Positions 1 through 64,000 of a DNA stretch of 64,000 bases are shown here, piece by piece; positions within the stretch are counted from its first letter, which is position 1, and the number at the start of each line of letters is the position of its first letter. The DNA is from Pseudomonas syringae CC1557. GTDB lineage: Bacteria; Pseudomonadota; Gammaproteobacteria; Pseudomonadales; Pseudomonadaceae. The position numbers and the translations under genes are program-made. Where the stretch lies: assembly GCF_000452705.1 (NCBI RefSeq), contig NZ_CP007014.1, positions 2,790,001-2,854,000 of the forward strand, read 5' to 3'. Under the pieces are notes generated by a model that was not told where the DNA came from, did not search any database, and saw only the letters and a list, made by a program, of their open reading frames with translations.

Positions 1-1280
1 CCACCTTTGGCGATGACCCGCAAAAGCGGATCGACTTCGCCCATCGCGCCGTCCACCTCACGGCGCTGGCGTCGAAGAAGCTGATCAGCGCCTTTTACGG
101 GCAGCAAGCCGAATATGCCTATTTCAGCGGCTGTTCCGATGGCGGACGCGAAGCCTTGATCGAAGCCCAGCGTTACCCCGATGATTTCGACGGCATCATC
201 GCCGGCGCCCCGGCGCTCAACTTTCAGGTGCAGAAAACGCTGTATCACGGCTGGATGACCCGCTCCAACACCGGGCCGGATGGCAAACCCATCCTGCTGG
301 CCGCAAAGCTGCCGCTGCTGCACAAGGCGGTGTTGGCCAAGTGCGACGTGCTGGATGGGCAGATTGATGGCCTGATAGCGGACCCGCGTATCTGCCACTT
401 CGATCCTGCTTCGCAGCAGTGCAAGACTGCAGCGGACACCAGCAACTGCCTCAGCGAGCCGGAAGTCGCAGCGGTCAAGCGTTTCTACGAAGGCCCGAAA
501 GATCCCGCCAGTGGTGAGCGCTTGACCCTCGGTGGCCCACAGCCTGGCTCGGAACTGGCCTGGGCTGGCGTGTTCGTGCCGGTGGCTGCTGATCAGATCG
601 CATACAGCGAAAAAGCTGCATCAGAGGCTATTCGCAACGTGGTATTCGAGAAAAACCCCGCAGCGGATTTCGACCTTCGCACGCTGAACATCGATAAAAA
701 CACGTTCGATAAACTGCGCCCGTTGCACGCGTTGTATGACGCTACCAACCCCGATCTCTCCTCATTTGCCAACCGTGGCGGCAAGCTGATCCTTTGGCAC
801 GGCTGGTCCGACCCGAACATCTCGCCGCTCAACACGCTGGCCTACCACGAAGCAGTCGAAGCGCAGATGGGCAAGGCGCGCGCTGAGTCGTTCGAACGCC
901 TGTACATGCTGCCTGGCGTCTACCATTGCGGTGGCGGGGAAGGGCCGAGCCTGGTCGACCTGCTGACACCCATAATGGCCTGGGTCGAAAAAGGCCAGGC
1001 ACCCGACGCCATCGTCGCCAGGCAGGCGATGCCCGACAAGGCGGGCAACAGACAGATCCCGGCACAGCAATCGGCGGCCGCGTTCCTGATCAATGATGAT
1101 GTCGCCAACCGAGGCCGCACCCGCAAGGTATTCCCGTATCCGTACATGGCCGAGTATGACCACAAGGGCTATTCGAAACGCGCCAGCAGCTATCGACGCG
1201 CAGAGCCCTTGACCACAGAAAAAGCGCAACAATGGATGGGGTCAGCGTTCTTTCGGCCATACACACCTATCGAGCGCTAG
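1..1280 (+). CDS. Tannase/feruloyl esterase family hydrolase (5' truncated by window edge)
   Basis: The frame is open from base 3 leftward off the window, so this is the C-terminal ~425 residues. The nucleophile motif GCSDGGREA lies near base 140. An aspartate follows in HGWSDPNISP, and the family's His-Cys pair is in VYHCGGG. Together these give the CS-D-HC signature of tannase and feruloyl esterases, in which the two cysteines form a disulfide beside the Ser-Asp-His triad. Such enzymes cleave aromatic acid esters of plant polyphenols or hemicellulose and are usually exported; the signal peptide would lie outside the window. The exact ester substrate cannot be read from sequence. Confidence 0.88.
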   Translation, partial: TFGDDPQKRIDFAHRAVHLTALASKKLISAFYGQQAEYAYFSGCSDGGREALIEAQRYPDDFDGIIAGAPALNFQVQKTLYHGWMTRSNTGPDGKPILLAAKLPLLHKAVLAKCDVLDGQIDGLIADPRICHFDPASQQCKTAADTSNCLSEPEVAAVKRFYEGPKDPASGERLTLGGPQPGSELAWAGVFVPVAADQIAYSEKAASEAIRNVVFEKNPAADFDLRTLNIDKNTFDKLRPLHALYDATNPDLSSFANRGGKLILWHGWSDPNISPLNTLAYHEAVEAQMGKARAESFERLYMLPGVYHCGGGEGPSLVDLLTPIMAWVEKGQAPDAIVARQAMPDKAGNRQIPAQQSAAAFLINDDVANRGRTRKVFPYPYMAEYDHKGYSKRASSYRRAEPLTTEKAQQWMGSAFFRPYTPIER

Positions 1281-1467
1281 ACCGGCGGGGTAATTATTTT
1301 CGCCTCGTTCTTGACATGGCATGCGAAGCAGTAGAGAATTGCGTCCATTCCTGAACGAGGAATTGAAAAAAACCCTTAAGATTCAATGGGTTGGAAGCCA
1401 AAGAAATTGTGGTTTCCCATGCAGTTCAAAATACGTTTGATGTTGCGGTAAAACATTTGACGTTTGA

Positions 1468-1541
1468 GGCCGAGTAGCAAAATGGTTATGCAGCGGATTG
1501 CAAATCCGCCTACGCCGGTTCGATTCCGACCTCGGCCTCCA
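1468..1541 (+). tRNA. tRNA-Cys (GCA)
   Basis: A complete cloverleaf: acceptor GGCCGAG pairs with CTCGGCC, the anticodon loop is TTGCAAA (anticodon GCA), the T arm contains GGTTCGATTCC, and the CCA end is encoded. It stands alone and is followed within about 12 bases by a strong terminator. Confidence 0.97.
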
Positions 1542-1552
1542 CTATTTGAAAG

Positions 1553-1582
1553 CCCCGCAGATTAAAGTCTGCGGGGTTTTTT
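1553..1582 (+). terminator. Rho-independent terminator of tRNA-Cys
   Basis: A perfect 9-bp stem (CCCCGCAGA / TCTGCGGGG) with a 6-nt loop, followed by TTTTTTA. Confidence 0.9.
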
Positions 1583-1702
1583 ATTGAGCGCGGAAAAGGG
1601 GTTCCGAAACTTCCTCATTTGACTCTCCCGCCAATGCTCCGCGCTGGCCATGCTGGAGCGCGGAACGAGAGGTGCCCTGAAGAGCACCACTCACCCGCAC
1701 AG

Positions 1703-2089
1703 TCACTCAAACCGACTCGCATTGATGTAGCCATACTGATTCTGCTGATAAATCGTGTAAGGCAGCAGCACGGTATCGGCGATTCCGGATGCACCCATGT
1801 CGAGCAATACCCACGCAAGACCGGCGCGTACCTGATTAGGGCTGGCTGATTGCGGCCCAGCGTTCAAATTACAGAAATCGAGCATGACCCCGCTGTACAC
1901 CCGGGGTATCGATGAGCATGTTGATTTCCAGCGCGTGAGTTTTTCCCCGGCTACAGAGTCCGGCCTGAACACGGTATTGATTGTTCCGCATCCTGTCAGG
2001 GCCAGAGTGAGCAATAATATGCAGTGGATTTTCACCTGATGCGCACCGGTCATTGCCGATTTTTTTGATGCCACGCAACTCGATTTCAT
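1703..2089 (-). CDS. YceK/YidQ-like small lipoprotein
   Basis: 128 residues. A hydrophobic stretch ends in the lipobox LALTGC, followed by GTINTVFRP and a body rich in Trp, Cys and Gly. The W..TC..IPRVYSGVMLDFC pattern and length resemble the YidQ/YceK (DUF1375) family of outer-membrane lipoproteins of unknown function. The first ATG has an AAGGAA Shine-Dalgarno 8 bases upstream, so I keep it although it gives a long n-region; an internal ATG or GTG nearer the signal core is possible. Family membership is from recall and the role is unknown. Confidence 0.7.
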   Translation of the reverse strand: MKSSCVASKKSAMTGAHQVKIHCILLLTLALTGCGTINTVFRPDSVAGEKLTRWKSTCSSIPRVYSGVMLDFCNLNAGPQSASPNQVRAGLAWVLLDMGASGIADTVLLPYTIYQQNQYGYINASRFE

Positions 2090-2257
2090 AACAACGTTCC
2101 TTGTATTTTCAGTGCGTTTGGGACGCCAGGTCGATCACCTTCGGTACAGTGCATTTGTCACTACTTGATTCAGCGGGTGGTCATACCTATACGGGCAGTA
2201 GCACGATTATTGCTTGCCAGGCCTGTCCAGCCAGTAAGCTCAATCGAGGTGATTTCC

Positions 2258-2896
2258 ATGAGCAAGCCCCTTGTCCGGTGGCCGATCAACCCGCACAGAA
2301 CAGCAGTCATCGTCGTTGACATGCAAAAAGTCTTTTGCGAGCCGCAGGGGGCGCTGTACGTCAAGCGCACTGCTGATATTGTCGAGCCTATCCATACTTT
2401 GCTGCACGCCGCCCGTGCTGCTCAGGTGGCGGTGGTTTATCTACGTCATATCGTGCGCGGTGATGGCTCGGACACCGGGCGCATGCGTGATCTCTACCCC
2501 AATGTCGACCAGATCCTCGCGCGCCATGACCCGGATGTCGACATCATTGAGGCGCTGGCGCCCCGGGCTGGTGATGTAATCATCGATAAGCTGTTCTACA
2601 GCGGCTTTCATAACACCGACCTGGACACCGTATTACGTGGCCGTGATGTCGACACCCTGATTGTTTGCGGCACGGTCACCAATGTCTGTTGCGAAACCAC
2701 CATCAGGGACGGCGTGCACCGCGAGTACAAAGTCATTGCCCTGAGCGATGCAAATGCGGCCATGGACTACCCCGACGTGGGCTTCGGCGCCGTGTCGGCA
2801 GAAGAGGTTCAGCGTATTGCATTGACCACCATTGCCTATGAGTTCGGCGAAGTCACGACCACTGCTGATGTGATTCAACGTATCGAAAGCGCTTAG
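2258..2896 (+). CDS. Isochorismatase-like cysteine hydrolase
   Basis: 212 residues. The isochorismatase-fold triad is visible: Asp in VIVVDMQ, Lys in DKLFYSGF, and the nucleophilic Cys in TVTNVCCETT. The family hydrolyses amide or vinyl-ether bonds in small molecules (isochorismate, nicotinamide, N-carbamoyl amines, ureidoacrylate). The closest flavour here is the N-carbamoyl/biuret-type hydrolases, but the substrate is undetermined. The ATG at 2258 is chosen because CGAGGTGA precedes it and homology begins there. It lies upstream of the oxygenase gene in the same direction with a 220-bp gap. Confidence 0.85.
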   Translation: MSKPLVRWPINPHRTAVIVVDMQKVFCEPQGALYVKRTADIVEPIHTLLHAARAAQVAVVYLRHIVRGDGSDTGRMRDLYPNVDQILARHDPDVDIIEALAPRAGDVIIDKLFYSGFHNTDLDTVLRGRDVDTLIVCGTVTNVCCETTIRDGVHREYKVIALSDANAAMDYPDVGFGAVSAEEVQRIALTTIAYEFGEVTTTADVIQRIESA

Positions 2897-3118
2897 CGGC
2901 GCAGCCACTGTGCGCGGTTCTGGCCCGTTTTCAGTGCTCACGCATTCAAACCATGCGCTCTGTTTCAGACCGTTTGATCTGAAAAGCACGCGCAAAATGC
3001 TAACTCCTTGTAAGCATTGTGGAATTGATCAATGGCACAGTTTCTGCTCATGCCTCGCTGACCTTCACCCTCGCCGGTGAGCCTTTTCCGTGTTGTGTCA
3101 GCGAGAGGAATCAGCCGT

Positions 3119-4132
3119 ATGACTCTGCAATATGTGCCCATCATCAACCTTGCTCCCTATTTTTCAGGAACACCGGACGGCAAGGCCGCCGTGGCGCAGG
3201 CGGTCAATCAGGCGTGCAAGGACCTCGGCTTTCTGGTAATCACCGAACACCAGATTCCAGATGAGTTGATTGAGCGGGTTTCACGTCTGACTCGACAGTT
3301 CTTCGATTTGCCACTCGCTGAAAAGCGCAAAGTCGACCGGCCAAGCCCGGAAATGGTGCGGGGTTACAGCGCAGTGGCTGAGGAGAGTCTTTCGTATTCA
3401 CTGGAAGAAAGTGCGCCGGGCGACCTCAAGGAGTCATTCTCCATCGGGCCCAGTGATGTGCCCGCCGAGGACTACTACCACAACGCCGTGGCAGGCCCAC
3501 ACTTCGCGCCCAACGTCTGGCCAGCCGAAGAGCAGGTGCCAGGCTTTCGACAGGCTTACAGAGAGTATTTCGAGGCGATGAGCCAACTGGCCCAATCGCT
3601 GATGCGCCTGTTCGCGCTGGCACTGGAGCTGGACGAGTGTTTCTTTGATGACAAGATCGATCGGCACATCAGCATGTTTCGCAGCCTGAGCTACCCGGAC
3701 ATCAAGACCGAGGTCGAAGCCGGGCAGCTACGCGCCAGTGCGCACACCGACTACGGCAGCCTGACCATTGTGCGTCCCGACAACGCGCTGGGCGGTTTGC
3801 AGGTCCGCAACCAGAAGGGCGAATGGGTCGATGTGCCCTATGTCGAAAACGGTTTCGTGGTCAATATCGGTGACCTGATGATGCAGTGGACCAACGATCA
3901 GTGGATCTCCACCTTGCATCGCGTCGTCAACCCGCCCATGACCAGCGAGCAGGACAACCGACGTCAATCGCTGGTGTTCTTCCACCAGCCAAATTACGAC
4001 ACCCTGATCCAGTGCTTGCCCGGCTGCCTGCCACCCGGCGCAACGCCTCGCCATGCGCCAGTCACCTCCGGCGATCACCTGCTGGCCAAGTTCGTCAAAC
4101 AGACGACCTTCGGCGGCAGCAAGGTGGCCTGA
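3119..4132 (+). CDS. Isopenicillin N synthase-family Fe(II) oxygenase
   Basis: 337 residues. The N-terminal DIOX-N-like region begins VPIINLAPYF. The double-stranded beta-helix core carries the Fe(II) ligands His209-Thr-Asp211 and His267, and the RQS motif (Arg282, Ser284) that usually binds the 2-oxoglutarate carboxylate. Soluble cytoplasmic enzymes of this family hydroxylate, desaturate or cyclise small metabolites; the substrate here is unknown. A GAGAGGA Shine-Dalgarno precedes the chosen ATG. The next gene starts one base after the stop, so the two are co-translated. A role in xanthine/purine or secondary metabolism is possible but not shown. Confidence 0.87.
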   Translation: MTLQYVPIINLAPYFSGTPDGKAAVAQAVNQACKDLGFLVITEHQIPDELIERVSRLTRQFFDLPLAEKRKVDRPSPEMVRGYSAVAEESLSYSLEESAPGDLKESFSIGPSDVPAEDYYHNAVAGPHFAPNVWPAEEQVPGFRQAYREYFEAMSQLAQSLMRLFALALELDECFFDDKIDRHISMFRSLSYPDIKTEVEAGQLRASAHTDYGSLTIVRPDNALGGLQVRNQKGEWVDVPYVENGFVVNIGDLMMQWTNDQWISTLHRVVNPPMTSEQDNRRQSLVFFHQPNYDTLIQCLPGCLPPGATPRHAPVTSGDHLLAKFVKQTTFGGSKVA

Positions 4133-4133
4133 C

Positions 4134-4520
4134 ATGAATACATTGTCTTACGTAAACGTGTTTGCTCAGGACGTAATTGCCCTGAGCAGTTTTTATTCGG
4201 AGTTGTTTGGCTTCAGTGAAATTGAGTCGATCAGATCGCCGATCTTTCGCGGGCTGGACACCGGCAAATCCTGCATCGGCTTCAATGCGCTCGATGCTTA
4301 CGAATTGCTGGGGCTGGATGAATTCGAAGGCAGCACCGGCTGCCGGTTCCTGCTGAATATCGATGTTGATGAACAGGAGGATGTGGACCGTCTTGTGCCA
4401 GTGGCGGTGGATCTGGGTGCCAGGTTGGTGAAGGAGCCGTATTTGACGTATTACAACTGGTATCAGGCCGTGTTGCTGGATCCTGAGGGGAATGTGTTTC
4501 GGATTAATTATATGTTTTGA
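4134..4520 (+). CDS. VOC (glyoxalase/bleomycin-resistance fold) protein
   Basis: 128 residues with the paired beta-alpha-beta-beta-beta layout of VOC proteins: MNTLSYVNVFAQDV at the start, SSFYSELFGF helix, and LLDPEGNVFRINYMF at the end. The family includes metal-dependent isomerases, dioxygenases and binding proteins. The start is set by the upstream stop (TGA then C then ATG), so translation is coupled to the Fe(II) oxygenase. The pairing suggests that both act on the same small molecule, which is an inference. Confidence 0.8.
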   Translation: MNTLSYVNVFAQDVIALSSFYSELFGFSEIESIRSPIFRGLDTGKSCIGFNALDAYELLGLDEFEGSTGCRFLLNIDVDEQEDVDRLVPVAVDLGARLVKEPYLTYYNWYQAVLLDPEGNVFRINYMF

Positions 4521-4684
4521 GCGCCTGCCGACGTAGCGTGCGAGTGAAATCGCATAAGTGGCAGGCGGATTAATAACGCAAGGCAGGATACTGGGATGCT
4601 TAGTGGCCGCAGGTGAGGTGATTGCGTGCAAATGACTCTATTCAGGTTCGACGGCCTTTACGAGCAGATGGCTGGGAAAGCTCT

Positions 4685-4987
4685 CTATCTATCGAGTCTG
4701 TCGAGCGCTTCGTTCAGCGCCGAAATGGCTGATAGAGCCCATACGTGATGCTGTTCTGTGCTGTGGCCGAGCGTCACGTCGTATCCGAGCATTGACGATG
4801 CATGAGCGCGCAGACGCTCAATGTTTTCGCCAGCGTACGGGGCGCGCTCTTCCAAATAGTCACCCAAGCCTTTCACAAGGATGGATATCGCACTGAATGC
4901 CGCAGCACGCTGAAACAGATCATCCGTCCCACGGGCAGCGCTGAGAAGATCCTCTATTTTGTTGAGAGCCTGTTTTGGATCGTTCAT
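4685..4987 (-). CDS. Hypothetical helical protein, phage-accessory-like
   Basis: 100 residues, almost all helix (KIEDLLSAARGTDDLFQRAA and SALNEALDRLDR), with no catalytic motif. The ATG at 4987 has GAG about 8 bases upstream; an earlier TTG in frame is less likely. Its composition resembles small accessory proteins carried by Pseudomonas prophages, and it lies next to a decayed phage-associated gene, so it may be a leftover of an older element. Function unknown. Confidence 0.55.
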   Translation of the reverse strand: MNDPKQALNKIEDLLSAARGTDDLFQRAAAFSAISILVKGLGDYLEERAPYAGENIERLRAHASSMLGYDVTLGHSTEQHHVWALSAISALNEALDRLDR

Positions 4988-5091
4988 TAGCAATCTCGGT
5001 GGGTGAACCTACATAGCCAAAAGCTACTACTCGATGTCCCCTGACGCTACTGTCATTCCATCCAGTCTGTATGCCTGGCCAGCGCGACGGC

Positions 5092-5533
5092 AGGACGACC
5101 ATAGCTTACAAAGACGGCTTGATCGCCTATGACTCTCGCGCTGGGCACTAAACGACCCTTACAGACGACGATTGCAATAAGCTGCTGTAGACGGTCAAGG
5201 GCGCTCACTTCCTTTGTACAGGCGCTGCCTGCGACTTTGATGCCCTGATCGCCGCTACTTGTTAACGCAGCATCGGCACCGCTTGAGGCGTCTGATTATG
5301 TGTACGAAGGTGAAACGCTCTGGCTGATCCGTCATGACGAAAAGACCGGGTTCTGGAAGAGCAGGATCAGGCTTGATCGCTCAGCCGCTATCGGCTGCGG
5401 ATCGCCATTAGCCCTGGCGGCAACGGACATGTGCGCCGCTGCCGCGGAAACCATTGAGGTGACCAAGATGCGGGATACGTGCACTGGTGGTTTGGTGAGG
5501 CCGCTGGTTATTCAGGGGGCGAGCGTTCAGTAG
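5092..5533 (+). pseudogene. Decayed Ntn-hydrolase (HslV/proteasome-like) phage-associated gene
   Basis: Reading from AGG at 5092 gives RTTIAYKDGLIAYDSRAGH, matching the start of a family that normally begins MTTIAYKDG with the catalytic Thr after Met; the start ATG has become AGG. In the same frame there are stops at 5149, 5188 and 5263, with recognisable segments between (TDDDCNKLL, CDFDALIAA). The C-terminal part (GETLWLIRHDEKTGFW to RDTCTGGLVRPLVI) continues in the +1 frame after a shift near 5265-5285. The product cannot be made. Family recognition is from memory and should be confirmed by protein search. Confidence 0.75.
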
Positions 5534-5534
5534 G

Positions 5535-5918
5535 TCAGGCTTTCTTTTGGTAGGGACTCATCTTCACAGCTAAAAGAGCTCGCTCCTTTGTCAGTGGCTT
5601 CATCACCCCCTTGGCGTCATCAAGCAGCATGTACAGAAAGTATCGGTCGTCCTGATCTCGTAATATCCGGTAAACCTCTGCATACACTTTCGAGCCAGGG
5701 GCTACGGTTCGATCTACAAGCAATTCATAGCTAACGATATGCAGGTTCTTCAGCGCCGCCTGGAAGTCTGCATTGATTCCGGCTTCCCACCGGTTACCTC
5801 CGCGCACGCTCAAGATGACTCCTACCAGCAGAATCAGCGCGAATCCCGCTAGCTCAAAAAGGTTCGTTCCCTGCTCCACGCGCCGATCTCCCACGATTCC
5901 TGATTCGCTGTTAGTCAC
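5535..5918 (-). CDS. Hypothetical single-pass membrane protein
   Basis: 127 residues beginning at GTG. One clear membrane segment lies near residues 22-40 (ELAGFALILLVGVILSV), followed by a soluble domain with a predicted mixed alpha/beta pattern ending MSPYQKKA. It is convergent with the Ntn-hydrolase pseudogene, ending 2 bases from it. No family recognised. Expression and start are uncertain. Confidence 0.45.
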   Translation of the reverse strand: MTNSESGIVGDRRVEQGTNLFELAGFALILLVGVILSVRGGNRWEAGINADFQAALKNLHIVSYELLVDRTVAPGSKVYAEVYRILRDQDDRYFLYMLLDDAKGVMKPLTKERALLAVKMSPYQKKA

Positions 5919-5957
5919 TAATCTGCGGATATGGCCGGGATTATGGAGAAGGACCTG

Positions 5958-6083
5958 ATGAAGCTACAAGCTTTCGCGTTGATTGCGTTTGCCCTTTCCG
6001 GGTGCGCCAACCACCCGGGCGATTGTGCGTTGGGGGTTATGAGGGATGACGATGACTGTCTGCCCGGGACTAAGAGTTATTAG
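5958..6083 (+). CDS. 41-residue putative lipoprotein
   Basis: A short gene with GGAGAAGG just upstream of its ATG. The product has a short signal core ending in the lipobox FALSGC at residue 16, then a small Cys-containing tail (GDC...DDDDCLPGTKSY). Similar tiny lipoproteins occur with Ntn-hydrolase genes in Pseudomonas prophages (recall, not searched), which would explain the neighbouring pseudogene. Function unknown; possibly envelope- or lysis-related. Confidence 0.5.
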   Translation: MKLQAFALIAFALSGCANHPGDCALGVMRDDDDCLPGTKSY

Positions 6084-6646
6084 CGACGTCATTGGGCATA
6101 CGGAAAGTTTAGGAGCCCAACGAAAACGATTAGGTCGGTAGCTCGTGTAACTGGATGGCCGGGAGCGCAATGCATTGCACGTCATCGCTATGAAAGATAC
6201 TTATGTGTTCATTTGAATTGGTAGAAGTATCTTAATCACTCGGTCGAGTTGTTTTTGTATGGAGGCTTAAGGTTTAGCATGAAGTTATCTTGTTAGGTTT
6301 TGCACGAAAAATCGGTGTGGGTAGAATTGCCGTCATGATTCTCTGGAGGTCCGCGCGGTAAAAGTAAGCAGTCGGCCTGCTTCAGTTTTCAATCAGCGTC
6401 AACACGGAAATTAATTATATATAAAATTTAATACAAAATATATCTTATTAAATATCAGGTAGTTAACTTGATATTAGGCCTTAATGCACCTCATGAAAAC
6501 ATTAATTTCTCACAGTACAAGCAAGAGGTGTCACTATGATGATGGCCAAGTGACATTATCTCTGCAGGGAATGAAGTCTGTAGCCGCTGCATGACTAAAA
6601 TACCCCAATCATGCCAAGGAAAGGCTTGTTTTTCAGGACTGATAGA
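6084..6646. other. Gene-free AT-rich stretch upstream of the chemoreceptor
   Basis: No supportable coding frame. Bases about 6405-6475 are strongly AT-rich and likely include the chemoreceptor promoter. A small GC hairpin (GCAG/CTGC) lies near 6368-6382. Confidence 0.6.
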
Positions 6647-8269
6647 ATGTTCGACAAACTCAGTATTTCGCAAAAGCTTTACTTTAGTTTTACCGTCATT
6701 GTCCTCTTCATAGCTGCTTTGGTCGCAAGTTCTTATAGAGGATTTGGACAGGTCGAAGATGCGACTGACTATAATCTCCATAGTTATCAGGTTATTCGCG
6801 CGTCACAATCGGCACTTGAGCAGCTTATAAATATAGAAACCGGTATGCGAGGCTTTGTCATATCTTCGAAAGATGTTTTTCTGGAACCGTTAATATCCGG
6901 TCAGAAACGCTTTTCTGAAGAGCTTGACTTGCTCAAGCGCTTGACGGCGGATAATTCAGAGCAACAGCGACGACTTGCCTCGCTTGGCGAGATGCAGAAA
7001 CGTTGGCTTGATGAAGATATCAATCCAATCCTCGCCATGCGCAGGGATCTGACCGCGCGCAACACTTCCTCTGACGAAGTGGACAAGCGCGTTACATCAG
7101 GCGCCGATAAAGCGAAGATGGACGGCATGCGAGCTACGCTTGCCGAGATCACTGCTGAGGAGAACAAGCTACTTGTGACGAGAAGCCAGCAAATGGTCGA
7201 CGCCAAACATTTTGCCATACTGGTATTGATCTACGGTGGCCTTGCAGCAGCGCTGCTCTCTGCAGTCCTTGCTACTGCACTGGGGCGTAGCACTACCGCA
7301 CGCCTACAACTGGCGATTGATGCTGCCACCGCAATTGCCAACGGCAAACTGGATACTGTGATCGACACAAGCAGTCGTGATGAGCTGCCCAAAGCCTTCG
7401 ACCGGATGCAAATCCGCTTGCGTGAAATGATTCAACAGATAAGCCAGGCAGCCAATCAATTGGTAGTTGCCGTGCAGCAGATTTCCGGGGCGTCCGAGCA
7501 ACTTTCCGGGGCGATTCAAGAGCAGTCAACGTCGGCATCTATGATGGCTGCTACCATCGAAGAGCTGACGGTCAGTATTCATCATGTTTCTGAAAACGCC
7601 GATGAGGCTCACCAGCTTGCCAGCCGCTCAGGTCAGCAATCCAAAGATGGTGCACTGGTCATCGAAAATACCCTGTCGAGCATGAATGGTATAGCCAAGA
7701 CTGTGCAGCTCTCGTCTGCTCAAGTTGCAGATCTGGGTCAGCACTCCGAGCATATTTCGTCAATTGTCAGTGTTATCCAAGGCATCGCCGATCAGACCAA
7801 TCTGCTGGCGCTTAACGCCGCCATTGAAGCTGCTCGTGCCGGGGAACAAGGTCGCGGATTTGCTGTGGTTGCCGACGAGGTGCGCCTGCTGGCTCAAAAC
7901 ACCGGCAAGTCGACCAAAGAGATCGCTGGCATGATCGAGAAAATTCAGGCGGGTGTCCGGGAGACGGTCGAAAGCATGCGCACTGGTGTAGTGGAAGTCA
8001 ACCAGGGCGTCGAGATGGCCGGGACTGCGGGTCAGGCCATCATCGAGATCCGTGACAGTTCAAGCAAAGTACTACAAGTGGTTGATCAGATTTCCTTCGC
8101 TTTACGTGAGCAGACTGCAGCCAGCCAGGATGTAGCACGTAATGTAGAGCGGTCGGCGCAGATGTCCGAACAAAACAACATGTCGGTTCAGGAGCTGCTC
8201 AAAACCAGCGGAGGTTTGAAAAGCCTCGCCATCAGCCTGCAGCAGGAAGTGAGCAAGTTTCAGCTTTAA
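6647..8269 (+). CDS. Methyl-accepting chemotaxis protein with CHASE3-like sensor
   Basis: 540 residues. A first membrane helix at about 10-30 ([17 protein letters not shown]) leads to a periplasmic helical domain (about 40-180) of CHASE3 type with [13 protein letters not shown] second membrane helix at about 190-210, a HAMP region and a long coiled-coil signalling domain follow. The conserved hairpin tip reads [20 protein letters not shown] and continues [15 protein letters not shown]. It should relay a periplasmic or membrane signal to CheA/CheW. No C-terminal CheR-docking pentapeptide is present (the end is EVSKFQL). The ATG at 6647 fits the membrane helix better than the earlier in-frame ATG. 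Confidence 0.93.
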
Positions 8270-8298
8270 GGCTTTTAATTAGAGTTCCTGTTTTAGTC

Positions 8299-8400
8299 TC
8301 ATTGAGCTAAGCGAATCCATAAAACTAATTGTGCGTGCTGCTTAATCATCTGCTCCTGGGTGGGGCAAAATGGCCAGTCGTCTGTGTAGTCGATACTCAT
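8299..8400 (-). CDS. Possible SOS-controlled 33-residue peptide
   Basis: A short frame (starts MSIDYTDDWPFCPTQEQ, ends VLWIRLAQ) opens 18 bases downstream of a perfect LexA box on this strand. No clear Shine-Dalgarno is visible and no family is recognised. Listed because of the operator; it could instead be a chance frame. Confidence 0.25.
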   Translation of the reverse strand: MSIDYTDDWPFCPTQEQMIKQHAQLVLWIRLAQ

Positions 8401-8417
8401 GACGGGGGAGTCTCGAG

Positions 8418-8437
8418 TACTGTATTTGCATACAGTA
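8418..8437. promoter_or_regulatory. LexA (SOS) box
   Basis: A palindrome containing CTGT-N8-ACAG (CTGTATTTGCATACAG), extended to TACTG...CAGTA. It matches the gamma-proteobacterial LexA consensus. It is not attached to any usual SOS gene; the nearest downstream frames are a 33-residue peptide on the minus strand and the prophage junction on the plus strand. Confidence 0.75.
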
Positions 8438-8533
8438 TTTGAGTCTTTCGGATTTGGTGAGTGGTGTTCGTCGGCAGGACGCCGGGGAAGGAGTTTTTAG
8501 GAGTTGCGGCAAGAATCTAAAATTGCGGCAATT

Positions 8534-8574
8534 TAAACAAAAAGGGCCTACGCACATACAGCGCGTAAGCCCTT
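8534..8574 (-). terminator. Terminator downstream of the tRNA-Leu locus
   Basis: On the minus strand a stem AAAGGGCTTACGC / GCGTAGGCCCTTT (one mismatch) is followed by TTTTTGTTT. It lies just 3' of the tRNA-Leu fragment and would terminate the original tRNA transcript. Confidence 0.75.
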
Positions 8575-8584
8575 TATCTATATA

Positions 8585-8641
8585 TGGTGCCCCGAGCCGG
8601 GGTCGAACCGGCACGTCCAAAGGACGAGGGATTTTAAGTCC
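8585..8641 (-). other. Attachment site: 3' fragment of tRNA-Leu (TAA)
   Basis: Read on the minus strand, these bases match the 3' part of a tRNA-Leu(UAA): anticodon loop CTTAAAA, then CCCTCG, a variable arm, the T arm GCCGGTTCGACCCCGGC, acceptor half CTCGGGGCA and CCA. The tRNA homology stops at 8641 before the 5' anticodon-stem half, and phage sequence follows. This is the expected host-phage junction of an element integrated into the 3' end of a tRNA gene. The intact tRNA-Leu should be restored at the other end, outside the window. Confidence 0.85.
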
Positions 8642-8680
8642 GTAATTTTATCCTTTATAAACATATAGTTAGAGATAATC

Positions 8681-8755
8681 CTGCACCGCATGACACGTTA
8701 ATTACCTGCCTTGCAGCCCTTTAAATTCAAGGGGGTAAAAATAATTGCGGTGCAG
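8681..8755. repeat. 10-bp inverted repeat between att site and integrase
   Basis: CTGCACCGCA at 8681-8690 is exactly reversed at 8746-8755. Placed between the att core and int, the two copies could be arm-type integrase or directionality-factor sites; this is inferred from position only. Confidence 0.4.
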
Positions 8756-8758
8756 AAT

Positions 8759-9793
8759 TCACTTGGTTGGAGTGACCTTTTTCCCGATCCTTTTGCGGAT
8801 GTAATTCTCGGTCATCACCACGGTGGTGTGCCCGAGCTGATCGCGGGCTTGAAGGATATCGCCGCTCGACTCAGCCTTATCCGTGCCGGCTTTCGCTCGC
8901 AGGTCTCGCATCTGAAATTCTCCCTTCTCCACACCGGCCGCCTCGCGTGCCGCGTCAAATCTCCCTCGCAACATACTGCTCGTCATGGGCTGGCCGTTGT
9001 CCATAACGATCAGCCTGGAGGTGCGCATCCTGTGTCCTTCCTTTCTGGTCATAATGCGGTCAATGACCACCTTCAGCTCACCTGTAATTTCAATCCTCCT
9101 TTTTGCATTCGTTTTGCCTTGCTGAACCCATAGTCTGCCGTCGCGTATATCGCGCTCATCCATTTTCAGCGTGTCCGCGATCCGCTGCCCGGTCAGATAG
9201 AACAGGTCCAGAGCATCGCGCAACGGCTGTTCTGCGTGGCTGTAAACTAGGGCAAACATTTCGTCCTCGATGTAATGGTCTCGCCCAACTTCCTTGTGAC
9301 CCTTAACACCCGCACACGGGTTGGCCAGCGCCGTGTAGCCGGCGCTCCTTGCAAAATTCCAGATAGCACTCAGTAGCGCCTTCTCCCTGTTTGCCCGGAC
9401 AGGAGCAGTCTTTCCTCGCTGGCGCAGGTACTGCACGACGTGTTGAGGTTCGATCGCTTCCAGCGGTGCTGGAGGATCGTCGAAGAACTTCAGAAGCTGC
9501 TTCAGCTCCCTGGCGTTGTCTTTCTGCGTGGCCGGGCTTTTGGTCGGCACCACCTCGATCATGTACTTCTCCGCGACATACGCGAAGGTCAGCACCTGCT
9601 GTACGAGAGCCGAGGATGTTCGGCTCTTCTCCAGCTTGGCGTACTCGACGATTGCCATGCCATAGTCAGAGCCGAGTGGGATTTCCTTTCGCGGTGAACC
9701 TCCGATGTCATAGTAGTAATAGACGACCCCGCTGCGCTGTTTACGCTTTCTGAGGCGTGTGACGCTGTCGGGATTAATAGGCTTTCTTCCCAT
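8759..9793 (-). CDS. int: Tyrosine recombinase (prophage integrase)
   Basis: 344 residues. The N-terminal arm-binding and core-binding domains span about 1-160, followed by the catalytic domain. Active-site residues seen: Arg204 in TGQRIAD, a beta-hairpin lysine in QQGKTNAKRR, Arg299 in RDLRAKAGTD, His322 in QLGHTT and the nucleophile Tyr331 in ENYIR. The usual His of box II is Arg296 (MRDLR), as in several phage integrases. It lies 118 bp from the tRNA-Leu attachment fragment, pointing towards it. Its start ATG follows the stop of the DUF4224 gene directly, so the two are coupled. Confidence 0.95.
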   Translation of the reverse strand: MGRKPINPDSVTRLRKRKQRSGVVYYYYDIGGSPRKEIPLGSDYGMAIVEYAKLEKSRTSSALVQQVLTFAYVAEKYMIEVVPTKSPATQKDNARELKQLLKFFDDPPAPLEAIEPQHVVQYLRQRGKTAPVRANREKALLSAIWNFARSAGYTALANPCAGVKGHKEVGRDHYIEDEMFALVYSHAEQPLRDALDLFYLTGQRIADTLKMDERDIRDGRLWVQQGKTNAKRRIEITGELKVVIDRIMTRKEGHRMRTSRLIVMDNGQPMTSSMLRGRFDAAREAAGVEKGEFQMRDLRAKAGTDKAESSGDILQARDQLGHTTVVMTENYIRKRIGKKVTPTK

Positions 9794-10009
9794 TTATCCC
9801 ACCAGCCGTGGCTGCCATTTAGGTTTGCCTGTAGTCGTGGTGGTCACGGCTTCGCCTGTCAGCGCCGATGCAATGACGCACGGCCAGCCACTTCGTTTAA
9901 TCGTGTGCCGAATCCCGTTCCGCTTTAACACTGTTATTTGCCCGGCTTTCGTTTTGGCACCGGTTAGGGTGCACACCTCTTCGTGCGACAGAAAATGAAT
10001 TTCGCCCAT
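9794..10009 (-). CDS. DUF4224 protein, probable excisionase-type factor
   Basis: 71 residues starting MGEIHFLSHEEVC, with the family core LTGAKTKAGQITVLKRNGI and GWPCVIASAL. DUF4224 proteins are small DNA-binding-like proteins found beside phage integrases and may act as directionality factors (inference). The ATG at 10009 has AGGAG 7 bases upstream, better than the earlier in-frame start. Its stop abuts the integrase start. Confidence 0.75.
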   Translation of the reverse strand: MGEIHFLSHEEVCTLTGAKTKAGQITVLKRNGIRHTIKRSGWPCVIASALTGEAVTTTTTGKPKWQPRLVG

Positions 10010-10089
10010 CAGTAGCTCCTGCAGCCCGCTCAGGACTGCCATTTTTAGATATTGAAATGAATGCGGGCCGCGCTGGGCGGCGGAAGGGG

Positions 10090-10314
10090 TTATAGATTGA
10101 CGATGAGGCTGTTGGGGTCGAACGGCTTGCCCTCTGGGTCGTGGACCAGCTCAGGGACGTGCTGGCGAATGAACTCGTCGAAACAGACCGGGCAGTAAGT
10201 TCGATATTTAGTGGTCAGCTGGCCGTGCCCCTTGTAATCGCACTTGGGACACTTGATCGCACTGGGGTGGACGAAAGCCATCGTGATTCCGGCGCCGCTC
10301 ATTTCTACTTTCAT
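10090..10314 (-). CDS. Small zinc-ribbon phage protein
   Basis: 74 residues. Two CxxC knuckles (CPKCDYKGHG and YCPVCFDEF) 19 residues apart suggest a zinc ribbon; the tail is acidic and hydrophobic. A GGAG precedes the ATG at 10314. Proteins of this shape recur in Pseudomonas prophage early arms with unknown role; DNA or RNA binding is a guess. Confidence 0.6.
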   Translation of the reverse strand: MKVEMSGAGITMAFVHPSAIKCPKCDYKGHGQLTTKYRTYCPVCFDEFIRQHVPELVHDPEGKPFDPNSLIVNL

Positions 10315-10479
10315 GGGCACGTCTCCGCCCACCGATCCGGCAGGCTTTAAATGGAAAGGGGATATCAGGCAGGTGCTGCTTTTCACTGCTATCTTTCAAC
10401 GACCGTCAGCGGACGTTCGGTTGTATGACGCAAATGGCTTTCAGGATTCAGCCGCGCATAGCCTCATAGGGGTAGCGTC

Positions 10480-10692
10480 ATGCAATGCACCACAGTCACG
10501 AACGAAGTCTACGGACCGTATAACGCCCAGCTGGGTCGGCGTGCTGCCGACGGCAACATATGGCTGGGCAGGACTCTGGTATTCAGAATCATCGATGACC
10601 GCGTCTACTCGATGCACGAGCAGTACCTGGGCAGGCTCAAGTACGGCATGGCGATGACTGATAGGGGGGAGCTGATCTTTGTTGTGAGGTAG
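10480..10692 (+). CDS. Small hypothetical beta-rich protein
   Basis: 70 residues with alternating hydrophobic strands (NIWLGRTLVFRIIDDRVYS, GELIFVVR) and AGGGG ahead of its ATG. It is on the plus strand inside a minus-strand arm, so it is an independently expressed accessory gene if real. No family recognised. Confidence 0.5.
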   Translation: MQCTTVTNEVYGPYNAQLGRRAADGNIWLGRTLVFRIIDDRVYSMHEQYLGRLKYGMAMTDRGELIFVVR

Positions 10693-10756
10693 GTCACGTA
10701 GCTGGCCGCTGCCATTCAAGATGAATGCAGTGTTACTTCACACGGAGGTAGAACCC

Positions 10757-10849
10757 TTGCAAGAGCCCATGTTATTGCTCGGACTGGCCGCGTTCACCTG
10801 TGCAGTCGCTGCTGCGGTGTTCGCAATCATGATTCTCAAGGGCAAGTAG
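10757..10849 (+). CDS. 30-residue single-helix membrane peptide
   Basis: A TTG start lies 9 bases after GGAGG. The product is one hydrophobic helix (MLLLGLAAFTCAVAAAVF) ending in KGK. Using the later ATG would leave the strong Shine-Dalgarno too far away. It converges on the ASCH-domain gene with a 2-base gap. A short hydrophobic peptide like this could modulate a membrane protein. Confidence 0.45.
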   Translation: MQEPMLLLGLAAFTCAVAAAVFAIMILKGK

Positions 10850-10851
10850 GT

Positions 10852-11484
10852 TCAGGGCGTCACGCGCTTGAACTCGACGACCCACACCCATAGGTTGCTG
10901 TTCCACGAGTCGGAACCGTTGATGAATGACCAAAGGCAGTAGAAGAGCTGCGCAGCGGTCAGCGTCTCATCGAGGTCTGGTGCTGCGCGCAGGAAGTCGA
11001 CGCCTTCTGCCTCTGCCTGCTCTTCGCTGATGTCCTGCAAGCGCTCAACGCGCACGTCGGTTATCTCCAGCAGGATGCGGCTGACCCAGCGCGGCATGTG
11101 AATGGATGGCCGAGTTTTGCCTGGCGTGATCATCGAGCATCCGGTTTGCCTTGAGGCGCCATCCGCCGGGTACTGAATCGGCTCTCCGTGGCTCAGCTCT
11201 CGCGGCGCTACCTCATTAACCTGCGCATCAGCCTGCCAGGCCTCTCGCACCCATAGCCGGTCACCGGGTTTTCCGTGCGGGCAGTTACTGCTGACAAAGT
11301 GTTTTGTCACCGGCTTGCCGTAAATGTCTTGCCCGTAGTTGGCACCACCTACACAGAAATTACCGCTCGCATCAATGTGCGGTTGAACCTTGAGCGTCCG
11401 CCGCGTGACTGTCTTCTGCCCGGACAAGATTGCGCGCACCATCGGCGCACTGAACAGGATCGGTCTTTCCTTGGCCTGGGTCAT
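10852..11484 (-). CDS. ASCH-domain-like phage protein
   Basis: 210 residues beginning MTQAKERPILFSAPMVRAIL. The motif GQKTVTRR near the start and GDRLWVREAW in the middle fit phage ASCH/PUA-like proteins often labelled 'morphogenetic protein'. The fold binds RNA or modified bases; the phage role is not established. Start and upstream stop overlap as ATGA with the preceding gene, so they are co-translated. Confidence 0.65.
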   Translation of the reverse strand: MTQAKERPILFSAPMVRAILSGQKTVTRRTLKVQPHIDASGNFCVGGANYGQDIYGKPVTKHFVSSNCPHGKPGDRLWVREAWQADAQVNEVAPRELSHGEPIQYPADGASRQTGCSMITPGKTRPSIHMPRWVSRILLEITDVRVERLQDISEEQAEAEGVDFLRAAPDLDETLTAAQLFYCLWSFINGSDSWNSNLWVWVVEFKRVTP

Positions 11485-11813
11485 GGCGTTACCACCCGCC
11501 GTGCCCACCAGCAGACCGGGCCATCGTCTGTGTCATGAATAGCCAGGCAGAACCAACCTTCACCATCAGGGCGATCCGGCTCCCAGTAACTGCAGTCAGG
11601 GTCGCCCGCTTCGAAATAGCGATCAGCAACAGCTTTGTCGCTTGCATACTCAAGTTCGACCATCCCCACTTCTAGCGCTTGTTCAGCGACCCAGGCTTTG
11701 CATTTCTCGCCGTCGCCCTCGTCGAAGTCCGGCATATCAGGATGTTGAAAGAAACCATTTTCGTCGCGAATGACGGGGGCTTGCTGGATGAACACGATCT
11801 TTTGTTCGGGCAT
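11481..11813 (-). CDS. Hypothetical acidic phage protein
   Basis: 110 residues starting MPEQKIVFIQQAP, rich in Asp/Glu and Trp (HPDMPDFDEGDGEKCKAW, CSYWEPDRPDGEGWFC). AAGGA precedes the ATG at 11813. The 3' end overlaps the ASCH gene start by 4 bases. No known domain; the acidic surface could suit a DNA mimic or a protein-interaction factor, which is speculation. Confidence 0.6.
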   Translation of the reverse strand: MPEQKIVFIQQAPVIRDENGFFQHPDMPDFDEGDGEKCKAWVAEQALEVGMVELEYASDKAVADRYFEAGDPDCSYWEPDRPDGEGWFCLAIHDTDDGPVCWWARRVVTP

Positions 11814-11901
11814 GACTTCGTCCTTGCCGCTATAGCGGCTTAATGGATTGATTTCCAGATTATTTATGCCAACATCCGGGGCTTTCTTATAAGGAGTAGT
11901 T

Positions 11902-12240
11902 ATGAAGTGGTCTGAGGTCTTGTCAATTGTTAGCTCGATTGCCTCAATTACCGGGATGTCACTATTGACAGCGGGCACCGTTATAGGGGAGGGGAACCCT
12001 AGGCAATTAGCTTGGATAGTGACGACAACTATATGTGCGGCAATGTTATGTATCGGATGTTTATACGCCGTTGCTCAAGGGTTACGATGGGCTGACAGGG
12101 TCTATTTGCTGGATGAGCCCCCGTCGGTGCGATTCATTCTTTGGTGCTTTTTTGGATCGTTCTTATTGATCTTTTCTTTGTTTTTTTTGATTGGCGCTTG
12201 GTACGCTCTTGAAGAGGTGTGGACCTTGCAGATCCCTTGA
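11902..12240 (+). CDS. Three-helix inner-membrane protein (cargo)
   Basis: 112 residues with hydrophobic segments near 5-30, 38-62 and 78-102 (FFGSFLLIFSLFFLIGAWY). ATAAGGAG lies just upstream of the ATG. It is AT-richer than its neighbours and oriented against the operon, typical of a lysogenic-conversion (moron) gene. No family recognised. Confidence 0.6.
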   Translation: MKWSEVLSIVSSIASITGMSLLTAGTVIGEGNPRQLAWIVTTTICAAMLCIGCLYAVAQGLRWADRVYLLDEPPSVRFILWCFFGSFLLIFSLFFLIGAWYALEEVWTLQIP

Positions 12241-12267
12241 AAGCTTTTAGAATCGTGAGCACATCAC

Positions 12268-14322
12268 TTACGCTGCTAAATCTTCATCACAAAGTACTTT
12301 CCAAGGGTTGTTTGCTCGAGCAAGTGCAGCCATCGGCGGCGGGCTGACGCTGTTGCCGCACATGTGAACCTGTTGGGTTTTGGTGAACGGCTTGCCGTCG
12401 GCGCCGTGGGTGATGACGTAGTCGGCTGGGAAGCCCTGAGCCTTGTACAGCTCGGACGGCTTGAGCATCCGCAGGCAGATGTCGATGATCACGTAGTGCG
12501 TGCCCTTGACCATGACGGTGACCAGCGCCAAGCGATCCTTGGTCGTGATTGTGGGCGCTGGTTCGCCTGCGCCGCTGACGTTCTCGGTCCCGTAATAACT
12601 GATCAGGAATGCGGCTACGCGTAGTGCACCTTCCTCATGCTCCGGGGAGAGCTTGAGCGATACGATAGAGCTTTTACCGCCGCCACCGGCAGTAACGGTA
12701 GGCGCTGGCTCATCCAGATGCTGGCCGACGCTGGCACCGAACTGCTTTTCCATGAACGCGGTGACCAGTCCGTGGTGCTGGCCGCCGGCGCTGATCGTGT
12801 GCAGAGGTTCGGCGGTGTCCCGCGCGTCACAGTTGCCGCGAAGGTGCACCAGGCTTGCGGCCACCAGCTGCTGCTGGCTTCCGGTGTTGGTGACCGTCGT
12901 CATTGGCTCGTCGACGCCCTTGGCGTGCGTCGTGTTGAAGCCTCCGTTCATCTGAGCCATGAACACCGTAGACACTCCCATCGCGTGGGCTGCACCTGCA
13001 GGCCGTTGATAGTTCCCTCCACTGGTAATGGTTGGCAGGGGGTCATCCAGCGTTTTGCCTGCATCATCAAATCGAAACTTCACCAGGTGCGCAGCGGCAA
13101 TGGCGTACTTTCCGCCCGATGCCATGATCGTACCGAGCGGGTCATGCATATCGGCGCGGCGCGGCGCGGCTCCCGGCTTATCTCCGTTCCCAAGCTGCAC
13201 GAGACTTGCCGCTGCGACACCACGGTGGTTCTGGGCGAGCAGGGTCCCCATCGGCTGCTCGGCAGATGTTGGCTTGCCCGAGTATTCAGGCCCTCCAGCA
13301 CCCACCATTACAGGGCTGACTACTGAGAATGCGCCACCCTTTGGATATGAAGTCACCGTTCGCAGCGGCTCGTTGGCCGATTGCACCGTCTCGCCTGACC
13401 AATTTGCAATTGGGACGATGAACGGGGCCAGGTTGTCGATGACGAACTTCTTCATGCCCTTGGCGACTCGGCGCAAGGTGGCGGGGGCCAAGTCTTTCTT
13501 GCGTCCGAATATGCTTTTGCCCAGGTCGGTGAAGTCGATGCACTCTGCAGCGGTCTTCCAAGGCTTCTGGCCTTTGGCGGGGCGCTTGGCGTGGGTCGGC
13601 TCCGGCCACACAATCGGCTGCCCATCGCAGCGGGCAATCATGAATAGGCGTTCCCGACTGGTAGGCGCGCCGAAGTCACACGCTCGGATCACGCGCCAAT
13701 CGACGGCATAGCCCAGGCGCTTCAGTTCGGCCACGAACACCGCCCACGTCTGGCCGCGCCGCGTAGGGTCTGGCACCAGAAACTGCTGATCGACCGGCAC
13801 AACCTCACCAGGTGCGGCAATGCCGCCGCCCAGTTTCACGACCCGGCCGGTTGACTTGCAACGCTTGGCTACCAGCGGGCCCCATTGCAGGATCTGCTTC
13901 ACATTCTCCAGGCTGATGACACGGGGTTGCTTCTTGCCTGCCCACTTCAAGCCGATCCACGACAGGTTACGGATCTCGCGCTTGCGTGGCTGCCCGCCAG
14001 CGGCCTGGCTGTGGTGGGTGCAATCCGGGCTCATGTGGAACCAGCCCACTGCCTTGCCACCGCATTCGGTATCCGGATCGCCGTCGAATACATCGGTCGT
14101 GAAGTGCTTCGCACTCGGGTGATTCACGGTGTGCATGCTGATCGCTGCAGGACTGTGATTCTTGGCCACGCTGACGGTGCGCCCAAGGCCCATTTCAAGC
14201 CCGGTACCAGCGCCTCCGCCGCCGCAGAAGAAGTCCACAACGATCTCATCGTCTTGCGGACTGAAGCCAAGGCCGTACTGGGTTTTAAAATCGAAGGGGT
14301 GTTTCTTCTGGTGGGCGGACAT
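12268..14322 (-). CDS. Phage C5 cytosine DNA methyltransferase with repeat-rich insert
   Basis: 684 residues. Motif I is VVDFFCGGGGAGTG (about 28-41), motif IV SPDCTHHS with catalytic Cys101, motif VI ENV (139-141), motif VIII TSRERLFMIA (221-230) and the last motif GNSVSP (near 656). It transfers a methyl group from AdoMet to cytosine C5. The 300 residues between motif VIII and the end contain eight imperfect repeats of the form EPxxTITxGG...LVxA, where the target-recognition domain would normally be. It faces an HNH endonuclease gene divergently across 83 bp. It may protect phage DNA from host restriction or form a restriction-modification pair. Confidence 0.9.
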   Translation of the reverse strand: MSAHQKKHPFDFKTQYGLGFSPQDDEIVVDFFCGGGGAGTGLEMGLGRTVSVAKNHSPAAISMHTVNHPSAKHFTTDVFDGDPDTECGGKAVGWFHMSPDCTHHSQAAGGQPRKREIRNLSWIGLKWAGKKQPRVISLENVKQILQWGPLVAKRCKSTGRVVKLGGGIAAPGEVVPVDQQFLVPDPTRRGQTWAVFVAELKRLGYAVDWRVIRACDFGAPTSRERLFMIARCDGQPIVWPEPTHAKRPAKGQKPWKTAAECIDFTDLGKSIFGRKKDLAPATLRRVAKGMKKFVIDNLAPFIVPIANWSGETVQSANEPLRTVTSYPKGGAFSVVSPVMVGAGGPEYSGKPTSAEQPMGTLLAQNHRGVAAASLVQLGNGDKPGAAPRRADMHDPLGTIMASGGKYAIAAAHLVKFRFDDAGKTLDDPLPTITSGGNYQRPAGAAHAMGVSTVFMAQMNGGFNTTHAKGVDEPMTTVTNTGSQQQLVAASLVHLRGNCDARDTAEPLHTISAGGQHHGLVTAFMEKQFGASVGQHLDEPAPTVTAGGGGKSSIVSLKLSPEHEEGALRVAAFLISYYGTENVSGAGEPAPTITTKDRLALVTVMVKGTHYVIIDICLRMLKPSELYKAQGFPADYVITHGADGKPFTKTQQVHMCGNSVSPPPMAALARANNPWKVLCDEDLAA

Positions 14323-14405
14323 AGATTATCCTCGCTGGTGTGGCGCAATTGTTTAAATTGGGGTACTTCTTATCCGCGCGGCATGAGGCCGGGATAGGTG
14401 TAGGT

Positions 14406-15347
14406 ATGCAAAGAGATGATATAGAAGCGGCCGTGTTGCTTTTCCGCAGCGGTGTTCGCCCATTCAGCTATCGCAGGCCGAATTGGTTTTTTATAGCAGG
14501 AGATGGTATTGGCTATCCATTGAAGTATATCTATGCTATGGCTCTAGGGATTGGATCTTTAAATACAAATACATCGGCAGCTAAACGACAGCTAGTTGAA
14601 TTGGGTTATGATATTTTTCGCTCTGCTGATAGAAGTTTCTCAAGAGTTTTTTCGTCTGAAATTGATTTGAGCGATGATTCTGGTCTAGCCGAACTCCGCA
14701 TTCCAGCAGAGCAGCTACGAAAAGTTACTGCTGACCATATTTGGGCCGCTGTTCAGGCACTTCTCCACGGCGTCGAGGCTATAGGCTTTGGTCCATCCGT
14801 AGATTACGATCTACTGGTCGAGGACGGGGTTAGGTTAGCGCCCAAGCAGGTATTTGGGCTCGCGGCAACCTTAGCTTTGGGATTCACGGTTGGGCCAGGC
14901 CATTTTCACGGTGGTTTGAATACGGTTTGTTTTGAACTGTTAGAGGCCGCGGGCTATACGGTTATCGCCAAAGGTGAACAACCCAAATTTCAGGATGCAC
15001 CCATCGATATTGAAGAGAAAGTTTGGCTAGAAGGAAGTAAAAAACTAGTTTCTCACCTTCGCAGGGAGCGAAAGCCAGGGCTGGCCCAAGCTAAGAAAGC
15101 GTCATTTATAAAGAAGCACGGCAAACTTCGTTGCGAGCAATGCTTACTGGATCCTGTAAAAACGTATGGTGAGTACGGGGACGCTTGTATTGAGGTGCAC
15201 CATGACACTGTTCTAATTTCCGAAATGAACGATGATCATGCAACGACCTTGGACCAAGTGCGGTGCTTGTGTGCCAACTGCCACCGTGTAGTGCATCGCG
15301 CATTGAGGGAGCAACTAAAGAGCGATTCATCCACCGCAGTAGCCTGA
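14406..15347 (+). CDS. Putative HNH restriction endonuclease
   Basis: 313 residues from the ATG at 14406 (TAGG upstream; an earlier in-frame ATG at 14340 is possible). The middle has an element seen in McrA-type restriction enzymes (VRLAPKQVFGLAATLALG ... FHGGLNTVCFELLEAAGY), and the C-terminus is an HNH nuclease: CEQC near 243, EVHHD near 263, CANCHRVVH near 288-296. It should cut double-stranded DNA with a metal ion. Base composition is AT-richer than the surroundings, indicating acquisition. Divergent from the C5 methyltransferase; it ends in a 21-bp convergent overlap with the PAPS-reductase-like gene. It could be methyl-dependent rather than methyl-protected. Confidence 0.72.
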   Translation: MQRDDIEAAVLLFRSGVRPFSYRRPNWFFIAGDGIGYPLKYIYAMALGIGSLNTNTSAAKRQLVELGYDIFRSADRSFSRVFSSEIDLSDDSGLAELRIPAEQLRKVTADHIWAAVQALLHGVEAIGFGPSVDYDLLVEDGVRLAPKQVFGLAATLALGFTVGPGHFHGGLNTVCFELLEAAGYTVIAKGEQPKFQDAPIDIEEKVWLEGSKKLVSHLRRERKPGLAQAKKASFIKKHGKLRCEQCLLDPVKTYGEYGDACIEVHHDTVLISEMNDDHATTLDQVRCLCANCHRVVHRALREQLKSDSSTAVA

Positions 15348-16094
15348 ATCGCACTTGCCTGCGGGAAACAGCTGCATTTGGTCCCTCGACCTAGGCGCGT
15401 CGGCCCACTGGATAACGGCCCGTATGCCGACAGCGTTTTTTCGACGTGCTGATCTGAACATGACCCGAGGTTTGCCCTTGGCGGTGAACCCCAGTTCGCG
15501 CTCCGTGACATCGATGAGCTCAATCCGGTCTTCGGACAGAAGCCGCAGCTCGTCGATGTTGGCGTTAATGCACGGCTCGCATTCGCGGGACCGATGCGGC
15601 AGGACCTTGAAACCCGCGCGAGCTAACAGCTCGTTGCGCATCCCGTCGTCGTGGCGCACCAGCGGCTGCCACAGCTCACGGCCTCCATGTCGCTCCGATT
15701 CCATCACATGCTCTGGCGCATCTGCGCGGTGGGCGCTTTCCGACCGGCGAACACCGGTCATGGTCGTGGCCAATTTTTTTGGGTCATGCTCATCAAGCCA
15801 GCGCAGGGCCGGTAGCACCTTCAGCTCGGCGGTGCAAAACTGGCCTTGGCCCCCAGCACCAGGCCAGCCGCACTTGCGTTTCACCAAGGCAACCATACCT
15901 TCTGATTGGGTTTGGAACGTGCGAAAGCCATAGGATTGAGCCAGTGCCTCGCCCTGCGCAACCCGAGCTGGCCACTGCACCGCAGCCCAGCCGGTGTCGG
16001 AGTACAGGCAGACGACGTCTTTGAGCTGCCGTTCGTGCGCCCATTGTATCAGCGCGATGGAGTCGTTCCCGTAGCTGCAGAAAAGGACGTGCAT
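15327..16094 (-). CDS. PAPS-reductase/adenine-nucleotide alpha-hydrolase-like phage protein
   Basis: 255 residues. The PP-loop SYGNDSIAL lies at residues 7-15, followed by VVCLYSDTGW and a Cys-bearing C-terminal half (RSRECEPCINANIDELR, CDSGYCGG). The fold activates substrates by adenylation or uses PAPS; phage members are common but their reaction is unknown. The relation to DndC-type sulfur-transfer enzymes is only at fold level. It lies beside the methyltransferase/HNH pair, so a nucleic-acid modification role is conceivable. Confidence 0.75.
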   Translation of the reverse strand: MHVLFCSYGNDSIALIQWAHERQLKDVVCLYSDTGWAAVQWPARVAQGEALAQSYGFRTFQTQSEGMVALVKRKCGWPGAGGQGQFCTAELKVLPALRWLDEHDPKKLATTMTGVRRSESAHRADAPEHVMESERHGGRELWQPLVRHDDGMRNELLARAGFKVLPHRSRECEPCINANIDELRLLSEDRIELIDVTERELGFTAKGKPRVMFRSARRKNAVGIRAVIQWADAPRSRDQMQLFPAGKCDSGYCGG

Positions 16095-16113
16095 TGCAAT
16101 CTCCAGTGCAGGT

Positions 16114-16184
16114 GCCGCCCTCCGTGTCCGGTGGTGGCAAATTGGTTTGGGATGGAGTATTACGGATGCCCGGCATGGAGCCGG
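16114..16184 (+). ncRNA. Structured leader element, copy 1
   Basis: A 71-base element with a 5' hairpin (GCCGCC / GGTGGC around an inner CCG/CGG stem) and a 3' hairpin CCGGC-ATGGA-GCCGG, ending 2 bases before the AGGGAG Shine-Dalgarno of the 72-residue gene. The same element recurs at 16489-16560. The inner stem of the first hairpin differs between copies yet stays paired, which favours RNA function. Could be a C4-type phage antisense RNA or a leader regulator; class not verified. Confidence 0.5.
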
Positions 16185-16198
16185 ACAGGGAGATTTAA

Positions 16199-16417
16199 AT
16201 GTCTGAAGATCTATCGAAAATTTACGAACAGGCTCTTGTCGCGGTCATGGCGGTGGCTCAAGCAAAGGGCGTTACCTTTGAAGAGTTGTCCGACGGCGCG
16301 AGCGAGCTGCTAGCTCAGGAGGGCAGCAAGGTTTGCTTCATAGATCGTCGTGATGTTGATGAAGTTACCCTTGCGATCACCCTTGGGCAGGCGAGACTCA
16401 ACGGGTTGGTGCAGTAA
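16199..16417 (+). CDS. Small helical phage protein behind structured leader
   Basis: 72 residues (MSEDLSKIYEQALVAVMAVA... TLGQARLNGLVQ), helical at the start with VCFIDRRDVDEV strand region. AGGGAG lies 6 bases before the ATG. It is a one-gene unit: structured element upstream, strong terminator downstream. Function unknown; opposite in direction to the early operon, so it is probably expressed in the lysogen. Confidence 0.65.
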   Translation: MSEDLSKIYEQALVAVMAVAQAKGVTFEELSDGASELLAQEGSKVCFIDRRDVDEVTLAITLGQARLNGLVQ

Positions 16418-16421
16418 CCCG

Positions 16422-16446
16422 AGCCGCTCAATGAGCGGCTTTTTTA
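16422..16446 (+). terminator. Rho-independent terminator
   Basis: Perfect 8-bp stem AGCCGCTC / GAGCGGCT with a 3-nt loop followed by TTTTTAT, closing the 72-residue gene's unit. Confidence 0.9.
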
Positions 16447-16488
16447 TGCCACCTGCGTAGGCGGGTTCATGGCGAAGTAGATACGGGC

Positions 16489-16560
16489 GCCGCCCTCCGG
16501 TAGCCGGTGGTGGCAAATAGCTTGGGGGTGAGCTATAGATGATGACCGGCATGGAGCCGG
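16489..16560 (+). ncRNA. Structured leader element, copy 2
   Basis: Second copy of the element at 16114-16184. Hairpins: GCCGCC/GGTGGC with inner CCGG-TAG-CCGG; a middle stem ATAGCT/AGCTAT around TGGGGGTG that is poorly paired in copy 1; and the identical 3' hairpin CCGGC-ATGGA-GCCGG. It ends 5 bases before the AGGAG of the next small lipoprotein gene. Confidence 0.5.
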
Positions 16561-16577
16561 GCACTAGGAGCTGTACT

Positions 16578-16784
16578 TTGAAGAAGTCGATTTTTGCTTT
16601 ATTTGCCGCCGTAGCCGTGTTGGCTGGCTGTTCAACCGCAGGGCCTTACGTGACCAACATCTCAAGCGATGGCAGAAACGGCCTGAATATTGAAAAGTGC
16701 TCTGTGCAGATGAATGCTTTCATGGGCACGGTGACTAACATCAATTGCATCAGCCAGAACGTTCAGCTCAGTCGCAGCAATTGA
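16578..16784 (+). CDS. Small lipoprotein with TTG start
   Basis: 68 residues from TTG at 16578, set by AGGAG 7 bases upstream. Signal core FALFAAVAVLAGC carries the lipobox at its end, then STAGPYVTNISSDGRNGLNI with two more Cys. A likely lysogenic-conversion lipoprotein, preceded by the second copy of the structured element. An upstream in-frame ATG at 16539 would run through the hairpin and is rejected. Confidence 0.65.
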   Translation: MKKSIFALFAAVAVLAGCSTAGPYVTNISSDGRNGLNIEKCSVQMNAFMGTVTNINCISQNVQLSRSN

Positions 16785-17121
16785 TGGCGAGCGGTGAGAT
16801 GAGCTCGTCTGATTCGTCTTGGTCGGCGCTCCGGATATTCCTGACGCCCGCGTCGTAGATTGCCCGCGCCACGGATTCGCTAACCACGATTTCGTGGCGC
16901 GGATAAGTCAGGAAGGCATCAAGCTCTTCATCATCCATCAAATCCATCTTCATGATCGCGATCTGCAAGACCTCGCTGATGATGGGCATCTTGCCGCGCT
17001 GGCGAACCCGATTCAGGGCCTGCTCAATGCCAGGCCGAACCCGGTGGCGCAGCTCTTTCTCGGCGACCAGTTTCCGCTTCAGCGCCGTCTTGGCTGATCG
17101 CTCTTCTTGATCCATCGCCAT
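16768..17121 (-). CDS. Hypothetical early phage protein
   Basis: 117 residues, with a basic N-terminus (KTALKRKLVAEKELRHRVRPG) and an acidic C-terminal half. AGGAG lies 8 bases upstream of the ATG. Last gene of the recombination operon before the plus-strand cargo; its 3' end overlaps the small lipoprotein gene convergently by 17 bases. Function unknown. Confidence 0.6.
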   Translation of the reverse strand: MAMDQEERSAKTALKRKLVAEKELRHRVRPGIEQALNRVRQRGKMPIISEVLQIAIMKMDLMDDEELDAFLTYPRHEIVVSESVARAIYDAGVRNIRSADQDESDELISPLAINCCD

Positions 17122-17202
17122 TAAACCGCTCCTGTAAGCCGCTGGGCGGCAAGTGAATGTGATGCTGGCGTCTGCCGTGGCGGACGCGGCTTTGCAGGCG
17201 AT

Positions 17203-17661
17203 TCATGCTGCCTTGACCTGATGCCAGGCCCCGGCCGCATAGAACAGCTTCGCGGCCTGAGCCTCGTCGAGCGAAACCTCGGCGGGGATCGCAATCCAGC
17301 CAGACGCCACCAGATGGTTCTGGTTACAGGTGCCGCGTAGCTCCAGGTAGTAATGCTCGATGGCATCAGTGAGTCGGTCGACCTTGTGCAGGCCCTCGGG
17401 CGATATCTCAACGGACTTCACATACTCAGCACCGCGCTCGTCTCGACACATGGCGCTGATGTAGATCGTCCATCGGTATGAGAAGTCGAAGAGGGCGTTC
17501 GCGATGGCCAGGGTGCGGATCTGCTTGTGGCTCTTCCAGTTCACCATGACCTGCAAACCGCTTGGGTCGATGTTCACCACGGCGACGTGGTTGGTGCTGA
17601 GTAGGGCGCGACAACTGCGTTCGGCGCGGGCAAAGCAGTTGTTTTGCTTGCGGCGCTTCAT
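17203..17661 (-). CDS. Hypothetical early phage protein
   Basis: 152 residues with a strongly basic start (MKRRKQNNCFARAERSCRA) and beta-rich middle (HVAVVNIDPSGLQVMVNW, RWTIYISAMC). It overlaps the upstream gene by 4 bases (ATGA), so it belongs to the recT/yqaJ transcript. No family recognised. Confidence 0.65.
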   Translation of the reverse strand: MKRRKQNNCFARAERSCRALLSTNHVAVVNIDPSGLQVMVNWKSHKQIRTLAIANALFDFSYRWTIYISAMCRDERGAEYVKSVEISPEGLHKVDRLTDAIEHYYLELRGTCNQNHLVASGWIAIPAEVSLDEAQAAKLFYAAGAWHQVKAA

Positions 17662-17897
17662 ATCTCGGCCGCCATTTTGCGCAGCGCGTTCCTTTCACGA
17701 CGACTCATGACCGGAGGCTTGCGATTCAGCACCGTGGCCGGGTCGATCCAGTCCTTGCGTGGCGGCTTGTGTGAAAGCTCAAATACGCCGACTTGCTGAA
17801 TCTCCCCGCCACGGCTTTCGTAAGCGGCCATCAATGCAGCCAGGCGCGCCGATTCGACGCTGTTGCGCTGGATGGCGCTCAGTTCGGTAGTCATCAT
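17658..17897 (-). CDS. Small early phage protein
   Basis: 79 residues (MMTTELSAIQRNSVES... RRERNALRKMAAEI). Overlaps both neighbours: its start lies in the yqaJ stop and its stop in the next start. A helical ends-and-loop pattern with a KPP..DWIDPATVLNRKPP middle. Role unknown, possibly a recombination accessory. Confidence 0.65.
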   Translation of the reverse strand: MMTTELSAIQRNSVESARLAALMAAYESRGGEIQQVGVFELSHKPPRKDWIDPATVLNRKPPVMSRRERNALRKMAAEI

Positions 17898-19555
17898 GCT
17901 GCCACCTGCGTGATGGTTACTCCGTCCATTTGGAAGTCAGCGCCTTGAATATGGACCAGGTCGTCCAGCGCGCCCCAGTTTACGGTGAGTACCGATATTG
18001 GAGCCCGGCCCTCATAGACGGCTTTCACCAGCGCATGAAGGTCGGTGACGTTCGCTTCGAGCTTTGTAGGCTTGGGCGGCACCTTGGCGGATGGGGCGAC
18101 GGCGGACATTCTCGGAGCTGGTTGTTCCACCGGTTTTGGTGCCTCAGCGGCCTGCGGGTCGGGCGCGTTGGCTTTCGCTTTTTCAGCTTCAGCGACTCGC
18201 TCTGCTTCGGCCGCAGCCGCAAGCTTCGCTGATTCTTCAGCACGAATACGTTCACGCTGCGCCAGCTCTTTCGCTTCCTCGGCCTGCTTGTGCTCGTTGA
18301 TCCGCACCTTGATGAGGGCCACCAGGTCATCATGGTTCTTGAGCACGATCTGCTGAGCATCGTTGAACAGAAACGCATGATCCACGGCAAGCGAGCGCAA
18401 GCTTTCCAGGTTGGCGCGGATACCGTCGCCGATCTGGCTGGCCTCGATCTTGGCCCGGGCCAGTTCAGAGTCGGCGGCGTCACGCAGACTGGCGATATTT
18501 TTTTTGCCTTTGATCGCGCCGACGAAGTCCGCAGGGATCTCCGGCAGCCGCACTTTGCCGCCGAACGAAGTGTTGATCTTGTCCAGGTGATCGCGCAGAG
18601 CTGCCTTCGCTTTCAGGACGATCTCGTCGCGAATGGCCCCCTTGCGAGCTTTCACCAGCTTGTCCAGCTCAAGGCGTTTGCGTCGAGCCTGCTCCGATAT
18701 CTCGTCGATGGTGCGGAAGAGGGCGTCGATGGTTTCCGTCTGGCTCAGCGCATGTTGCTTGGCCGCCTCCAGGCGCTCCTCGACCTCGCCGCACCACTTC
18801 ACTGTTTTCTCTGCGTCAGCGAAGTGCTGGTCGGTCTGCAGGTCAGTGTTGATCGCCGAAAACACGGCCAGTGAGTGGGCCTTGAACTGTTCAAGATTGC
18901 TGGCCGTGACCATGCCGGTGACTTCGATGCGAAGGGCTGGCAGCGCGTCCGGGGTCTTTCCAACTGCCTCCACCACAGCCTCCGTTGGCTCATACGCTTC
19001 AAGGTCGACTTCGAACTGTTTCCAGCCGGCGACCAGCTTCGCCGCCCGGCCTTTTACCGGGAAGTACTCCATCGAGACGAAGTTGTCTTCGGTCCCGTCC
19101 GAGCAAACGAAAATCACTTTCTCGGCACCGGACACCAGCAGTTGCTGCTCCAACTGCCAGTAGTAGTGCGCATCCAGATCACCCGCACGCACGTCGGCGG
19201 CGAGCTTCTCGTTCCACATTTTGTGTTCGAAGAGGATTTCTCCCATCATTGTGCAGCCGTCGAGGGAGGCCAGCAGGTCGCCTTCGGTGCCCACAACCGG
19301 GAACAGGTCTTCGCCGATTCGACCTTCAAGAATCGGACGGGCCAGCGCTTCGGCTTCGTGCCCCTTATCGAACAAGTACTTCTGGACCCACCAAGAGATG
19401 TCCCGGTCCAGACCGGTCTTTTTGGCGTGAAGCAGCTCGGTGCGCTTCATCTGCTTGGATGCGCCCATCATCACCGGAGCTTCAGAGGCGGTGCGATAGT
19501 TGGCGCGGAGAGCATGCCATTCGGCACTGCCCTGGGTGACTTTATGCGTCTTCAT
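17894..19555 (-). CDS. YqaJ-type viral recombinase exonuclease with long C-terminal extension
   Basis: 553 residues. The N-terminal ~200 residues are a YqaJ/lambda-exonuclease nuclease: VTQGSAEWHALR, then GHEAEALARPILE, LASLDGCT and the ExK motif in EILFEHK. It should resect double-stranded DNA 5'-3' to feed RecT. The remaining ~340 residues are mostly long helices and an Ala/Glu/Lys-rich coiled-coil and linker (EEAKELAQRERIRAEESAKL), followed by a small terminal domain, much longer than a nuclease alone. ATGA overlap with recT shows tight coupling. Confidence 0.85.
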   Translation of the reverse strand: MKTHKVTQGSAEWHALRANYRTASEAPVMMGASKQMKRTELLHAKKTGLDRDISWWVQKYLFDKGHEAEALARPILEGRIGEDLFPVVGTEGDLLASLDGCTMMGEILFEHKMWNEKLAADVRAGDLDAHYYWQLEQQLLVSGAEKVIFVCSDGTEDNFVSMEYFPVKGRAAKLVAGWKQFEVDLEAYEPTEAVVEAVGKTPDALPALRIEVTGMVTASNLEQFKAHSLAVFSAINTDLQTDQHFADAEKTVKWCGEVEERLEAAKQHALSQTETIDALFRTIDEISEQARRKRLELDKLVKARKGAIRDEIVLKAKAALRDHLDKINTSFGGKVRLPEIPADFVGAIKGKKNIASLRDAADSELARAKIEASQIGDGIRANLESLRSLAVDHAFLFNDAQQIVLKNHDDLVALIKVRINEHKQAEEAKELAQRERIRAEESAKLAAAAEAERVAEAEKAKANAPDPQAAEAPKPVEQPAPRMSAVAPSAKVPPKPTKLEANVTDLHALVKAVYEGRAPISVLTVNWGALDDLVHIQGADFQMDGVTITQVAA

Positions 19556-20439
19556 GCGGTTTCTCCGGCGATAGGAGCCATCTGGTTGATTCGGTCGATC
19601 TGATCGGCACTGAGGGTGTATTTCGATTCCAAGAAGGCGATCAGGCTTTCGGTGTCGGTCTTTCCGGTGTCGATACCGTCCTGCCATTTGGGAAGCATCG
19701 TTTTGAATTTGTCGTCCTCGTAGGCGGGAAGCTCTGACCCTTGCTGCTCAGGTTGCGGCGAAACATCACGGTACCGAGGGGCGCTTTCCTCCAGCTCATC
19801 TGGGCTGTAAACGCCCAGAATCACGTCCGGGCAGTAGAGGCGGGACCAGCGTTTGGTTGCCAGGTACGCGAGCTGCTGTCGAGGATCGTCGGCCCAGAGC
19901 GTGCTGTTGCGTGTACGCGCCTGGGCCAGCAGCAGCTCCAGTACCCTCGGCTCGTCTTCTCCGCGGAACGTCGCCCAGACCTTCACGCCCAGGCCTTCCT
20001 CGTCGGCAAGCTTCCAGCCGGGAGTGCGGTACTCGCCCTTGTCCCCTTTTTTGATCTCGAACTTGCCGATCACCTTTTCCCAGTTGCCATACCACTCGTA
20101 GTGCAAGCGATCCACGACAGGTGCGCAGGTTGTGATCACGGCGTTGACCAGTTGCGCTTCGTAACCCAGCACGCCGTTTACCAGATGGGTTTTCTGTGCG
20201 ACGGCGAAGGGGTTCATCCTCCACTGCATGGCCTGCATGACGACGGCCAGGCAATCGGCGGAATTGCCATTGAAGTGCTTCGGCAGCGTTGCTCGCCCGG
20301 TGGCCATTACTTCAGCCAGGCGCATCATCTTGTCCAGGCTGTCGCCGTCCAGGACCAAGGCGCTGGTCGAGGTGGCCGCATGCGGAAGCACATGCAAATT
20401 TTGATCGTGCGATACGGACGCAACGTTTCTTGCGGACAT
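19552..20439 (-). CDS. recT: RecT-family single-strand annealing protein
   Basis: 295 residues. Family hallmarks: LPKHFNGNSADCLAVVMQA, the MNPFAVAQKTHLVNG core, GYEAQLVNAVI and ARTRNSTLWADDPRQQLAY. RecT coats resected ends and anneals complementary strands in phage recombination. It is coupled to the downstream YqaJ exonuclease by a 4-base overlap; the pair is a Red-like system. A short N-terminal extension precedes the conserved core. Confidence 0.93.
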   Translation of the reverse strand: MSARNVASVSHDQNLHVLPHAATSTSALVLDGDSLDKMMRLAEVMATGRATLPKHFNGNSADCLAVVMQAMQWRMNPFAVAQKTHLVNGVLGYEAQLVNAVITTCAPVVDRLHYEWYGNWEKVIGKFEIKKGDKGEYRTPGWKLADEEGLGVKVWATFRGEDEPRVLELLLAQARTRNSTLWADDPRQQLAYLATKRWSRLYCPDVILGVYSPDELEESAPRYRDVSPQPEQQGSELPAYEDDKFKTMLPKWQDGIDTGKTDTESLIAFLESKYTLSADQIDRINQMAPIAGETA

Positions 20440-20487
20440 AGGAAATCCTCGCGCTCCATGCGGGCGCTGCGATTGGATAAAAAGGGC

Positions 20488-20604
20488 TTACTGAGTGATG
20501 TGCGATGCGTAGGCGCTTGCGAGCATCCAAGCGGTTGCGAGGGCCAGCATTACGAACGAACCACGCCATGTGTAAACACGGAGCTGGCGTTGCTTACGGG
20601 TCAT
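20488..20604 (-). CDS. 38-residue membrane peptide
   Basis: Starts MTRKQRQLRVYTW, a basic head, then one hydrophobic helix (GSFVMLALATAWMLASAY). Its ATG overlaps the previous gene's TGA (ATGA), so it belongs to the early operon. Topology would be N-in. Function unknown. Confidence 0.55.
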   Translation of the reverse strand: MTRKQRQLRVYTWRGSFVMLALATAWMLASAYASHITQ

Positions 20605-20771
20605 TGCCGCGCACCCATCGGCCGACGCTTGAGCCAGTCAGCTTTGATCGGGTAGGGCAGGTCAGCAACTCGCATGCCGACGGGGTAGGTGATCGTTCCC
20701 CGAACCTGGGCGCGTGCTTTCACCTCGTCAAGTTGCTCATCGATGAGGGATTTAACGATTGGCTGGCTCAT
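20601..20771 (-). CDS. Small early phage protein
   Basis: 56 residues (MSQPIVKSLIDEQLDEVKAR ... LKRRPMGARQ): an acidic helix followed by a basic tail. GGAGG precedes the ATG, and both ends overlap neighbours by 4 bases. No family recognised. Confidence 0.6.
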   Translation of the reverse strand: MSQPIVKSLIDEQLDEVKARAQVRGTITYPVGMRVADLPYPIKADWLKRRPMGARQ

Positions 20772-20959
20772 GCCGCCTCCTTGCGCTGTTGGCAGTGCCT
20801 CAGCAGGCGACTGCAGTAGTGGGAAAACTCTTCGAGGGTGATGAGCTCGTCGGTCATCATCTTCGTGATCATCTGCTGGACCAGAACAACCTCGCCGCGT
20901 GTGCTGGCTGGGTGCTTGAGGGTTTCGAGCGCCTCGTCGATCAGGATGTGCGGGCTCAC
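20768..20959 (-). CDS. Small helical early phage protein
   Basis: 63 residues, all helix (MSPHILIDEALETLKHP, MTDELITLEEFSHYCSRLL). Start and stop both overlap neighbours (ATGA), a compact operon arrangement. Function unknown. Confidence 0.6.
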   Translation of the reverse strand: MSPHILIDEALETLKHPASTRGEVVLVQQMITKMMTDELITLEEFSHYCSRLLRHCQQRKEAA

Positions 20960-21363
20960 AGCTCTTCATCCTCGCGCTGGGCGATCACGCCGTCTGCCGC
21001 CAAAGGCCGAAGCAGGCCCTCTGCGACTTCGAACAGGGCATCTTTAGGGTTGGGGCAGTTCAACACGGCGTCTGCTGCCTCTCTGGTGCAGGCGGGTGAA
21101 CCGAACTTGGCCATGTAGACCAGTCGCCCCAGCGCTGACTGGCTCGCACCAGATGCGCCGAGCTTCTCCATGGCGAACTCGTCGACCGCGATCAGAAAGC
21201 GCTCGAATGTCACGCCTTGAGGATCCTGCAGGCGGCGTTTGAACTTGATGTCGTCTCCGTGGACCAGAGCGTGTGCGCTGTTGGCAACCCAAAGTCGTTC
21301 GGCGGGCGTCAGTTGTTTTACTGGCGCGCCCGGCAGAGGCAACACCTTTGCTGCTGCGTTCAT
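20956..21363 (-). CDS. Hypothetical early phage protein
   Basis: 135 residues starting MNAAAKVLPLPGAPVKQLTP, with GGAGG 6 bases upstream. Predominantly helical, including GVTFERFLIAVDEFAMEKLG. An in-frame upstream extension has no ribosome site. Coupled to the next gene. Function unknown. Confidence 0.65.
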   Translation of the reverse strand: MNAAAKVLPLPGAPVKQLTPAERLWVANSAHALVHGDDIKFKRRLQDPQGVTFERFLIAVDEFAMEKLGASGASQSALGRLVYMAKFGSPACTREAADAVLNCPNPKDALFEVAEGLLRPLAADGVIAQREDEEL

Positions 21364-21383
21364 GATTGCCTCCAGGGGCTGGG

Positions 21384-21674
21384 TTATGCGGTGAGCAAGG
21401 TAAGTGCCGCCTGGTGGTCGGCGACGTCTTTCTGATGAGCTTTGCGCCATGCGATCTGCAATTTCAGAAGATGAATTTCGCCTGACTTGGTGGTTTTGAA
21501 ATACTCGCCAGAGTCGTCTGTCCCACACAGGTGAATGTCGCCTTTCTCAACGAGAGCCTGAACCGTCCTGTGAAGGTCTGAATCGATCTTCTCTTCGTTC
21601 GGGCCAACGTGGAGCGTGCTTTTCTGGTTGGCGAAATACAGAACCTTTTCAACTGTGTATTTGGTTCGAGCCAT
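21384..21674 (-). CDS. Small winged-helix-like early phage protein
   Basis: 96 residues from ATG at 21674 (AAGGAG 10 bases upstream; an ATG 9 bases earlier sits too close to it). The order helix-helix-TVQALVEKGDIHLCGT-strand hairpin resembles a small winged helix, so DNA binding is plausible but unproven. A long-stem inverted repeat (21698-21772) lies immediately upstream of its ribosome site. Confidence 0.6.
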   Translation of the reverse strand: MARTKYTVEKVLYFANQKSTLHVGPNEEKIDSDLHRTVQALVEKGDIHLCGTDDSGEYFKTTKSGEIHLLKLQIAWRKAHQKDVADHQAALTLLTA

Positions 21675-21697
21675 GATCTTCATGCTCCTTGAGCAGT

Positions 21698-21772
21698 GAA
21701 CCTCTTCGACTGAACACTCAAGAACGGCTAGAGGCCATACAGGCACCGGAGAGGGTTCAGTCGGAGAGGTTC
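21698..21772 (+). ncRNA. Long-stem structured element A
   Basis: Inverted arms of 18 bases (21698-21715 and 21755-21772) with a single non-Watson-Crick position, separated by 39 bases. As plus-strand RNA the odd position is a U.G pair; as minus-strand RNA it is a C.A mismatch. It lies in the 197-bp gap upstream of the 96-residue gene. Could be a leader structure or a separate RNA opposing the operon; strand is inferred. Confidence 0.4.
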
Positions 21773-21871
21773 GCGGGATGGAGGAGGGCAGATGGCCGGG
21801 CGCGAATCCGGCGAGAGCGGAACCTTTCGGCACGACCGCTCGGAGGAGCAATCAGCTAAAGCTGAAGCCTA

Positions 21872-22021
21872 TTAACCGCGTTTCTCCAGGGCCGCCGAAG
21901 CGTTCAACCCAGCTTTCAACGCCGCATCTGCTTTGCTGGTTACGTCTCCAGCGCGGACTTGCACCGCCGTGTTGATTCCCAAGGGTTGACGCAGGGGGCC
22001 GCTTTCGCGGTGTGTACTCAT
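21872..22021 (-). CDS. 49-residue hypothetical phage protein
   Basis: MSTHRESGPLRQPLGINTAV to ALEKRG; helical second half (KADAALKAGLNASAALEKR). No good Shine-Dalgarno is seen: the start codon follows directly on the 3' arm of the structured element 22024-22154, so access to it may depend on RNA folding. Reported because the composition is protein-like and the position fits; confidence moderate. Confidence 0.5.
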   Translation of the reverse strand: MSTHRESGPLRQPLGINTAVQVRAGDVTSKADAALKAGLNASAALEKRG

Positions 22022-22023
22022 CC

Positions 22024-22154
22024 GCATCGGGGTGTGATCTACGCGAGGTCGTCACCTCTGGCTTTGCCTGCGGCCGTACTACGCCGACCGTTCTCAGTGG
22101 CTCGCCTGATTACGAGTCAGGTGCCTTGCTCCGCTGCAGATCACACTCCGATGC
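22024..22154 (+). ncRNA. Multi-branched structured element B
   Basis: A closing stem of 17 bp (arms 22024-22040 and 22138-22154, GCATCGGGGTGTGATCT) with one G.U pair on the plus strand. It encloses at least three hairpins: GAGGT-CGTC-ACCTC, CGGC-N8-GCCG, and GGC..CCTGA-TTACGAG-TCAGG..GCC. A further hairpin CAGCCTG/CAGGCTG follows (22154-22197). The arrangement is a multi-way junction, typical of functional RNA. Orientation and function are unknown; on the minus strand it would be the leader of the 49-residue gene. Confidence 0.45.
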
Positions 22155-22214
22155 AGCCTGGCGCTATGACAGGGTTCGGGCAGTTTTCGTCAGGCTGACG
22201 CTGGCGCTGGTCGT

Positions 22215-22991
22215 TCAGTCGTCGAAACCGTAAGAGAAATCGCTTTCCTCGCAATCGATCAACAGGACGGCATTGCCAAAATAAAGCGAAGCGAGAATCC
22301 GCTCCCATTTCGTACGCAGGTTCATCGTTACCGAAATTTTCTTATCGGCGAGCTGTGCGCTGTATACCTTCCCGAATTCGACTTTCGGCCTCCAGCGGTC
22401 GCCAGTTTCTCGCTCACCCTCAACCATCACTTGCAGGTTGTGCTTCAGGCCGTAATCGCTGCGTCGTTCACTGCCGAGGCTGTACCGGTTACCACCCTCG
22501 GGCTGCGGGTCGAAGTAAATGTGGTAGAACTTGCGAGAATGGCTGTCATCCTCAGTGATGCGAATCTCAGGCGCGCTCCACCGCTCTTCAGCGGCCTCTT
22601 CCTTGTGCTCGTCAATGAACGCTTCGAGCAAATCCTTCAGCGAAATCTCACCGGTTAGCAGGCCTTCACCGGTCAATACCTCGGTGATGGATGTGTCGGC
22701 CTGTTTTATGATCGCCGATTCCATACCGGAAGCCTCCCAGCGCTCACGCAATGCATTAGCGATCAAAGCGTTGTAGCGCTGAAGCTCGAACATGTCCGTG
22801 ACATTTGCCGGAAAGGCTTCTTTTACCGCGGCTTTGATTGACTCACCGATGGTGCCGTAGGACCTGAAAGCATCCTCGACGACACTTTTAAACATCTTGT
22901 CGATGCCTTCATCGATCAGCTCGCGAGGGCGATCTGATAGGGCGTAGGTGCTGACGCGCTCGGCCAGAAGTTGCTCAAGGGTTTGTTGCAT
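22215..22991 (-). CDS. Hypothetical early phage protein, 258 residues
   Basis: An N-terminal helical half (TLEQLLAERV, DEGIDKMFKSVVEDAFRSYG, ADTSITEVLTGEG) and a C-terminal acidic beta-rich half (HIYFDPQPEGGNRYSLGSE, LLIDCEESDFSYGFDD). GGAG lies 11 bases before the ATG. First well-supported gene of the PL operon. No family recognised; the position next to PL is where anti-host or antitermination functions often sit. Confidence 0.65.
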   Translation of the reverse strand: MQQTLEQLLAERVSTYALSDRPRELIDEGIDKMFKSVVEDAFRSYGTIGESIKAAVKEAFPANVTDMFELQRYNALIANALRERWEASGMESAIIKQADTSITEVLTGEGLLTGEISLKDLLEAFIDEHKEEAAEERWSAPEIRITEDDSHSRKFYHIYFDPQPEGGNRYSLGSERRSDYGLKHNLQVMVEGERETGDRWRPKVEFGKVYSAQLADKKISVTMNLRTKWERILASLYFGNAVLLIDCEESDFSYGFDD

Positions 22992-23564
22992 TATTCATTG
23001 CTCCGTGCGGGTTCGGTTGATTTCCCGTCTGGCCCTGGTGCCAAGGCCAATCGGTGAAATCCCGGCCTCGCTACTGGCGACAGGCCGGGGTACTGCGTCA
23101 GCGGTGTGGTTGCTTCTGGTTCCTAATCCCCGCTCACTGATTGCAGGTTTCGGCATCGTGGTGTGGCGGCGGGCTTCCCTGTTCACAGCAGCTCGATCAG
23201 CGTTGCTGGTGTGGTCGTCGGGCATATACAACATGCGACGTGCAGCCCTGTGCCTGGTTGAGTTTTAAGGTACATCGCATGAGGTCCGGCGATCCTCATA
23301 GCCGAAGCTCGGAGCGCTAATTCAGTTCGGTATCTATCCCTTCTGCCGCTGGGATTCGCGGGGCACATTGCTTGCCAGGTCATTCACTCGGTCAAGGCGT
23401 TTCACCATCGTCAGCCGTACAGGGTTCTCCCTGTCGTGGGCAGCCTTTCGGGGCTGTCTGATCGCCGGTCGCCGGTAGAGGCAATGCGGTCTGTTGTTTG
23501 TTGCGCAGGCTGTTAAAGAGCGACTCGATCCGCTGGGCCTGTTCAGGGGCTGTTACGTCTCGAT
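22992..23564 (-). other. PL transcript leader, gene-poor, hairpin-rich
   Basis: About 570 bases between the PL start point and the first clear gene. A perfect 8-bp stem CCCGGCCT / AGGCCGGG (23061-23068 and 23082-23089) is preceded by nested GATTTC/GAAATC and TGGCC/GGCCA arms. A possible 24-residue basic peptide (23334-23408, starts MVKRLDRVND) has no Shine-Dalgarno. Long frames here lack ribosome sites. Could hold nut-like antitermination signals. Confidence 0.4.
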
Positions 23565-23570
23565 AGGCGA

Positions 23571-23599
23571 ACAATACGCAGGCGTATTAATGCAGTCAA
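23571..23599 (-). promoter_or_regulatory. PL-like early promoter
   Basis: On the minus strand, -35 TTGACT (23594-23599) and -10 TATTGT (23571-23576) are separated by exactly 17 bases. Both operators overlap the core elements: one lies on the -10 and spacer, the other on the -35. It would drive the leftward recombination operon and be shut by the CI-like repressor. Confidence 0.75.
23573..23588. promoter_or_regulatory. Operator OL1
   Basis: AATACGCAGGCGTATT, a perfect palindrome apart from the central four bases; matches the set of five operators with consensus AATACGNNNNCGTATT. Overlaps the PL -10. Confidence 0.8.
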
Positions 23600-23613
23600 T
23601 ACGTTAGCGTATT
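23598..23613. promoter_or_regulatory. Operator OL2
   Basis: AATACGTTAGCGTATT, 25 bases from OL1 start to start, so both lie on nearly the same DNA face region as in lambda OL. Overlaps the PL -35. Confidence 0.8.
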
Positions 23614-23630
23614 ATTTTTTGCGCGCCCAC

Positions 23631-23653
23631 AAAAAAACCCGCTCGGAGGCGGG
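23631..23653 (-). terminator. Terminator of the zinc-ribbon cargo gene
   Basis: On the minus strand a stem CCCGC/GCGGG with loop CTCCGA is followed by TTTTTTT. It insulates PL from the upstream cargo gene. Confidence 0.8.
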
Positions 23654-23675
23654 CTTCATTGCAAGATTGAAGTGG

Positions 23676-24224
23676 CTATGCGGCGGGCTTCACCCAAAAT
23701 ACTTCTCCATGGAGCGCAAGCTTCATACCCAGCGCTTTGCGAGCAGCGGTGGCGTCTTGCTTGTTTGCATATGCGCCGACGCTTAGGACCGAGCCGTCCG
23801 GCTCTAGCATGGGATAGCCTGCTGCATGAATTAATGTGGCAACGCGCTCTATATCGGGACCAGGCCTACAAGGTATGCGCACGACCCATCCATGTACCAA
23901 GGCCGTTGGTTCGGCAGCCTCTACATCGGCACCACAGAACCGGCACTTCACAGCAGCAGCCTTGATTGTCTCGGCGCAGAAAGGGCATGCCCGGGTATCC
24001 ACAGCTTCTTGGGGCACGGGCTGAGACGTTTTGCGCCCGAAGATCACCATCAGTAAGCCAGCGATCGTGATGATCCCGCCCGTGAGCGTTAAGTTTGATC
24101 GGTCGGACATCAGGCCCAGGTTATTGACTCTGCCCAAGCCGGTAGGCACCGATATATCCATGCCGATGGCATAGATCAGACACGCAATACCCGCAATCAA
24201 AACAAAAATGCCAAAACTACGCAT
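23676..24224 (-). CDS. Membrane protein with zinc ribbon and SPOR-like end (cargo)
   Basis: 182 residues. Two membrane helices (MRSFGIFVLIAGIACLIYAI and LTLTGGIITIAGLLMVIFG), then a zinc ribbon ACPFCAETIKAAAVKCRFCG, then a C-terminal domain ending VGAYANKQDATAARKALG with the repeat pattern of SPOR (peptidoglycan-binding) domains. It sits between the OL and repressor regions with its own terminator, the usual place of lysogeny-expressed genes. A superinfection-exclusion role is possible (inference). Confidence 0.65.
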   Translation of the reverse strand: MRSFGIFVLIAGIACLIYAIGMDISVPTGLGRVNNLGLMSDRSNLTLTGGIITIAGLLMVIFGRKTSQPVPQEAVDTRACPFCAETIKAAAVKCRFCGADVEAAEPTALVHGWVVRIPCRPGPDIERVATLIHAAGYPMLEPDGSVLSVGAYANKQDATAARKALGMKLALHGEVFWVKPAA

Positions 24225-24466
24225 CGCCAGCTCTCCCTGAATGATTTGGGATTCTACCATGCAGGCGAACAGCGGCCGACGATCCGCCACCGCAAAATCC
24301 CGCTCAGCGGCAGGTCGGGTCAGATCGAACAGGGGCAGGCTGTGCAAGGGCGAGTAGGGCACTGAAGGCGCATTAGGCATAATGCCCGCAGTATCCAGTT
24401 TCCCGACTACACTCCGCGAGATGTAGGCCTCAGGAATTCTCCTGGCCTGCGACAAGGATGGTCCGA

Positions 24467-24724
24467 ATGACTTCCAACATGGATCTGAGGCCTATCATTG
24501 AGGCTGCTTTTTTGCCGATGAAATGCGTATGCGATTTCGTCTCGGCAGGCTTGATGACGATCCGGATATCCAACCCGGTCACCGAGACGGAAGAGTTCAC
24601 CTTCACAGGTATCGATACGACCGCACTGGTTACGATCCGCGATATCGTCGGGCTTATACTTGAGGTGAAAGCGGAGATGAGGCTGCGGCGCTCAGCGTTC
24701 TATCTGCATCCAAGAGGAAGGTAA
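24467..24724 (+). CDS. DUF1652 protein
   Basis: 85 residues. The DUF1652 core is visible: LRPIIEAAFLPMKCVCDF, then MTIRISNP and TGIDTTALVTIRDIVGLILEVKAEM. This is a Pseudomonas-centred family of unknown function, sometimes linked to stress or envelope regulation. AAGGA lies 8 bases before the ATG at 24467. Confidence 0.75.
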   Translation: MTSNMDLRPIIEAAFLPMKCVCDFVSAGLMTIRISNPVTETEEFTFTGIDTTALVTIRDIVGLILEVKAEMRLRRSAFYLHPRGR

Positions 24725-24816
24725 GCGTAGGCTGAATAAGAAGCCCGCTCAGTTACGAGCCTTAGGAATTAATGCCGCTCTGATACAATCCTCAAACTAA
24801 AATTTTGGAGTTGGAA

Positions 24817-25425
24817 ATGAAACGGATTATCGCCTTATCTGTGTTCGCTTTTTTCCTTGGCGGATGTGCCTCTGGGGCTGTATGGAAAGCCACTGGCAGC
24901 ACTGACGAATTCACTGACAAGACCACCATGATGGTGACGACCGGGGACTTTTCTACGAGTAGCGGCATTATTACAAGTACGCTGAAATTCTACCCGGTTG
25001 TGCGAAAAGAGGGCGGGCAAGTTTATGTAGGCGTCATGTCTGGCGGCAGGTTTAAGATCCCTGTAGGCACCGTGCAGCTGCGGATCGATCAAAACGAAGC
25101 TTGGACTATCACGCCACAGGAGACGCCAGTGAGCTTAATGCCTGCTGCGCCGCAGTACGTTCTGAACCTGCCCCCCGAGCAGGCTGCCATCGTCAAAAAC
25201 GCACAAGAACAGGCCATGATCAACGCCACACAGATGATGAGCCCTTACACCATCGCAGGCGGCGATAAGGCCAAGAATATTCTCAAGCAGATGCTTGCTG
25301 GGAAGGTTCTCAAATACCGCACAGTAGGAATCAATCAGGCAGCCTCGACAACTGGCGAGGTTGCGCTCGATCCTTCTCTGGCCGAATCGCTAAGGCTGGT
25401 AGGGATAGAAGCGGCGTCGCTGTAG
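24817..25425 (+). CDS. Lysogeny-expressed lipoprotein
   Basis: 202 residues with the lipobox FFLGGC at residue 17. The mature part is beta-rich (TTMMVTTGDFSTSSGIITST, GGQVYVGVMSGGRFKIPVG), followed by a helical stretch (PPEQAAIVKNAQEQAMINATQ). TTGGAG precedes the ATG; TTAGGA/TACAAT (24762-24789) is a possible promoter. An outer-membrane lipoprotein in the immunity region could block superinfection, but no family is recognised. Confidence 0.65.
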   Translation: MKRIIALSVFAFFLGGCASGAVWKATGSTDEFTDKTTMMVTTGDFSTSSGIITSTLKFYPVVRKEGGQVYVGVMSGGRFKIPVGTVQLRIDQNEAWTITPQETPVSLMPAAPQYVLNLPPEQAAIVKNAQEQAMINATQMMSPYTIAGGDKAKNILKQMLAGKVLKYRTVGINQAASTTGEVALDPSLAESLRLVGIEAASL

Positions 25426-25487
25426 TCCTGGCAGCAAAGCCTGCTCGATTGCGTACCGGTCAGATAGGAAAGGGTAGCAGGTAGAAT

Positions 25488-25513
25488 GAAAAAGCCCGGC
25501 GCAGGGCCGGGCT
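25488..25513 (-). terminator. Terminator of the 43-residue secreted peptide
   Basis: Stem AGCCCGGC / GCCGGGCT; on the minus strand it is followed by TTTTTC. It may also serve the convergent lipoprotein gene. Confidence 0.8.
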
Positions 25514-25517
25514 CCTG

Positions 25518-25649
25518 TTACTTACAGGTCCCACCTTTGTGGTGAGAGCCAGTACCGCCAGTTGGATGCGTGCCCTTGGGGCATGCTGAGGCAGAAACTG
25601 AAACGAATGAAAGTAGTGCGATGAGCCCAGCGATAGCTATCTTTTTCAT
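25518..25649 (-). CDS. 43-residue secreted peptide
   Basis: A typical signal peptide (MKKIAIAGLIALLSFVSVSA, cleavage after ASA) leaves a mature peptide of about 21 residues, CPKGTHPTGGTGSHHKGGTCK: two Cys at the ends with Gly/His/Lys between. GGAGG precedes the ATG. Similar tiny exported peptides occur in Pseudomonas (recall). Metal binding by the histidines is conceivable. Confidence 0.6.
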   Translation of the reverse strand: MKKIAIAGLIALLSFVSVSASACPKGTHPTGGTGSHHKGGTCK

Positions 25650-25741
25650 AGAGCCTCCTTGCACTGCGAGATGCAGTACAAGGATATCGGCGCAATGAAC
25701 TTCTTCTTGAAGAAAGCCCGATGCGGGGCCAGCGTTAGGGG

Positions 25742-26110
25742 CTATGGCTTGAATAACCATCCTCTTTGCTCTGCAACGGCTCTAAGCAATTTGGCTTTTC
25801 TCCTGACATCATTGGGGCTGTAACCACTGAAATCTATAATAGCGTGCTCTGGGAACGGCTCAGGATCCGGTCTTACTTGCAGGCCGTTGTTTGAGCACTC
25901 ATCCATCGTTACGGAGAGCACTCCTGTAGACTTCAGTCCAAGCCCTTCAACAAAATGAACGTAGGCAGCAGGTGCTTCAATTAAGTCGCCATCGTAGCAA
26001 GATAGTTTCAGCTCGTCCTTAGGGGTTGGGCTGAATGCTTGGGATGTAATTTTTCCGTCTTGTATAAAGCTTGGGTTTATCTGCCTCAAAAGATGAGTTT
26101 CTTCCTGCAT
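25742..26110 (-). CDS. Uncharacterised partner protein B of two-gene cargo unit
   Basis: 122 residues (MQEETHLLRQINPSFIQDGK ... VAEQRGWLFKP) containing LSCYDGDLIEAPAAYVHF and RPDPEPFPEHAIIDFSGYS. Proteins of this kind are widespread and unnamed (recall). Its ATG overlaps the stop of the 375-residue partner (TAATG), so the two are made together. No catalytic motif recognised. Being second in the operon and small, it could be an antitoxin-, sensor- or adaptor-like subunit. Confidence 0.65.
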   Translation of the reverse strand: MQEETHLLRQINPSFIQDGKITSQAFSPTPKDELKLSCYDGDLIEAPAAYVHFVEGLGLKSTGVLSVTMDECSNNGLQVRPDPEPFPEHAIIDFSGYSPNDVRRKAKLLRAVAEQRGWLFKP

Positions 26111-27237
26111 TAAATCTCTCCTTTAGCCGCCTGAGAAATAGTTTCGATCAAAGCGGCAACATCATCTTTATCGTTCAGTGATAGCCTAAGGAAGATTTCC
26201 TCAAAGGTAACTGTATTCAGTCCGTGTAGTTCTGCTGATCGGTCCGGAAATAAAATTTCCAGGCTCAAATCCTGATTTCCCGTCCGCCATTCAAGCTGAA
26301 TGCCGCCTTCTTCTGTGGGGTATAGGTAAGGGACAGGCAGAGCGGATGGATAGGATTCTTCAAAAAAAATTTCCAACCAATCAAAATCAGCGCGTGCAGG
26401 AACGCGGCCGATCCCGTCCAACCAACCTGGTCGGAGTAGTCTCAGTTCGTCCAGCCTCGCAAGAGGGTCGATGCTTTCGATGATGGCTGCGTCCTCAATC
26501 ATATCGAAAGAGTCTAGACGTTCATTTCGATCAAATCGACCAATACCAGACACCGAGACCCTTACACCCGACAGGTAACCGTTCATGGCCTCAAGGATCA
26601 CGTCCAGATGAATAGCGTCAAGCCCTGCGGCAATTTTTCTCCCATTTGCTGTTTGAAGCTCGAAGCTCATCTTGTCCAAGTCGAGCTCGGAAACCAGCCC
26701 CCTCACTGTAATTTCGTCAGTGAGAATCTCATTCTCTGATGCGAGTAGAAGCCTTCTCCGGGTTAGCTTGGAAAGTCTAGCTGGCCTCTCGCGACCAGGG
26801 AAAAATTCCAGAATTTCTCCCTCCCTCAGGCCTCGCCCAAAGCGATCAAAATAGCCCAAAAGGTTGGTAGGTAGATGTCGCGTGATATCTTCGTTCCGCT
26901 CTGCGGCATCAATAGCATTCCCAATTGCCTCTGCAGCTCTGAAAAAGTAATCTTCATTCGCTGCGGGAAACAATCCTGCGGAAGGGTCATTATATTCGAT
27001 GGCAATTGCAGCTTTAGCGCTCCCAGGATTTACGGCTGATAGGGCCAAGCTCAGCGGGGCTGTAAACCCTTTTGGCGTTCTAATCCGATCGTTATCTTGG
27101 ACATATTTCCACTTAGCTACGGCGATTAAAAATTCTTCAAGGACGGATAAGTCTTTAAGCAATTCCAGAGGAATTGTGTGGTCGCTAAATCTTGCCCCTA
27201 CAAGTCGGGGCTCCATAATCGGTCTTTTCATGAGCAT
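26110..27237 (-). CDS. Uncharacterised partner protein A of two-gene cargo unit
   Basis: About 375 residues; candidate starts at 27237 and 27231 lie behind a GAGAG/GATGGA purine stretch, with longer in-frame starts to 27258. Features: a helical N-third (LLKDLSVLEEFLIAVAKWKYV), a central beta-rich part (RGLVSELDLDKMSFEL, GVRVSVSGIGRFDRN) and a C-terminal YLYPTEEGGIQLEW strand block. No known domain. AT-richer than the phage backbone. Placed between OL and the repressor, where prophages commonly carry immunity genes; a candidate defence module with the downstream gene. Confidence 0.65.
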   Translation of the reverse strand: MLMKRPIMEPRLVGARFSDHTIPLELLKDLSVLEEFLIAVAKWKYVQDNDRIRTPKGFTAPLSLALSAVNPGSAKAAIAIEYNDPSAGLFPAANEDYFFRAAEAIGNAIDAAERNEDITRHLPTNLLGYFDRFGRGLREGEILEFFPGRERPARLSKLTRRRLLLASENEILTDEITVRGLVSELDLDKMSFELQTANGRKIAAGLDAIHLDVILEAMNGYLSGVRVSVSGIGRFDRNERLDSFDMIEDAAIIESIDPLARLDELRLLRPGWLDGIGRVPARADFDWLEIFFEESYPSALPVPYLYPTEEGGIQLEWRTGNQDLSLEILFPDRSAELHGLNTVTFEEIFLRLSLNDKDDVAALIETISQAAKGEI

Positions 27238-27362
27238 TCCATCTCTCGTTAACATCAATAAAACCGATTGCCGGGTCAGCAGAGATGAGCTACAGAAAAA
27301 CGCCTCCCCCCAAACAGAATCATGCCCAAATTATTCCCACAACTGCACAATCCGTCCAGCCT

Positions 27363-27584
27363 TTACCGCACCCGCATACCGTAGAAGTGATTCAGCGCTA
27401 TCAGCTCAATCACAGCCACGAAAACGCACAATACGACGAAGCCCGGACTGAAGACGCGCTTGCGGCCGGATGATCCTCCGCCCAGCCAGGCCGAGTCGGA
27501 AGCGCCGGGAATCACCATGAGTAACGCCAGCCAGGCAATGGCCCCGGCCTTGCTCCAGAAGTGCTGTTCTCGCCATGCGCTCAT
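27363..27584 (-). CDS. Small two-helix membrane protein
   Basis: 73 residues with membrane segments AGAIAWLALLMVIPG and GFVVLCVFVAVIELIALNHF. The start overlaps the upstream lipoprotein stop (TGATG). Together the two form a small envelope operon in the immunity region. Function unknown. Confidence 0.55.
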   Translation of the reverse strand: MSAWREQHFWSKAGAIAWLALLMVIPGASDSAWLGGGSSGRKRVFSPGFVVLCVFVAVIELIALNHFYGMRVR

Positions 27585-27892
27585 CACTTTAGCAAATTAA
27601 AGCTAGGGCAATTCATTGCATGATGGCGTCGCATAAGCGCTGGATACACTGACTCATCGTAAATCGGGAAGCCAGGGCCAGGGTCTGTGCGCTGGGCGTG
27701 GTGAAGCGCGTCGTCCATAAAAGCCGATCTTGCGAGATCCTGAACGGCCCGACATTGCTCAACTCGCTCGGCTTCCGTCGCCGGCATTGGGAGTGCTTCG
27801 ATTTTCTTTTCGTATTCAGTTTTTGGCTTGCTGGCGCAGCTTGAGACAATAAAGGAAACGACTATCAGGACCGAAACTCTAAAGACATTCAT
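27584..27892 (-). CDS. Small lipoprotein
   Basis: 102 residues; signal core MNVFRVSVLIVVSFIVSSC with the lipobox VSSC at residue 19, then a soluble helical part (EYEKKIEALPMPATEAERVE). Coupled to the two-helix membrane protein downstream. Ribosome site weak. A cargo gene with possible exclusion role; not recognised. Confidence 0.6.
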   Translation of the reverse strand: MNVFRVSVLIVVSFIVSSCASKPKTEYEKKIEALPMPATEAERVEQCRAVQDLARSAFMDDALHHAQRTDPGPGFPIYDESVYPALMRRHHAMNCPSFNLLK

Positions 27893-27926
27893 TTCACATT
27901 CCATAATGATGAACCAGATGACCCGG

Positions 27927-28166
27927 CTACTCAGATCGTTCCCGTACAATCCGTCCTTGCCTAACCTCATCTACATACCCAGCCAGCTTGTCCTCGTCGG
28001 CCTGGAACAAAATGATCATCTTCAGGACGGCTTGGGCATCAGCCTCGTTACCCGCCAGGCTCAATCGCTCGACGATCCGCAGCAACTCCACGGCCGACCA
28101 TTTCAAGTCAGAGGCGAGGCCCTGTAGGTCGCGTGCCAATTGTTGATTCGGCTTCGTCAATCCCAT
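27927..28166 (-). CDS. Small helical phage protein next to repressor
   Basis: 79 residues, nearly all helix (NQQLARDLQGLASDLKWSAV, ELLRIVERLSLAGNEADAQA). AGGAG lies 9 bases before the ATG at 28166. It lies directly downstream of the repressor gene on the same strand, so it may share its transcript from PRM. Function unknown. Confidence 0.6.
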   Translation of the reverse strand: MGLTKPNQQLARDLQGLASDLKWSAVELLRIVERLSLAGNEADAQAVLKMIILFQADEDKLAGYVDEVRQGRIVRERSE

Positions 28167-28211
28167 GACTGGTACTCCTACGAATTCCCGCCGCGCCATA
28201 TGGCTCGGCTT

Positions 28212-28874
28212 TCATGCAAATTTCGTCAGCGCTCTGACCACCACACCGATGATCCTACAATCGTCCGCGCACTGTACCGTAGGGTACGCCGCGTTCAGCG
28301 GTTTCAAAAACCTGACGCCACCGTCTTCTACCAGCTTCTTGAATGTTGCCTCATTGCTCCCGGCCAGCTTGGCTATCACAAGCTGTCCAGGGCGCACGTC
28401 TGCCTGGGTGTCTACAAGGATCTGGGAGCCCTCAGGAATCGAAGGGGCAGTAGGCGCCGTCATCGAGTCTCCTTTGACCAGCAGCCAGAAAGCCGGGCCT
28501 TTAGCCTTGTAGTCAGACATCTCGTGATCATCAGAGGCACCAGGCGCGTAGGGCTCAACCGCTTCGGACCACGCACCAGCAGCTACCCAGCTCACTACAG
28601 GGTAGCGGTACATGCGCGGTGGCTGATCAACGTGAGCGACATTGGATTGCTCTGCTGATTCTGAGGCCGGTCGCGGCCCGCCGTCCCAGAGCCATTTGCT
28701 CGGAACACGCAAAACCTTCGCAATCCTCTCGATGTTTTCACGCTTAGGGGATTTTGATTCGCCGGTAATTATCCTGTGAATAGTCGGCTGCGTGACGCCA
28801 GCCTGACGCGCCAGCTCGCCCTCGCTCCAGCCGCGAGCATTCATCTCCGAGAAGACTCGGTCCCCGATATGCAT
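28212..28874 (-). CDS. CI-like phage repressor (S24 self-cleaving)
   Basis: 220 residues. The N-terminal helix-turn-helix (about 17-40: GELARQAGVTQPTIHRIITG) binds operators. The C-terminal LexA/CI peptidase has the cleavage dipeptide Ala99-Gly100 in WVAAGAWSE, nucleophile Ser137 in VKGDSM and Lys179 in ATFKKLV. RecA-stimulated self-cleavage should trigger prophage induction. It is divergent from the Cro-like gene with three operators between them. GGTGA precedes its ATG. Confidence 0.93.
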   Translation of the reverse strand: MHIGDRVFSEMNARGWSEGELARQAGVTQPTIHRIITGESKSPKRENIERIAKVLRVPSKWLWDGGPRPASESAEQSNVAHVDQPPRMYRYPVVSWVAAGAWSEAVEPYAPGASDDHEMSDYKAKGPAFWLLVKGDSMTAPTAPSIPEGSQILVDTQADVRPGQLVIAKLAGSNEATFKKLVEDGGVRFLKPLNAAYPTVQCADDCRIIGVVVRALTKFA

Positions 28875-28893
28875 TTTTCACCAATAAGAAAAC

Positions 28894-28922
28894 GTATTAC
28901 GGGAGTGTATTGCCTGTTCCAA
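28894..28922 (-). promoter_or_regulatory. PRM-like repressor promoter
   Basis: Minus-strand TTGGAA (28917-28922) and TAATAC (28894-28899) are 17 bases apart. The operator at 28896 covers its -10 and the central operator its -35, so the repressor can autoregulate. Confidence 0.6.
28896..28911. promoter_or_regulatory. Operator OR3-like
   Basis: ATTACGGGAGTGTATT, two mismatches to AATACGNNNNCGTATT. It overlaps the -10 of the repressor promoter; 25 bases from the next operator. Confidence 0.65.
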
Positions 28923-28938
28923 TACGTACGCGTATTAT
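28910..28938 (+). promoter_or_regulatory. PR-like early promoter
   Basis: TTGCCT (28910-28915) and TATTAT (28933-28938) with a 17-base spacer, overlapping the central operator. It drives the Cro-like gene and the rightward replication operon. Confidence 0.7.
28921..28936. promoter_or_regulatory. Operator OR2-like (central)
   Basis: AATACGTACGCGTATT, perfect match to the consensus half-sites; lies in the PR spacer/-10. Confidence 0.8.
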
Positions 28939-28944
28939 TGGTTC

Positions 28945-28960
28945 AATACGTCGCCGAATT
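28945..28960. promoter_or_regulatory. Operator OR1-like
   Basis: AATACGTCGCCGAATT, one mismatch in the second half-site; 24 bases from the central operator and just upstream of the Cro-like ribosome site. Confidence 0.7.
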
Positions 28961-28970
28961 GGAGGCACCT

Positions 28971-29156
28971 ATGACGATTCAACAGATGCTTACCGGCTTG
29001 TTCGCCATGGGCTTTTCCCAGAAGGCGATCGCCGAAAAAGCTGAGACCACTCAGCCAACTATTCACCGGGCCAGTAAGGGTGCCGGGGTTCGCTACGAGA
29101 CAGGGAAAGCTATTGAGACCCTGTACGAAGAAGCCATTCAGAAATCAGCCGCTTAA
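28971..29156 (+). CDS. Cro-like helix-turn-helix regulator
   Basis: 61 residues with an HTH at about 14-37 (FSQKAIAEKAETTQPTIHRA). Its recognition helix shares TTQPTIHR with the repressor's VTQPTIHR, so both should read the same operators. GGAGG precedes the ATG. First gene of the rightward operon; expected to repress PRM and favour lysis. Confidence 0.85.
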   Translation: MTIQQMLTGLFAMGFSQKAIAEKAETTQPTIHRASKGAGVRYETGKAIETLYEEAIQKSAA

Positions 29157-29284
29157 ACCCCTTCATCAGCTACGCGCCGCTGGCCTAAATGGCTGATGAG
29201 ATGTCGCTGGTCCGCCGCGTCAATGAACAGATATTGCCCTGCCTCAACGCCAGGCACTACGGAAACAGAATCGAGGTTTTACGA

Positions 29285-29707
29285 ATGGAAAATTTCTTGC
29301 GGTCCTGCCAGAGCGCCGTCCTCGAAAACGAGGCCAAAAGCTTGGCAGCGAAAATGGGCGTTGCTCACGTGAGCCTGCTCCAGCGCGCCAACCCGGACAA
29401 CGATGCTCATCACCTGACCATTGAGCACCTGTTCGGGATTCTGCTGCACACGAATGATCTGCGACCGTTGAAAGCACTTGCTGACGAGTTCGGTTGCGAT
29501 GTCGTTGCACGCCAGCGGCCAGCACCGAAGCCACTGCTTGCAGCCCTGGCACATCTCGCCGCCGAATCGGGTGACGTAAAGCGCCTGGTCTACGACGCCA
29601 CCATCGACAACCACATCAGCCAGCACGAAAAAGCCCAAGGCGACAAAGCCATTCAAGAAGCGATCGACGCGCTTCAGGTGCTTCGCGAATCGCTGAAGGC
29701 TGCCTGA
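29285..29707 (+). CDS. CII-family phage regulator
   Basis: 140 residues from ATG at 29285 (GAGGT upstream). The pattern SLAAKMGVAHVSLLQRANPD, HHLTIEHLFGILLHTNDLRP and LADEFGCDVV matches the phage regulatory CII (CP76-type) family. These proteins activate lysogeny promoters or adjust early transcription. Located right after cro, as cII is in lambda-like phages. The C-terminal third is helical. Confidence 0.75.
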   Translation: MENFLRSCQSAVLENEAKSLAAKMGVAHVSLLQRANPDNDAHHLTIEHLFGILLHTNDLRPLKALADEFGCDVVARQRPAPKPLLAALAHLAAESGDVKRLVYDATIDNHISQHEKAQGDKAIQEAIDALQVLRESLKAA

Positions 29708-29740
29708 TGAGCCGGACCAAAAAGGTCGGGAAGTCCTGAT

Positions 29741-30328
29741 ATGCAGTACACCGTCACGATTAACCAGGTGAAGGCGTTGGAATGGGGGCTGAACTCTCAG
29801 CAGGCCCTGCTGTTTGCCTTCGTCTATGGGTGCCCCAGCTGGACCAAGCCAATCAAGACCGATGGCGGGATTTTCTTTGCGCTGAGCAAAGCGAAGATCA
29901 TCGAGGAGCTTCCGCTGCTCACTGACAAGCCTGATACCGCTTACCGCATGTTGAAGGCTCTGGAAGAGGCGGGTTTGATTGAGCTACGCACCGAATGCTT
30001 TCGACTCACCGAAAAAGGCTGTGAGTGGAACCCGAACCGCATGGGCTACGCCACCGCTTATCAACCTGCAGTTCTTCCGCCTCGGCGCAGGACAAAAAAG
30101 AAGCCTATTCCTTCCGGTCTGCGCGCGCAGGTCTTCGAGCGAGATGGTTATGTGTGCTTGCGATGCGGCTGCGCGGCGCGTTTTCGCCTGAGGGCCGACC
30201 ACGTTATTCCTGAAAGCCGGGGCGGCGAAGCTTCGATGGCGAACCTCCAAACCCTCTGCATGTCCTGCAACAGCTGGAAAGGCGTGCAGACGATTGATTT
30301 CCGCGCTTCCGCTGGAGGTGCAGCATGA
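29741..30328 (+). CDS. Winged-helix/HNH fusion protein
   Basis: 195 residues. The N-terminal ~105 residues look like a replication-type winged helix (ALSKAKIIEELPLLTDKP, AYRMLKALEEAGLIELR). A basic linker PPRRRTKKKP leads to an HNH nuclease: VCLRCGCAARFRLRADHVIP, GGEASMANLQTLCMSCN. HNH proteins in this position may nick DNA for replication or recombination. The stop overlaps the next start (ATGA). Confidence 0.78.
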   Translation: MQYTVTINQVKALEWGLNSQQALLFAFVYGCPSWTKPIKTDGGIFFALSKAKIIEELPLLTDKPDTAYRMLKALEEAGLIELRTECFRLTEKGCEWNPNRMGYATAYQPAVLPPRRRTKKKPIPSGLRAQVFERDGYVCLRCGCAARFRLRADHVIPESRGGEASMANLQTLCMSCNSWKGVQTIDFRASAGGAA

Positions 30329-31230
30329 GCATGACACTCATGGTCACCGCGATGAAGCTTCGCGTGGGCAACCCATTACGTAAGCTGGTACTGATCAAAC
30401 TGGCCGACAACGCCAGCGATATAGGCGAGTGCTGGCCGTCTTACCAGCACATCGCTGACCAGTGTGAGATCAGCAAGCGCTCTGTCATGAATCACATCAC
30501 TGCTCTGTGTGATGCGGGACTGTTGCGCAAGGAAATCCGTAAGGGTGGACCGAAGGGTAACTCTTCAAATGTCTACTTTCTGACCCTTGATGGTGGTGCA
30601 CCTCCTGCACCAGGGGTAGTGCAGGAGATTCACCAGGGTGGTGCAGCAGATGCACCCCCTAGTGAATCTGCTGCACTAGGGGGTAGTGCAGGAGCTGCAC
30701 CCAGAATCAGTCACTCTTCTGAACCAGTCATAGAACCGGTCATTGAACCAATTACGCCCCAGGCTTCCGCTGAGGTCGTGACGGGGCAGGTCGTGCCATT
30801 CCAGCCTCCACGAGTTGAGATTCCGGCCGATATGCCTGGGCCGAAAGATCGAACCTGCAAAACCTTCAAGGTCTGGGCGAATTACGCGATGGCCTACCGC
30901 AAGCGTTACAGCGCCTGGCCGGTGTGGAACGCCAAGGTCGGCGGCCAGCTCGGCCAACTGGTCGACCGTCTCGGCGCTGATGTCGCTCACCACGTCGCTG
31001 CCCACTTCCTGAAGACCAGCGATGCTGCCGTTCTGCGCAAATGCCACAGCCTCAACGAGCTGCTGGCAAACGCAGAGAGTTATCACACCCAGTGGGTAAC
31101 CGGTCAACGCGTCAACGGCACTACTGCCCGCCAGATGGAAAGGACCGAGGCGAATCTATCCGCAGCGGAGCAGGCCGCCCAGATGGTACTGGCCAAACGC
31201 CAAGCAGGTGACCGCAATGAATACCTCTGA
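30325..31230 (+). CDS. O-like replication initiator
   Basis: 301 residues. The N-terminal winged helix (about 15-85: SYQHIADQCEISKRSVMNHI, ALCDAGLLRKEIRKGG) is of the lambda O / phage replication type. A Gly/Ala/Pro-rich low-complexity middle (about 90-170) is encoded by iteron DNA, and a C-terminal helical domain follows. It should bind the iterons in its own gene and recruit the helicase loader. The 14-base overlap with the next gene matches O-P style coupling. Confidence 0.8.
   Translation: MSMTLMVTAMKLRVGNPLRKLVLIKLADNASDIGECWPSYQHIADQCEISKRSVMNHITALCDAGLLRKEIRKGGPKGNSSNVYFLTLDGGAPPAPGVVQEIHQGGAADAPPSESAALGGSAGAAPRISHSSEPVIEPVIEPITPQASAEVVTGQVVPFQPPRVEIPADMPGPKDRTCKTFKVWANYAMAYRKRYSAWPVWNAKVGGQLGQLVDRLGADVAHHVAAHFLKTSDAAVLRKCHSLNELLANAESYHTQWVTGQRVNGTTARQMERTEANLSAAEQAAQMVLAKRQAGDRNEYL
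30608..30696. other. Putative replication origin: iterons inside the O-like gene
   Basis: Three direct repeats of about 21 bases, form CACYAGGGGTAGTGCAGGAG (30608-30629, 30631-30651, 30674-30696). Between the second and third lies a perfect 11-bp inverted repeat, ACCCCCTAGTG (30654-30664) and CACTAGGGGGT (30674-30684) with a 9-base loop. Iterons within the initiator gene are the lambda ori layout. Confidence 0.7.
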
Positions 31231-32014
31231 AATGAACGATCAGCAGGTCGCAGGACTGGCGGCCGCCATCTGCGCAACCGCTGAAGCCATGGGTCAGGAA
31301 ATGAATCCCGGCACGGCAGCGATCATGGCCGAAGACCTTTGTGCTTACTCGGTGCCGATCGTCAAAGCCGCGCTGAAGGCCTGCCGTTTCGAAGTGAAGG
31401 GAAAGTTGGCCATGGCTGACATCCTTCAGCGCGTCCAGTCTTCCGACGGCCGCCCGGGCAAGGACGAGGCATGGGCCATCGCCATGACCACCCACGACGA
31501 ATACGAGACGGTGGTGCTTACCGACGAGATCCAGCTCGCTCTGGCCGCCGCGAAGCCTGTTCTCGATGCTGGCGACAAGATCGGCGCACGCATGGCCTTC
31601 ATCAGCGCTTACGAACGACTTGTGAGCCAGGCCCGCAATGATCAAAAGGGCGTCAGCTGGCGCGTTTCAGTCGGTTTCGACGCCAATCGCCGTGTTGAGG
31701 CCATCACCAAAGCCGTGCAGATGCAGCGCATCCCGCAAGAGCGCGGGCAGTTGTACCTGGCCGATTTGAACGTGGTGCCCATCACGCAGGACGGCCAGGC
31801 CATTGCTGGCTTGATCACCGGCCAGGTTGCCAAGCCAAGCCCGGACGTTCGCGAAAAGCTCAAGGCTGTGAAAGACAGCATGCGCGAAATGAGCAAGGCC
31901 TCGGCCAAGCGCAGGCACGAATTGAAGATCAAGGCCGCCAATGATTTGGCCGAACGCCTCGCGCTGCTTCAGCAGCAGGCCGAGGAATTGCAATTGAAGA
32001 GGGCGGAGTTATGA
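31217..32014 (+). CDS. Phage replication-region protein (P-like by position)
   Basis: 265 residues starting MNTSEMNDQQVAGLAAAICA; AGGTGA precedes it. Contains KGKLAMADILQRVQSSDGRP and EAWAIAM, then a C-terminal coiled coil (NDLAERLALLQQQAEELQLK). It follows the initiator gene where lambda P (helicase loader) lies, but no clear loader homology is recognised. Its stop overlaps the next start. Confidence 0.6.
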   Translation: MNTSEMNDQQVAGLAAAICATAEAMGQEMNPGTAAIMAEDLCAYSVPIVKAALKACRFEVKGKLAMADILQRVQSSDGRPGKDEAWAIAMTTHDEYETVVLTDEIQLALAAAKPVLDAGDKIGARMAFISAYERLVSQARNDQKGVSWRVSVGFDANRRVEAITKAVQMQRIPQERGQLYLADLNVVPITQDGQAIAGLITGQVAKPSPDVREKLKAVKDSMREMSKASAKRRHELKIKAANDLAERLALLQQQAEELQLKRAEL

Positions 32015-32481
32015 CCGACAAAATCAGCGTGAACTGTCAATCCAAGCTCACCGAAGCCATCACACGTATGTCGGCAATGTTCCGCGACAAAAAGTTCGTC
32101 GTCGTGTCCCTGCGCCCAGGCAAGGACCGCACGCTCGACCAGAACGCGCTGTGGTTCGCGTTTTACAAGCGAATCTCCGAGATGACCCAGATCGGCGACG
32201 CCAGCGAGGCGCGCAAGTACTGCAAATTGCACCATGGCGTTCAGATACTGATAAACGAGGACGAGGACTACCGTGCAGCTTGGCACCGAACGACCAAGCA
32301 CCTGACCTACGAGGAAAAGCTCGATCTGATGGGCGACAACAAGCTGTTGGGGCCAGATGGTTTCCCGGTCACCAGCCTGTTCAATCGCGCCCAGGGCATC
32401 GCGTACACCGACCGCATCCTGACCGAATTCACGGCGCTGGGCGTCTTTTTCGGTGATCTGATCGGTGAGGCGGCTGCATGA
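32011..32481 (+). CDS. NinB-like or related Nin-region protein
   Basis: 156 residues. KDRTLDQNALWFAFYKRISE resembles the 'LDQNxxxW' signature of NinB/Orf recombination-mediator proteins, and the gene precedes ninG as in lambda. The rest (RKYCKLHHGVQILINEDEDY) is not diagnostic. Overlaps both neighbours by 4 bases. Confidence 0.55.
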   Translation: MTDKISVNCQSKLTEAITRMSAMFRDKKFVVVSLRPGKDRTLDQNALWFAFYKRISEMTQIGDASEARKYCKLHHGVQILINEDEDYRAAWHRTTKHLTYEEKLDLMGDNKLLGPDGFPVTSLFNRAQGIAYTDRILTEFTALGVFFGDLIGEAAA

Positions 32482-33098
32482 AGCGCACCTCACTGCAACG
32501 CAAGGTGCCGCTCAAGGCCAGTGGCATAACCCAGCGTACGCCACGCGCCAAGAAGTGCGCCCACTGCGCTGAGCTGTTCCGGCCGGCACGCCCCGGGCAA
32601 AAGGTCTGCGGACCAGCCTGCGCCATTGCCATGCCCGCCGAGAACCTTCCGCAGGCTCGCAAGGCGCTGGCTGATATCGAGCGCAAAGAAATCAAGGTCC
32701 GCAAGGAGAAACTGAAGTCCCGCAGCGACCACATGAAGGACACCCAGCAGGCGTTCAACGAGTGGGTGCGTCATCGTGATATGGGCGAGCCATGCGTGAG
32801 CTGCGGACGGCATCACAACGGCCAGTGGCACGCCGGGCACTATCGGTCCGTCGGTGGTCACCCGGCCCTGAGATTCGAACCGCTCAACGTGTGGAGGCAG
32901 TGCGCTCCGTGCAACACGCACAAGTCCGGGGATCTGGTGAATTACCGGGCTGAGCTGGTACGCCGTATCGGCATTGTCAACGTGGAATGGCTAGAGGGAC
33001 CGCACGAGCCGCAGAAGTGCACCATCGAAGAATTGAAAGCCCTGACAGCCAAGTACCGGGCACTGACAAGAGAATTGAAAAAGGGGCAAGCAGCATGA
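32478..33098 (+). CDS. ninG: NinG recombination protein (Rap-like nuclease)
   Basis: 206 residues. A zinc-binding start (KKCAHCAELFRPARPGQKVC), a helical middle (RKALADIERKEIKVRKEKLK), then the NinG core: CVSCGRHHNGQWHAGHYRSV, LNVWRQCAPCNTHKSG. NinG/Rap cleaves branched DNA such as Holliday junctions. Member of the nin-like block between replication and late genes. Confidence 0.92.
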   Translation: MKRTSLQRKVPLKASGITQRTPRAKKCAHCAELFRPARPGQKVCGPACAIAMPAENLPQARKALADIERKEIKVRKEKLKSRSDHMKDTQQAFNEWVRHRDMGEPCVSCGRHHNGQWHAGHYRSVGGHPALRFEPLNVWRQCAPCNTHKSGDLVNYRAELVRRIGIVNVEWLEGPHEPQKCTIEELKALTAKYRALTRELKKGQAA

Positions 33099-33676
33099 AA
33101 ATCCACTCGGCACGTCAGGCGTGGCATGACTGCACCTACATTCCAGCACCTGGCCAGTCCTCTGACGTCGTTCAACTCGGAGTAGTGGTGCAAAGCACCG
33201 AGCGTGGTCCGACCGCCAACCATGCGATGCATAGCGCCTTGGCGGGCCACATCCAGTCAGTAATCGCAAAGCTTCACCCGCAAGTGCGAGTGTTCGGTGA
33301 ATACATGTATGCCGCCAACCGCGACGATGACATCAACGAGGCAGCAGAAGGCGTTGTGTTCGGCATGGTGATGTCGAAGTCCAAGCGCATGACGGCCGGC
33401 AAGCGGGAAAAGCTCGAGTATGTAGTGAAAGGCGTGATGCGCCGTTATCGCTATATGCACCAAGGCGGGCAGTCGGCCAATGACGATCCGCTGATCAAGC
33501 CGGAGGCGTTCCGTTCGTGGTTGATGGGTGAGTACGGAATTCGCATTGAATCCTGTGCCTGGGCTCGCGATTGGGAGCCGGTTATCCAACTTTCTTTCGA
33601 GTGCTGCGAGGACCTGGATCGCATGGCTTTGAGCCCGATTGGTGCCGTTATCTACCAGATGCGAGAAGCCGCTTGA
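33095..33676 (+). CDS. Late-region control candidate (Q position)
   Basis: 193 residues starting MKIHSARQAWHDCTYI, coupled to ninG by ATGA. The C-terminal half (EFVVKGVMRRYRYMHQ-like region, VIQLSFECCEDLDRM) has no known domain. It is the last gene before a strong terminator and the late genes, the position of antitermination protein Q. The Q role is positional inference only. Confidence 0.55.
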   Translation: MKIHSARQAWHDCTYIPAPGQSSDVVQLGVVVQSTERGPTANHAMHSALAGHIQSVIAKLHPQVRVFGEYMYAANRDDDINEAAEGVVFGMVMSKSKRMTAGKREKLEYVVKGVMRRYRYMHQGGQSANDDPLIKPEAFRSWLMGEYGIRIESCAWARDWEPVIQLSFECCEDLDRMALSPIGAVIYQMREAA

Positions 33677-33751
33677 CTTCCCGCACGGCTGACGGCATGA
33701 TTTCGCTATATTGAGTATTTTGCCTACGGCAACTTACCTAGGAAGTAAAAA

Positions 33752-33779
33752 AAAGCCCGGCAAACGTCCGGGCTTTTTC
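33752..33779 (+). terminator. Terminator at end of rightward early operon
   Basis: Stem AAGCCCGG / CCGGGCTT, loop CAAACGT, then TTTCTT. Position matches lambda tR', where late antitermination acts. TATATT at 33707-33712 is a possible -10 nearby. Confidence 0.88.
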
Positions 33780-33793
33780 TTGAAGGATCAAAA

Positions 33794-34537
33794 ATGGCCG
33801 CGTCCAAGCTTTCTTTTGGAAATACTCTTCCCTTTTTAGCGCTTTTTGGCCCTATCGTTTACGTCTCTAACGCGATGATTGAGCTTGGTAGGCTTGAATA
33901 CTTCAATGCGCCAAGTGGCTTTGTTCAGCTGACCTCTTTCGGGTTTAGCTCGATAATCGGTAATTCATTAGAAATTCTTTTTATCCTTATATTAAATCTG
34001 TTAATACTTTTTGGAACAAGATATCTTCGAGGGTGGGCTCAGATAGGACAATACTTCTTAGCAATCTCTTTTACTTGCGGGATAGCTGCTTACTACTCTC
34101 TAACACCGACAGGCTGGTGGGGGTTTGGCTCAGTTTTCGCGTCTGGGGTGATATACGGAATGTCGAGAGATTTAAAACCCTTCAAGATTAAAGATGAACC
34201 AGTAGTCAGCGATGCCGATACAAGCGTTGATGACTGGAAAGATTATGCGGATCTTTCCAGAAGGCTAATCTTTATTAGCGTAACGCTTTTGCTACTTTTG
34301 GGCCTTTTTTACAAGGTTGGACAGCATTCTGCAGCTCACCAAACCTCATATTGGATTTCTGGCGATGAGGTCATATTTGGTTTTTATGGGGATCATGCTT
34401 TGGTTGGGGTAAGAGACGACCATGTTGTTGGAGTAACATTTAAGTTGAAGTTGATCAGGGAGCTGGTGTCCGGTATGACTCGATTAGACGTTGGTCCACT
34501 TGTGCCGGCCTCCCGCTGGGTAAAAACACTTCCATAA
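33794..34537 (+). CDS. Multi-pass membrane cargo protein
   Basis: 247 residues with about five membrane helices (LPFLALFGPIVYVS, LEILFILILNLLILFG, YFLAISFTCGIAAYYS, GFGSVFASGVIYG, RLIFISVTLLLLLGLFYKVG) and a C-terminal beta-rich soluble tail. Much AT-richer than neighbours. It sits exactly between two strong terminators, a textbook moron. AAGGA precedes its ATG. Role unknown; exclusion of other phages is a common role for such proteins. Confidence 0.7.
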   Translation: MAASKLSFGNTLPFLALFGPIVYVSNAMIELGRLEYFNAPSGFVQLTSFGFSSIIGNSLEILFILILNLLILFGTRYLRGWAQIGQYFLAISFTCGIAAYYSLTPTGWWGFGSVFASGVIYGMSRDLKPFKIKDEPVVSDADTSVDDWKDYADLSRRLIFISVTLLLLLGLFYKVGQHSAAHQTSYWISGDEVIFGFYGDHALVGVRDDHVVGVTFKLKLIRELVSGMTRLDVGPLVPASRWVKTLP

Positions 34538-34552
34538 ATAAATTCGTTAAGC

Positions 34553-34578
34553 AAAAACCCGCCGTCGAGCGGGTTTTT
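34553..34578 (+). terminator. Terminator after membrane cargo gene
   Basis: Stem AAAAACCCGC / GCGGGTTTTT around CGTCGA; T-run follows. Confidence 0.9.
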
Positions 34579-34596
34579 CATTTTCAAGGATTAGCA

Positions 34597-34968
34597 ATGG
34601 ACCCAACCGACCTCGGCCCAGGCACAGCTACCTGGCTGGGCGGTACGGGCACAATCCTGCTGGGTGGCTTCCTGTGGCTGAGGAAATTCCTCTCCAGGGA
34701 TGCGACCGACCGCGCCATGGACAACGCTGATATCGGCACCGTCCGCCGGCTGAACGAACTGCTCGACTCTGAGCGCCTGGCTCGCAAAGAGGCCGAGGCC
34801 CGATCTGACCAGTTCGCCAAAGAGCGCAACGAACTCGCCGCAGCTGTTGGCCGCATGGAAGGGAAGATCGAAGCCCTGACCAGTCAAGTGGCCCAGCTCA
34901 CTGACAAGGTGACCACGCAGAGTGACGAGATAGCTCGACTGCGTTCGCGCCTGGGAGGACTCAACTGA
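34597..34968 (+). CDS. Single-pass membrane coiled-coil protein (possible holin-like)
   Basis: 123 residues. A short N-terminal segment, one membrane helix (ATWLGGTGTILLGGFLWL), then a long charged coiled coil (RLNELLDSERLARKEAEARS ... SDEIARLRSRLGG). Proteins like this precede the terminase in Pseudomonas siphophages and are sometimes called holins; one helix with a long cytosolic coil is atypical for a holin. Coupled to the next gene by TGATG. Confidence 0.6.
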   Translation: MDPTDLGPGTATWLGGTGTILLGGFLWLRKFLSRDATDRAMDNADIGTVRRLNELLDSERLARKEAEARSDQFAKERNELAAAVGRMEGKIEALTSQVAQLTDKVTTQSDEIARLRSRLGGLN

Positions 34969-35306
34969 TGGAAAGATGCGCAATCAATTTCGTCGCCCGC
35001 CACTGGTGGAGACGAGTCGAGGTATGGCTGATGGCGACCCTGCTGATTGCCGGTGGTGCGATGCTGGGCTTTCAGGTTGCCGAGTGGCGGCTGTCCAGCT
35101 GGTACACCGCACAGGTGACGGAGGTTCGCCGTGGATACGACGAGGCCACCAAGCAGCGTGACATGCGCCTGAACAAGCTCGCCAACACCGCTACCGAGGC
35201 AGCAGGAAGAGTGGAGGACGCCGCAGGCAAGGCGACGGAGGCCGCAGACACAGCGAGCAAGGCCGCCGACAAGGTCAACGAGGTGCTGGAGCGGAACGCT
35301 CCGTAA
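34968..35306 (+). CDS. Membrane-anchored coiled-coil protein
   Basis: 112 residues. A basic head, one membrane helix (VEWLMATLLIAGGAMLGFQV-like), and an Ala-rich coiled coil with heptads TEAAGRVEDAAGKATEAADT. Translationally coupled to the preceding membrane coiled-coil protein; the two probably form a complex at the inner membrane, possibly part of lysis control (inference). Confidence 0.6.
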   Translation: MERCAINFVARHWWRRVEVWLMATLLIAGGAMLGFQVAEWRLSSWYTAQVTEVRRGYDEATKQRDMRLNKLANTATEAAGRVEDAAGKATEAADTASKAADKVNEVLERNAP

Positions 35307-35361
35307 CGCGCCACAAATTCAGGCACTGCCATTTCGTGGCGCGAACCACAGAGGAAAGATC

Positions 35362-35592
35362 ATGGATAACCAGCACAAGAAAATCACCGGCTACCGCGAC
35401 CTAAGCCAGTCGGAGATCGACGGCATGAACTCGATCAAGGCCTTGGAGGCTGATACCGGCGAGCTGTTCAAGCAGATCGGCCAGATTGAAGGTGTTGATC
35501 CCCGAGTACTGGCTCTGGCTAAGACCAATCTTCAGCAAGGGTTCATGTGGTTTGTGCGCTCCATCGCCAAACCAGCCGACCCCTTTATCTGA
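35362..35592 (+). CDS. acb2: Acb2/Tad1-family protein, candidate anti-CBASS nucleotide sponge
   Basis: 76 residues starting MDNQHKKITGYRDLSQSEID. This start matches the family first known as DUF7681, now Acb2/Tad1, whose members form oligomers that bind cyclic di- or trinucleotides or gcADPR and so silence CBASS or Thoeris immunity. The residues reported as ligand-binding in phage PaMx33 Acb2, Tyr11 and Lys26, fall at the same positions here (Tyr11, Lys26). The C-terminal helix TNLQQGFMWFVRSIAKP is also family-like. GAGGAAA precedes the ATG. Assignment is from recall, not a search. Confidence 0.75.
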   Translation: MDNQHKKITGYRDLSQSEIDGMNSIKALEADTGELFKQIGQIEGVDPRVLALAKTNLQQGFMWFVRSIAKPADPFI

Positions 35593-35617
35593 AAACCCGC
35601 TGCGGTACGGAGTGACC

Positions 35618-35836
35618 ATGCCTCATCCCACTTTCCACAGTGCCGGAGACGGCCGTGGTCTCAGACGCGTGTTCGTGAATGGCAATGAGATCGACAATGT
35701 TCTCTGGTGCGATACGGCTATTGGCATTGTGGTCTACGCGCCCAGGCCTGTGAGAGCAAAGCGGCCTTCCCGTGAAGAGGTCTACACCCGGCGCTTGCGC
35801 GGACGAGTAACGGTTACCCCTCGCGATGGTGAGTGA
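35618..35836 (+). CDS. Small beta-rich phage protein
   Basis: 72 residues (MPHPTFHSAGDGRGLRRVFV ... RGRVTVTPRDGE). RRVFVNGNEIDNVLWCDTAI suggests a small beta sandwich. GGAGTG precedes the ATG. Lies in the small-gene block that follows the Acb2-like gene; function unknown. Confidence 0.6.
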   Translation: MPHPTFHSAGDGRGLRRVFVNGNEIDNVLWCDTAIGIVVYAPRPVRAKRPSREEVYTRRLRGRVTVTPRDGE

Positions 35837-35838
35837 TC

Positions 35839-35973
35839 ATGACCAAGAAGAACTGGATGGTCATGACACCCGGCCACAAACCATTCCCGATGATCCTTCT
35901 TGAGTGCGACCTCGATCACGCAGGCGCGCTTGCCTTTGCCCGGTCGATCTGGCCGCGCTGCACAGTGGAGTAA
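35839..35973 (+). CDS. 44-residue phage protein
   Basis: MTKKNWMVMTPGHKPFPMIL then LECDLDHAGALAFARSIWPRCTVE: compact beta-beta-alpha pattern. GAGTG precedes the ATG, 2 bases after the upstream stop. Protein-like composition; no family recognised. Confidence 0.55.
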   Translation: MTKKNWMVMTPGHKPFPMILLECDLDHAGALAFARSIWPRCTVE

Positions 35974-35976
35974 AGC

Positions 35977-36222
35977 ATGAAGATTGTTGAGCTCAAGCGT
36001 GAGGGGTGGCGTGATGCCGCGAAAACCCTGCGCAAGATTGCTGACGACCTCGATGCGGGTGAGCATCCAGAGTGCACGGTAGGCGTATTGACGCTGATCG
36101 GACCGAAGGGTGAGGTGACAGTATTCGGCCTTGGCCCGAAGTGTGACGACCTGCAATGCCTGGGTGCTATGCGCCTGGGTGAGCAGAAACTGATTGATGT
36201 GTTGCTGGATATTGATGACTGA
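35977..36222 (+). CDS. Small phage protein
   Basis: 81 residues: helix MKIVELKREGWRDAAKTLRK then beta strands CTVGVLTLIGPKGEVTVFGLG and a final helix. Starts 3 bases after the previous stop, so it is in the same transcript. Unknown function. Confidence 0.6.
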   Translation: MKIVELKREGWRDAAKTLRKIADDLDAGEHPECTVGVLTLIGPKGEVTVFGLGPKCDDLQCLGAMRLGEQKLIDVLLDIDD

Positions 36223-36255
36223 GGGTGTGCCGCGGGGTTAGTGCGGCACAGCAAA

Positions 36256-36447
36256 TCATTGTTTTTTGATAGCTGCCTGTATCTGGTCCGCGTAATCGGA
36301 TAGGCGGCTCATCTCGCCCTCAAGTAAACCGCCAACGCTTGAAGTGCTAACGCGAGCATGGATCAGTTCAAGCGCCGCGTTAACGGCCATGATGCGCTTG
36401 TCTTCATCGTCGCCATTTCCGTAGTTTGAGTAGGGGATAATGGGCAT
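36256..36447 (-). CDS. Small minus-strand gene in the late region
   Basis: 63 residues (MPIIPYSNYGNGDDEDKRIM ... YADQIQAAIKKQ), helical, with GGAG 8 bases upstream. It runs against the late operon, so it should be expressed in the lysogen or as an antisense control. Resembles a recurrent small protein of Pseudomonas prophages (recall). Function unknown. Confidence 0.55.
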   Translation of the reverse strand: MPIIPYSNYGNGDDEDKRIMAVNAALELIHARVSTSSVGGLLEGEMSRLSDYADQIQAAIKKQ

Positions 36448-36565
36448 GTTGCTCTCCTTGCGTTGATTGATTCTCACCAATACCGACAACCAGCCACTAT
36501 TTCAATATAACCTTCGTTTTCTGAGATTTCTCTATGACAGCCACGCAACCCGACTGGGAGGCGCC

Positions 36566-37189
36566 ATGAACAGGCCAAATCCTCCGGCCGAGCTGCTGAA
36601 GCTGTCTGATGAGTCCGACGTGTTCATGCGACTGGTTCCAGCCAAAGGCGTATGGAAGTGGATACAAACCGAGATCCTTGCCGATACCGGCAGCATTCAC
36701 AACGAGGACCATGCCCATCTGATCGATGCTGACATCTGCATCATGTGGGCCTCATCTGCATTCACGAAGCAGGGGCGCACAGTGCTGGGCCAGGCCGAAC
36801 AGGTCGCGTTCCGTGCTGGGGGTTGGCAGAAGGCAAGGATGGAGCAGCAGATGCGTGACTGGTTCGGCTTCGTACCGAGTTACATCATCACCCTGGCCGC
36901 CGATTACTGCTCACAGTGCAGCGATGCAGACTTCTGCGCACTGGTTGAGCATGAGCTTTACCACATCGCCCAAGCGGCGGATCAGTACGGCACACCCAAG
37001 TTCAGGCAAGACGGATTACCGAAGCTTGAGATGCGTGGCCACGACGTCGAAGAGTTCGTCGGTGTGGTCCGTCGCTATGGGGCAAGCCCGGATGTCCAGC
37101 TGCTGGTTGACGCTGCAAACAAGCCTGCTGAGGTAGGTAAATTGAATATATCGAGGGCCTGCGGAACCTGTCTGCTCAAGTCGGCCTGA
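36566..37189 (+). CDS. Putative phage metallopeptidase-like protein
   Basis: 207 residues with the zinc-protease-like motif HELYH (His129, Glu130, His133) inside CALVEHELYHIAQAADQYG, and Cys pairs CSQC and CGTC. It belongs to the PhageMetallopep-type putative metallopeptidases found just upstream of terminase genes. GGGAGG precedes the ATG. Target unknown; the motif suggests proteolysis or a retired zinc site. Confidence 0.78.
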   Translation: MNRPNPPAELLKLSDESDVFMRLVPAKGVWKWIQTEILADTGSIHNEDHAHLIDADICIMWASSAFTKQGRTVLGQAEQVAFRAGGWQKARMEQQMRDWFGFVPSYIITLAADYCSQCSDADFCALVEHELYHIAQAADQYGTPKFRQDGLPKLEMRGHDVEEFVGVVRRYGASPDVQLLVDAANKPAEVGKLNISRACGTCLLKSA

Positions 37190-37220
37190 AATTTGACAGG
37201 CATTAGACGGAATCCAACCT

Positions 37221-37682
37221 ATGGCAGCCCTGAAGCATGAGGTGAAGAGCTTCATCGTTCAGGCGTTGGCTTGTTTCGACACCCCCTCGCAAGTCGTAGA
37301 GCAGGTCAAACAAGAATTCAGCATTGAGATATCCCGCCAGCTGTGTGAGTCGCACGACCCTACCAAGCGTGCCGGGGTGAACCTTGCGGCTAGATGGGTG
37401 ACCCTGTTTCACGACACACGCAAGCGTTTCCGTGAAGACACGGCTGAGATTCCGATCGCCAACCGTGCTTATCGGCTGCGCGCCCTCGGCAGGATTGTTG
37501 AGAAGGCAGAAGGCATGCGCAACCTGGCACTGGCCCTACAGGTCCTTGAACAGGCCGCCAAAGAATCAGGCGATATGTACGTCAACCGTCACCGCAAGGA
37601 TGAGCCGGGCGACGAGCCAGCGATTCCGACTCGCATCCAGGTCGATGTAGTGGACGCGAGGAAGCCTGATGCCCAGCCTTAA
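37221..37682 (+). CDS. Terminase small subunit (DUF2280-type)
   Basis: 153 residues: MAALKHEVKSFIVQALACFD, then TPSQVVEQVKQEFSIEISRQ and HDPTKRAG, the start of DUF2280 proteins, which carry an HTH that recognises the packaging site. The C-terminus is helical and acidic. It overlaps the large-subunit gene by 14 bases, fitting stoichiometric co-expression. Confidence 0.85.
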   Translation: MAALKHEVKSFIVQALACFDTPSQVVEQVKQEFSIEISRQLCESHDPTKRAGVNLAARWVTLFHDTRKRFREDTAEIPIANRAYRLRALGRIVEKAEGMRNLALALQVLEQAAKESGDMYVNRHRKDEPGDEPAIPTRIQVDVVDARKPDAQP

Positions 37683-38970
37683 CGTCCCGCAATCGAAATT
37701 TCTGCTGCTAACCCACAAGTTTCGTGCATTCGTGGCCGGTTTCGGCTCTGGGAAGACCTGGGTCGGCTGCTCGGCGCTGAGCAAGCACTTCATGGAGTGG
37801 CCGGGTGTCAACGCCGGTTACTTCGCGCCGACTTACCCGCAGATCCGGGACATCTTCTATCCGACTATGGAAGAGGTGGCCTACGACTGGGGGTTGAAAA
37901 CAAAGATCAACCAGGCGAACCATGAGGTTCACATCTACAGCGGTCGGCAGTATCGCGGCACCGTGATCTGTAGGTCGATGGAGAAGCCGCAGACCATTGT
38001 CGGTTTCAAGGTCGGGCATGCGCTTGTCGATGAGCTGGACGTTCTGACGTCGATCAAGGCGCAGCAGGCCTGGCGCAAGATCATCGCGCGAATGCGTTAC
38101 AACCTGCCCGGCCTGAAGAACGGCGTGGACGTCACCACGACACCGGAAGGCTTCAAGTTCGTCTTCCTGCAGTTCGTAAAGCAGCTGCGCGACAAGCCGG
38201 CGCTCAAGGAGATGTATGGCCTTATCCAGGCCAGCACCTTTGACAACGAGCTGAACCTGCCGGACGACTACATCCCTTCGCTGATGGAGTCGTACCCAGA
38301 GCAATTGATCAGGGCGTACCTGAACGGCCAATTCGTCAACCTGACGTCTGGGTCGATCTACCACGCTTACGACCGCAAGCTGAACCAGTGTTTCGACACG
38401 GTGCAGGCTGGTGAGCCTCTGTTCATCGGCATGGACTTCAACGTCGGCAAGATGGCAGCGATCACGCATGTGAAGCGTGACAAGGGGCTGCCCCGAGCCG
38501 TGGACGAGTTCATGGACGGCTACGACACGCCCGACATGATCCGGCGCATCAAGGAACGCTACTGGCGCCACGATGGCGATAAATACATCAAGTCCTGCGA
38601 AATCAGGGTTTACCCAGACGCCTCCGGCGACTCGCGCAAGTCAGTCAATGCCAGCGTCACGGATATCGCCATGCTCAAGCAGGCAGGCTTCACGGTGATC
38701 GCCCCTGCGGCCAACCCGCCAGTGAAAGACCGTATCAACGCGATGAATGCCATGTTCAGCAACGCTCAGGGCGAGCGGCGCTACCTGGTGAACCCATTTA
38801 CTTGCCCGACATACGCGGATGGCCTGGAGCAGCAGATATGGGCCGCAAACGGTGAGCCGGACAAGTCGCAAGGCAATGACCACGCAAACGACGCCGGTGG
38901 TTACTTCATTCACAAAGAATTCCCGATCGTGAAACCGGTCGCTTCTCTCAACCTGGGATACGCCCGATGA
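37669..38970 (+). CDS. Terminase large subunit
   Basis: 433 residues. ATPase: Walker A GFGSGKT (24-30), Walker B HALVDELD (Asp121, Glu122), coupling motif TTTPEG. Nuclease: GMDFNVGK (Asp256) and the later YPDASGD acidic residues of an RNase-H-like fold. It powers DNA packaging and cuts concatemers. Followed by portal with a 4-base overlap. Confidence 0.95.
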   Translation: MPSLNVPQSKFLLLTHKFRAFVAGFGSGKTWVGCSALSKHFMEWPGVNAGYFAPTYPQIRDIFYPTMEEVAYDWGLKTKINQANHEVHIYSGRQYRGTVICRSMEKPQTIVGFKVGHALVDELDVLTSIKAQQAWRKIIARMRYNLPGLKNGVDVTTTPEGFKFVFLQFVKQLRDKPALKEMYGLIQASTFDNELNLPDDYIPSLMESYPEQLIRAYLNGQFVNLTSGSIYHAYDRKLNQCFDTVQAGEPLFIGMDFNVGKMAAITHVKRDKGLPRAVDEFMDGYDTPDMIRRIKERYWRHDGDKYIKSCEIRVYPDASGDSRKSVNASVTDIAMLKQAGFTVIAPAANPPVKDRINAMNAMFSNAQGERRYLVNPFTCPTYADGLEQQIWAANGEPDKSQGNDHANDAGGYFIHKEFPIVKPVASLNLGYAR

Positions 38971-40388
38971 ACAACGACGTTTCCTTCAAGCGGCCCGAAT
39001 ACATTGAGGCGCTGGATCGCTGGCTGACTGTCCGGGACGTTTGCGCCGGTCAGCACCGTGTTGTTGATCGGCTGCCTTACATCAACCGGCACGACAAGTC
39101 AGAAGAGAACGTAGAGCGCAACAACGCGTACCGCGAGCGCGCGGTGTTCAAGAACGCCACCGGTCATACCCGAAACGGGCTGATTGGCTTGGCGTTCCAC
39201 AAAGACCCGACGCTGACGGTCCCGAAAAATCTCGAATACCTTCAGAACAATGCCAACGGCGCAGGTGTGAGTATCTATCAGCAGTCGCAAGGCTCGCTTG
39301 AGAAGGTCTTGGAAACCGGTCGTCATGGTCTGTTCGTGGACTTCCACGAAGACAGCGGCATCGGTGGACATTCGGTCATCCTCACTTACACGGCTGAAGA
39401 CGTCATCAACTGGCGCACCGGCATGGTAGACGGCCACAACGTGCTGATCATGGTCGTCCTGCGTGAGATGAATGAAGAGCCAGATGGGTTTGGGCTGAAG
39501 TGCACTGAGCAGTTTCGCGAGCTGGCCCTGGACGAGGCTGGACTGTACGTCTGTCGCGTCTGGCGTCGTAAAGGCCCGCGCGGCGGTGGCCCTCTTGAGG
39601 TTGTGGAAGAGTACATGCCAGCCGGGAAGGGCGGACGTCTCAAGGAGATCCCTTTCACGTTCATCGGCGCCCAGAACAACGACCCAAGCATTGACGAGTC
39701 GCCGTTGTACGACATCGCGATGATCAACCTCGGGCATTACCGGAACAGTGCTGATTACGAGGACAGCGTGTTCTGGTGCGGCCAGGCTCAGCCGTGGATC
39801 AGCGGCGTTGACGACCAATGGCTCGAGATGGCCCGCAAGGAAGGCGTTTACGTCGGCTCCCGCGCTCCGATCCCTGTGCCAGCTGGCGAAACCTTTGCCT
39901 TTGCCCAACCCCAGCCCAACACGCTGGTGAAAGAGGCGATGGCCGACAAGAACCAGATGATGATTGAGCTGGGCGCGCGCATGGTTGTGTCGTCGATGAC
40001 GGCAAAGACGGCTACAGAGTCGAGAGGCGACCAGTCGGCGTCCACGTCGGTGCTCGCGATCTGCGTATCCAACGTCAACGAGGCCTACACCCGCGCGCTG
40101 GGTTGGTGCGCTCAGTTCCTGGGTGTCACCGGCAAGACGGCTTATCTGGTGAATCAAGAGTTTGTCGAGCTCAGCGCTGACCCGCAGATGATCACCGCGC
40201 TTGTGCAGCTATGGCAGAGCGGCGGCTTCGCTAAGGCCGATCTGCGCGGATACCTGCGCAAGTTGGGGCTGATCGCACCGGAGCGAACCGACAAGCAGAT
40301 AGACGGAGAGCTTCAGGAGCAGACCGACAACCTTGGTCTGGATGACGACGAGGACTCAAACGATGGCCGTCAACCAAGCGGTGCTTGA
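38967..40388 (+). CDS. Portal protein (DUF4055-type)
   Basis: 473 residues, with AFVNLTS-like clip absent but the DUF4055 portal pattern present: NAYRERAVFKNATGHTRNGL, YTAEDVINWRTG, and the long helix SSMTAKTATESRGDQSASTS. Forms the dodecameric head vertex that docks terminase and neck. Overlaps terminase and minor head genes. Confidence 0.88.
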   Translation: MNNDVSFKRPEYIEALDRWLTVRDVCAGQHRVVDRLPYINRHDKSEENVERNNAYRERAVFKNATGHTRNGLIGLAFHKDPTLTVPKNLEYLQNNANGAGVSIYQQSQGSLEKVLETGRHGLFVDFHEDSGIGGHSVILTYTAEDVINWRTGMVDGHNVLIMVVLREMNEEPDGFGLKCTEQFRELALDEAGLYVCRVWRRKGPRGGGPLEVVEEYMPAGKGGRLKEIPFTFIGAQNNDPSIDESPLYDIAMINLGHYRNSADYEDSVFWCGQAQPWISGVDDQWLEMARKEGVYVGSRAPIPVPAGETFAFAQPQPNTLVKEAMADKNQMMIELGARMVVSSMTAKTATESRGDQSASTSVLAICVSNVNEAYTRALGWCAQFLGVTGKTAYLVNQEFVELSADPQMITALVQLWQSGGFAKADLRGYLRKLGLIAPERTDKQIDGELQEQTDNLGLDDDEDSNDGRQPSGA

Positions 40389-41451
40389 TGCCACGATTCG
40401 GCACTCGGTGTTTCTGGAGCAACTGAAGGCTGGAGAGGTCGAGAAATTCGCTCCTTTCCTCAAGGAGATCGACCGTGCGGTGCGCGAGCAGCTCACCAAT
40501 GCCGACCTGAGTGAGTACAACATCAAGCGGCTGAACCAACTGCTCGACGAGGTCGACAGCCTTCTACTCGGCATCTTCGACCGCTATACCACGACGCTGA
40601 ATCTTGATCTGATCGACTTGGCCAACTACGAGGCTCAGTTCGAAGCGACGGCGCTATCCCGGTCCGCGCCTGTGGGTGTCACCTTTGATGCAGTGGTCCC
40701 GCCAGCACGCGCTATCCGCTCGGCGGTGCTTAACAACCCGCTCAGCGTGCGCGACAACGGCGGCGGCAAGCTGCTGGAGCCATTCATCAAGGACTGGGCA
40801 ACTACCGAGCGCGAGCGCGTCAGTGGTGCAATCAGGCAAGGATTCTTCGAGGGGCAAACGAACTTTCAGGTCATCCGCAAGATTCGCGGTACCAAGGCTG
40901 CTGGGTACAGCGACGGCATATTGGCAACGACCAAGCGCAATGCCAGTGCAGTCGTGCACACGGCTGTGCAGCATGTAGCGTCGCAGGCTCGGATGGAGAC
41001 CATCAAGGCCAACCCTGACGTCGTTGCCGAAATTGAGATCGTCGCCACGCTCGACAGCAAGACAACCCAGACCTGCAGGTCATTGGATAAACGCCGCTTT
41101 CCAGTCGATTCTGGGCCGCGACCACCGTTTCACATCAGGTGCCGGACGACCTTCGTGCCCGTGACCAAATGGACCAAGTTCCTCAGCAAGGATGCTACTC
41201 GCGCCTCGGTGGGGCCGAACGGCGGAGGCCAGGTCGCGGCCGATCTGAGCTATTACGACTGGCTGAAGCTGCAACCGGAAGCTTTTCAGGACCAGGCGCT
41301 TGGCCCGACCCGCGCCAAGCTGTTTCGTGATGGTGGACTGACGCTTGAGCGCTTCTCTGAGCTGCAACTCGACCGCAACTTTAAGCCGCTGACGTTGGAG
41401 CAGATGAAGACTTTGGAACCACTAGCGTTTGAGCGTGCAAAAATCGACTAG
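40363..41451 (+). CDS. Minor head protein (SPP1 gp7 / Mu F-like)
   Basis: 362 residues from ATG at 40363 (GAGG upstream). The helical first half is followed by the head-morphogenesis core AVVHTAVQHVASQARMETIK, EIVATLDSKTTQTCRSLDKR and PFHIRCRTTFVPV, the Mu F/SPP1 gp7 signature. Ejected or internal head protein that aids assembly. Starts within the portal gene. Confidence 0.88.
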   Translation: MAVNQAVLDATIRHSVFLEQLKAGEVEKFAPFLKEIDRAVREQLTNADLSEYNIKRLNQLLDEVDSLLLGIFDRYTTTLNLDLIDLANYEAQFEATALSRSAPVGVTFDAVVPPARAIRSAVLNNPLSVRDNGGGKLLEPFIKDWATTERERVSGAIRQGFFEGQTNFQVIRKIRGTKAAGYSDGILATTKRNASAVVHTAVQHVASQARMETIKANPDVVAEIEIVATLDSKTTQTCRSLDKRRFPVDSGPRPPFHIRCRTTFVPVTKWTKFLSKDATRASVGPNGGGQVAADLSYYDWLKLQPEAFQDQALGPTRAKLFRDGGLTLERFSELQLDRNFKPLTLEQMKTLEPLAFERAKID

Positions 41452-41458
41452 ATATTCG

Positions 41459-42040
41459 CTAGAGCCTCGAGACGCGATTACTCACTACTAGAAATGGCGC
41501 TCCAGCAGGGTCTTTGCCTTCAAGTACGATCTGTTTTTGATCCTGCGACAAAATTTTCAGCTCATCCGAGTTGCCTGGTAAATAGTGCTTATTCATGTCT
41601 GGCAGCGAAATGCCGGTGAGTTTCTCGAGCAAAGGAATCGGCATCTCAATGTCGCCGCTCTTGTAACTCCCAGGTTCAGTGCGTAAGCCATTCAGTGTGA
41701 AGGTGAGGAATTCGTCGGTGGCTGTCCATGTCCCTACGCCGCGTGCGAGAACAACCGCAGTAAACGGCCTATCAGCGGCTTCGCCAGAGAATTCAAATGT
41801 TCCGTTAACGTTGTACTTACCATTCCGGAAGTACTCGGTGACGCCGTTGAAGGTAAATGTCCCTCCAGGAATTGGATATTGATACTTGCTCTCCCAGCGA
41901 CCTAGGAATGCTGGATTTAGCTCAGGACCTGCGGGGCGAATCACCCCGTACAGTGTTGCGAGGCCCGCTAGAACGGCTATGAGTCCAGCTACCCTGATGT
42001 ATCCCTTACGGCAGTATCGTTTGATTGTTTCAAATTGCAT
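41459..42040 (-). CDS. Membrane-anchored lipocalin-like cargo protein
   Basis: 193 residues on the minus strand inside the head module. One membrane helix (GYIRVAGLIAVLAGLATLYG), then a beta-rich domain starting FLGRWESKYQYPIPGGTFTF, with repeated strands and G.W motif as in lipocalin-like folds. A lysogenic-conversion gene inserted between minor-head and scaffold genes. AT-rich compared with flanks. Role unknown. Confidence 0.65.
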   Translation of the reverse strand: MQFETIKRYCRKGYIRVAGLIAVLAGLATLYGVIRPAGPELNPAFLGRWESKYQYPIPGGTFTFNGVTEYFRNGKYNVNGTFEFSGEAADRPFTAVVLARGVGTWTATDEFLTFTLNGLRTEPGSYKSGDIEMPIPLLEKLTGISLPDMNKHYLPGNSDELKILSQDQKQIVLEGKDPAGAPFLVVSNRVSRL

Positions 42041-42130
42041 GTATTAAAACTCCTCCATTAGTTTTGGGCATATCTGCCGCATTTTACCCAAATCACTATT
42101 TTCGGGTAGGGAAGTTAATCCTGTTTCCAA

Positions 42131-42153
42131 GCCTCGCAATCGCGGGGCTTTTT
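42131..42153 (+). terminator. Hairpin terminator before scaffold gene
   Basis: GCCTCGC-AATC-GCGGGGC (one T.G pair) followed by TTTTT, on the late strand. Late transcription must read through or restart beyond it. Confidence 0.8.
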
Positions 42154-42197
42154 CATGCCTGTTAGGCGGGCCAACCATACCCAAGGGGTGCATCACC

Positions 42198-42926
42198 GTG
42201 GCAGAAGAAAACGAAATCGACCTGGAAAACCCGGCAATCAAGGCCGCTATCGCGACTGCCGTTGAAGCATCCGTTTCGGGGCTGAAGACCAAAAATACCG
42301 AGCTGCTGGGGAAGTTGAAAGACACCTCCACCAAGCTGACCCAGTTTGAAACCCAGTTTGAAGGCATCGACATCGACGCCGTCAAGGGGCTGCTGAGCCG
42401 CGCCGGTCAGGACGAGGAAACCAAGCTGCTTACAGAGGGCAAGGTGGACGAGGTGTTCAACAAGCGCACCGAGCGTCTGCGAGGCGACTATGACAAGCAA
42501 TTGAAGGCAATCAGCGAGCGCGCGACGAAGGCTGAAACATTTGCCGCCAAGTTTCAGGGCAAGGTCCTGGGCGACTCTGTGCGCGGCGCAGCCCTCAAAG
42601 CCGGCGCGTTGCCTGAAGCAACTGACGACATCATCCTTCGCGCCAAAGGCGTGTTCTCACTGAACGAGGAGGGCGAAGCGGTCGCCGTCGATGAGTCTGG
42701 TCAGACCATCCTCGGCAAGGACGGCAAGACCCCTCTGACCCCGCTCGAATGGGCGGAATCCTTGCGCGAAAGCGCTCCTCACCTGTGGCCAAGGGCCTCG
42801 GGTACGAATGCCCCGGGCGGGGGTGGCGGCCAGGCTGCACTGAAGCGCTCCGAAATGACAGCCACGCAAAAGCGCGACTACCAGCGCAAGCACGGCCAAA
42901 CCGCATACCTCAATTTGCCCAAGTAA
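42198..42926 (+). CDS. Head scaffolding protein
   Basis: 242 residues from GTG at 42198. An acidic N-terminus leads to a long coiled coil (KTKNTELLGKLKDTSTKLTQ, RLRGDYDKQLKAISERATKA) and a C-terminal basic tail (QKRDYQRKHGQTAYLNLPK), the organisation of capsid scaffolds that bind the shell by their C-terminus. Directly upstream of the capsid gene. Confidence 0.82.
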   Translation: MAEENEIDLENPAIKAAIATAVEASVSGLKTKNTELLGKLKDTSTKLTQFETQFEGIDIDAVKGLLSRAGQDEETKLLTEGKVDEVFNKRTERLRGDYDKQLKAISERATKAETFAAKFQGKVLGDSVRGAALKAGALPEATDDIILRAKGVFSLNEEGEAVAVDESGQTILGKDGKTPLTPLEWAESLRESAPHLWPRASGTNAPGGGGGQAALKRSEMTATQKRDYQRKHGQTAYLNLPK

Positions 42927-42938
42927 GGGGATTCACCC

Positions 42939-43889
42939 ATGGCAACAACTGTGAACAGCGATCTGATCATCTACAACGATGAGGCTCAGACCGCATATCT
43001 GGAGCGTGTTCAGGACAACCTGGATATCTTCAACGCGTCCTCCAACGGCGCAATCATCCTCGACAACGAGCTGATCGAAGGTGACTTCCGAAAGCGTGCC
43101 TTCTACAAGCTGGCAGGTTCGCTGGATCACCGCGATGTGAACTCCGAAGCCAAAGTCGTCGCCAAGAAAATCGGCGCAGGTGAGGCAGTCGGCGTCAAGG
43201 CTCCGTGGAAGTACGGCCCTTACCAGACGACCGAAGAGGCATTCAAGCGTCGCGGTCGCCCGGTAGACGAGTTCTCCCAGATCATCGGCCAGGACGTTGC
43301 CGACGCAACCCTTGAAGGCTTCGTCCAGTACGCAACTGCCGCACTGCGCGCGTCGATCGGCTCCAACCCTGCAATGGTCGTTGAGGCCAGCATCGAGACC
43401 GACGGCAAGAAGACGCTGACTCGCGGCATGCGCAAGTTCGGTGACAAATTCGGCCGTATCGCGCTGTGGGTCATGCACTCTTCCGCCTACTTCGACATCG
43501 TCGACGAAGCCATCACCAACAAGCTGTACGAAGAGGCGGGTGTCGTGATCTACGGCGGCCTGCCAGGCACTCTGGGCAAGCCGGTACTGGTTACCGATAC
43601 CGCTCCGGTTGACGTGATCTTCGGCCTGCTGCCAAGCGCCGTGACCATCACCGAATCCCAGGCGCCTGGCTTCCGCTCCTATGAAGTCAACGACGAAGAA
43701 AACCTCGGCATCGGCTACCGCGCCGAAGGCGTCGTGAACATCGATGTTCTGGGTTACAGCTGGAAGGAAACTGCCGGCGGTGCGAACCCATCGCTCGCTG
43801 CTGTCGGCTCGTCCGCCAACTGGGTCAAGCACTCTGCCAGCGACAAGGTCACTGCTGGCGTGATGATCGAACTCACTCCGGCTGCATAA
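42939..43889 (+). CDS. Major capsid protein
   Basis: 316 residues (MATTVNSDLIIYNDEAQTAY ... VTAGVMIELTPAA). The order after scaffold, the size and the segments DVADATLEGFVQYATAAL, HSSAYFDIVDEAIT and GTLGKPVLVTDTAPV fit HK97-fold capsids of P22/coat-like type in Pseudomonas siphophages. Strong codon bias supports high expression. Begins 12 bases after the scaffold stop. Confidence 0.9.
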   Translation: MATTVNSDLIIYNDEAQTAYLERVQDNLDIFNASSNGAIILDNELIEGDFRKRAFYKLAGSLDHRDVNSEAKVVAKKIGAGEAVGVKAPWKYGPYQTTEEAFKRRGRPVDEFSQIIGQDVADATLEGFVQYATAALRASIGSNPAMVVEASIETDGKKTLTRGMRKFGDKFGRIALWVMHSSAYFDIVDEAITNKLYEEAGVVIYGGLPGTLGKPVLVTDTAPVDVIFGLLPSAVTITESQAPGFRSYEVNDEENLGIGYRAEGVVNIDVLGYSWKETAGGANPSLAAVGSSANWVKHSASDKVTAGVMIELTPAA

Positions 43890-43934
43890 ACCATCCGACA
43901 GGTGCGGTCAGAAATGGCCGCCAGGGAGAACATC

Positions 43935-44363
43935 ATGGAACTCGTTTACAGCAACCAGCGCGGCGACTTCGATCCCAACAAGCGCTATCGCAACCCGGAT
44001 CTGTTCCGGAACGTCGAGCGCGGGGTGACAAAGGTCACCGTGGTTGGCGATTACCCGGAAATCGTCGATGCCTACAAAGCGGTCGAGATTGAGGTGGAGA
44101 TCGAGACACGCAAGACGCCGGTGAAAGGTAAGGCCAAGGCCGCTGACAAAAATCCTGCAAAGCCGGGCAAAGGCCCAGCCAAGCCTGAGTCCAATGGCAC
44201 CCAGAAGGATGGCACCAAGGAAGAACCGGTCTACATCCCCAAGCTGGAAGCGGACAACCAGTGGATCATCATCACCCGCGACGGTGTACGATTCAGCGAC
44301 TTTGCTGGTGATGAAGCTCAGGCCAAGGCCGAAGCAGATCGCCTGAACGAAACCAAGGAATAA
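43935..44363 (+). CDS. Head-associated protein with Lys/Pro-rich linker
   Basis: 142 residues: a beta-rich N-terminus (MELVYSNQRGDFDPNKRYRN), a Lys/Ala/Pro linker (KGKAKAADKNPAKPGKGPAK) and a small C-terminal domain (QWIIITRDGVRFSDFAGDEA). GGGAG precedes the ATG at 43935. Lies between capsid and head-tail connector; possibly a head decoration or completion protein. Confidence 0.65.
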   Translation: MELVYSNQRGDFDPNKRYRNPDLFRNVERGVTKVTVVGDYPEIVDAYKAVEIEVEIETRKTPVKGKAKAADKNPAKPGKGPAKPESNGTQKDGTKEEPVYIPKLEADNQWIIITRDGVRFSDFAGDEAQAKAEADRLNETKE

Positions 44364-44366
44364 GTC

Positions 44367-44867
44367 ATGCTCATCATCGAGGACGGCACCGGCGTACCGG
44401 ATGCTGAAAGCTACGCCACTGCCGCTGAACTGGTCATCTACGCCGGGAAATTCGGTGTGGCCATTCCGGCTGAAGAGGCTGCGCAAGAGGCTGTTTTGCG
44501 CCGGGCCGCCTTGGTGATGGACGGCATGACCTGGAAGGGACGCAAATCCACCGGCGATCAGGCACTGTCTTGGCCTCGTCGGGAGATTCGCCTGGACGGC
44601 GAGAACAAGCCGGAGCGGTACCTTCCGGCACGCATTCAGTACGGTCAGATGGCTCTGGCCGCAGAGATTCATGCCGACGACATTGATCCTATCGACAAGC
44701 GCAAGGGCGCGGTCACGAAAGAAAAGGTCGACGGCGCGGTGGAGCGTGAATACGCGACCATCAGCAATACGAGCAAGCGACTGCTGCCTGCTGCGCCGGA
44801 CAGGCCCAGCGCTACGCAGTTTGCAGATTATCTTCAACGACGCGGGCTGTTCGCAGTTCGCGCATGA
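44367..44867 (+). CDS. Head-tail connector (DnaT-like fold)
   Basis: 166 residues. MLIIEDGTGVPDAESYATAA and LVMDGMTWKGRK plus ALSWPRREI are the hallmarks of phage proteins labelled DnaT-like, which serve as head-tail adaptors in this gene order. The label refers to sequence likeness, not to primosome function. Begins 3 bases after the previous stop. Confidence 0.78.
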   Translation: MLIIEDGTGVPDAESYATAAELVIYAGKFGVAIPAEEAAQEAVLRRAALVMDGMTWKGRKSTGDQALSWPRREIRLDGENKPERYLPARIQYGQMALAAEIHADDIDPIDKRKGAVTKEKVDGAVEREYATISNTSKRLLPAAPDRPSATQFADYLQRRGLFAVRA

Positions 44868-44883
44868 TTGACTTGGAGCCACC

Positions 44884-45252
44884 ATGGCCTTCTACGATGA
44901 GATGGCCGCGATGGCCCTTGATCTGATTACCGAATACGGCCAGGCAGTCACCATCCGCGACTCGGTTAAAGGCGGGTACAACCCGAGCTCCGGCACCACA
45001 TCACCAGATACGGTCACGGAGCGAACCGCCCAAGGCATCCTGCTCGACTTCACCGGTCAGGAGTTTCAGACCAATACCCTGATCAAGGTTGGCGACAAGA
45101 AGCTGAAGATTGCCGCGAAGGGCCTTGAGCAGCCACCGACGCTGCTCAGCAAGGTGGTGGTCCAGGGTCGCACCTGGTCGATCATTCCACCGCTGAAAGA
45201 GATCAATCCGGCAGGCACACCACTGCTCTACGAGCTGCAGGTGCGCTCATGA
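44884..45252 (+). CDS. Head closure/stopper protein
   Basis: 122 residues, beta-rich (QAVTIRDSVKGGYNPSSGTT, TLIKVGDKKLKIAAKGLEQP, GTPLLYELQVRS). The size, small-barrel pattern and position between adaptor and gp10-like protein match head-closure (SPP1 gp16-like) proteins. The stop overlaps the next start (ATGA). Confidence 0.75.
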   Translation: MAFYDEMAAMALDLITEYGQAVTIRDSVKGGYNPSSGTTSPDTVTERTAQGILLDFTGQEFQTNTLIKVGDKKLKIAAKGLEQPPTLLSKVVVQGRTWSIIPPLKEINPAGTPLLYELQVRS

Positions 45253-45905
45253 GTCGCGCAGGTACTGGCCAGTCCGGTAGCTTCGCCCTCGACCTCGCCA
45301 AATTTGCCGAGCAGGCAAAGGAAGCGGTCGATGTCAGTCTTCGCGAGATCATCATCGAGATCGGCAGCAGCGTCATCCGAATGTCTCCAGTGGGCAGTCC
45401 TGAGATATGGGCGGCCAACCTGGCGTTCCGTGATACCAACACCCGCGCAGCCGATGACTACGACTTCAAGGTTTCCGTGCGCAATACCGCCATAAACTTG
45501 ACCGAATCGAACTTCACGAAGTCCGGCAATCTGAAGCGAGGCGTAAAATACGCCAAGCCGTTGACCAAGACAGAGCGAGACCAAAACTTCAATGTGAATG
45601 GCCTCGTAGCTGGCCAGGGCTATGTCGGTGGCCGATTCCGCGGTAACTGGATGTTCGGCATTGGCGCTCCAAACGACTCGACCACAGAAGAGCTCGATCC
45701 GAGCGGCAGCAAATCCAACGCACGCATCGCCAACGGCGTGCTGGAGTTTCATGCCGGCGACGTCGCTTACATTACCAATAGCCTGCCATATGCCATCCCG
45801 CTGGAGTTTGGACATAGCACGCAAGCGCCAAACGGGATGGTCAGAGTTACGCTCGCGCATTTTCAAAAGACCGTAGAAGACGTCGTCAGGAATCATCAGG
45901 TATGA
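45249..45905 (+). CDS. Neck/tail-completion protein (gp10-like) with insert
   Basis: 218 residues. N-terminus MSRAGTGQSGSFALDLAKFA and C-terminus NSLPYAIPLEFGHSTQAPNG are those of HK97 gp10-like neck proteins. Between SPVGSPEIW (46-54) and GYVGGRFRGNW (124-134), where relatives have roughly 15-20 residues, there are about 70 residues of mostly strand-like sequence (YDFKVSVRNTAINLTESNFT). Overlaps both neighbours by 4 bases. Confidence 0.78.
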   Translation: MSRAGTGQSGSFALDLAKFAEQAKEAVDVSLREIIIEIGSSVIRMSPVGSPEIWAANLAFRDTNTRAADDYDFKVSVRNTAINLTESNFTKSGNLKRGVKYAKPLTKTERDQNFNVNGLVAGQGYVGGRFRGNWMFGIGAPNDSTTEELDPSGSKSNARIANGVLEFHAGDVAYITNSLPYAIPLEFGHSTQAPNGMVRVTLAHFQKTVEDVVRNHQV

Positions 45906-46312
45906 GCCACAAAATAATCCGCTCACTGTTCGAACAAAGACTCACGGTGTGGGCGGGTGGGCGCAACCTGAGAATCGCCTATCAGGGCGTCAGCTTCACG
46001 CCAGAGGCAGACGAGACGTATCTGGCAGCGTTCATGCTTCCGGCTGGTACCGGTACCGACACCTTGTCGGGTGATCACCGTGTCTATACCGGCGTGTTTC
46101 AGGTCAACGTTGTTGCCCCAGCAGGCAATGGGACTGGCGAAGCTGAAGGCCTTGTCGACGACATTGCCGCTCTGTTCTCGGCCTATCTCAGGCTCAAGCA
46201 AGACGCGTTCGAAGTGCTGGTGCTCACGCCAGTTGAGCCCGGGCCGTCGATCACCGGTGACAGTACGCTGACAGTCTCTGCCTCGTTTCAGTACCGCGCC
46301 GATACCAACTAA
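45902..46312 (+). CDS. Tail terminator-like protein (DUF4128)
   Basis: 136 residues: IIRSLFEQRLTVWAGGRNLR, YTGVFQVNVVAPAGNGTGEA and a final strand SASFQYRADTN match the DUF4128/gpU-like tail terminator fold, which caps the tail tube and joins it to the head. Confidence 0.8.
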   Translation: MSHKIIRSLFEQRLTVWAGGRNLRIAYQGVSFTPEADETYLAAFMLPAGTGTDTLSGDHRVYTGVFQVNVVAPAGNGTGEAEGLVDDIAALFSAYLRLKQDAFEVLVLTPVEPGPSITGDSTLTVSASFQYRADTN

Positions 46313-46334
46313 TTCGCCCATTGGGCAAACCCAG

Positions 46335-46356
46335 AACCCGCCATTGAGCGGGTTTT
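46335..46356 (+). terminator. Hairpin between neck and tail-tube genes
   Basis: AACCCGC-CATTGA-GCGGGTT followed by TTG; weak T-run, so it may be an attenuator rather than a full stop. Confidence 0.6.
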
Positions 46357-46383
46357 GTCATTTCTGCACAGAGGAAAACCAAC

Positions 46384-47040
46384 ATGGGCTTCAGACTCCC
46401 CAACGGCGCAACCCTTCAGATCGCCTCCGCATATGGCGCGGCAATCCCTGTAACTGCGCTGAGCAATGCAAACCCGGCTGTTGCCACTGCTGCTGCGCAC
46501 GGCCTGGCTGACGGTGACATCATCGCCGTAACGTCGGGCTGGACCCGGCTGAACGATCGAGCAGCGCGCGTCGATAACAGCCTCAGTGGCTCTTTCGAGC
46601 TGGAGAGAATCAACACTCTCAACGTTCAACCTTACCCGGCCGGATCAGGCGCTGGCTCCGTGCGTGAGGTGACCGCATTCGTCGAAATCTCTCAGATCAC
46701 GGACGTGAGCACCAGTGGCGGCGACCAGCAGTTCACAACCTTCGGCTTTCTTGCTGACGACGACGACCGTCAACTGCCGACCAGCAAGAACCCGATCAGC
46801 ATGTCGTTCACCGTGGCTGATGATCCAGATCTCCCTTACGTCGCCGTGGTCGAGGAAGCTGATGAGGACAAGCAGCCCCGTGTGCTTCGTTTGAATCTGC
46901 CTGGTGGGAGCGTCATCCTCTACAGCGCCTATGTTTCTATCACCGCAACCCCCACGCTGAGCCGTAACAACGTGATGTCTCGAACCATCACCATTTCGCT
47001 GGCAGGCCGTTCAACCCGTTACTCGGCATTGGTGGCGTAA
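46384..47040 (+). CDS. Major tail (tube) protein
   Basis: 218 residues. MGFRLPNGATLQIASAYGAA, HGLADGDIIAVTSGWTRLND and the C-terminal FVEISQITDV...SMSFTVADDP region match lambda gpV-type tail tube proteins, ending before any Ig-like domain. AGAGGAAAA precedes the ATG. Confidence 0.88.
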   Translation: MGFRLPNGATLQIASAYGAAIPVTALSNANPAVATAAAHGLADGDIIAVTSGWTRLNDRAARVDNSLSGSFELERINTLNVQPYPAGSGAGSVREVTAFVEISQITDVSTSGGDQQFTTFGFLADDDDRQLPTSKNPISMSFTVADDPDLPYVAVVEEADEDKQPRVLRLNLPGGSVILYSAYVSITATPTLSRNNVMSRTITISLAGRSTRYSALVA

Positions 47041-47043
47041 CCC

Positions 47044-47427
47044 ATGGCCAAGATCAAGATCGCCCAGAACCCGACGTTCAAAGCGCCAGTGATGATTCCT
47101 CGCATCGGCGAAGAGCCGGTGAAGGTGGAGTTCGAATTCAAATACATGGACCGGAAGGCGCTTGCTGAGATGTTCGAGCGCTGGAACACGGCCCGCGCAG
47201 ATCTGAATGCCAAGCGCATCGACGACGGCATTACCTGGCAGGAAGTGACGGCCTCCGAGATCGCACTCCAGGTCGAGCAGGTCAAGGACGTCGTAACCGG
47301 CTGGGCCTTCGACGACAAGTTCACCGACGAGGCCGTTGCCGCACTGGTGACCACTTGCGTTGGCGCGCCTCAAGCAGTCATCGACGCTTACCAGTCGGCC
47401 TACGACCCGGCCCGCCTGGGAAACTGA
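47044..47427 (+). CDS. Tail assembly chaperone (gpG-like)
   Basis: 127 residues (MAKIKIAQNPTFKAPVMIPR ... YQSAYDPARLGN), the short form of the tape-measure chaperone. Its last codons carry the slippery heptamer GGGAAAC directly before the stop TGA, so part of the ribosomes shift -1 to make the long GT form. Confidence 0.88.
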   Translation: MAKIKIAQNPTFKAPVMIPRIGEEPVKVEFEFKYMDRKALAEMFERWNTARADLNAKRIDDGITWQEVTASEIALQVEQVKDVVTGWAFDDKFTDEAVAALVTTCVGAPQAVIDAYQSAYDPARLGN

Positions 47428-47738
47428 AGGCGGCGGCCCGGGCGCTGTATGAGCCTGGTCCGTCGGAGAAGGAGCTCGCCGCTTTTGGCATGACGTTGGC
47501 CGACATTCCCGTCGAAGAGGTCGAGGTCTGGCCTGACTCATGGAAGGCGTTCCGTCTGTTCGAATCGCTCTCCACTCAGTGGCGAACCGGGCCGGGCGGC
47601 GCATCTGGCCTTGATTACTCTGCCATCCCGGCCACGGCGCACATGGCGGGCATCAAACGGCATGAACTGCCTAGCATCTTTTCCGACCTCCGCACACTGG
47701 AAGTCGAAGCATTGCTCGTGATGAGCGAATCGAAATAA
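47418..47738 (+). CDS. gpT-like extension made by -1 frameshift (DUF1799)
   Basis: Slippery G GGA AAC at 47418-47424 shifts reading from CTG GGA AAC TGA into GGG AAA CTG AAG. The fused product continues KLKAAARALYEPGPSEKELA through LDYSAIPATAHMAGIKR to the stop at 47738, a DUF1799-type extension of about 105 residues. There is no ribosome site or suitable start for independent translation. Same arrangement as lambda G-T, ratio-controlled in tail assembly. Confidence 0.85.
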   Translation, partial: GKLKAAARALYEPGPSEKELAAFGMTLADIPVEEVEVWPDSWKAFRLFESLSTQWRTGPGGASGLDYSAIPATAHMAGIKRHELPSIFSDLRTLEVEALLVMSESK

Positions 47739-47748
47739 CGGAGCGCTC

Positions 47749-50700
47749 ATGACGACCATTGCAGAACTCGGGATCAAGGTTGATTCCGGCGATGCCGCGC
47801 AGGCCGCTACCGATCTGGACAAGCTGGCTGCCGCTGGCGGCCGGGCAGAGAAAGCCGCTGATGGGGTTTCCTCGGGCTTCGACAAAGCATCGACTGCGGC
47901 GTCGAGCCTGTCCTCGGCCGAGGGGAAGCTCAACGAAACTACGGATCAGGCGATCGCTCGCCTCACAGCTATGGCCAAGGCTTCGCTGGATTCGAGCGAG
48001 TACTACCAGCGCCTGACAACCAGTGTCACCGGAAACACGGCGGCTGTGGACGCCTCAAGCTCTTCTGCCAGCAGTCTGGCAGCGCTTCGGCGTCGATTGC
48101 AGGCTGATTCTGATGCCTTGGTGGGTTCAACCGACCAACTTGCTGAATCGACGAAGAAGGCAGCGGCCGCTACTGGCATTGAGGCTGAAGGGCTCCAGGC
48201 GCTTCTGGGTAAAATCAACCCGACGCTTACAGCGCTCGGCAAACTTGATGAGCAGCAGGCGCAGCTCCAGAAATACAAGAACGCCGGACTCATTGATGCC
48301 GATACATTCAAGGAGTACTCCACCCGGATTGACGCGTCCCGTCAGAAGCTTGGTGATTTCAGTGAGACGCTCAAAAAAACCACCTCATCGTCGGCCCAAA
48401 CTGAGCAGGCGCTGAAGCAACTGCCCGAGCAATTTACCGACATCTTCACCAGCATCATCGCGGGGCAAAGCCCGCTGCTGGTTTTGCTGCAGCAGGGCGG
48501 ACAGATCAAGGATTCGTTCGGCGGCATCGGACCAACGCTTGATGTGCTGGGTAGCAAGATCAAATCTATCCTCGGCATTGGTGGGACCGTTGGTGCGGTA
48601 GGTGAGGCGTTCGAGAGTGTTGGTACTGGTGCCAAAGCAGCGGCCGAAGGAGCTGAAGCGGCAGGTGAAGGCCTGGGCGCCATGGCCGAGGGGGCAAACA
48701 CGGCCGCTGACGCGGCGAAGAATGCCAAGGAGGCTGCTGGAGCACTGAACTCTGCAACTCCACCCCTAACCGTTGGGTTTGGTCTTGTAGTCACTGGCGC
48801 GGTCGCTGCTGTCGCAGCTATTGGCGCTTTGATCTACGGCTACAGCCAGGGCACTAAGGAAACTGACAACTTCAGCAAGGCGCTGATTCTGACAGGCAAC
48901 GTCGCAGGCACTACTTCCGCCAATCTGTCGGTAATGGCGCGGCAAGTGGCGGCGGTCAACGGGACTATTGGCGAGGCGGCTGCATCCCTCGCACAGATCG
49001 CGAGCAGCGGAAGTATTGCCAGCGGCAGTTTCAAGACTGTGGCCGATGCCGCTGCGGCAATGGAGGATGCAACTGGCAAGTCAGTTGAGAAGACCGTCGC
49101 TGAGTTTGCCAAAATCGGAAAGGACCCTGTTGCTGCCGCAAAGGATCTGAACGACCAGTACAATTTCCTTACTGCGTCCGTTTATTCTCAGATCGTAGCG
49201 CTTAAAGAGCAGGGCGACACCATTGGCGCTGCGAAGCTGCTGACCGACTCTTATGCCGATGCGATAAATGACCGCTCAGGTGAGATCACAAAGAATCTCG
49301 GCCTATGGGAGCGCGGATGGAAGGCTGTAGGTGACTCGGCAAAAGCAACGCTCGACTCGGTCAAGAACATTGGCAGAGAGCAGGACGATGCGCAGAAAAT
49401 CGTCGCGCTGCAGCAGAAGGCTGCCTATGCCCAAAGCCAGTTAAATTACGACCCTACAGACACCGATGCGGCTCAGCGCCTCGGCACCGCGAAGCAGGAA
49501 CTGGCGTTCCTTACCCAGCAGCGAGAAACACAGGCGGCGATCGCAGCCGCCAAGGGTAACGAGGCGCAGCGCCAGAAAGAGGGTATTGCTGCCGAGCAGC
49601 GTCTCAAGCTGATCAGTGATTCAAATCTTACCAACGCTGAGAAGCGCGACAAGCTGACTAAAGCCTACCTGCGCGATGTTGAGGTGCTGAAGAAGGCCAA
49701 CCCGGACGACCCCAAAGTCCAGTCTGACTATGTCGCCAAGACCCTGCAAAACATCAAGGACAAAAACAAAGACCCTGCCAAACCTGCTACAGCGATCGAC
49801 CTGACTGCATTTAACGATGCGCAAAATCAGCTGAAGTCGATCACCGGTTATTACGACGGCATCCAGAAGGAACTGGAGGCATCGCAGAAAGCTGGACTGG
49901 TGTCGGCCGAGTCCTATGCCAGTCAGCGCGCGGCGATCATCGAGCAGCAGAAGGGTGATGTCACGTCGACCTATGAGGCGGAGATAGCGGCTCTGGAAGC
50001 GGCTAAGGGAAAGGCCTCGACCAGCGCTGAGCAGCGCATCCAGCTTGACCAGAAGATCGCCGATGCACGCACCTCAATGGTGGAAGCCCAGAAGAAGGCC
50101 GATACCGAGCAGGAAGTTCTCGCTACGGCAGAGACGGGGAGGCTTGAGAAGCAGCGGCTAGCTGTTTCCGCCTACACCAGCGCGCTGGAGCAACAGGTCA
50201 AAACGCTACGCCAACAGGGGCAGCGCTCTGCTGCCACGCTCGGCATGGGTGATCGCCAGCGCGGATTGGCGGACCAGCAGAACTCTGTAGATGACCGGGC
50301 CAACCAGCAGAAGGTCGAGCTTGCCAACCAGTATGGTGACGGCTCGCGGGGCATGAGTCTCGACGAATACAACCTGAAACTGGCAGCGCTCAACAAGAAC
50401 CAGCAGGATCTGCGCGATACGGTTCAGGCCAACTACGACGACATGACCGTTGCCCAGGGCAGCTGGAGTGCTGGTGCATCGTCCGCCTTCCAGAACTACC
50501 TGGAGTCGGCGAGGGATGTCGCCGGGCAGACCAAAAGTCTGTTCACCAGCGCGTTCAGCAGCATGGAAGATTCGGTCGTCAACTTCGCGATAACTGGCAA
50601 GGGGTCTTTCTCTGACTTAGCCAAATCTATTCTGGTCGATATGGCCAAAATCGAAACGCGCAAAGCCAGCTCAGCCGTGCTAGGAGCCTTGTTTGGCGCG

Positions 50701-51213
50701 GCCACCAGCTATTTCGGCGGCGGAGCATCTACAGCAGTATCTGCGGGTTCAACGGCTGCGGGCTACAGCGACGCAGCGCTGAGCGGCTGGTCTGGGGTTG
50801 CGCAGGCGAAAGGCGGTGCCTGGTCCAACGGCGTGCAGATGTTCGCCAATGGCGCTGCGTTCACCAACAGCATCGTCAGCAAGCCGACGGCGTTCGGTAT
50901 CGCTGGTGGAGGTGTGGGAGTGATGGGCGAGGCGGGCGACGAGGCCATCATGCCGTTGACTCGCACGGCCGGCGGCCAGCTCGGCGTCCGAGCGCTGGGC
51001 GGAGGTAGCGGCGGCGGAAACAGCTATAGCTTTCCTGTGACCGTGCAAGTTGACGCCTCAGGGCAGGGTGGAGGCGGTGCTGATAATGCCCAGTCTGCCG
51101 AAGTTGCCGGACGTAACATTCAATCAGCGACCCGATCTGCTGCGGAAAAAGCCATCGCTACAGGGCTTCAGCCGGGTGGTTCTATTTGGCGAGCTATAAA
51201 CGGGAGAGGGTAA
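47749..51213 (+). CDS. Tape measure protein
   Basis: 1154 residues, the longest early-tail gene, immediately after the chaperones. Helical, Ala/Lys/Asp-rich coiled coils throughout; a hydrophobic segment near 345-370 (VVTGAVAAVAAIGALIYGYS); the C-terminal part contains FAITGKGSFSDLAKSILVDM and GVGVMGEAGDEAIMPLTRTA, lambda gpH-like. Its length sets tail length, here predicting roughly 170 nm at 0.15 nm per residue. Confidence 0.93.
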   Translation: MTTIAELGIKVDSGDAAQAATDLDKLAAAGGRAEKAADGVSSGFDKASTAASSLSSAEGKLNETTDQAIARLTAMAKASLDSSEYYQRLTTSVTGNTAAVDASSSSASSLAALRRRLQADSDALVGSTDQLAESTKKAAAATGIEAEGLQALLGKINPTLTALGKLDEQQAQLQKYKNAGLIDADTFKEYSTRIDASRQKLGDFSETLKKTTSSSAQTEQALKQLPEQFTDIFTSIIAGQSPLLVLLQQGGQIKDSFGGIGPTLDVLGSKIKSILGIGGTVGAVGEAFESVGTGAKAAAEGAEAAGEGLGAMAEGANTAADAAKNAKEAAGALNSATPPLTVGFGLVVTGAVAAVAAIGALIYGYSQGTKETDNFSKALILTGNVAGTTSANLSVMARQVAAVNGTIGEAAASLAQIASSGSIASGSFKTVADAAAAMEDATGKSVEKTVAEFAKIGKDPVAAAKDLNDQYNFLTASVYSQIVALKEQGDTIGAAKLLTDSYADAINDRSGEITKNLGLWERGWKAVGDSAKATLDSVKNIGREQDDAQKIVALQQKAAYAQSQLNYDPTDTDAAQRLGTAKQELAFLTQQRETQAAIAAAKGNEAQRQKEGIAAEQRLKLISDSNLTNAEKRDKLTKAYLRDVEVLKKANPDDPKVQSDYVAKTLQNIKDKNKDPAKPATAIDLTAFNDAQNQLKSITGYYDGIQKELEASQKAGLVSAESYASQRAAIIEQQKGDVTSTYEAEIAALEAAKGKASTSAEQRIQLDQKIADARTSMVEAQKKADTEQEVLATAETGRLEKQRLAVSAYTSALEQQVKTLRQQGQRSAATLGMGDRQRGLADQQNSVDDRANQQKVELANQYGDGSRGMSLDEYNLKLAALNKNQQDLRDTVQANYDDMTVAQGSWSAGASSAFQNYLESARDVAGQTKSLFTSAFSSMEDSVVNFAITGKGSFSDLAKSILVDMAKIETRKASSAVLGALFGAATSYFGGGASTAVSAGSTAAGYSDAALSGWSGVAQAKGGAWSNGVQMFANGAAFTNSIVSKPTAFGIAGGGVGVMGEAGDEAIMPLTRTAGGQLGVRALGGGSGGGNSYSFPVTVQVDASGQGGGGADNAQSAEVAGRNIQSATRSAAEKAIATGLQPGGSIWRAINGRG

Positions 51214-51524
51214 TGGCGTTTGATTACGATCGCAGCGAGCTTTTGATGTCGCTGACAGGTTCGATCTCTGAGTTCTTTTTTAGAGGAGTAACTGATGAAA
51301 CGAAAGCCGTTGAGCTCAGGGATAGATCAAGGGCAATGGGGCTCGCCATTGGGCGAATCCAAGCGGTAATCATGGAGCCTTCAGAGGTAAGTCCTGACAT
51401 ATATGGCGAAATTAAACGTCTGGAAAAACTGATTGGCGACTCTGTCGCAGACGGTATGAGTAGGCAGATTCAGCCTGGCAGTGAGCTTTGGAAGACGCTG
51501 CAGGGGAAGGCCGATGGCGATTGA
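51213..51524 (+). CDS. Small tail-region protein
   Basis: 103 residues starting MAFDYDRSELLMSLTGSISE, helical, AT-richer than neighbours. Its ATG overlaps the tape-measure stop (TAATG) and its end overlaps the gpM-like start. Not part of the minimal lambda tail set; could be an insertion or a small accessory tail factor. Confidence 0.65.
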   Translation: MAFDYDRSELLMSLTGSISEFFFRGVTDETKAVELRDRSRAMGLAIGRIQAVIMEPSEVSPDIYGEIKRLEKLIGDSVADGMSRQIQPGSELWKTLQGKADGD

Positions 51525-51852
51525 AACCTTTACCTGGCCTACCCAGCACGGAGACGCGCCCGATATCACTTATCGGGTGCGCACCTCCCAGTTCGGCAAT
51601 GGCTACAAACAGGATGTTGGCGACGGGCCGAACAACAAGGAGGACTCATACCCGATCACCTTCACGGGCACGAAGGAGAGAGTCTTGCAGATCATGGAAT
51701 TTCTCGATCGGCACGCCGGAGCCAAAGCATTCCTCTGGACCACGCCGCTCGGCCAGCTCTGCCTGTTCACCTGCAAAAATCCAGTGCCCACCCCGATGGG
51801 TGGCAGCGTATTCAAATTGACGGCCACGTTCGACCGGGCCTTCCACCCTTAA
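51514..51852 (+). CDS. Minor tail protein M-like
   Basis: 112 residues: ETFTWPTQHGDAPDITYRVR, SQFGNGYKQDVGDGPNNKED and AGAKAFLWTTPLGQLCLFTC match phage minor tail protein M. Part of the tail-tip complex with L, K, I and J. Starts inside the previous gene. Confidence 0.88.
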   Translation: MAIETFTWPTQHGDAPDITYRVRTSQFGNGYKQDVGDGPNNKEDSYPITFTGTKERVLQIMEFLDRHAGAKAFLWTTPLGQLCLFTCKNPVPTPMGGSVFKLTATFDRAFHP

Positions 51853-51861
51853 GGACATCTC

Positions 51862-52611
51862 ATGCCGTTGATTGCTGACATCCAGGCGCTTGAGCCAGGC
51901 AGCGAAGTGTTGCTGTTTGAGCTCGATGGGTCTGAGTACGGCGCGGACATTTTGCGCTTCCATGGTCACGCCATCCCGCACACTGCTGCTGAGCTGATCG
52001 CCGTCGGCCTTGACGCTGATCAGTTGCCGGCCAAATCGATCTGGTGGCAAGGCAACGAATATGGGGCCTGGCCTATGCAGATTGACGGCATTGAAGCCAA
52101 TGGAGATGGCACGGCAGTTAGGCCTACGCTTTCGGTGGGTAACGTCAACGGACGTATCACGGCGCTTTGTTTGGCATTCGAGGATCTGCTCGAGTTCAAA
52201 CTGACGATGCGGCATACGCTCGGCAGGTATCTGGACGCCGAGAACTTCCCTGGCGGCAACCCCGACGCTGATCCGACTCAGGAATCTATCGAGGTCTGGT
52301 ATCTCGATCAGAAAACCAATGAGGACGGTGAAACGGTCAATTGGGAGCTGGCCAGCCCGGGCGACGTCGGCGGCGAATCGATTGGCCGGCAGATGACCAC
52401 GCTTTGTCACTGGTGCCTCACTGGCGGATATCGCGGGCCGAACTGCGGATACACCGGGCCATATGTCGACAAAGACGGGCTGCCCACAGACGACCCCGAG
52501 CTTGATACCTGCAACGGCTTGCTGACCACGGGCTGCACCGCCCGATTCGGCGCAGGCAACGAACTCCCATTTGGCGGGTTTCCCGCCGTATCCCTGATCG
52601 CGCGGAGCTGA
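51862..52611 (+). CDS. Minor tail protein L-like (iron-sulfur)
   Basis: 249 residues. Cysteines 182, 185, 195, 217 and 225 (LCHWC, PNCGY, DTCNG, TGC) correspond to the C-terminal ligands that bind a [4Fe-4S] cluster in lambda gpL. The N-terminus (IADIQALEPGSEVLLFELDG) is the usual tail-hub domain. Forms part of the baseplate-like tip. Confidence 0.9.
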   Translation: MPLIADIQALEPGSEVLLFELDGSEYGADILRFHGHAIPHTAAELIAVGLDADQLPAKSIWWQGNEYGAWPMQIDGIEANGDGTAVRPTLSVGNVNGRITALCLAFEDLLEFKLTMRHTLGRYLDAENFPGGNPDADPTQESIEVWYLDQKTNEDGETVNWELASPGDVGGESIGRQMTTLCHWCLTGGYRGPNCGYTGPYVDKDGLPTDDPELDTCNGLLTTGCTARFGAGNELPFGGFPAVSLIARS

Positions 52612-52613
52612 CC

Positions 52614-53378
52614 ATGCTGAAATACATACTGGCGGCCGTGCAGGCGCATGCGGAGGCTGAGTACCCGCGCGAATGCTGCGGGCTGCTTCTGAGCGTGGGG
52701 CGAAAGCAGCAGTACTTTCCCTGCTCCAACACGGCGACCGATCCAAACGAAGAGTTCCGCATCAGCCCCGAGGATTACGCGGCGGCGGAAGATATGGGCG
52801 CCGTCATCGGCGTTGTCCATTCGCACCCGGATGCGACCAGCAGGCCTTCACCACGCGACCTGGCGATGTGCGAAGCGACGGAGATGCCCTGGCATATCTT
52901 GTCGTGGCCCGAAGGCGATCTGCGCACCATCGTGCCCACCGGCAATACGCCGCTGTTGAAGCGACCCTTCGTGCATGGTGCCTGGGACTGCTGGCAGGTC
53001 TGCGCCGATTGGTACAAGAGCGAGTTCGGCCTGGAGTTTGAAACATTCAATCGCACGGACGGCTGGTGGGAAAGAGCAGATGCGAAAAGCCTGTACGAAT
53101 CCAATTACGAGGCCGCTGGTTTCGTCCGGGTCGATCAGCCGCAGCGCGGGGATATGATCGTGATGGAGGTAGGGCGGACCAAGCACCCGAACCACGCTGG
53201 CATCTATCTCGGCGCGGACGCTTCGCTGACCGGTAAAGAAAGCGGGGTTTTCGGCCCCGGTCCTTTTCTGTTGCACCACCTGTACGGCAGACCGTCGGAG
53301 ATCATCGTTTTCGGCGGTCCGTGGTTGGACAGGACGCGCCTGATCCTCAGGCACAAAGATGCACAACCAACAACATGA
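52614..53378 (+). CDS. Tail tip assembly protein K-like (JAMM + NlpC/P60)
   Basis: 254 residues with two domains. The MPN/JAMM part has Glu20, His69-x-His71 and Asp82 (VVHSHPDATSRPSPRD). The NlpC/P60 part has Cys126 in WDCWQVCADWY and His194 in NHAGIYLG. It probably processes the tail or opens peptidoglycan during entry. Starts 2 bases after the L stop. Confidence 0.9.
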   Translation: MLKYILAAVQAHAEAEYPRECCGLLLSVGRKQQYFPCSNTATDPNEEFRISPEDYAAAEDMGAVIGVVHSHPDATSRPSPRDLAMCEATEMPWHILSWPEGDLRTIVPTGNTPLLKRPFVHGAWDCWQVCADWYKSEFGLEFETFNRTDGWWERADAKSLYESNYEAAGFVRVDQPQRGDMIVMEVGRTKHPNHAGIYLGADASLTGKESGVFGPGPFLLHHLYGRPSEIIVFGGPWLDRTRLILRHKDAQPTT

Positions 53379-53402
53379 TGCGGCAGGCCGCTGGAGAAAG
53401 GC

Positions 53403-53540
53403 ATGAATAAGGCAGTTAGTAGTGAAGCGTATAATTCGAGCGGTAAGCAGATGTGGATCTGCATGCCAGATGGCAGCTTTTTCATCAGCCAAAAGGCTGT
53501 TGATCAGACTAGCATCCAGCACTTGAAGCTTAGATCTTAG
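53403..53540 (+). CDS. 45-residue cargo peptide
   Basis: MNKAVSSEAYNSSGKQMWIC then a short strand-helix tail; GGAGAAAGG precedes the ATG. It lies between K and I where lambda has no gene, at the start of a small cargo cluster. Unknown function. Confidence 0.5.
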   Translation: MNKAVSSEAYNSSGKQMWICMPDGSFFISQKAVDQTSIQHLKLRS

Positions 53541-53790
53541 ATTCGGCCTGCTTCGCAGCAAATTCCTCATCAGTTAAAACAATCGGGAGATTTTTCCCCG
53601 GGAATACCTTGTTGAAAACCTGAAGGGGATAATAGTCACCGACCCCCTGTTCGCGGCAGGCGTAGATGGCAGCGCCAATCCGCGCTGCTGCATGATCAGG
53701 GCTGGAGGCAGCCTGAGTGTGCGCTAGAGCCAGCACCAGGCTAGTGAGTTGGGCAATTGCATGCTCAGTGCTTATTTCTGGTTGAGACAT
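53530..53790 (-). CDS. Small minus-strand cargo protein
   Basis: 86 residues starting MSQPEISTEHAIAQLTSLVL, helical, with AGGAG 8 bases upstream of its ATG. Longer upstream extension lacks a ribosome site. Convergent with the 45-residue gene (11-base overlap). Likely expressed in the lysogen; no family recognised. Confidence 0.6.
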   Translation of the reverse strand: MSQPEISTEHAIAQLTSLVLALAHTQAASSPDHAAARIGAAIYACREQGVGDYYPLQVFNKVFPGKNLPIVLTDEEFAAKQAESKI

Positions 53791-53872
53791 ATTTGAAGCT
53801 CCTTGCGTTATCCGCGCCGAAATTGGCGCTACCCCAGTCCTTGGGCTTACAGGCGAAGGGCTGGGAAATCCT

Positions 53873-54145
53873 TCAGCGTCTACCGGTTTTTTTCTCGATA
53901 GCTTTATTGAGCGCCGACTCGACAAAATCGTACGTTTGGCTATATGCCTCCATCCCAATCTCCCCCAGATGCTCTGTAGCAAGCCCGTCGTGTTGGGTTC
54001 GATTGAACTCGGAAGCCATGTGAGCAAGTTTGTGATCTGGGACCAAGTCAACCAGCACAGCGGCAAATGTTCTGAGAATTCCGATGGTGGCGCTTGTTAC
54101 GCCAGCCTGAGCGTCCTGAACCATTGCAAATTCTTCCGGATCCAT
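53873..54145 (-). CDS. Small minus-strand cargo protein
   Basis: 90 residues (MDPEEFAMVQDAQAGVTSAT ... ALNKAIEKKTGRR), helical, containing RTFAAVLVDLVPDHKLAHMA. Start chosen at the second ATG; the first is two codons earlier. Same direction as the preceding cargo gene and probably co-transcribed. Function unknown. Confidence 0.55.
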   Translation of the reverse strand: MDPEEFAMVQDAQAGVTSATIGILRTFAAVLVDLVPDHKLAHMASEFNRTQHDGLATEHLGEIGMEAYSQTYDFVESALNKAIEKKTGRR

Positions 54146-54300
54146 GCGCATCGCCTACAGGATAATGTGAGGCGCAAAGCTACTATGCCGATGGCGAGCC
54201 GCGTTACTGGTCATTCGACCACGCTGGATGGGTGGACAGTTCAAATGTGGAACCTAATAGTTGTAGGATCAGGCGGAACCCCACAACGGAAAGTATCACC

Positions 54301-54759
54301 ATGGATGATGAATGCGGATTTATGATTTTTGAGATCATGCCTACGGATCTTGAACTCGTGATCGAGCGATGGGAATTTGAAGGGGCGCTGTCTTGCTCTG
54401 TCAACGCCATTTATGACACTAAATATGCGGTGTTTCGTCATCAGGAGGGCGTGAAAGCTGTCGTCACTATTGACAAGTGGCTCAAGACCCCAGGGTCAGA
54501 GGGATTTTGGAGTTTCAGATTTTCATCTGCAATCTATGACGATGGAAAAAACCTTCCAATGAATACTCATTTTTCTGGGTCTAGGTGGCGGTCAAAGAGC
54601 CAAGTCAATGAGCTCAAAGATATTCTCGCTAACGTCGGCCTTGAGCGTATCAGGCCATCGCCTATGCCTCTAGAGCTTGGATTGAGAGAGGCAGCTTTAG
54701 CCCTTGCACAGAGGTTTGACGTAATGCCTGATAAGGTGAAAATTCAAATTCACAACTGA
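54301..54759 (+). CDS. Hypothetical cargo protein, 152 residues
   Basis: MDDECGFMIFEIMPTDLELV start, mixed alpha/beta with AVFRHQEGVKAVVTIDKWLK, ending KVKIQIHN. AT-richer than neighbours. It lies between the two minus-strand cargo genes and tail gene I, followed by a terminator, as expected of a moron. No family recognised; ribosome site weak. Confidence 0.6.
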   Translation: MDDECGFMIFEIMPTDLELVIERWEFEGALSCSVNAIYDTKYAVFRHQEGVKAVVTIDKWLKTPGSEGFWSFRFSSAIYDDGKNLPMNTHFSGSRWRSKSQVNELKDILANVGLERIRPSPMPLELGLREAALALAQRFDVMPDKVKIQIHN

Positions 54760-54762
54760 CTA

Positions 54763-54785
54763 AACCGCCTCCGGGCGGTTTTTTA
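54763..54785 (+). terminator. Terminator before tail gene I
   Basis: Perfect AACCGCC-TCCG-GGCGGTT stem followed by TTTTA; then GGAGAAACAC and the gene I start. Confidence 0.9.
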
Positions 54786-54801
54786 TTGCCCGGAGAAACA
54801 C

Positions 54802-55380
54802 ATGGCAGCCATTCATTACTCACCCATGACCACTATCAAGTTGTCGGGATCGCTGGCCCGCAAGTTCGGTCGTGTCCATCGCAGGCAGATTGACTCAGGA
54901 CAGACTTGGGAGGTGTTCAAGGCTTTGAAGGCGACCCTTGACGGGTTCGCGGATGAGATTCGCCGACTTGACCGACTGGGCATGCGATTCGCGATATTTC
55001 GCAACGGTAAAAACGTCAGTGAGAATGGCTTCGGACTCGGAGGTTCTCGCGAGGTCAGGGTTGTGCCGGTGCTGCAGGGCAGTAAGCGGGGAGGTCTGAT
55101 ACAGACTGTCCTTGGCGTTGTCCTGATTGCAGCAAGCTACTTTGGAGCGCCCACGGCCCCTGTGGGCTTTGCCTTGCTGGCTGGCGGCGTGATCCAGATG
55201 CTCAGCCCGCAAGCCTCAGGCATAAAGCAGAGCGCGGCTCCGGAAAACCAGCCGTCCTACGCTTTCGGCAGCGCCAAGAACACAACGGCCAGCGGAAACC
55301 CTGTTCCGATCTGCATCGGTGAGCGGCGCTGGGGCGGGGCTATTATCAGTGCAGGCATATACGCTGAGGATAAAACGTAA
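54802..55380 (+). CDS. Tail assembly protein I-like
   Basis: 192 residues. MTTIKLSGSLARKFGRVHRR, the ubiquitin-like N-terminal domain of lambda gpI, then a membrane-like Gly/Ala segment (VLGVVLIAASYFGAPTAPVG) and GNPVPICIGERRWGGAIISA. Assists assembly of the tail tip. GGAGAAA precedes the ATG. Confidence 0.9.
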   Translation: MAAIHYSPMTTIKLSGSLARKFGRVHRRQIDSGQTWEVFKALKATLDGFADEIRRLDRLGMRFAIFRNGKNVSENGFGLGGSREVRVVPVLQGSKRGGLIQTVLGVVLIAASYFGAPTAPVGFALLAGGVIQMLSPQASGIKQSAAPENQPSYAFGSAKNTTASGNPVPICIGERRWGGAIISAGIYAEDKT

Positions 55381-55381
55381 T

Positions 55382-55666
55382 TTACAGCTGAGATTGGCTT
55401 GGAGACGTGACCTTAAGCCGCCTCTTGAAACTTGATGTCCTTATGTATCGACCAAGCAACCAAAAGCCCCCGGCAACTACTATGCCGATTATTGAAAAGA
55501 CCAAGTCAGCAATTTTCTCACCGGATTCTTGAGCTGTTAGGGGAGCGTTTAACATGATCAACGAAGTAGCTATAAAACTCATTACGGCTATAAGCCATAG
55601 ATAAACTGACACCACATAGAAGGGTATCGACAAAACCGGGCGTATCCAGACGCGGGCCTTTCCCAT
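55382..55666 (-). CDS. Two-helix membrane cargo protein
   Basis: 94 residues, segments FYVVSVYLWLIAVMSFIATS and FSIIGIVVAGGFWLLGRYI, basic tail. It runs against the tail operon between I and J, its end 1 base from gene I. GGAAG lies 12 bases before the ATG. AT-rich. A lysogen-expressed membrane protein in the slot beside the host-specificity gene, reminiscent of exclusion genes. Confidence 0.6.
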   Translation of the reverse strand: MGKARVWIRPVLSIPFYVVSVYLWLIAVMSFIATSLIMLNAPLTAQESGEKIADLVFSIIGIVVAGGFWLLGRYIRTSSFKRRLKVTSPSQSQL

Positions 55667-55767
55667 AAGAAGAGACTTCCGTGATTCGTTAAGTGGGTGG
55701 GGCCCATGATAACCGTAATTTTTGCATCCCAAAAGCACGAATGATATCTAAACGCCATTGCCACATT

Positions 55768-55789
55768 CCGCCCGAGAGGCGGTTTTTTT
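55768..55789 (+). terminator. Terminator before tail-tip gene J
   Basis: CCGCC-CGAGA-GGCGG then TTTTTTTA, followed by GGAGAAAAGC and the J start. Confidence 0.9.
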
Positions 55790-55805
55790 ATGCCTGGAGA
55801 AAAGC

Positions 55806-58800
55806 ATGGGCGCAGCACTGAAGATCGATATCCACGGTGAGAAAGGCGGCAGCGCAAGTCCGAAGTCGCCGACCGAGGCTTCCGATAGCCTGCGCTCCAC
55901 CAACTTGGCAAAGCTGCTCATCGCTGTGGGCGAGGGCGAGTTCGAAGGAACGCCGACGGCTGCCGACATTTACCTCGACAACACGCCGATCAACGATGCC
56001 AGCGGCAACGTCAATTTCCAAAACGTTAAGTGGGAATGGCGCACCGGCTCGGTTGATCAGTCGTACATCCCCGGCATTCCGTCCATCGACAACGAGACGA
56101 CCGTCAATGTCGAGTTGCGAAACGCCTCGCCGTGGGTGCGCTCAATCACCAACACTCAGTTATCTGCCGTGCGTGTGCGTCTCGCATGGCCGGCGCTCCA
56201 GCAGCAGGACGATGAAGGGAATGTCGGCGGCTACCGCATTGAATACGCGATCGACGTGGCCACGGACGGCGGCAGCTACAAGGAGGCACTGCTGGAGGCC
56301 GTGGACGGCAAAACCACCACGCGCTACGAGCGTTCGCGCCGCATCGATTTGCCCGCCGCGACATCAGGCTGGCAGATCCGCGTCCGCCGCCTGACCGCCA
56401 ACCAGAACACCAACAAGATTGCCGACACCATGCTGGTGGCCGGGCTCACAGAGGTCATCGACGCAAAGCTGCGCTATCCGAACACGGCGCTGCTCTACAT
56501 TGAGTTTGATGCTGAGCAGTTCACCAACATTCCCGCAGTGACGGTCAAGTGCAAAGCGCGGAAATGGCAGGTGCCGAGCAATTACGATCCGTTTAACCGC
56601 ACCTATTCGGGCGTGTGGGACGGCTCCATGAAAGAGGCATGGACCAACAACCCTGCCTGGGTGACATATGGCGTATGCACTCAAGACCGGTTTGGCCTCG
56701 GTAAACGCATCAAGCCGTGGATGGTCGACAAGTGGGAGCTGTACCGCATCGCGCAGTACTGCGACCAAGATGTCCCAAACGGAGTTGGCGGCTTAGAGCC
56801 TCGTTACCTATGTGATATGAACCTGCAGGGCAAGGTCAATGCCTGGTCCCTGCTGCGCGATATCTCCGGCATTTATCGGAGCATGACCTACTGGGCGCAA
56901 GGTCAGTTAGTTACGCAGGCCGATATGCCGCGCGCCCAAGACTTCGATTACGTCTTCACCCGCGCCAACGTCATCGACGGAAAATTCACCTACGGCAGTG
57001 CCTCGGCGAAGACACGCTACACCCGGGCAATCGTCGGTTACGACAACCCTGACAACAATTACGATACAGATGTCATTCCATTTGCCGATCCGGTGCTGCA
57101 GCGTCGATTCGGCGACAAGCCGACCGAGCTTACCGCGATCGGCTGCACGCGCGCTTCCGAGGCGCAGCGCCGCGGCAAGTGGGTCGTAATGAGCAACAAC
57201 CAAGACCGCACCGTAAGCTTCAGCACCGGCATGGAAGGGGCTATCCCGCTGCCCGGTTACATCATTCCTATCGCTGATTCTCTACTGGCTGGGCGGGAGA
57301 TCGGCGGACGCATTGCTGGTGCTGCTGGAAAAGTAGTAACGCTCGATCGCGACACCTTGGCAAAGGCCGGTGACCGTCTGATCGTCAACCTGCCCAGCGG
57401 CCAGGCTGAAGGCCGGACCGTTCAGTCCGTGGCAGGCAGGGCGATTACCGTCACTGTCGCTTACAGCGAGACGCCTACCACCCAGCTGCAATGGGCGCTG
57501 GATGCCGATGACCTGGCTATCCCTCTGTACCGGGTGCTGAGCGTGAAACGCAGTGCGGAAGGCGAGTACGCAATTACCGCTCTTCAGTACGAGCCAAGCA
57601 AGTTTGCCTACATCGACACCGGTGCCCGGCTGGAAGAGCGTCCGATCAGTGTCATTCCGATCACGGTCGTTCCATCGCCTGCCAGCGTTTCGCTGGCGTC
57701 AACGACGGCGATCGCGCAAGGCCTGGCTGTTACAACAATGACCATCAGTTGGCCCGCCGTGGCCGGCGCGGTTGCTTATGACGTCGAATGGCGCAGGGAT
57801 AACGGCAACTGGATCAAGGTTCAGCGCACCGGTTCAACCAGTGTCGATATCACCGGCATCTATGCCGGTGCCTATCTCGCTCGCGTGCGCGCAGTTAGCG
57901 CTTACGACATCTCTTCGAGCTGGCGGAATTCGATCCTGACTCAGCTCAAGGGCAAGGAAGGGCTGCCGCCTGCTGTCACTTCGCTGACTGCCTCATCGTT
58001 GATCTTCGGCATCAAACTGAACTGGACCTTTCCGGCAGGTGTAGAGGATACGCAGCGAACCGAAATCTGGTACGGGCCAACGACCGACCTGGCCAAGGCC
58101 ACCAAGCTGAGCGACCTGGCCTATCCCCAGTCGGAACACGTCATGCAGTCCTTGAAAGCGGGCGTGACGTTCTTCTTCTGGGCGCGACTGGTGGACCGGA
58201 CCGGCAACATCGGACCGTGGTATCCGGTCGGTATCGGCGTCATGGGGCAGACCAGCAGCGATGCAGGCCCTGTTCTGGATCTGCTGGACAAGCAGCTGAC
58301 CGAAAGCCAGTTCGGTGAACACCTGCTTGGCAGGCTCGAGCTCATCGACGGCGACGGACCTGGTTCCGTTAATGAGCGACTTGAAGAGCTCAAAGCCAAT
58401 ATCGGAGAAATCACCGATGCACTGGTATACGTGCCGACCGATGCCTACGTGCGCGATAACACCGTGCGAGTAGGTGACAACCTATGGACGGCCATTGCGG
58501 CAGTACCTGCGGCGGCCAACGGATCGAACGGTCCGCCGAACCCGACTTACTGGGTCAACACCGGGCAGTCGATTCGCTCGGCTAATGCACAGGCGGATCA
58601 GGTATCCAAAAACACAGCCAACATCGCGACGGTCGACGGCAAGACCACTGCGACAGCAACCCAACTGAATGCGCTGCAGGCCTCGTCGAGGGATGAAGGC
58701 GTAGAAGGCGAGATGGCCGCTGCTCTCAAAGCCTGGGAGGAAACAGCCAACTACGCGCAGGAAGTCAGGGTACGAACCGAAAATGATTTTGCGCAGGCTC

Positions 58801-59513
58801 AGCGCACAACGTTGCTGGATGCTCGGGTAGCGGGCAACGACGCAAAAATCAGCATCGTTGAAACAGCGCAAGCCACGGACAGGGAGGCGACTGCACAGCA
58901 GATCACGAACCTGACAGCGACGGTTACCACGAACCAGACAACGGTTCAGGCGGCCATTCAGTCCGAAGCGGCCACAAGGTCTAACGCTGACGGTGCGCTG
59001 TCTACCCGGATTGAGACGGCGCAGGCCAAGGCAAACGACGCGACCGTTGCGGTTCAGCAGACAACCAGCGCGCTGGCCACCACCAACAACAAGCTGGCCG
59101 GGATCTGGTCGGTGAGGATGGAGCTCACACAGAACAACATCCCTTACGCGGCGGGGTTTGGGCTTGGTCTTGAGAGCGGGGCGGCTGGCACGACTTCGCA
59201 GTTTGTTGTGCGGGCCGATACTTTTCTGGTGATGAATACCAGCTCGCAATCGCCGCAGTCGTTTTTCGGCATCACTGGCGGGCAGACATTCATTCGCTCG
59301 GCATTTATCGAAGACGGTTCTATCAGCTGGTTGAAAGTTGGAAACCTCCAGTCTTCTGACTATGTGGCGAACGTTAGCGGCTGGCTTTTTCCAAAGACCG
59401 GCCCCTGGCAGCTCAACGGAAGTATGGATGATGGGCGTAGGTCAACCATCAGCAACTCATCCATCAAGATGTATCACGCCAACGGTGTTCTTGGCATCGA
59501 TTTGAGTCTTTGA
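55806..59513 (+). CDS. Tail tip/host specificity protein J-like
   Basis: 1235 residues. The N-terminal ~560 residues have the gpJ core (DNTPINDASGNVNFQNVKWE, RYPNTALLYIEFDAEQFTNI, WMVDKWELYRIAQYCDQDVP). Fibronectin-III-like repeats follow (about 650-820: TTMTISWPAVAGAVAYDVEW), then a long coiled coil (about 900-1100) and a small C-terminal receptor-facing domain. It forms the central tail fibre that contacts the host. Confidence 0.93.
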   Translation: MGAALKIDIHGEKGGSASPKSPTEASDSLRSTNLAKLLIAVGEGEFEGTPTAADIYLDNTPINDASGNVNFQNVKWEWRTGSVDQSYIPGIPSIDNETTVNVELRNASPWVRSITNTQLSAVRVRLAWPALQQQDDEGNVGGYRIEYAIDVATDGGSYKEALLEAVDGKTTTRYERSRRIDLPAATSGWQIRVRRLTANQNTNKIADTMLVAGLTEVIDAKLRYPNTALLYIEFDAEQFTNIPAVTVKCKARKWQVPSNYDPFNRTYSGVWDGSMKEAWTNNPAWVTYGVCTQDRFGLGKRIKPWMVDKWELYRIAQYCDQDVPNGVGGLEPRYLCDMNLQGKVNAWSLLRDISGIYRSMTYWAQGQLVTQADMPRAQDFDYVFTRANVIDGKFTYGSASAKTRYTRAIVGYDNPDNNYDTDVIPFADPVLQRRFGDKPTELTAIGCTRASEAQRRGKWVVMSNNQDRTVSFSTGMEGAIPLPGYIIPIADSLLAGREIGGRIAGAAGKVVTLDRDTLAKAGDRLIVNLPSGQAEGRTVQSVAGRAITVTVAYSETPTTQLQWALDADDLAIPLYRVLSVKRSAEGEYAITALQYEPSKFAYIDTGARLEERPISVIPITVVPSPASVSLASTTAIAQGLAVTTMTISWPAVAGAVAYDVEWRRDNGNWIKVQRTGSTSVDITGIYAGAYLARVRAVSAYDISSSWRNSILTQLKGKEGLPPAVTSLTASSLIFGIKLNWTFPAGVEDTQRTEIWYGPTTDLAKATKLSDLAYPQSEHVMQSLKAGVTFFFWARLVDRTGNIGPWYPVGIGVMGQTSSDAGPVLDLLDKQLTESQFGEHLLGRLELIDGDGPGSVNERLEELKANIGEITDALVYVPTDAYVRDNTVRVGDNLWTAIAAVPAAANGSNGPPNPTYWVNTGQSIRSANAQADQVSKNTANIATVDGKTTATATQLNALQASSRDEGVEGEMAAALKAWEETANYAQEVRVRTENDFAQAQRTTLLDARVAGNDAKISIVETAQATDREATAQQITNLTATVTTNQTTVQAAIQSEAATRSNADGALSTRIETAQAKANDATVAVQQTTSALATTNNKLAGIWSVRMELTQNNIPYAAGFGLGLESGAAGTTSQFVVRADTFLVMNTSSQSPQSFFGITGGQTFIRSAFIEDGSISWLKVGNLQSSDYVANVSGWLFPKTGPWQLNGSMDDGRRSTISNSSIKMYHANGVLGIDLSL

Positions 59514-59514
59514 C

Positions 59515-59817
59515 ATGACGGGGATAACGCTAAAAACCGCTGATGAACGAGTGCTGGTCGACATGACCATGAAGCTCAGTCAGACAATGGGTAGTGTCGA
59601 TACGAACGGCGTTAATGGGGCAGTGACGATTCCAGCGCCGCCCCCTGGGAAAGCGGCCTACTTTATTCCTGTCCCGCTGGTGGATCTCCAGCGGGAAAAA
59701 GGAAAGAGGCCAGGCATTACGTTGTCTGGCACTTCGCTGTCTTGGGCTTATTCCTACAACACAAACGGTTGGGGTTACTTCTCGGCGAACTGTCGAATTT
59801 ATTACGGGTATTACTGA
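59515..59817 (+). CDS. Small distal tail protein
   Basis: 100 residues (MTGITLKTADERVLVDMTMK ... CRIYYGYY), beta-rich with an aromatic tail. One base after the J stop, coupled to the next gene by TGATG. Likely part of the receptor-binding apparatus. Confidence 0.7.
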   Translation: MTGITLKTADERVLVDMTMKLSQTMGSVDTNGVNGAVTIPAPPPGKAAYFIPVPLVDLQREKGKRPGITLSGTSLSWAYSYNTNGWGYFSANCRIYYGYY

Positions 59818-60683
59818 TGACTTCGTTGGTGGTAAATAAAGATACCGGTGAATTGTTGTTCGATACTTCCAGAATATGTTACGGACTGATTAAGAGCGGC
59901 TATCTGGTCGCCGGAGAGGTCTGGCAGAGAAAGGTGCTGCGGTCGGTTACAAACGATCCCGATCAGGGCGGTAGTTACATCGACAGCGCGCGAACAGGCG
60001 ACCAGATGTTCACGACAACTGTAAATAGCCCTCGATCACCGATTGTGTTTCTCGTTGGTAAAGGGTGCCTGCAAGGGACGTCGATCAGCGGTTCAACTAT
60101 GACGCTCCACTTCAGCGCAGCAAGTACCGCAACAAAGGCTTATGTGTTCGATCTGATGGCCGACAATATTCCCGGATCACCGTACCTGAAGACGTACACC
60201 GATCAGGGCGTATGCACCTTCAATTCCCTCCAGCCTCCCTTGAACGTGGTTGCGTCTGTCCAAGCTCCTGCGCCAGGCGCGGCGGACGCATGGAACCGTA
60301 GGCCTCTACCTTATGCGGGAGGGAGCTGGCAGGCCATCCGGCCCCAGACGGCTTCTGTCGATTTTCAGACTCACTTCGTGGTTGATATAGCGCTGGGGCA
60401 GGGAATCGAATATGCCGCTTGCTTGCCTTGGTCCCGCGCTGCTGCGGGCTATATTGATGCATCGATTACGGGCGTAAACGCCAAGGTTATCGGTTTCTCT
60501 GAAGGGGCTTATGGGCGCAACGGTGGTATCAGCTTCATGTTTGCACCAGCTGGCGCTACTTCCAGTATCGACTTGTCCAGTAACCAGTACAGCATCCCCG
60601 GCTCTCTGGCCAACCTTCCCTTGGATCGATATCCGCAGGCGCTTGTTGTTCCGACAGCGAACTTGCCATTCCCTTACAACTGA
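59817..60683 (+). CDS. Tail fibre-associated protein
   Basis: 288 residues from ATG at 59817: MTSLVVNKDTGELLFDTSRI, RSPIVFLVGKGCLQGTSISG, strand-rich throughout with a C-terminal VVPTANLPFPYN. No catalytic motif. Lies between J and the fibre; probably a distal tail component or side fibre. Variable region in related phages (inference). Confidence 0.65.
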   Translation: MTSLVVNKDTGELLFDTSRICYGLIKSGYLVAGEVWQRKVLRSVTNDPDQGGSYIDSARTGDQMFTTTVNSPRSPIVFLVGKGCLQGTSISGSTMTLHFSAASTATKAYVFDLMADNIPGSPYLKTYTDQGVCTFNSLQPPLNVVASVQAPAPGAADAWNRRPLPYAGGSWQAIRPQTASVDFQTHFVVDIALGQGIEYAACLPWSRAAAGYIDASITGVNAKVIGFSEGAYGRNGGISFMFAPAGATSSIDLSSNQYSIPGSLANLPLDRYPQALVVPTANLPFPYN

Positions 60684-60698
60684 ATTTTAAGGAACCTT

Positions 60699-62078
60699 AT
60701 GCCTTGGTCGAGAGGCGGCACAGTTGCCGTAACCCAAAATTCCACGACTGTAACTGGCACTGGCACAACGTTCACGTCCTCAAGGATCGGCGATGCGTTC
60801 AATGCACCAGACGGCCGACGTTATGAAGTGTTCAACATCATCAGCGACACCGTGTTGGCAATTATCCCTGCTTATACGGGCGCAACTGTCAGTGGCGCTG
60901 CCTATTTCATTGAGCCAGTCCAGGGTTACCCGAAGGCGCTGACAGATGCTTTTAATACGGTAAACCAGCGCTGGGGTAATTCACTGGCAGCGCTGGGCAC
61001 CACCGGCAACTACGACACACTGCCTGTTTTCAAAGGCGGCACAGGCCGCACGGACGGGAGAGCGCTGCTGCTCGAAGTCGGGGTACAGCAGGCGAGCGCC
61101 CTTTACAATGTCCAAGGCTTGTATATGGGGTGGAACTCCGCTGGAACCGGTGAAGGACACTTTATTGTCAACCGTGGTGGCGGCACCGGCGGGTTCACTT
61201 GGCGCTCCGTCAACGGTGCCAACACAGCGACCGGGCCGAGCATGACCTACAGCTACGACGGGCTGCTGACTGTGTCGTCGCTGTCTGTAACTGCGGCACC
61301 TATCGGCATCGCATCTGGGGGGACTGGCGGTAACAGCCAAACCACCGCGCGGAACGCCCTGGGCGTAGGACCCGAACAGGCACCGACGTTCGGCGGTATC
61401 GAACTTAGCAACACCAGTCCCTACATCGACTTTCACTACAACAAAACCGCAGCAGACTATGACGTCAGGCTCATAAACGCTGCCAACGGCGTCCTCACGC
61501 TGCAGGGGGCGTATGAGGTGACGGGACGACTGGCGTCAGCAGGCACCTGGTGCAGAGCAGGTCTGAGCGCCGGTCGAGGCGGCACGGTGTACAACTACAA
61601 CTGGACCGGCTCTAACGTCGACGTCTGGATCGACAACACCTATGTCGGGACCATGACGCTGTTCGGGTCTGATTACCGGTTCAAGAAGTACATCGCCGCC
61701 GCCAAAGTGAAGTCGTACCTTGATCGGATCGATGCGTACAGGATCGTCACCTACCAGCGCAAGATTTTCGGCGCAGTGTTTAGCGGCGATGGCACCACCT
61801 ACCAAGGCCTGATCGCGCATGAGGCCCAAGAGGTAAACCCGCTGGCCGTAACGGGCGTGAAGGATGGCGTAGACGAAAACGGCCAAGCACGGATTCAGCA
61901 GCTAGATCCGATGGCACTGATCACAGATGTGATGGGCGGCACCAAAGAGCTTCACGCCGAAACAATAGAGCTTCGCGCCGAGCTTGGAGCGCTACGTGCA
62001 GAGTTTGAGGCGTTCCGCACCGAGATGGCAGAGTTCAAGGCATCGATTCAGCAAGCACCCGAACCTGCCGCCGCGTAA
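60699..62078 (+). CDS. Tail fibre with S74 intramolecular chaperone
   Basis: 459 residues. Collagen-free beta-helical repeats with GGTG turns (FKGGTGRTDGRALLLEV, IGIASGGTGGNSQTTARNAL), then the peptidase S74 auto-cleaving chaperone: SDYRFKK (Ser about 324, Lys about 329), IDAYRIVTYQRK, LIAHEAQEV. The final residues are a coiled coil (ELRAELGALRAEFEAFRTEM). The chaperone trimerises the fibre and is then released. Confidence 0.88.
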   Translation: MPWSRGGTVAVTQNSTTVTGTGTTFTSSRIGDAFNAPDGRRYEVFNIISDTVLAIIPAYTGATVSGAAYFIEPVQGYPKALTDAFNTVNQRWGNSLAALGTTGNYDTLPVFKGGTGRTDGRALLLEVGVQQASALYNVQGLYMGWNSAGTGEGHFIVNRGGGTGGFTWRSVNGANTATGPSMTYSYDGLLTVSSLSVTAAPIGIASGGTGGNSQTTARNALGVGPEQAPTFGGIELSNTSPYIDFHYNKTAADYDVRLINAANGVLTLQGAYEVTGRLASAGTWCRAGLSAGRGGTVYNYNWTGSNVDVWIDNTYVGTMTLFGSDYRFKKYIAAAKVKSYLDRIDAYRIVTYQRKIFGAVFSGDGTTYQGLIAHEAQEVNPLAVTGVKDGVDENGQARIQQLDPMALITDVMGGTKELHAETIELRAELGALRAEFEAFRTEMAEFKASIQQAPEPAAA

Positions 62079-62101
62079 CACCTGCACAGCGACACCCGCA
62101 T

Positions 62102-62126
62102 CCCGCCATCGAGCGGGTATTTTTTT
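62102..62126 (+). terminator. Terminator before lysis genes
   Basis: CCCGC-CATCGA-GCGGG followed by TATTTTTTT, then GGAGAAA and the endolysin start. Confidence 0.88.
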
Positions 62127-62142
62127 GCCTGGAGAAACCCAA

Positions 62143-62676
62143 ATGCCCATCACCACACAGCAGTTGCTGCTGATCCTACCGAACGCCGGCCAGAAAGCCG
62201 GCGTTTTTGCACCCGTCCTGAACACGGCGATGAGCAAGTACCAGATCGTCACCCGCCTGCGCATCGCGGCTTTCATCGCCCAGGTCGGTCATGAGTCCGG
62301 TCAGCTGCGTTACGTCCGCGAGCTTTGGGGGCCGACGACGCAGCAGTTGGCATACGAGGGCCGCAAGGACCTCGGCAATACCGTTGCGGGTGACGGCTCG
62401 AAATTCCGTGGTCACGGCCTGATTCAGGTGACGGGCCGGGCCAACTATGCCGACTGCGGCGAAGCGCTTGGGCTGGACCTGATCAACCATCCCGAGCTGC
62501 TCGAGCTGCCGCAGCACGCCGCGATGTCAGCGGCATGGTTCTGGCACCGGGCCGCGCTCAACACTCTGGCCGACAAGGGCGACTTCCTGACCATCACCAA
62601 GCGCATCAATGGTGGCACGAACGGCCTAGCTGATCGGCAGGCTCTGTACGCCCGAGCGCTTGAGGTGCTGGCGTGA
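62143..62676 (+). CDS. GH19 chitinase-type endolysin
   Basis: 177 residues. RIAAFIAQVGHESGQLRYVR carries catalytic Glu51, with Glu60 nearby; KFRGHGLIQVTGRANYADCG and the C-terminal FLTITKRINGGTNGLADRQA are GH19 lysozyme hallmarks. It cleaves peptidoglycan glycan chains at lysis. No signal peptide, so it needs a holin. The stop overlaps the i-spanin start. Confidence 0.93.
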   Translation: MPITTQQLLLILPNAGQKAGVFAPVLNTAMSKYQIVTRLRIAAFIAQVGHESGQLRYVRELWGPTTQQLAYEGRKDLGNTVAGDGSKFRGHGLIQVTGRANYADCGEALGLDLINHPELLELPQHAAMSAAWFWHRAALNTLADKGDFLTITKRINGGTNGLADRQALYARALEVLA

Positions 62677-63200
62677 AGGCCCTGCCGTGGAGGGCGGTGG
62701 GTTTGCTGCTGATTCTGCTGGCGATGGCTGGCGCACTGTACGGCGCATACCGGCACGGCGTGAGCGTCACCGATCTGGCCTGGCGGGCGAAGTGGGCCAA
62801 GGAAGTCGGCGCCCAATCCGAAGCGGTCGCCACCACGACTACCGAGTACCGAACCGAAGAGCAACGCCGCCAGAAAGCGGCCAACCAGGTGGCAAATGAT
62901 GCGAGACAAGAACAGACCGCTGCACTTACTGATGCTGTTGTCGCTGACGCTGCTGGCGACCGGCTGCGCGTCGAAGCCGGAAAGCTGGCAGCCACCGCAA
63001 GTTGCGCCCCCGGTGATTCCGGAGCTGCCGAGCGAGGCAAGGCAGCCACCCGCGCCGCAATGGTGCTCTCCGACCTGCTCGGCAGGGCTGACGCGCGAGC
63101 GGGAGAACTGGCAAAGGCTTATGACCAGTCCCGAATAGCTGGGCTGGCGTGTAACCGCTTTGCCGATGAGCTATCCAAATCCTCGATTACCTCTGAGTAA
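62673..63200 (+). CDS. Rz-like inner-membrane spanin (DUF2514)
   Basis: 175 residues from GTG at 62673. One N-terminal membrane helix (AVGLLLILLAMAGALYGAYR) followed by a long periplasmic coiled coil (EEQRRQKAANQVANDARQEQ) and a C-terminal helix. Overlaps the endolysin stop and encloses the Rz1-like gene in another frame. Confidence 0.88.
   Translation: MKALPWRAVGLLLILLAMAGALYGAYRHGVSVTDLAWRAKWAKEVGAQSEAVATTTTEYRTEEQRRQKAANQVANDARQEQTAALTDAVVADAAGDRLRVEAGKLAATASCAPGDSGAAERGKAATRAAMVLSDLLGRADARAGELAKAYDQSRIAGLACNRFADELSKSSITSE
62899..63138 (+). CDS. Rz1-like outer-membrane spanin lipoprotein (nested)
   Basis: 79 residues in the +2 frame within the Rz-like gene. Lipobox LLATGC (Cys23), then a Pro-rich stretch (WQPPQVAPPVIPELPSEARQ) typical of o-spanins. 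With Rz it bridges and fuses the two membranes at lysis. Two ATGs occur in tandem; the second is used here. Confidence 0.85.
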   Translation: MRDKNRPLHLLMLLSLTLLATGCASKPESWQPPQVAPPVIPELPSEARQPPAPQWCSPTCSAGLTRERENWQRLMTSPE

Positions 63201-63212
63201 CGGAACAACAAA

Positions 63213-63425
63213 ATGGCGACGACCCAGCTGATTCAGAAATACATGGGCCAGACGATGCTGATCGTCAAGGCGAACGGCGGGACTGTGATGGTCGAGAAAA
63301 AGGCCGGCGATATCTGGGTGGTGACTGACACCTTCACCAAGGACGGCGGCTACCTGCTGCAGCTCGGCAATTCTTCGACTCGTATTACACCCAATGGTGG
63401 CGCTGTCTTCGAGGTGACGCGATGA
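63213..63425 (+). CDS. Small beta-rich phage protein
   Basis: 70 residues (MATTQLIQKYMGQTMLIVKA ... GGAVFEVTR), strand-rich, possibly a small barrel. Its stop overlaps the following GDSL gene (ATGA). Unknown function, positioned between spanins and esterase. Confidence 0.65.
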   Translation: MATTQLIQKYMGQTMLIVKANGGTVMVEKKAGDIWVVTDTFTKDGGYLLQLGNSSTRITPNGGAVFEVTR

Positions 63426-64000
63426 GCCTTCTGGTAAACCCTATCCCACGCCGGCAACCTATACGGCGTGGCCTGGGCCTGCTCGGCGATAGCTTCTCGG
63501 GCAACTGCCACACCATCGCTGCTACGGCATTCGGTACCGAGGCGTATGGCTACGCGGCTTGGATCGCGGCGCACACCGGTCTGTTTCCCAGCTACGTCGA
63601 CAACCAGGCTGCTGCTGTCGCGCACGAACGACAGCACCACCGCAGGTATGAGCCTGGCTGACACGAAAGCCAACGTGATGAAGGTCGTCACCGCGTTCCT
63701 GAACACGCCTGGTAAGCACCTAATAGTTGGCACTGGTACGCCTCGGTTCGGTAGCAGGGCACTGGCCGGGCAGGCGCTGGCTGAGGCGATCGCCTACAAG
63801 GACTGGGTGCTGAGCTATGTCAGCCAGTTCGTGCCGGTGGTGAACATCTGGGACGGCGGCTGAGGCGATCGCCTACAAGGACTGGGTGCTGAGCTATGTC
63901 AGCCAGTTCGTGCCGGTGGTGAACATCTGGGACGGCTTCACCGAGGCCATGACGGTGGAAGGTCTGCACCCGAACATCCTGGGTGCCGACTTCATCAGTT
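63422..64000 (+). pseudogene. Rearranged GDSL/SGNH esterase gene (continues past the window)
   Basis: The first frame encodes RGLGLLGDSFSGNCHTIAAT (block I, catalytic Ser) to SYVDNQ near 63606 and then leaves the family. From about 63620 the family resumes one frame away: TNDSTTAGMSLADTKANVMK (block III), HLIVGTGTPRFGSRALAGQA. Block II appears lost, suggesting a small deletion. A 79-bp tandem duplication (63779-63936) shifts the frame again before VEGLHPNILGADF (block V). Either the gene is broken or the assembly is wrong here. Confidence 0.75.
63779..63936 (+). repeat. 79-bp perfect tandem duplication
   Basis: Copy 1 is 63779-63857 and copy 2 is 63858-63936, identical (offset 79, beginning GGCTGAGGCGATCG). 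79 is not a multiple of three, so it breaks the esterase reading frame and introduces a TGA at the junction. Confidence 0.95.

What the first reader, a model, noticed from the sequence alone, without database searches (positions are those of the whole stretch)
35362..35592. Candidate anti-CBASS/anti-Thoeris sponge (Acb2/Tad1 family) in the late-early border
Seen: a 76-residue protein with the family N-terminus and Tyr11 and Lys26 at the positions reported to contact cyclic nucleotides in Acb2. Known: Acb2 sequesters CBASS and related signals. It is shorter than the longer Acb2 forms, with a reduced middle region, so ligand range could differ.
Basis: partly seen in the sequence, partly recalled or inferred. 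Interest (0 to 1): 0.7.

Follow-up and report, generated by a model that had tools for sequence, protein, structure and literature searches.

The report
Compact Acb2 anti-CBASS sponge in prophage
A prophage in what is very probably a Pseudomonas genome carries a small gene of the known Acb2 family, proteins that soak up the alarm molecules bacteria use to shut down infected cells, and the gene sits behind a repeated palindromic DNA element that also precedes many other small phage genes.

Summary
35362-35592(+) is a real 76-codon gene. Its protein scores 67.2 bits against Pfam Acb2_Tad1_hairpin (cut-off 27), and a profile of its family matches solved Acb2 from phage PaP2 (8h2j, E 7e-30) and T4 Vs.4 (7uq2, E 1.5e-9). 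Tyr11 and Lys26 are invariant in 33 of 33 aligned sequences, the window's included; dN/dS among close homologs is about 0.025. The model is a helical hairpin whose best structural matches are Acb2 and Vs.4. It lacks 19 residues at the hairpin tip relative to PaP2 Acb2; this compact form is common. The "anti-Thoeris/Tad1" half of the reading is not supported: the Tad1 beta domain is absent.

The gene is an ordinary new member of a known family; ligand binding is untested. Less ordinary is its leader: a 37-bp inverted repeat (35307-35343) squeezed between the upstream stop codon and the acb2 ribosome-binding site. In two covarying variants it recurs in prophages in front of many different small genes, but also inside coding frames. 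I found no description of it in the library searched.

The parts
35362..35592 (+). acb2, compact form, 76 aa
   Evidence: PF24729 67.2 bits; profile to 8h2j E 7.2e-30; dN/dS 0.025
35307..35343 (.). 37-bp inverted repeat CGCGCCAC-N21-GTGGCGCG directly after the upstream stop codon, with 18 nt between it and the acb2 ATG
   Evidence: RNA fold z -2.54
35350..35355 (+). Shine-Dalgarno-like AGAGGA
   Evidence: read; SD-like motif in 130 of 133 homologous sequences
34968..35306 (+). upstream membrane/coiled-coil protein, phrog_6065 (unknown function); spanin-like by inference
   Evidence: homolog annotated 'lipoprotein' in phiPSA1
34597..34968 (+). phrog_2658 'hol-like chemotaxis', holin-like by inference
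35618..35836 (+). 72-aa accessory gene, phrog_3540, unknown function
35833..35973 (+). 46-aa gene, phrog_8532, unknown function
35977..36222 (+). 81-aa gene, phrog_30428, unknown function
36467..37189 (+). putative phage metallopeptidase PF18894 (phrog_513, labelled transposase); start codon uncertain
37221..37682 (+). DUF2280 protein in the small-terminase position (inference)
37669..38970 (+). large terminase subunit
16865..16901 (.). second copy of the same inverted repeat, here inside ORF 16768-17121(-) (phrog_5439)

Best explanation
The gene encodes a compact Acb2: a two-helix hairpin protein that assembles into a hexamer and tightly binds cyclic oligonucleotide signals made by CBASS enzymes. 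By sequestering rather than cutting them it keeps the cell-killing effector off while the prophage replicates after induction. Shown here: family membership, fold of the protomer (predicted), conservation of ligand-contact positions, strong purifying selection, position in the lysis-packaging region. Inferred from the characterised relatives: hexamer, ligand binding, anti-CBASS effect, late expression.
Confidence: 0.87

Rival explanations
1. The compact form is an Acb2 whose ligand range is shifted: the cyclic dinucleotide site near the termini is intact, but trimming the hairpin tip alters the separate trinucleotide (cA3-type) site in the trimer channel, so it is mainly a dinucleotide sponge.
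For: The 16-19 residue deletion lies only between the helices, while Y11, K26 and T55 are conserved. The two kinds of site of Acb2 are independent (PMC12043709, passages).
Against: R48, aligned to PaP2 R67, is kept in 32 of 33 sequences; I recall, from no call, that R67 belongs to the cA3 site, which would argue the site is kept. No ligand-bound model could be made here.
Confidence: 0.3
2. It is a Tad1-type anti-Thoeris sponge that binds gcADPR.
For: Shares the Pfam hairpin model named for both Acb2 and Tad1.
Against: No beta domain, 76 aa only, all helical; structural and sequence matches are Acb2/Vs.4.
Confidence: 0.03
3. A spurious or decaying ORF, the real gene being the antisense frame, as two deposited phage annotations imply.
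For: In BK061476 and PP003914 a long antisense ORF is annotated over the gene. Truncated copies exist.
Against: Variable sites fall 35/19/71 on + codon positions 1/2/3; dN/dS 0.025; antisense frame closed in 37 of 124.
Confidence: 0.01
4. The protein binds cyclic nucleotides but chiefly to counter another pathway, such as type III CRISPR signals or a host second messenger, or it trips Panoptes-like guards.
For: T4 Acb2 triggers Panoptes by removing its decoy nucleotide (PMC12657218, PMC12657230, passages). Of 25 genus matches 3 carry an internal stop and 2 are partial fragments, compatible with a cost.
Against: No link to any one system was shown; decay of prophages alone could explain the broken copies.
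Confidence: 0.1

Closest known systems
Acb2 of Pseudomonas phage PaP2 (p26, PDB 8h2j) and its near kin
   Same: N-terminus MDNQHKKI-GYRDLSQ, Y11, K26, R48/R67, helical hairpin; E 7e-30 by profile
   Different: 17 residues shorter overall, with 19 fewer at the hairpin tip and 2 more at the C-terminus; about 43% identity (H92)
Vs.4 (Acb2) of T4, PDB 7uq2
   Same: Fold and pocket Tyr and Thr
   Different: Different N-terminus; Phe82 is Ala69 here; Asp in T4 where R48 stands
Tad1 (anti-Thoeris sponge)
   Same: Shares the Pfam hairpin model name
   Different: Lacks the beta-sheet domain
Start-associated sequences with inverted repeats (SAS/ESAS) of cluster K mycobacteriophages (PMC3203893, passages)
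   Same: Repeated inverted repeats just before the starts of a subset of phage genes; consensus differs between phage groups; function unknown
   Different: There 17-bp imperfect repeats with spacer mostly 4-13 bp plus a 13-bp SAS; here 8-bp near-invariant arms (longer pairing in many) in a 36-37 bp element without that SAS; other hosts; unrelated sequence

Membership tests
Acb2 | Acb2/Tad1 hairpin domain above curated cut-off | tested here: met
   67.2 bits vs 27, residues 10-70, profile 1-58/58
Acb2 | Sequence homology to a solved Acb2 | tested here: met
   8h2j E 7.2e-30, 7uq2 E 1.5e-9
Acb2 | Protomer fold: short N-terminal part plus two long antiparallel helices | tested here: met
   predicted helices 16-40 and 47-69; best matches Acb2/Vs.4
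Acb2 | Conserved cyclic dinucleotide contact residues (Tyr11/T4 Tyr8, Lys26, T4 Thr68) | tested here: met
Acb2 | Homohexamer binding three cyclic dinucleotides | not testable with these tools
   only monomers could be modelled
Acb2 | Inhibits CBASS by sequestration | not testable with these tools
   needs binding and plaque assays
Tad1 | N-terminal antiparallel beta-sheet domain before the helices | tested here: not met
   no strand in model, 15 residues before helix 1
Tad1 | Binds gcADPR | not testable with these tools
   -
SAS/ESAS (for the leader repeat) | 13-bp GGGATAGGAGCCC start-associated sequence | tested here: not met
   not present in the acb2 leader (read)
SAS/ESAS (for the leader repeat) | Inverted repeat just upstream of starts of several phage genes | tested here: met
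   94 of 230 unique sites lie before SD+ATG, over 24 protein clusters

The most novel reading that the evidence does not exclude
acb2 is one of many interchangeable small-gene cargoes in Pseudomonas prophages that share a start-associated 36-37 bp inverted repeat. The repeat exists in two covarying variants (GCGCCAC/GTGGCGC and GCGACAC/GTGTCGC), both found in front of the same gene families, and marks a junction where cargo after the lysis genes is exchanged. It would be either a site for a phage-encoded DNA- or RNA-binding regulator or a preferred recombination boundary, and its other cargoes (phrog_15190, phrog_3540, phrog_9557, phrog_30428 and more, these four of unknown function) become candidates for host-defence antagonists.
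Probability: 0.4. Interest if true: 0.66.

Novelty: new member of a known kind. Interest (0 to 1): 0.42.

Why it matters
The gene adds a compact, widespread Acb2 form in which the tip of the hairpin is missing, a natural deletion that could separate the two ligand sites. The leader repeat matters more if it holds up: it tags a set of small unknown phage genes that includes one proven type of immune antagonist, giving a sequence handle for finding others and for asking how accessory genes are switched on or swapped at the lysis-packaging junction.

Tried and rejected
Tad1/anti-Thoeris reading: rejected, no beta domain. Antisense gene: rejected. A known RNA family for the leader: none; Rfam on 34900-36300 gave only one sub-threshold miRNA match, inside acb2. 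A sigma-70 promoter or classic terminator at the repeat: none listed there by consensus scan. Defence-library hits for acb2 and five other window proteins: none of 6. NCBIfam: no model for acb2. One regulator per phage, judged by whether repeats within one locus are of one variant: 8 of 10 loci uniform, 2 mixed (those two are the same contig), permuted mean 5.1, 173 of 5000 permutations as high: suggestive only. Coupling of acb2 to a protease gene (HslV/proteasome-like in Aurca01, Medea1, HHBS14_1; ClpP-annotated in an Erwinia phage): an HslV-like gene was found by tblastn in 34 of 153 loci, so not a rule. CBASS in the host: no SMODS match. Foldseek on the single-sequence model: no hits. Three source papers on Acb2 were not held, so their residue lists are recalled, not read.

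My own errors: searches used patterns with wrong spacing and are not evidence; replaced. One search's zero is an artefact.

Full report
What is there. The ORF at 35362-35592(+) starts with ATG behind an AGAGGA site and encodes 76 aa. The window is part of a 5.8-Mb two-contig genome, unnamed; I take it for Pseudomonas because the loci with at least 87% identity in named genomes are Pseudomonas but for one labelled Pantoea. The surrounding genes are phage genes: holin-like phrog_2658, phrog_6065 (spanin-like by inference), acb2, three small unknown genes, a minus-strand gene, a putative phage metallopeptidase (PF18894, labelled 'transposase' in PHROGs), DUF2280 and the large terminase. The genome has one PF24729 match.

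Is it real. From the loci fetched by then, 133 sequences with at least 80% identity and matched from residue 1 were taken; more distant or N-terminally partial matches were left out, and duplicates fetched by different routes were kept. 124 are exactly 76 aa. Among 102 unique full-length sequences the variable sites by codon position are 35, 19 and 71 of 75 each, and dN/dS over 1500 random pairs is about 0.025. 130 of 133 have an SD-like motif. The antisense frame is open in 87 of 124. The gene is under strong purifying selection as a protein on the + strand.

What it is. Pfam gives Acb2_Tad1_hairpin at 67.2 bits against a cut-off of 27. Single-sequence search of solved structures finds PaP2 p26 (8h2j, E 8.6e-14) and T4 Vs.4 (7uq2, E 0.0099); a 28-sequence profile gives 7.2e-30 and 1.5e-9. 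One search found 1063 homologs, at the loose limit E <= 1, matches in 326 of 50,697 phage records, most often Vibrio, Pseudomonas, Escherichia and Klebsiella phages. In an alignment of 33 sequences that I chose for diversity (the window's included; T4 itself not among them; one with masked residues), Y11, N23 and K26 are invariant, R48 32/33, R66 31/33, T55 30/33. By the alignments, with the same one-residue chain offset, Y11 is T4 Tyr8 and T55 is T4 Thr68. Y8A disrupts cyclic dinucleotide binding and T68M lowers affinity (PMC12657218 and PMC12657230, passages). T4 Phe82, which stacks on the ligand, is Ala69 here and also Ala in PaP2 Acb2; T4 has Asp where R48 stands. Lys26 as a contact and PaP2 Arg67 as part of the cA3 site are recalled; no passage I read states them.

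The compact form. Compared with PaP2 Acb2 19 residues, and with T4 Vs.4 16 residues, are missing between the helices. Forms of 74-76 aa occur in phages of Pseudomonas, Erwinia, Salmonella, Aeromonas, Acinetobacter and Leptolyngbya and in other bacterial genomes, while insert-bearing forms reach 93 (PaP2), 98, 108 (JBD67) and 117 aa (VP882). 75 of the 120 listed homologs, the best of 1063, are 76 aa. It is a common form of the family. Whether the tip affects ligand range is open.

Mechanism. Acb2 proteins are hexamers that bind three cyclic dinucleotides and, at separate sites, cyclic trinucleotides (PMC12043709, PMC10419184 and PMC10449767, passages). By membership this protein should sequester CBASS signals and spare the cell until phage release. 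PMC12043709 says Acb2 acts during lysogenic induction rather than maintenance, which fits a place beside lysis genes; expression timing here is inferred. No SMODS-domain CD-NTase was found in the host. Among 298 genus-mates 32 have a SMODS match, 26 over the cut-off; 2 of the 25 genomes with a PF24729 match are among them, so there is no co-occurrence signal.

Broken copies. Of 25 genus matches, 3 carry an internal stop and 2 are fragments below the cut-off. Truncations were seen after 40 aa (L008), 36 aa (L055, P. lini) and 56 aa (L027, whose sequence equals L059, P. entomophila). A natural premature stop is also known in phage PaMx41 (PMC12657218, passage). Intact copies are far commoner.

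The leader repeat. Between the stop of the upstream gene (35304-35306) and the acb2 SD lies CGCGCCACAAATTCAGGCACTGCCATTTCGTGGCGCG (35307-35343). As RNA it folds at -19.3 kcal/mol, z -2.54, with 4 of 200 shuffles as stable. The same element occurs at 16865-16901; 100 shuffles of the window gave no match. With up to 3 mismatches the own genome holds two more, 8 kb apart, in what looks like a second, related prophage. There one copy (1 mismatch) directly follows the stop of the homologous spanin-like gene, but a different gene comes next; the other (3 mismatches) lies near the end of another ORF. acb2 is absent there. Of 298 genus-mates 52 have an exact CGCGCCAC-N18-TTCGTGGCGCG, 67 matches against 3 for the reversed control; many of these are of the coding kind described below.

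Two variants, one position. Of 100 unique upstream sequences of close acb2 homologs 62 have a dyad of at least 9 pairs, against 0-2 in five shuffles; of 14 distant ones only 2. In the 80 of 100 whose arms match one of the two consensus variants in at least 12 of 16 bases, the fifth pair is A-T in 40, C-G in 39 and G-T in 1, with the seven other pairs nearly constant. The selection favours the two variants, but would have let mixed pairs through, and only one was seen: the symmetry is kept through a double change. They gave 126 and 104 unique sites; 33 and 61 lie directly before an SD and an ATG of an ORF of at least 40 aa, 136 of 230 do not; 77 of the 94 have a stop codon within 7 nt on the other side. 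In a wider, overlapping set 101 of 129 do, against 13.7 at control offsets. The 94 downstream ORFs form 24 clusters, at least one probably spurious; 9 clusters occur behind both variants, among them acb2 (4 and 8), a 63-aa phrog_15190 protein (3 and 27) and a relative of the metallopeptidase (1 and 7). Five small cargoes scanned have no known function.

Exchange junction. Of 86 loci with the spanin-like gene (80 from viral contigs, 6 added by me, the window included) 30 have a dyad of at least 9 pairs within 60 nt of its stop (26 of 73 unique segments, against 0-1 of 73 when shuffled); 56 do not, some keeping a weaker dyad or only the left arm. The next gene differs: acb2 in 13 (10 with the dyad), the phrog_3540 gene in 11 (6), another family in 8 (3), then groups of 4 to 1; no gene was called in 24. 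Named phages agree: phiPSA1, MR13 and Medea1 carry other genes after the same or a slightly diverged repeat, Aurca01 carries acb2.

What is unexplained. Many matches lie inside coding frames that read RHE...VAR: of 197 unique sites 75 by one count, against 74 start-associated (33 of these acb2, a bias of the loci fetched) and 48 neither. The copy at 16865-16901 is of the coding kind, in a phrog_5439 gene. Why a coding motif and a start-associated repeat share sequence and spacing I cannot say. Several repeats precede terminator-like hairpins, judged by eye. Whether the repeat acts as DNA site, RNA hairpin or recombination boundary is not decided. Library searches: two phrase searches gave 0 and 1 unrelated paper; 107 papers hold one of three motif strings, and the 30 listed look unrelated by title and abstract start; none was opened. 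Most subscription papers are not in that library. The nearest parallel is the ESAS repeats of cluster K mycobacteriophages, whose function is also unknown (PMC3203893, passages).

Verdict. The gene is a sound new member of Acb2, compact form. The anti-Thoeris label should be dropped. The leader repeat is the part worth a specialist's time.

Noticed in passing
window 35307-35343 and 16865-16901; L326 6563-6599 and 14703-14739: A 36-37 bp inverted repeat shared by many prophage genes' leaders, in two covarying variants; discussed in the report.
   Followed up: partly
window 16768-17121 (-): Copy of the repeat inside a phrog_5439 coding frame reading PRHEIVVSESVAR; the same RHE...VAR coding version recurs in many other prophage ORFs.
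   Followed up: partly
L003 and L004, 4980-5675 (-): Two deposited P. aeruginosa phage genomes annotate a long antisense ORF (one as 'Rz-like spanin') over acb2 and so miss the gene.
   Followed up: yes
L008, L027/L059, L055: Homologs of acb2 with premature stops (after 40, 56 and 36 aa) in prophages, two of them in named Pseudomonas species.
   Followed up: partly
L159 2601-3080, L163 3328-3753, L328 3567-4046; 34 of 153 acb2 loci: A small HslV/proteasome-beta-like gene is a frequent neighbour in the same accessory region; a ClpP-annotated gene precedes acb2 in an Erwinia jumbo phage (L160).
   Followed up: partly
window 36467-37189 (+): PHROGs labels this family transposase, but Pfam gives a putative phage metallopeptidase (PF18894, 145.9 bits).
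   Followed up: partly
window 1468-1541 (+): tRNA-Cys near the window's left end, a possible prophage integration site; not tested.
   Followed up: no
window 15327-16094 (-): Protein with a PAPS-reductase domain (PF01507, above cut-off); its role in the prophage was not examined.
   Followed up: no
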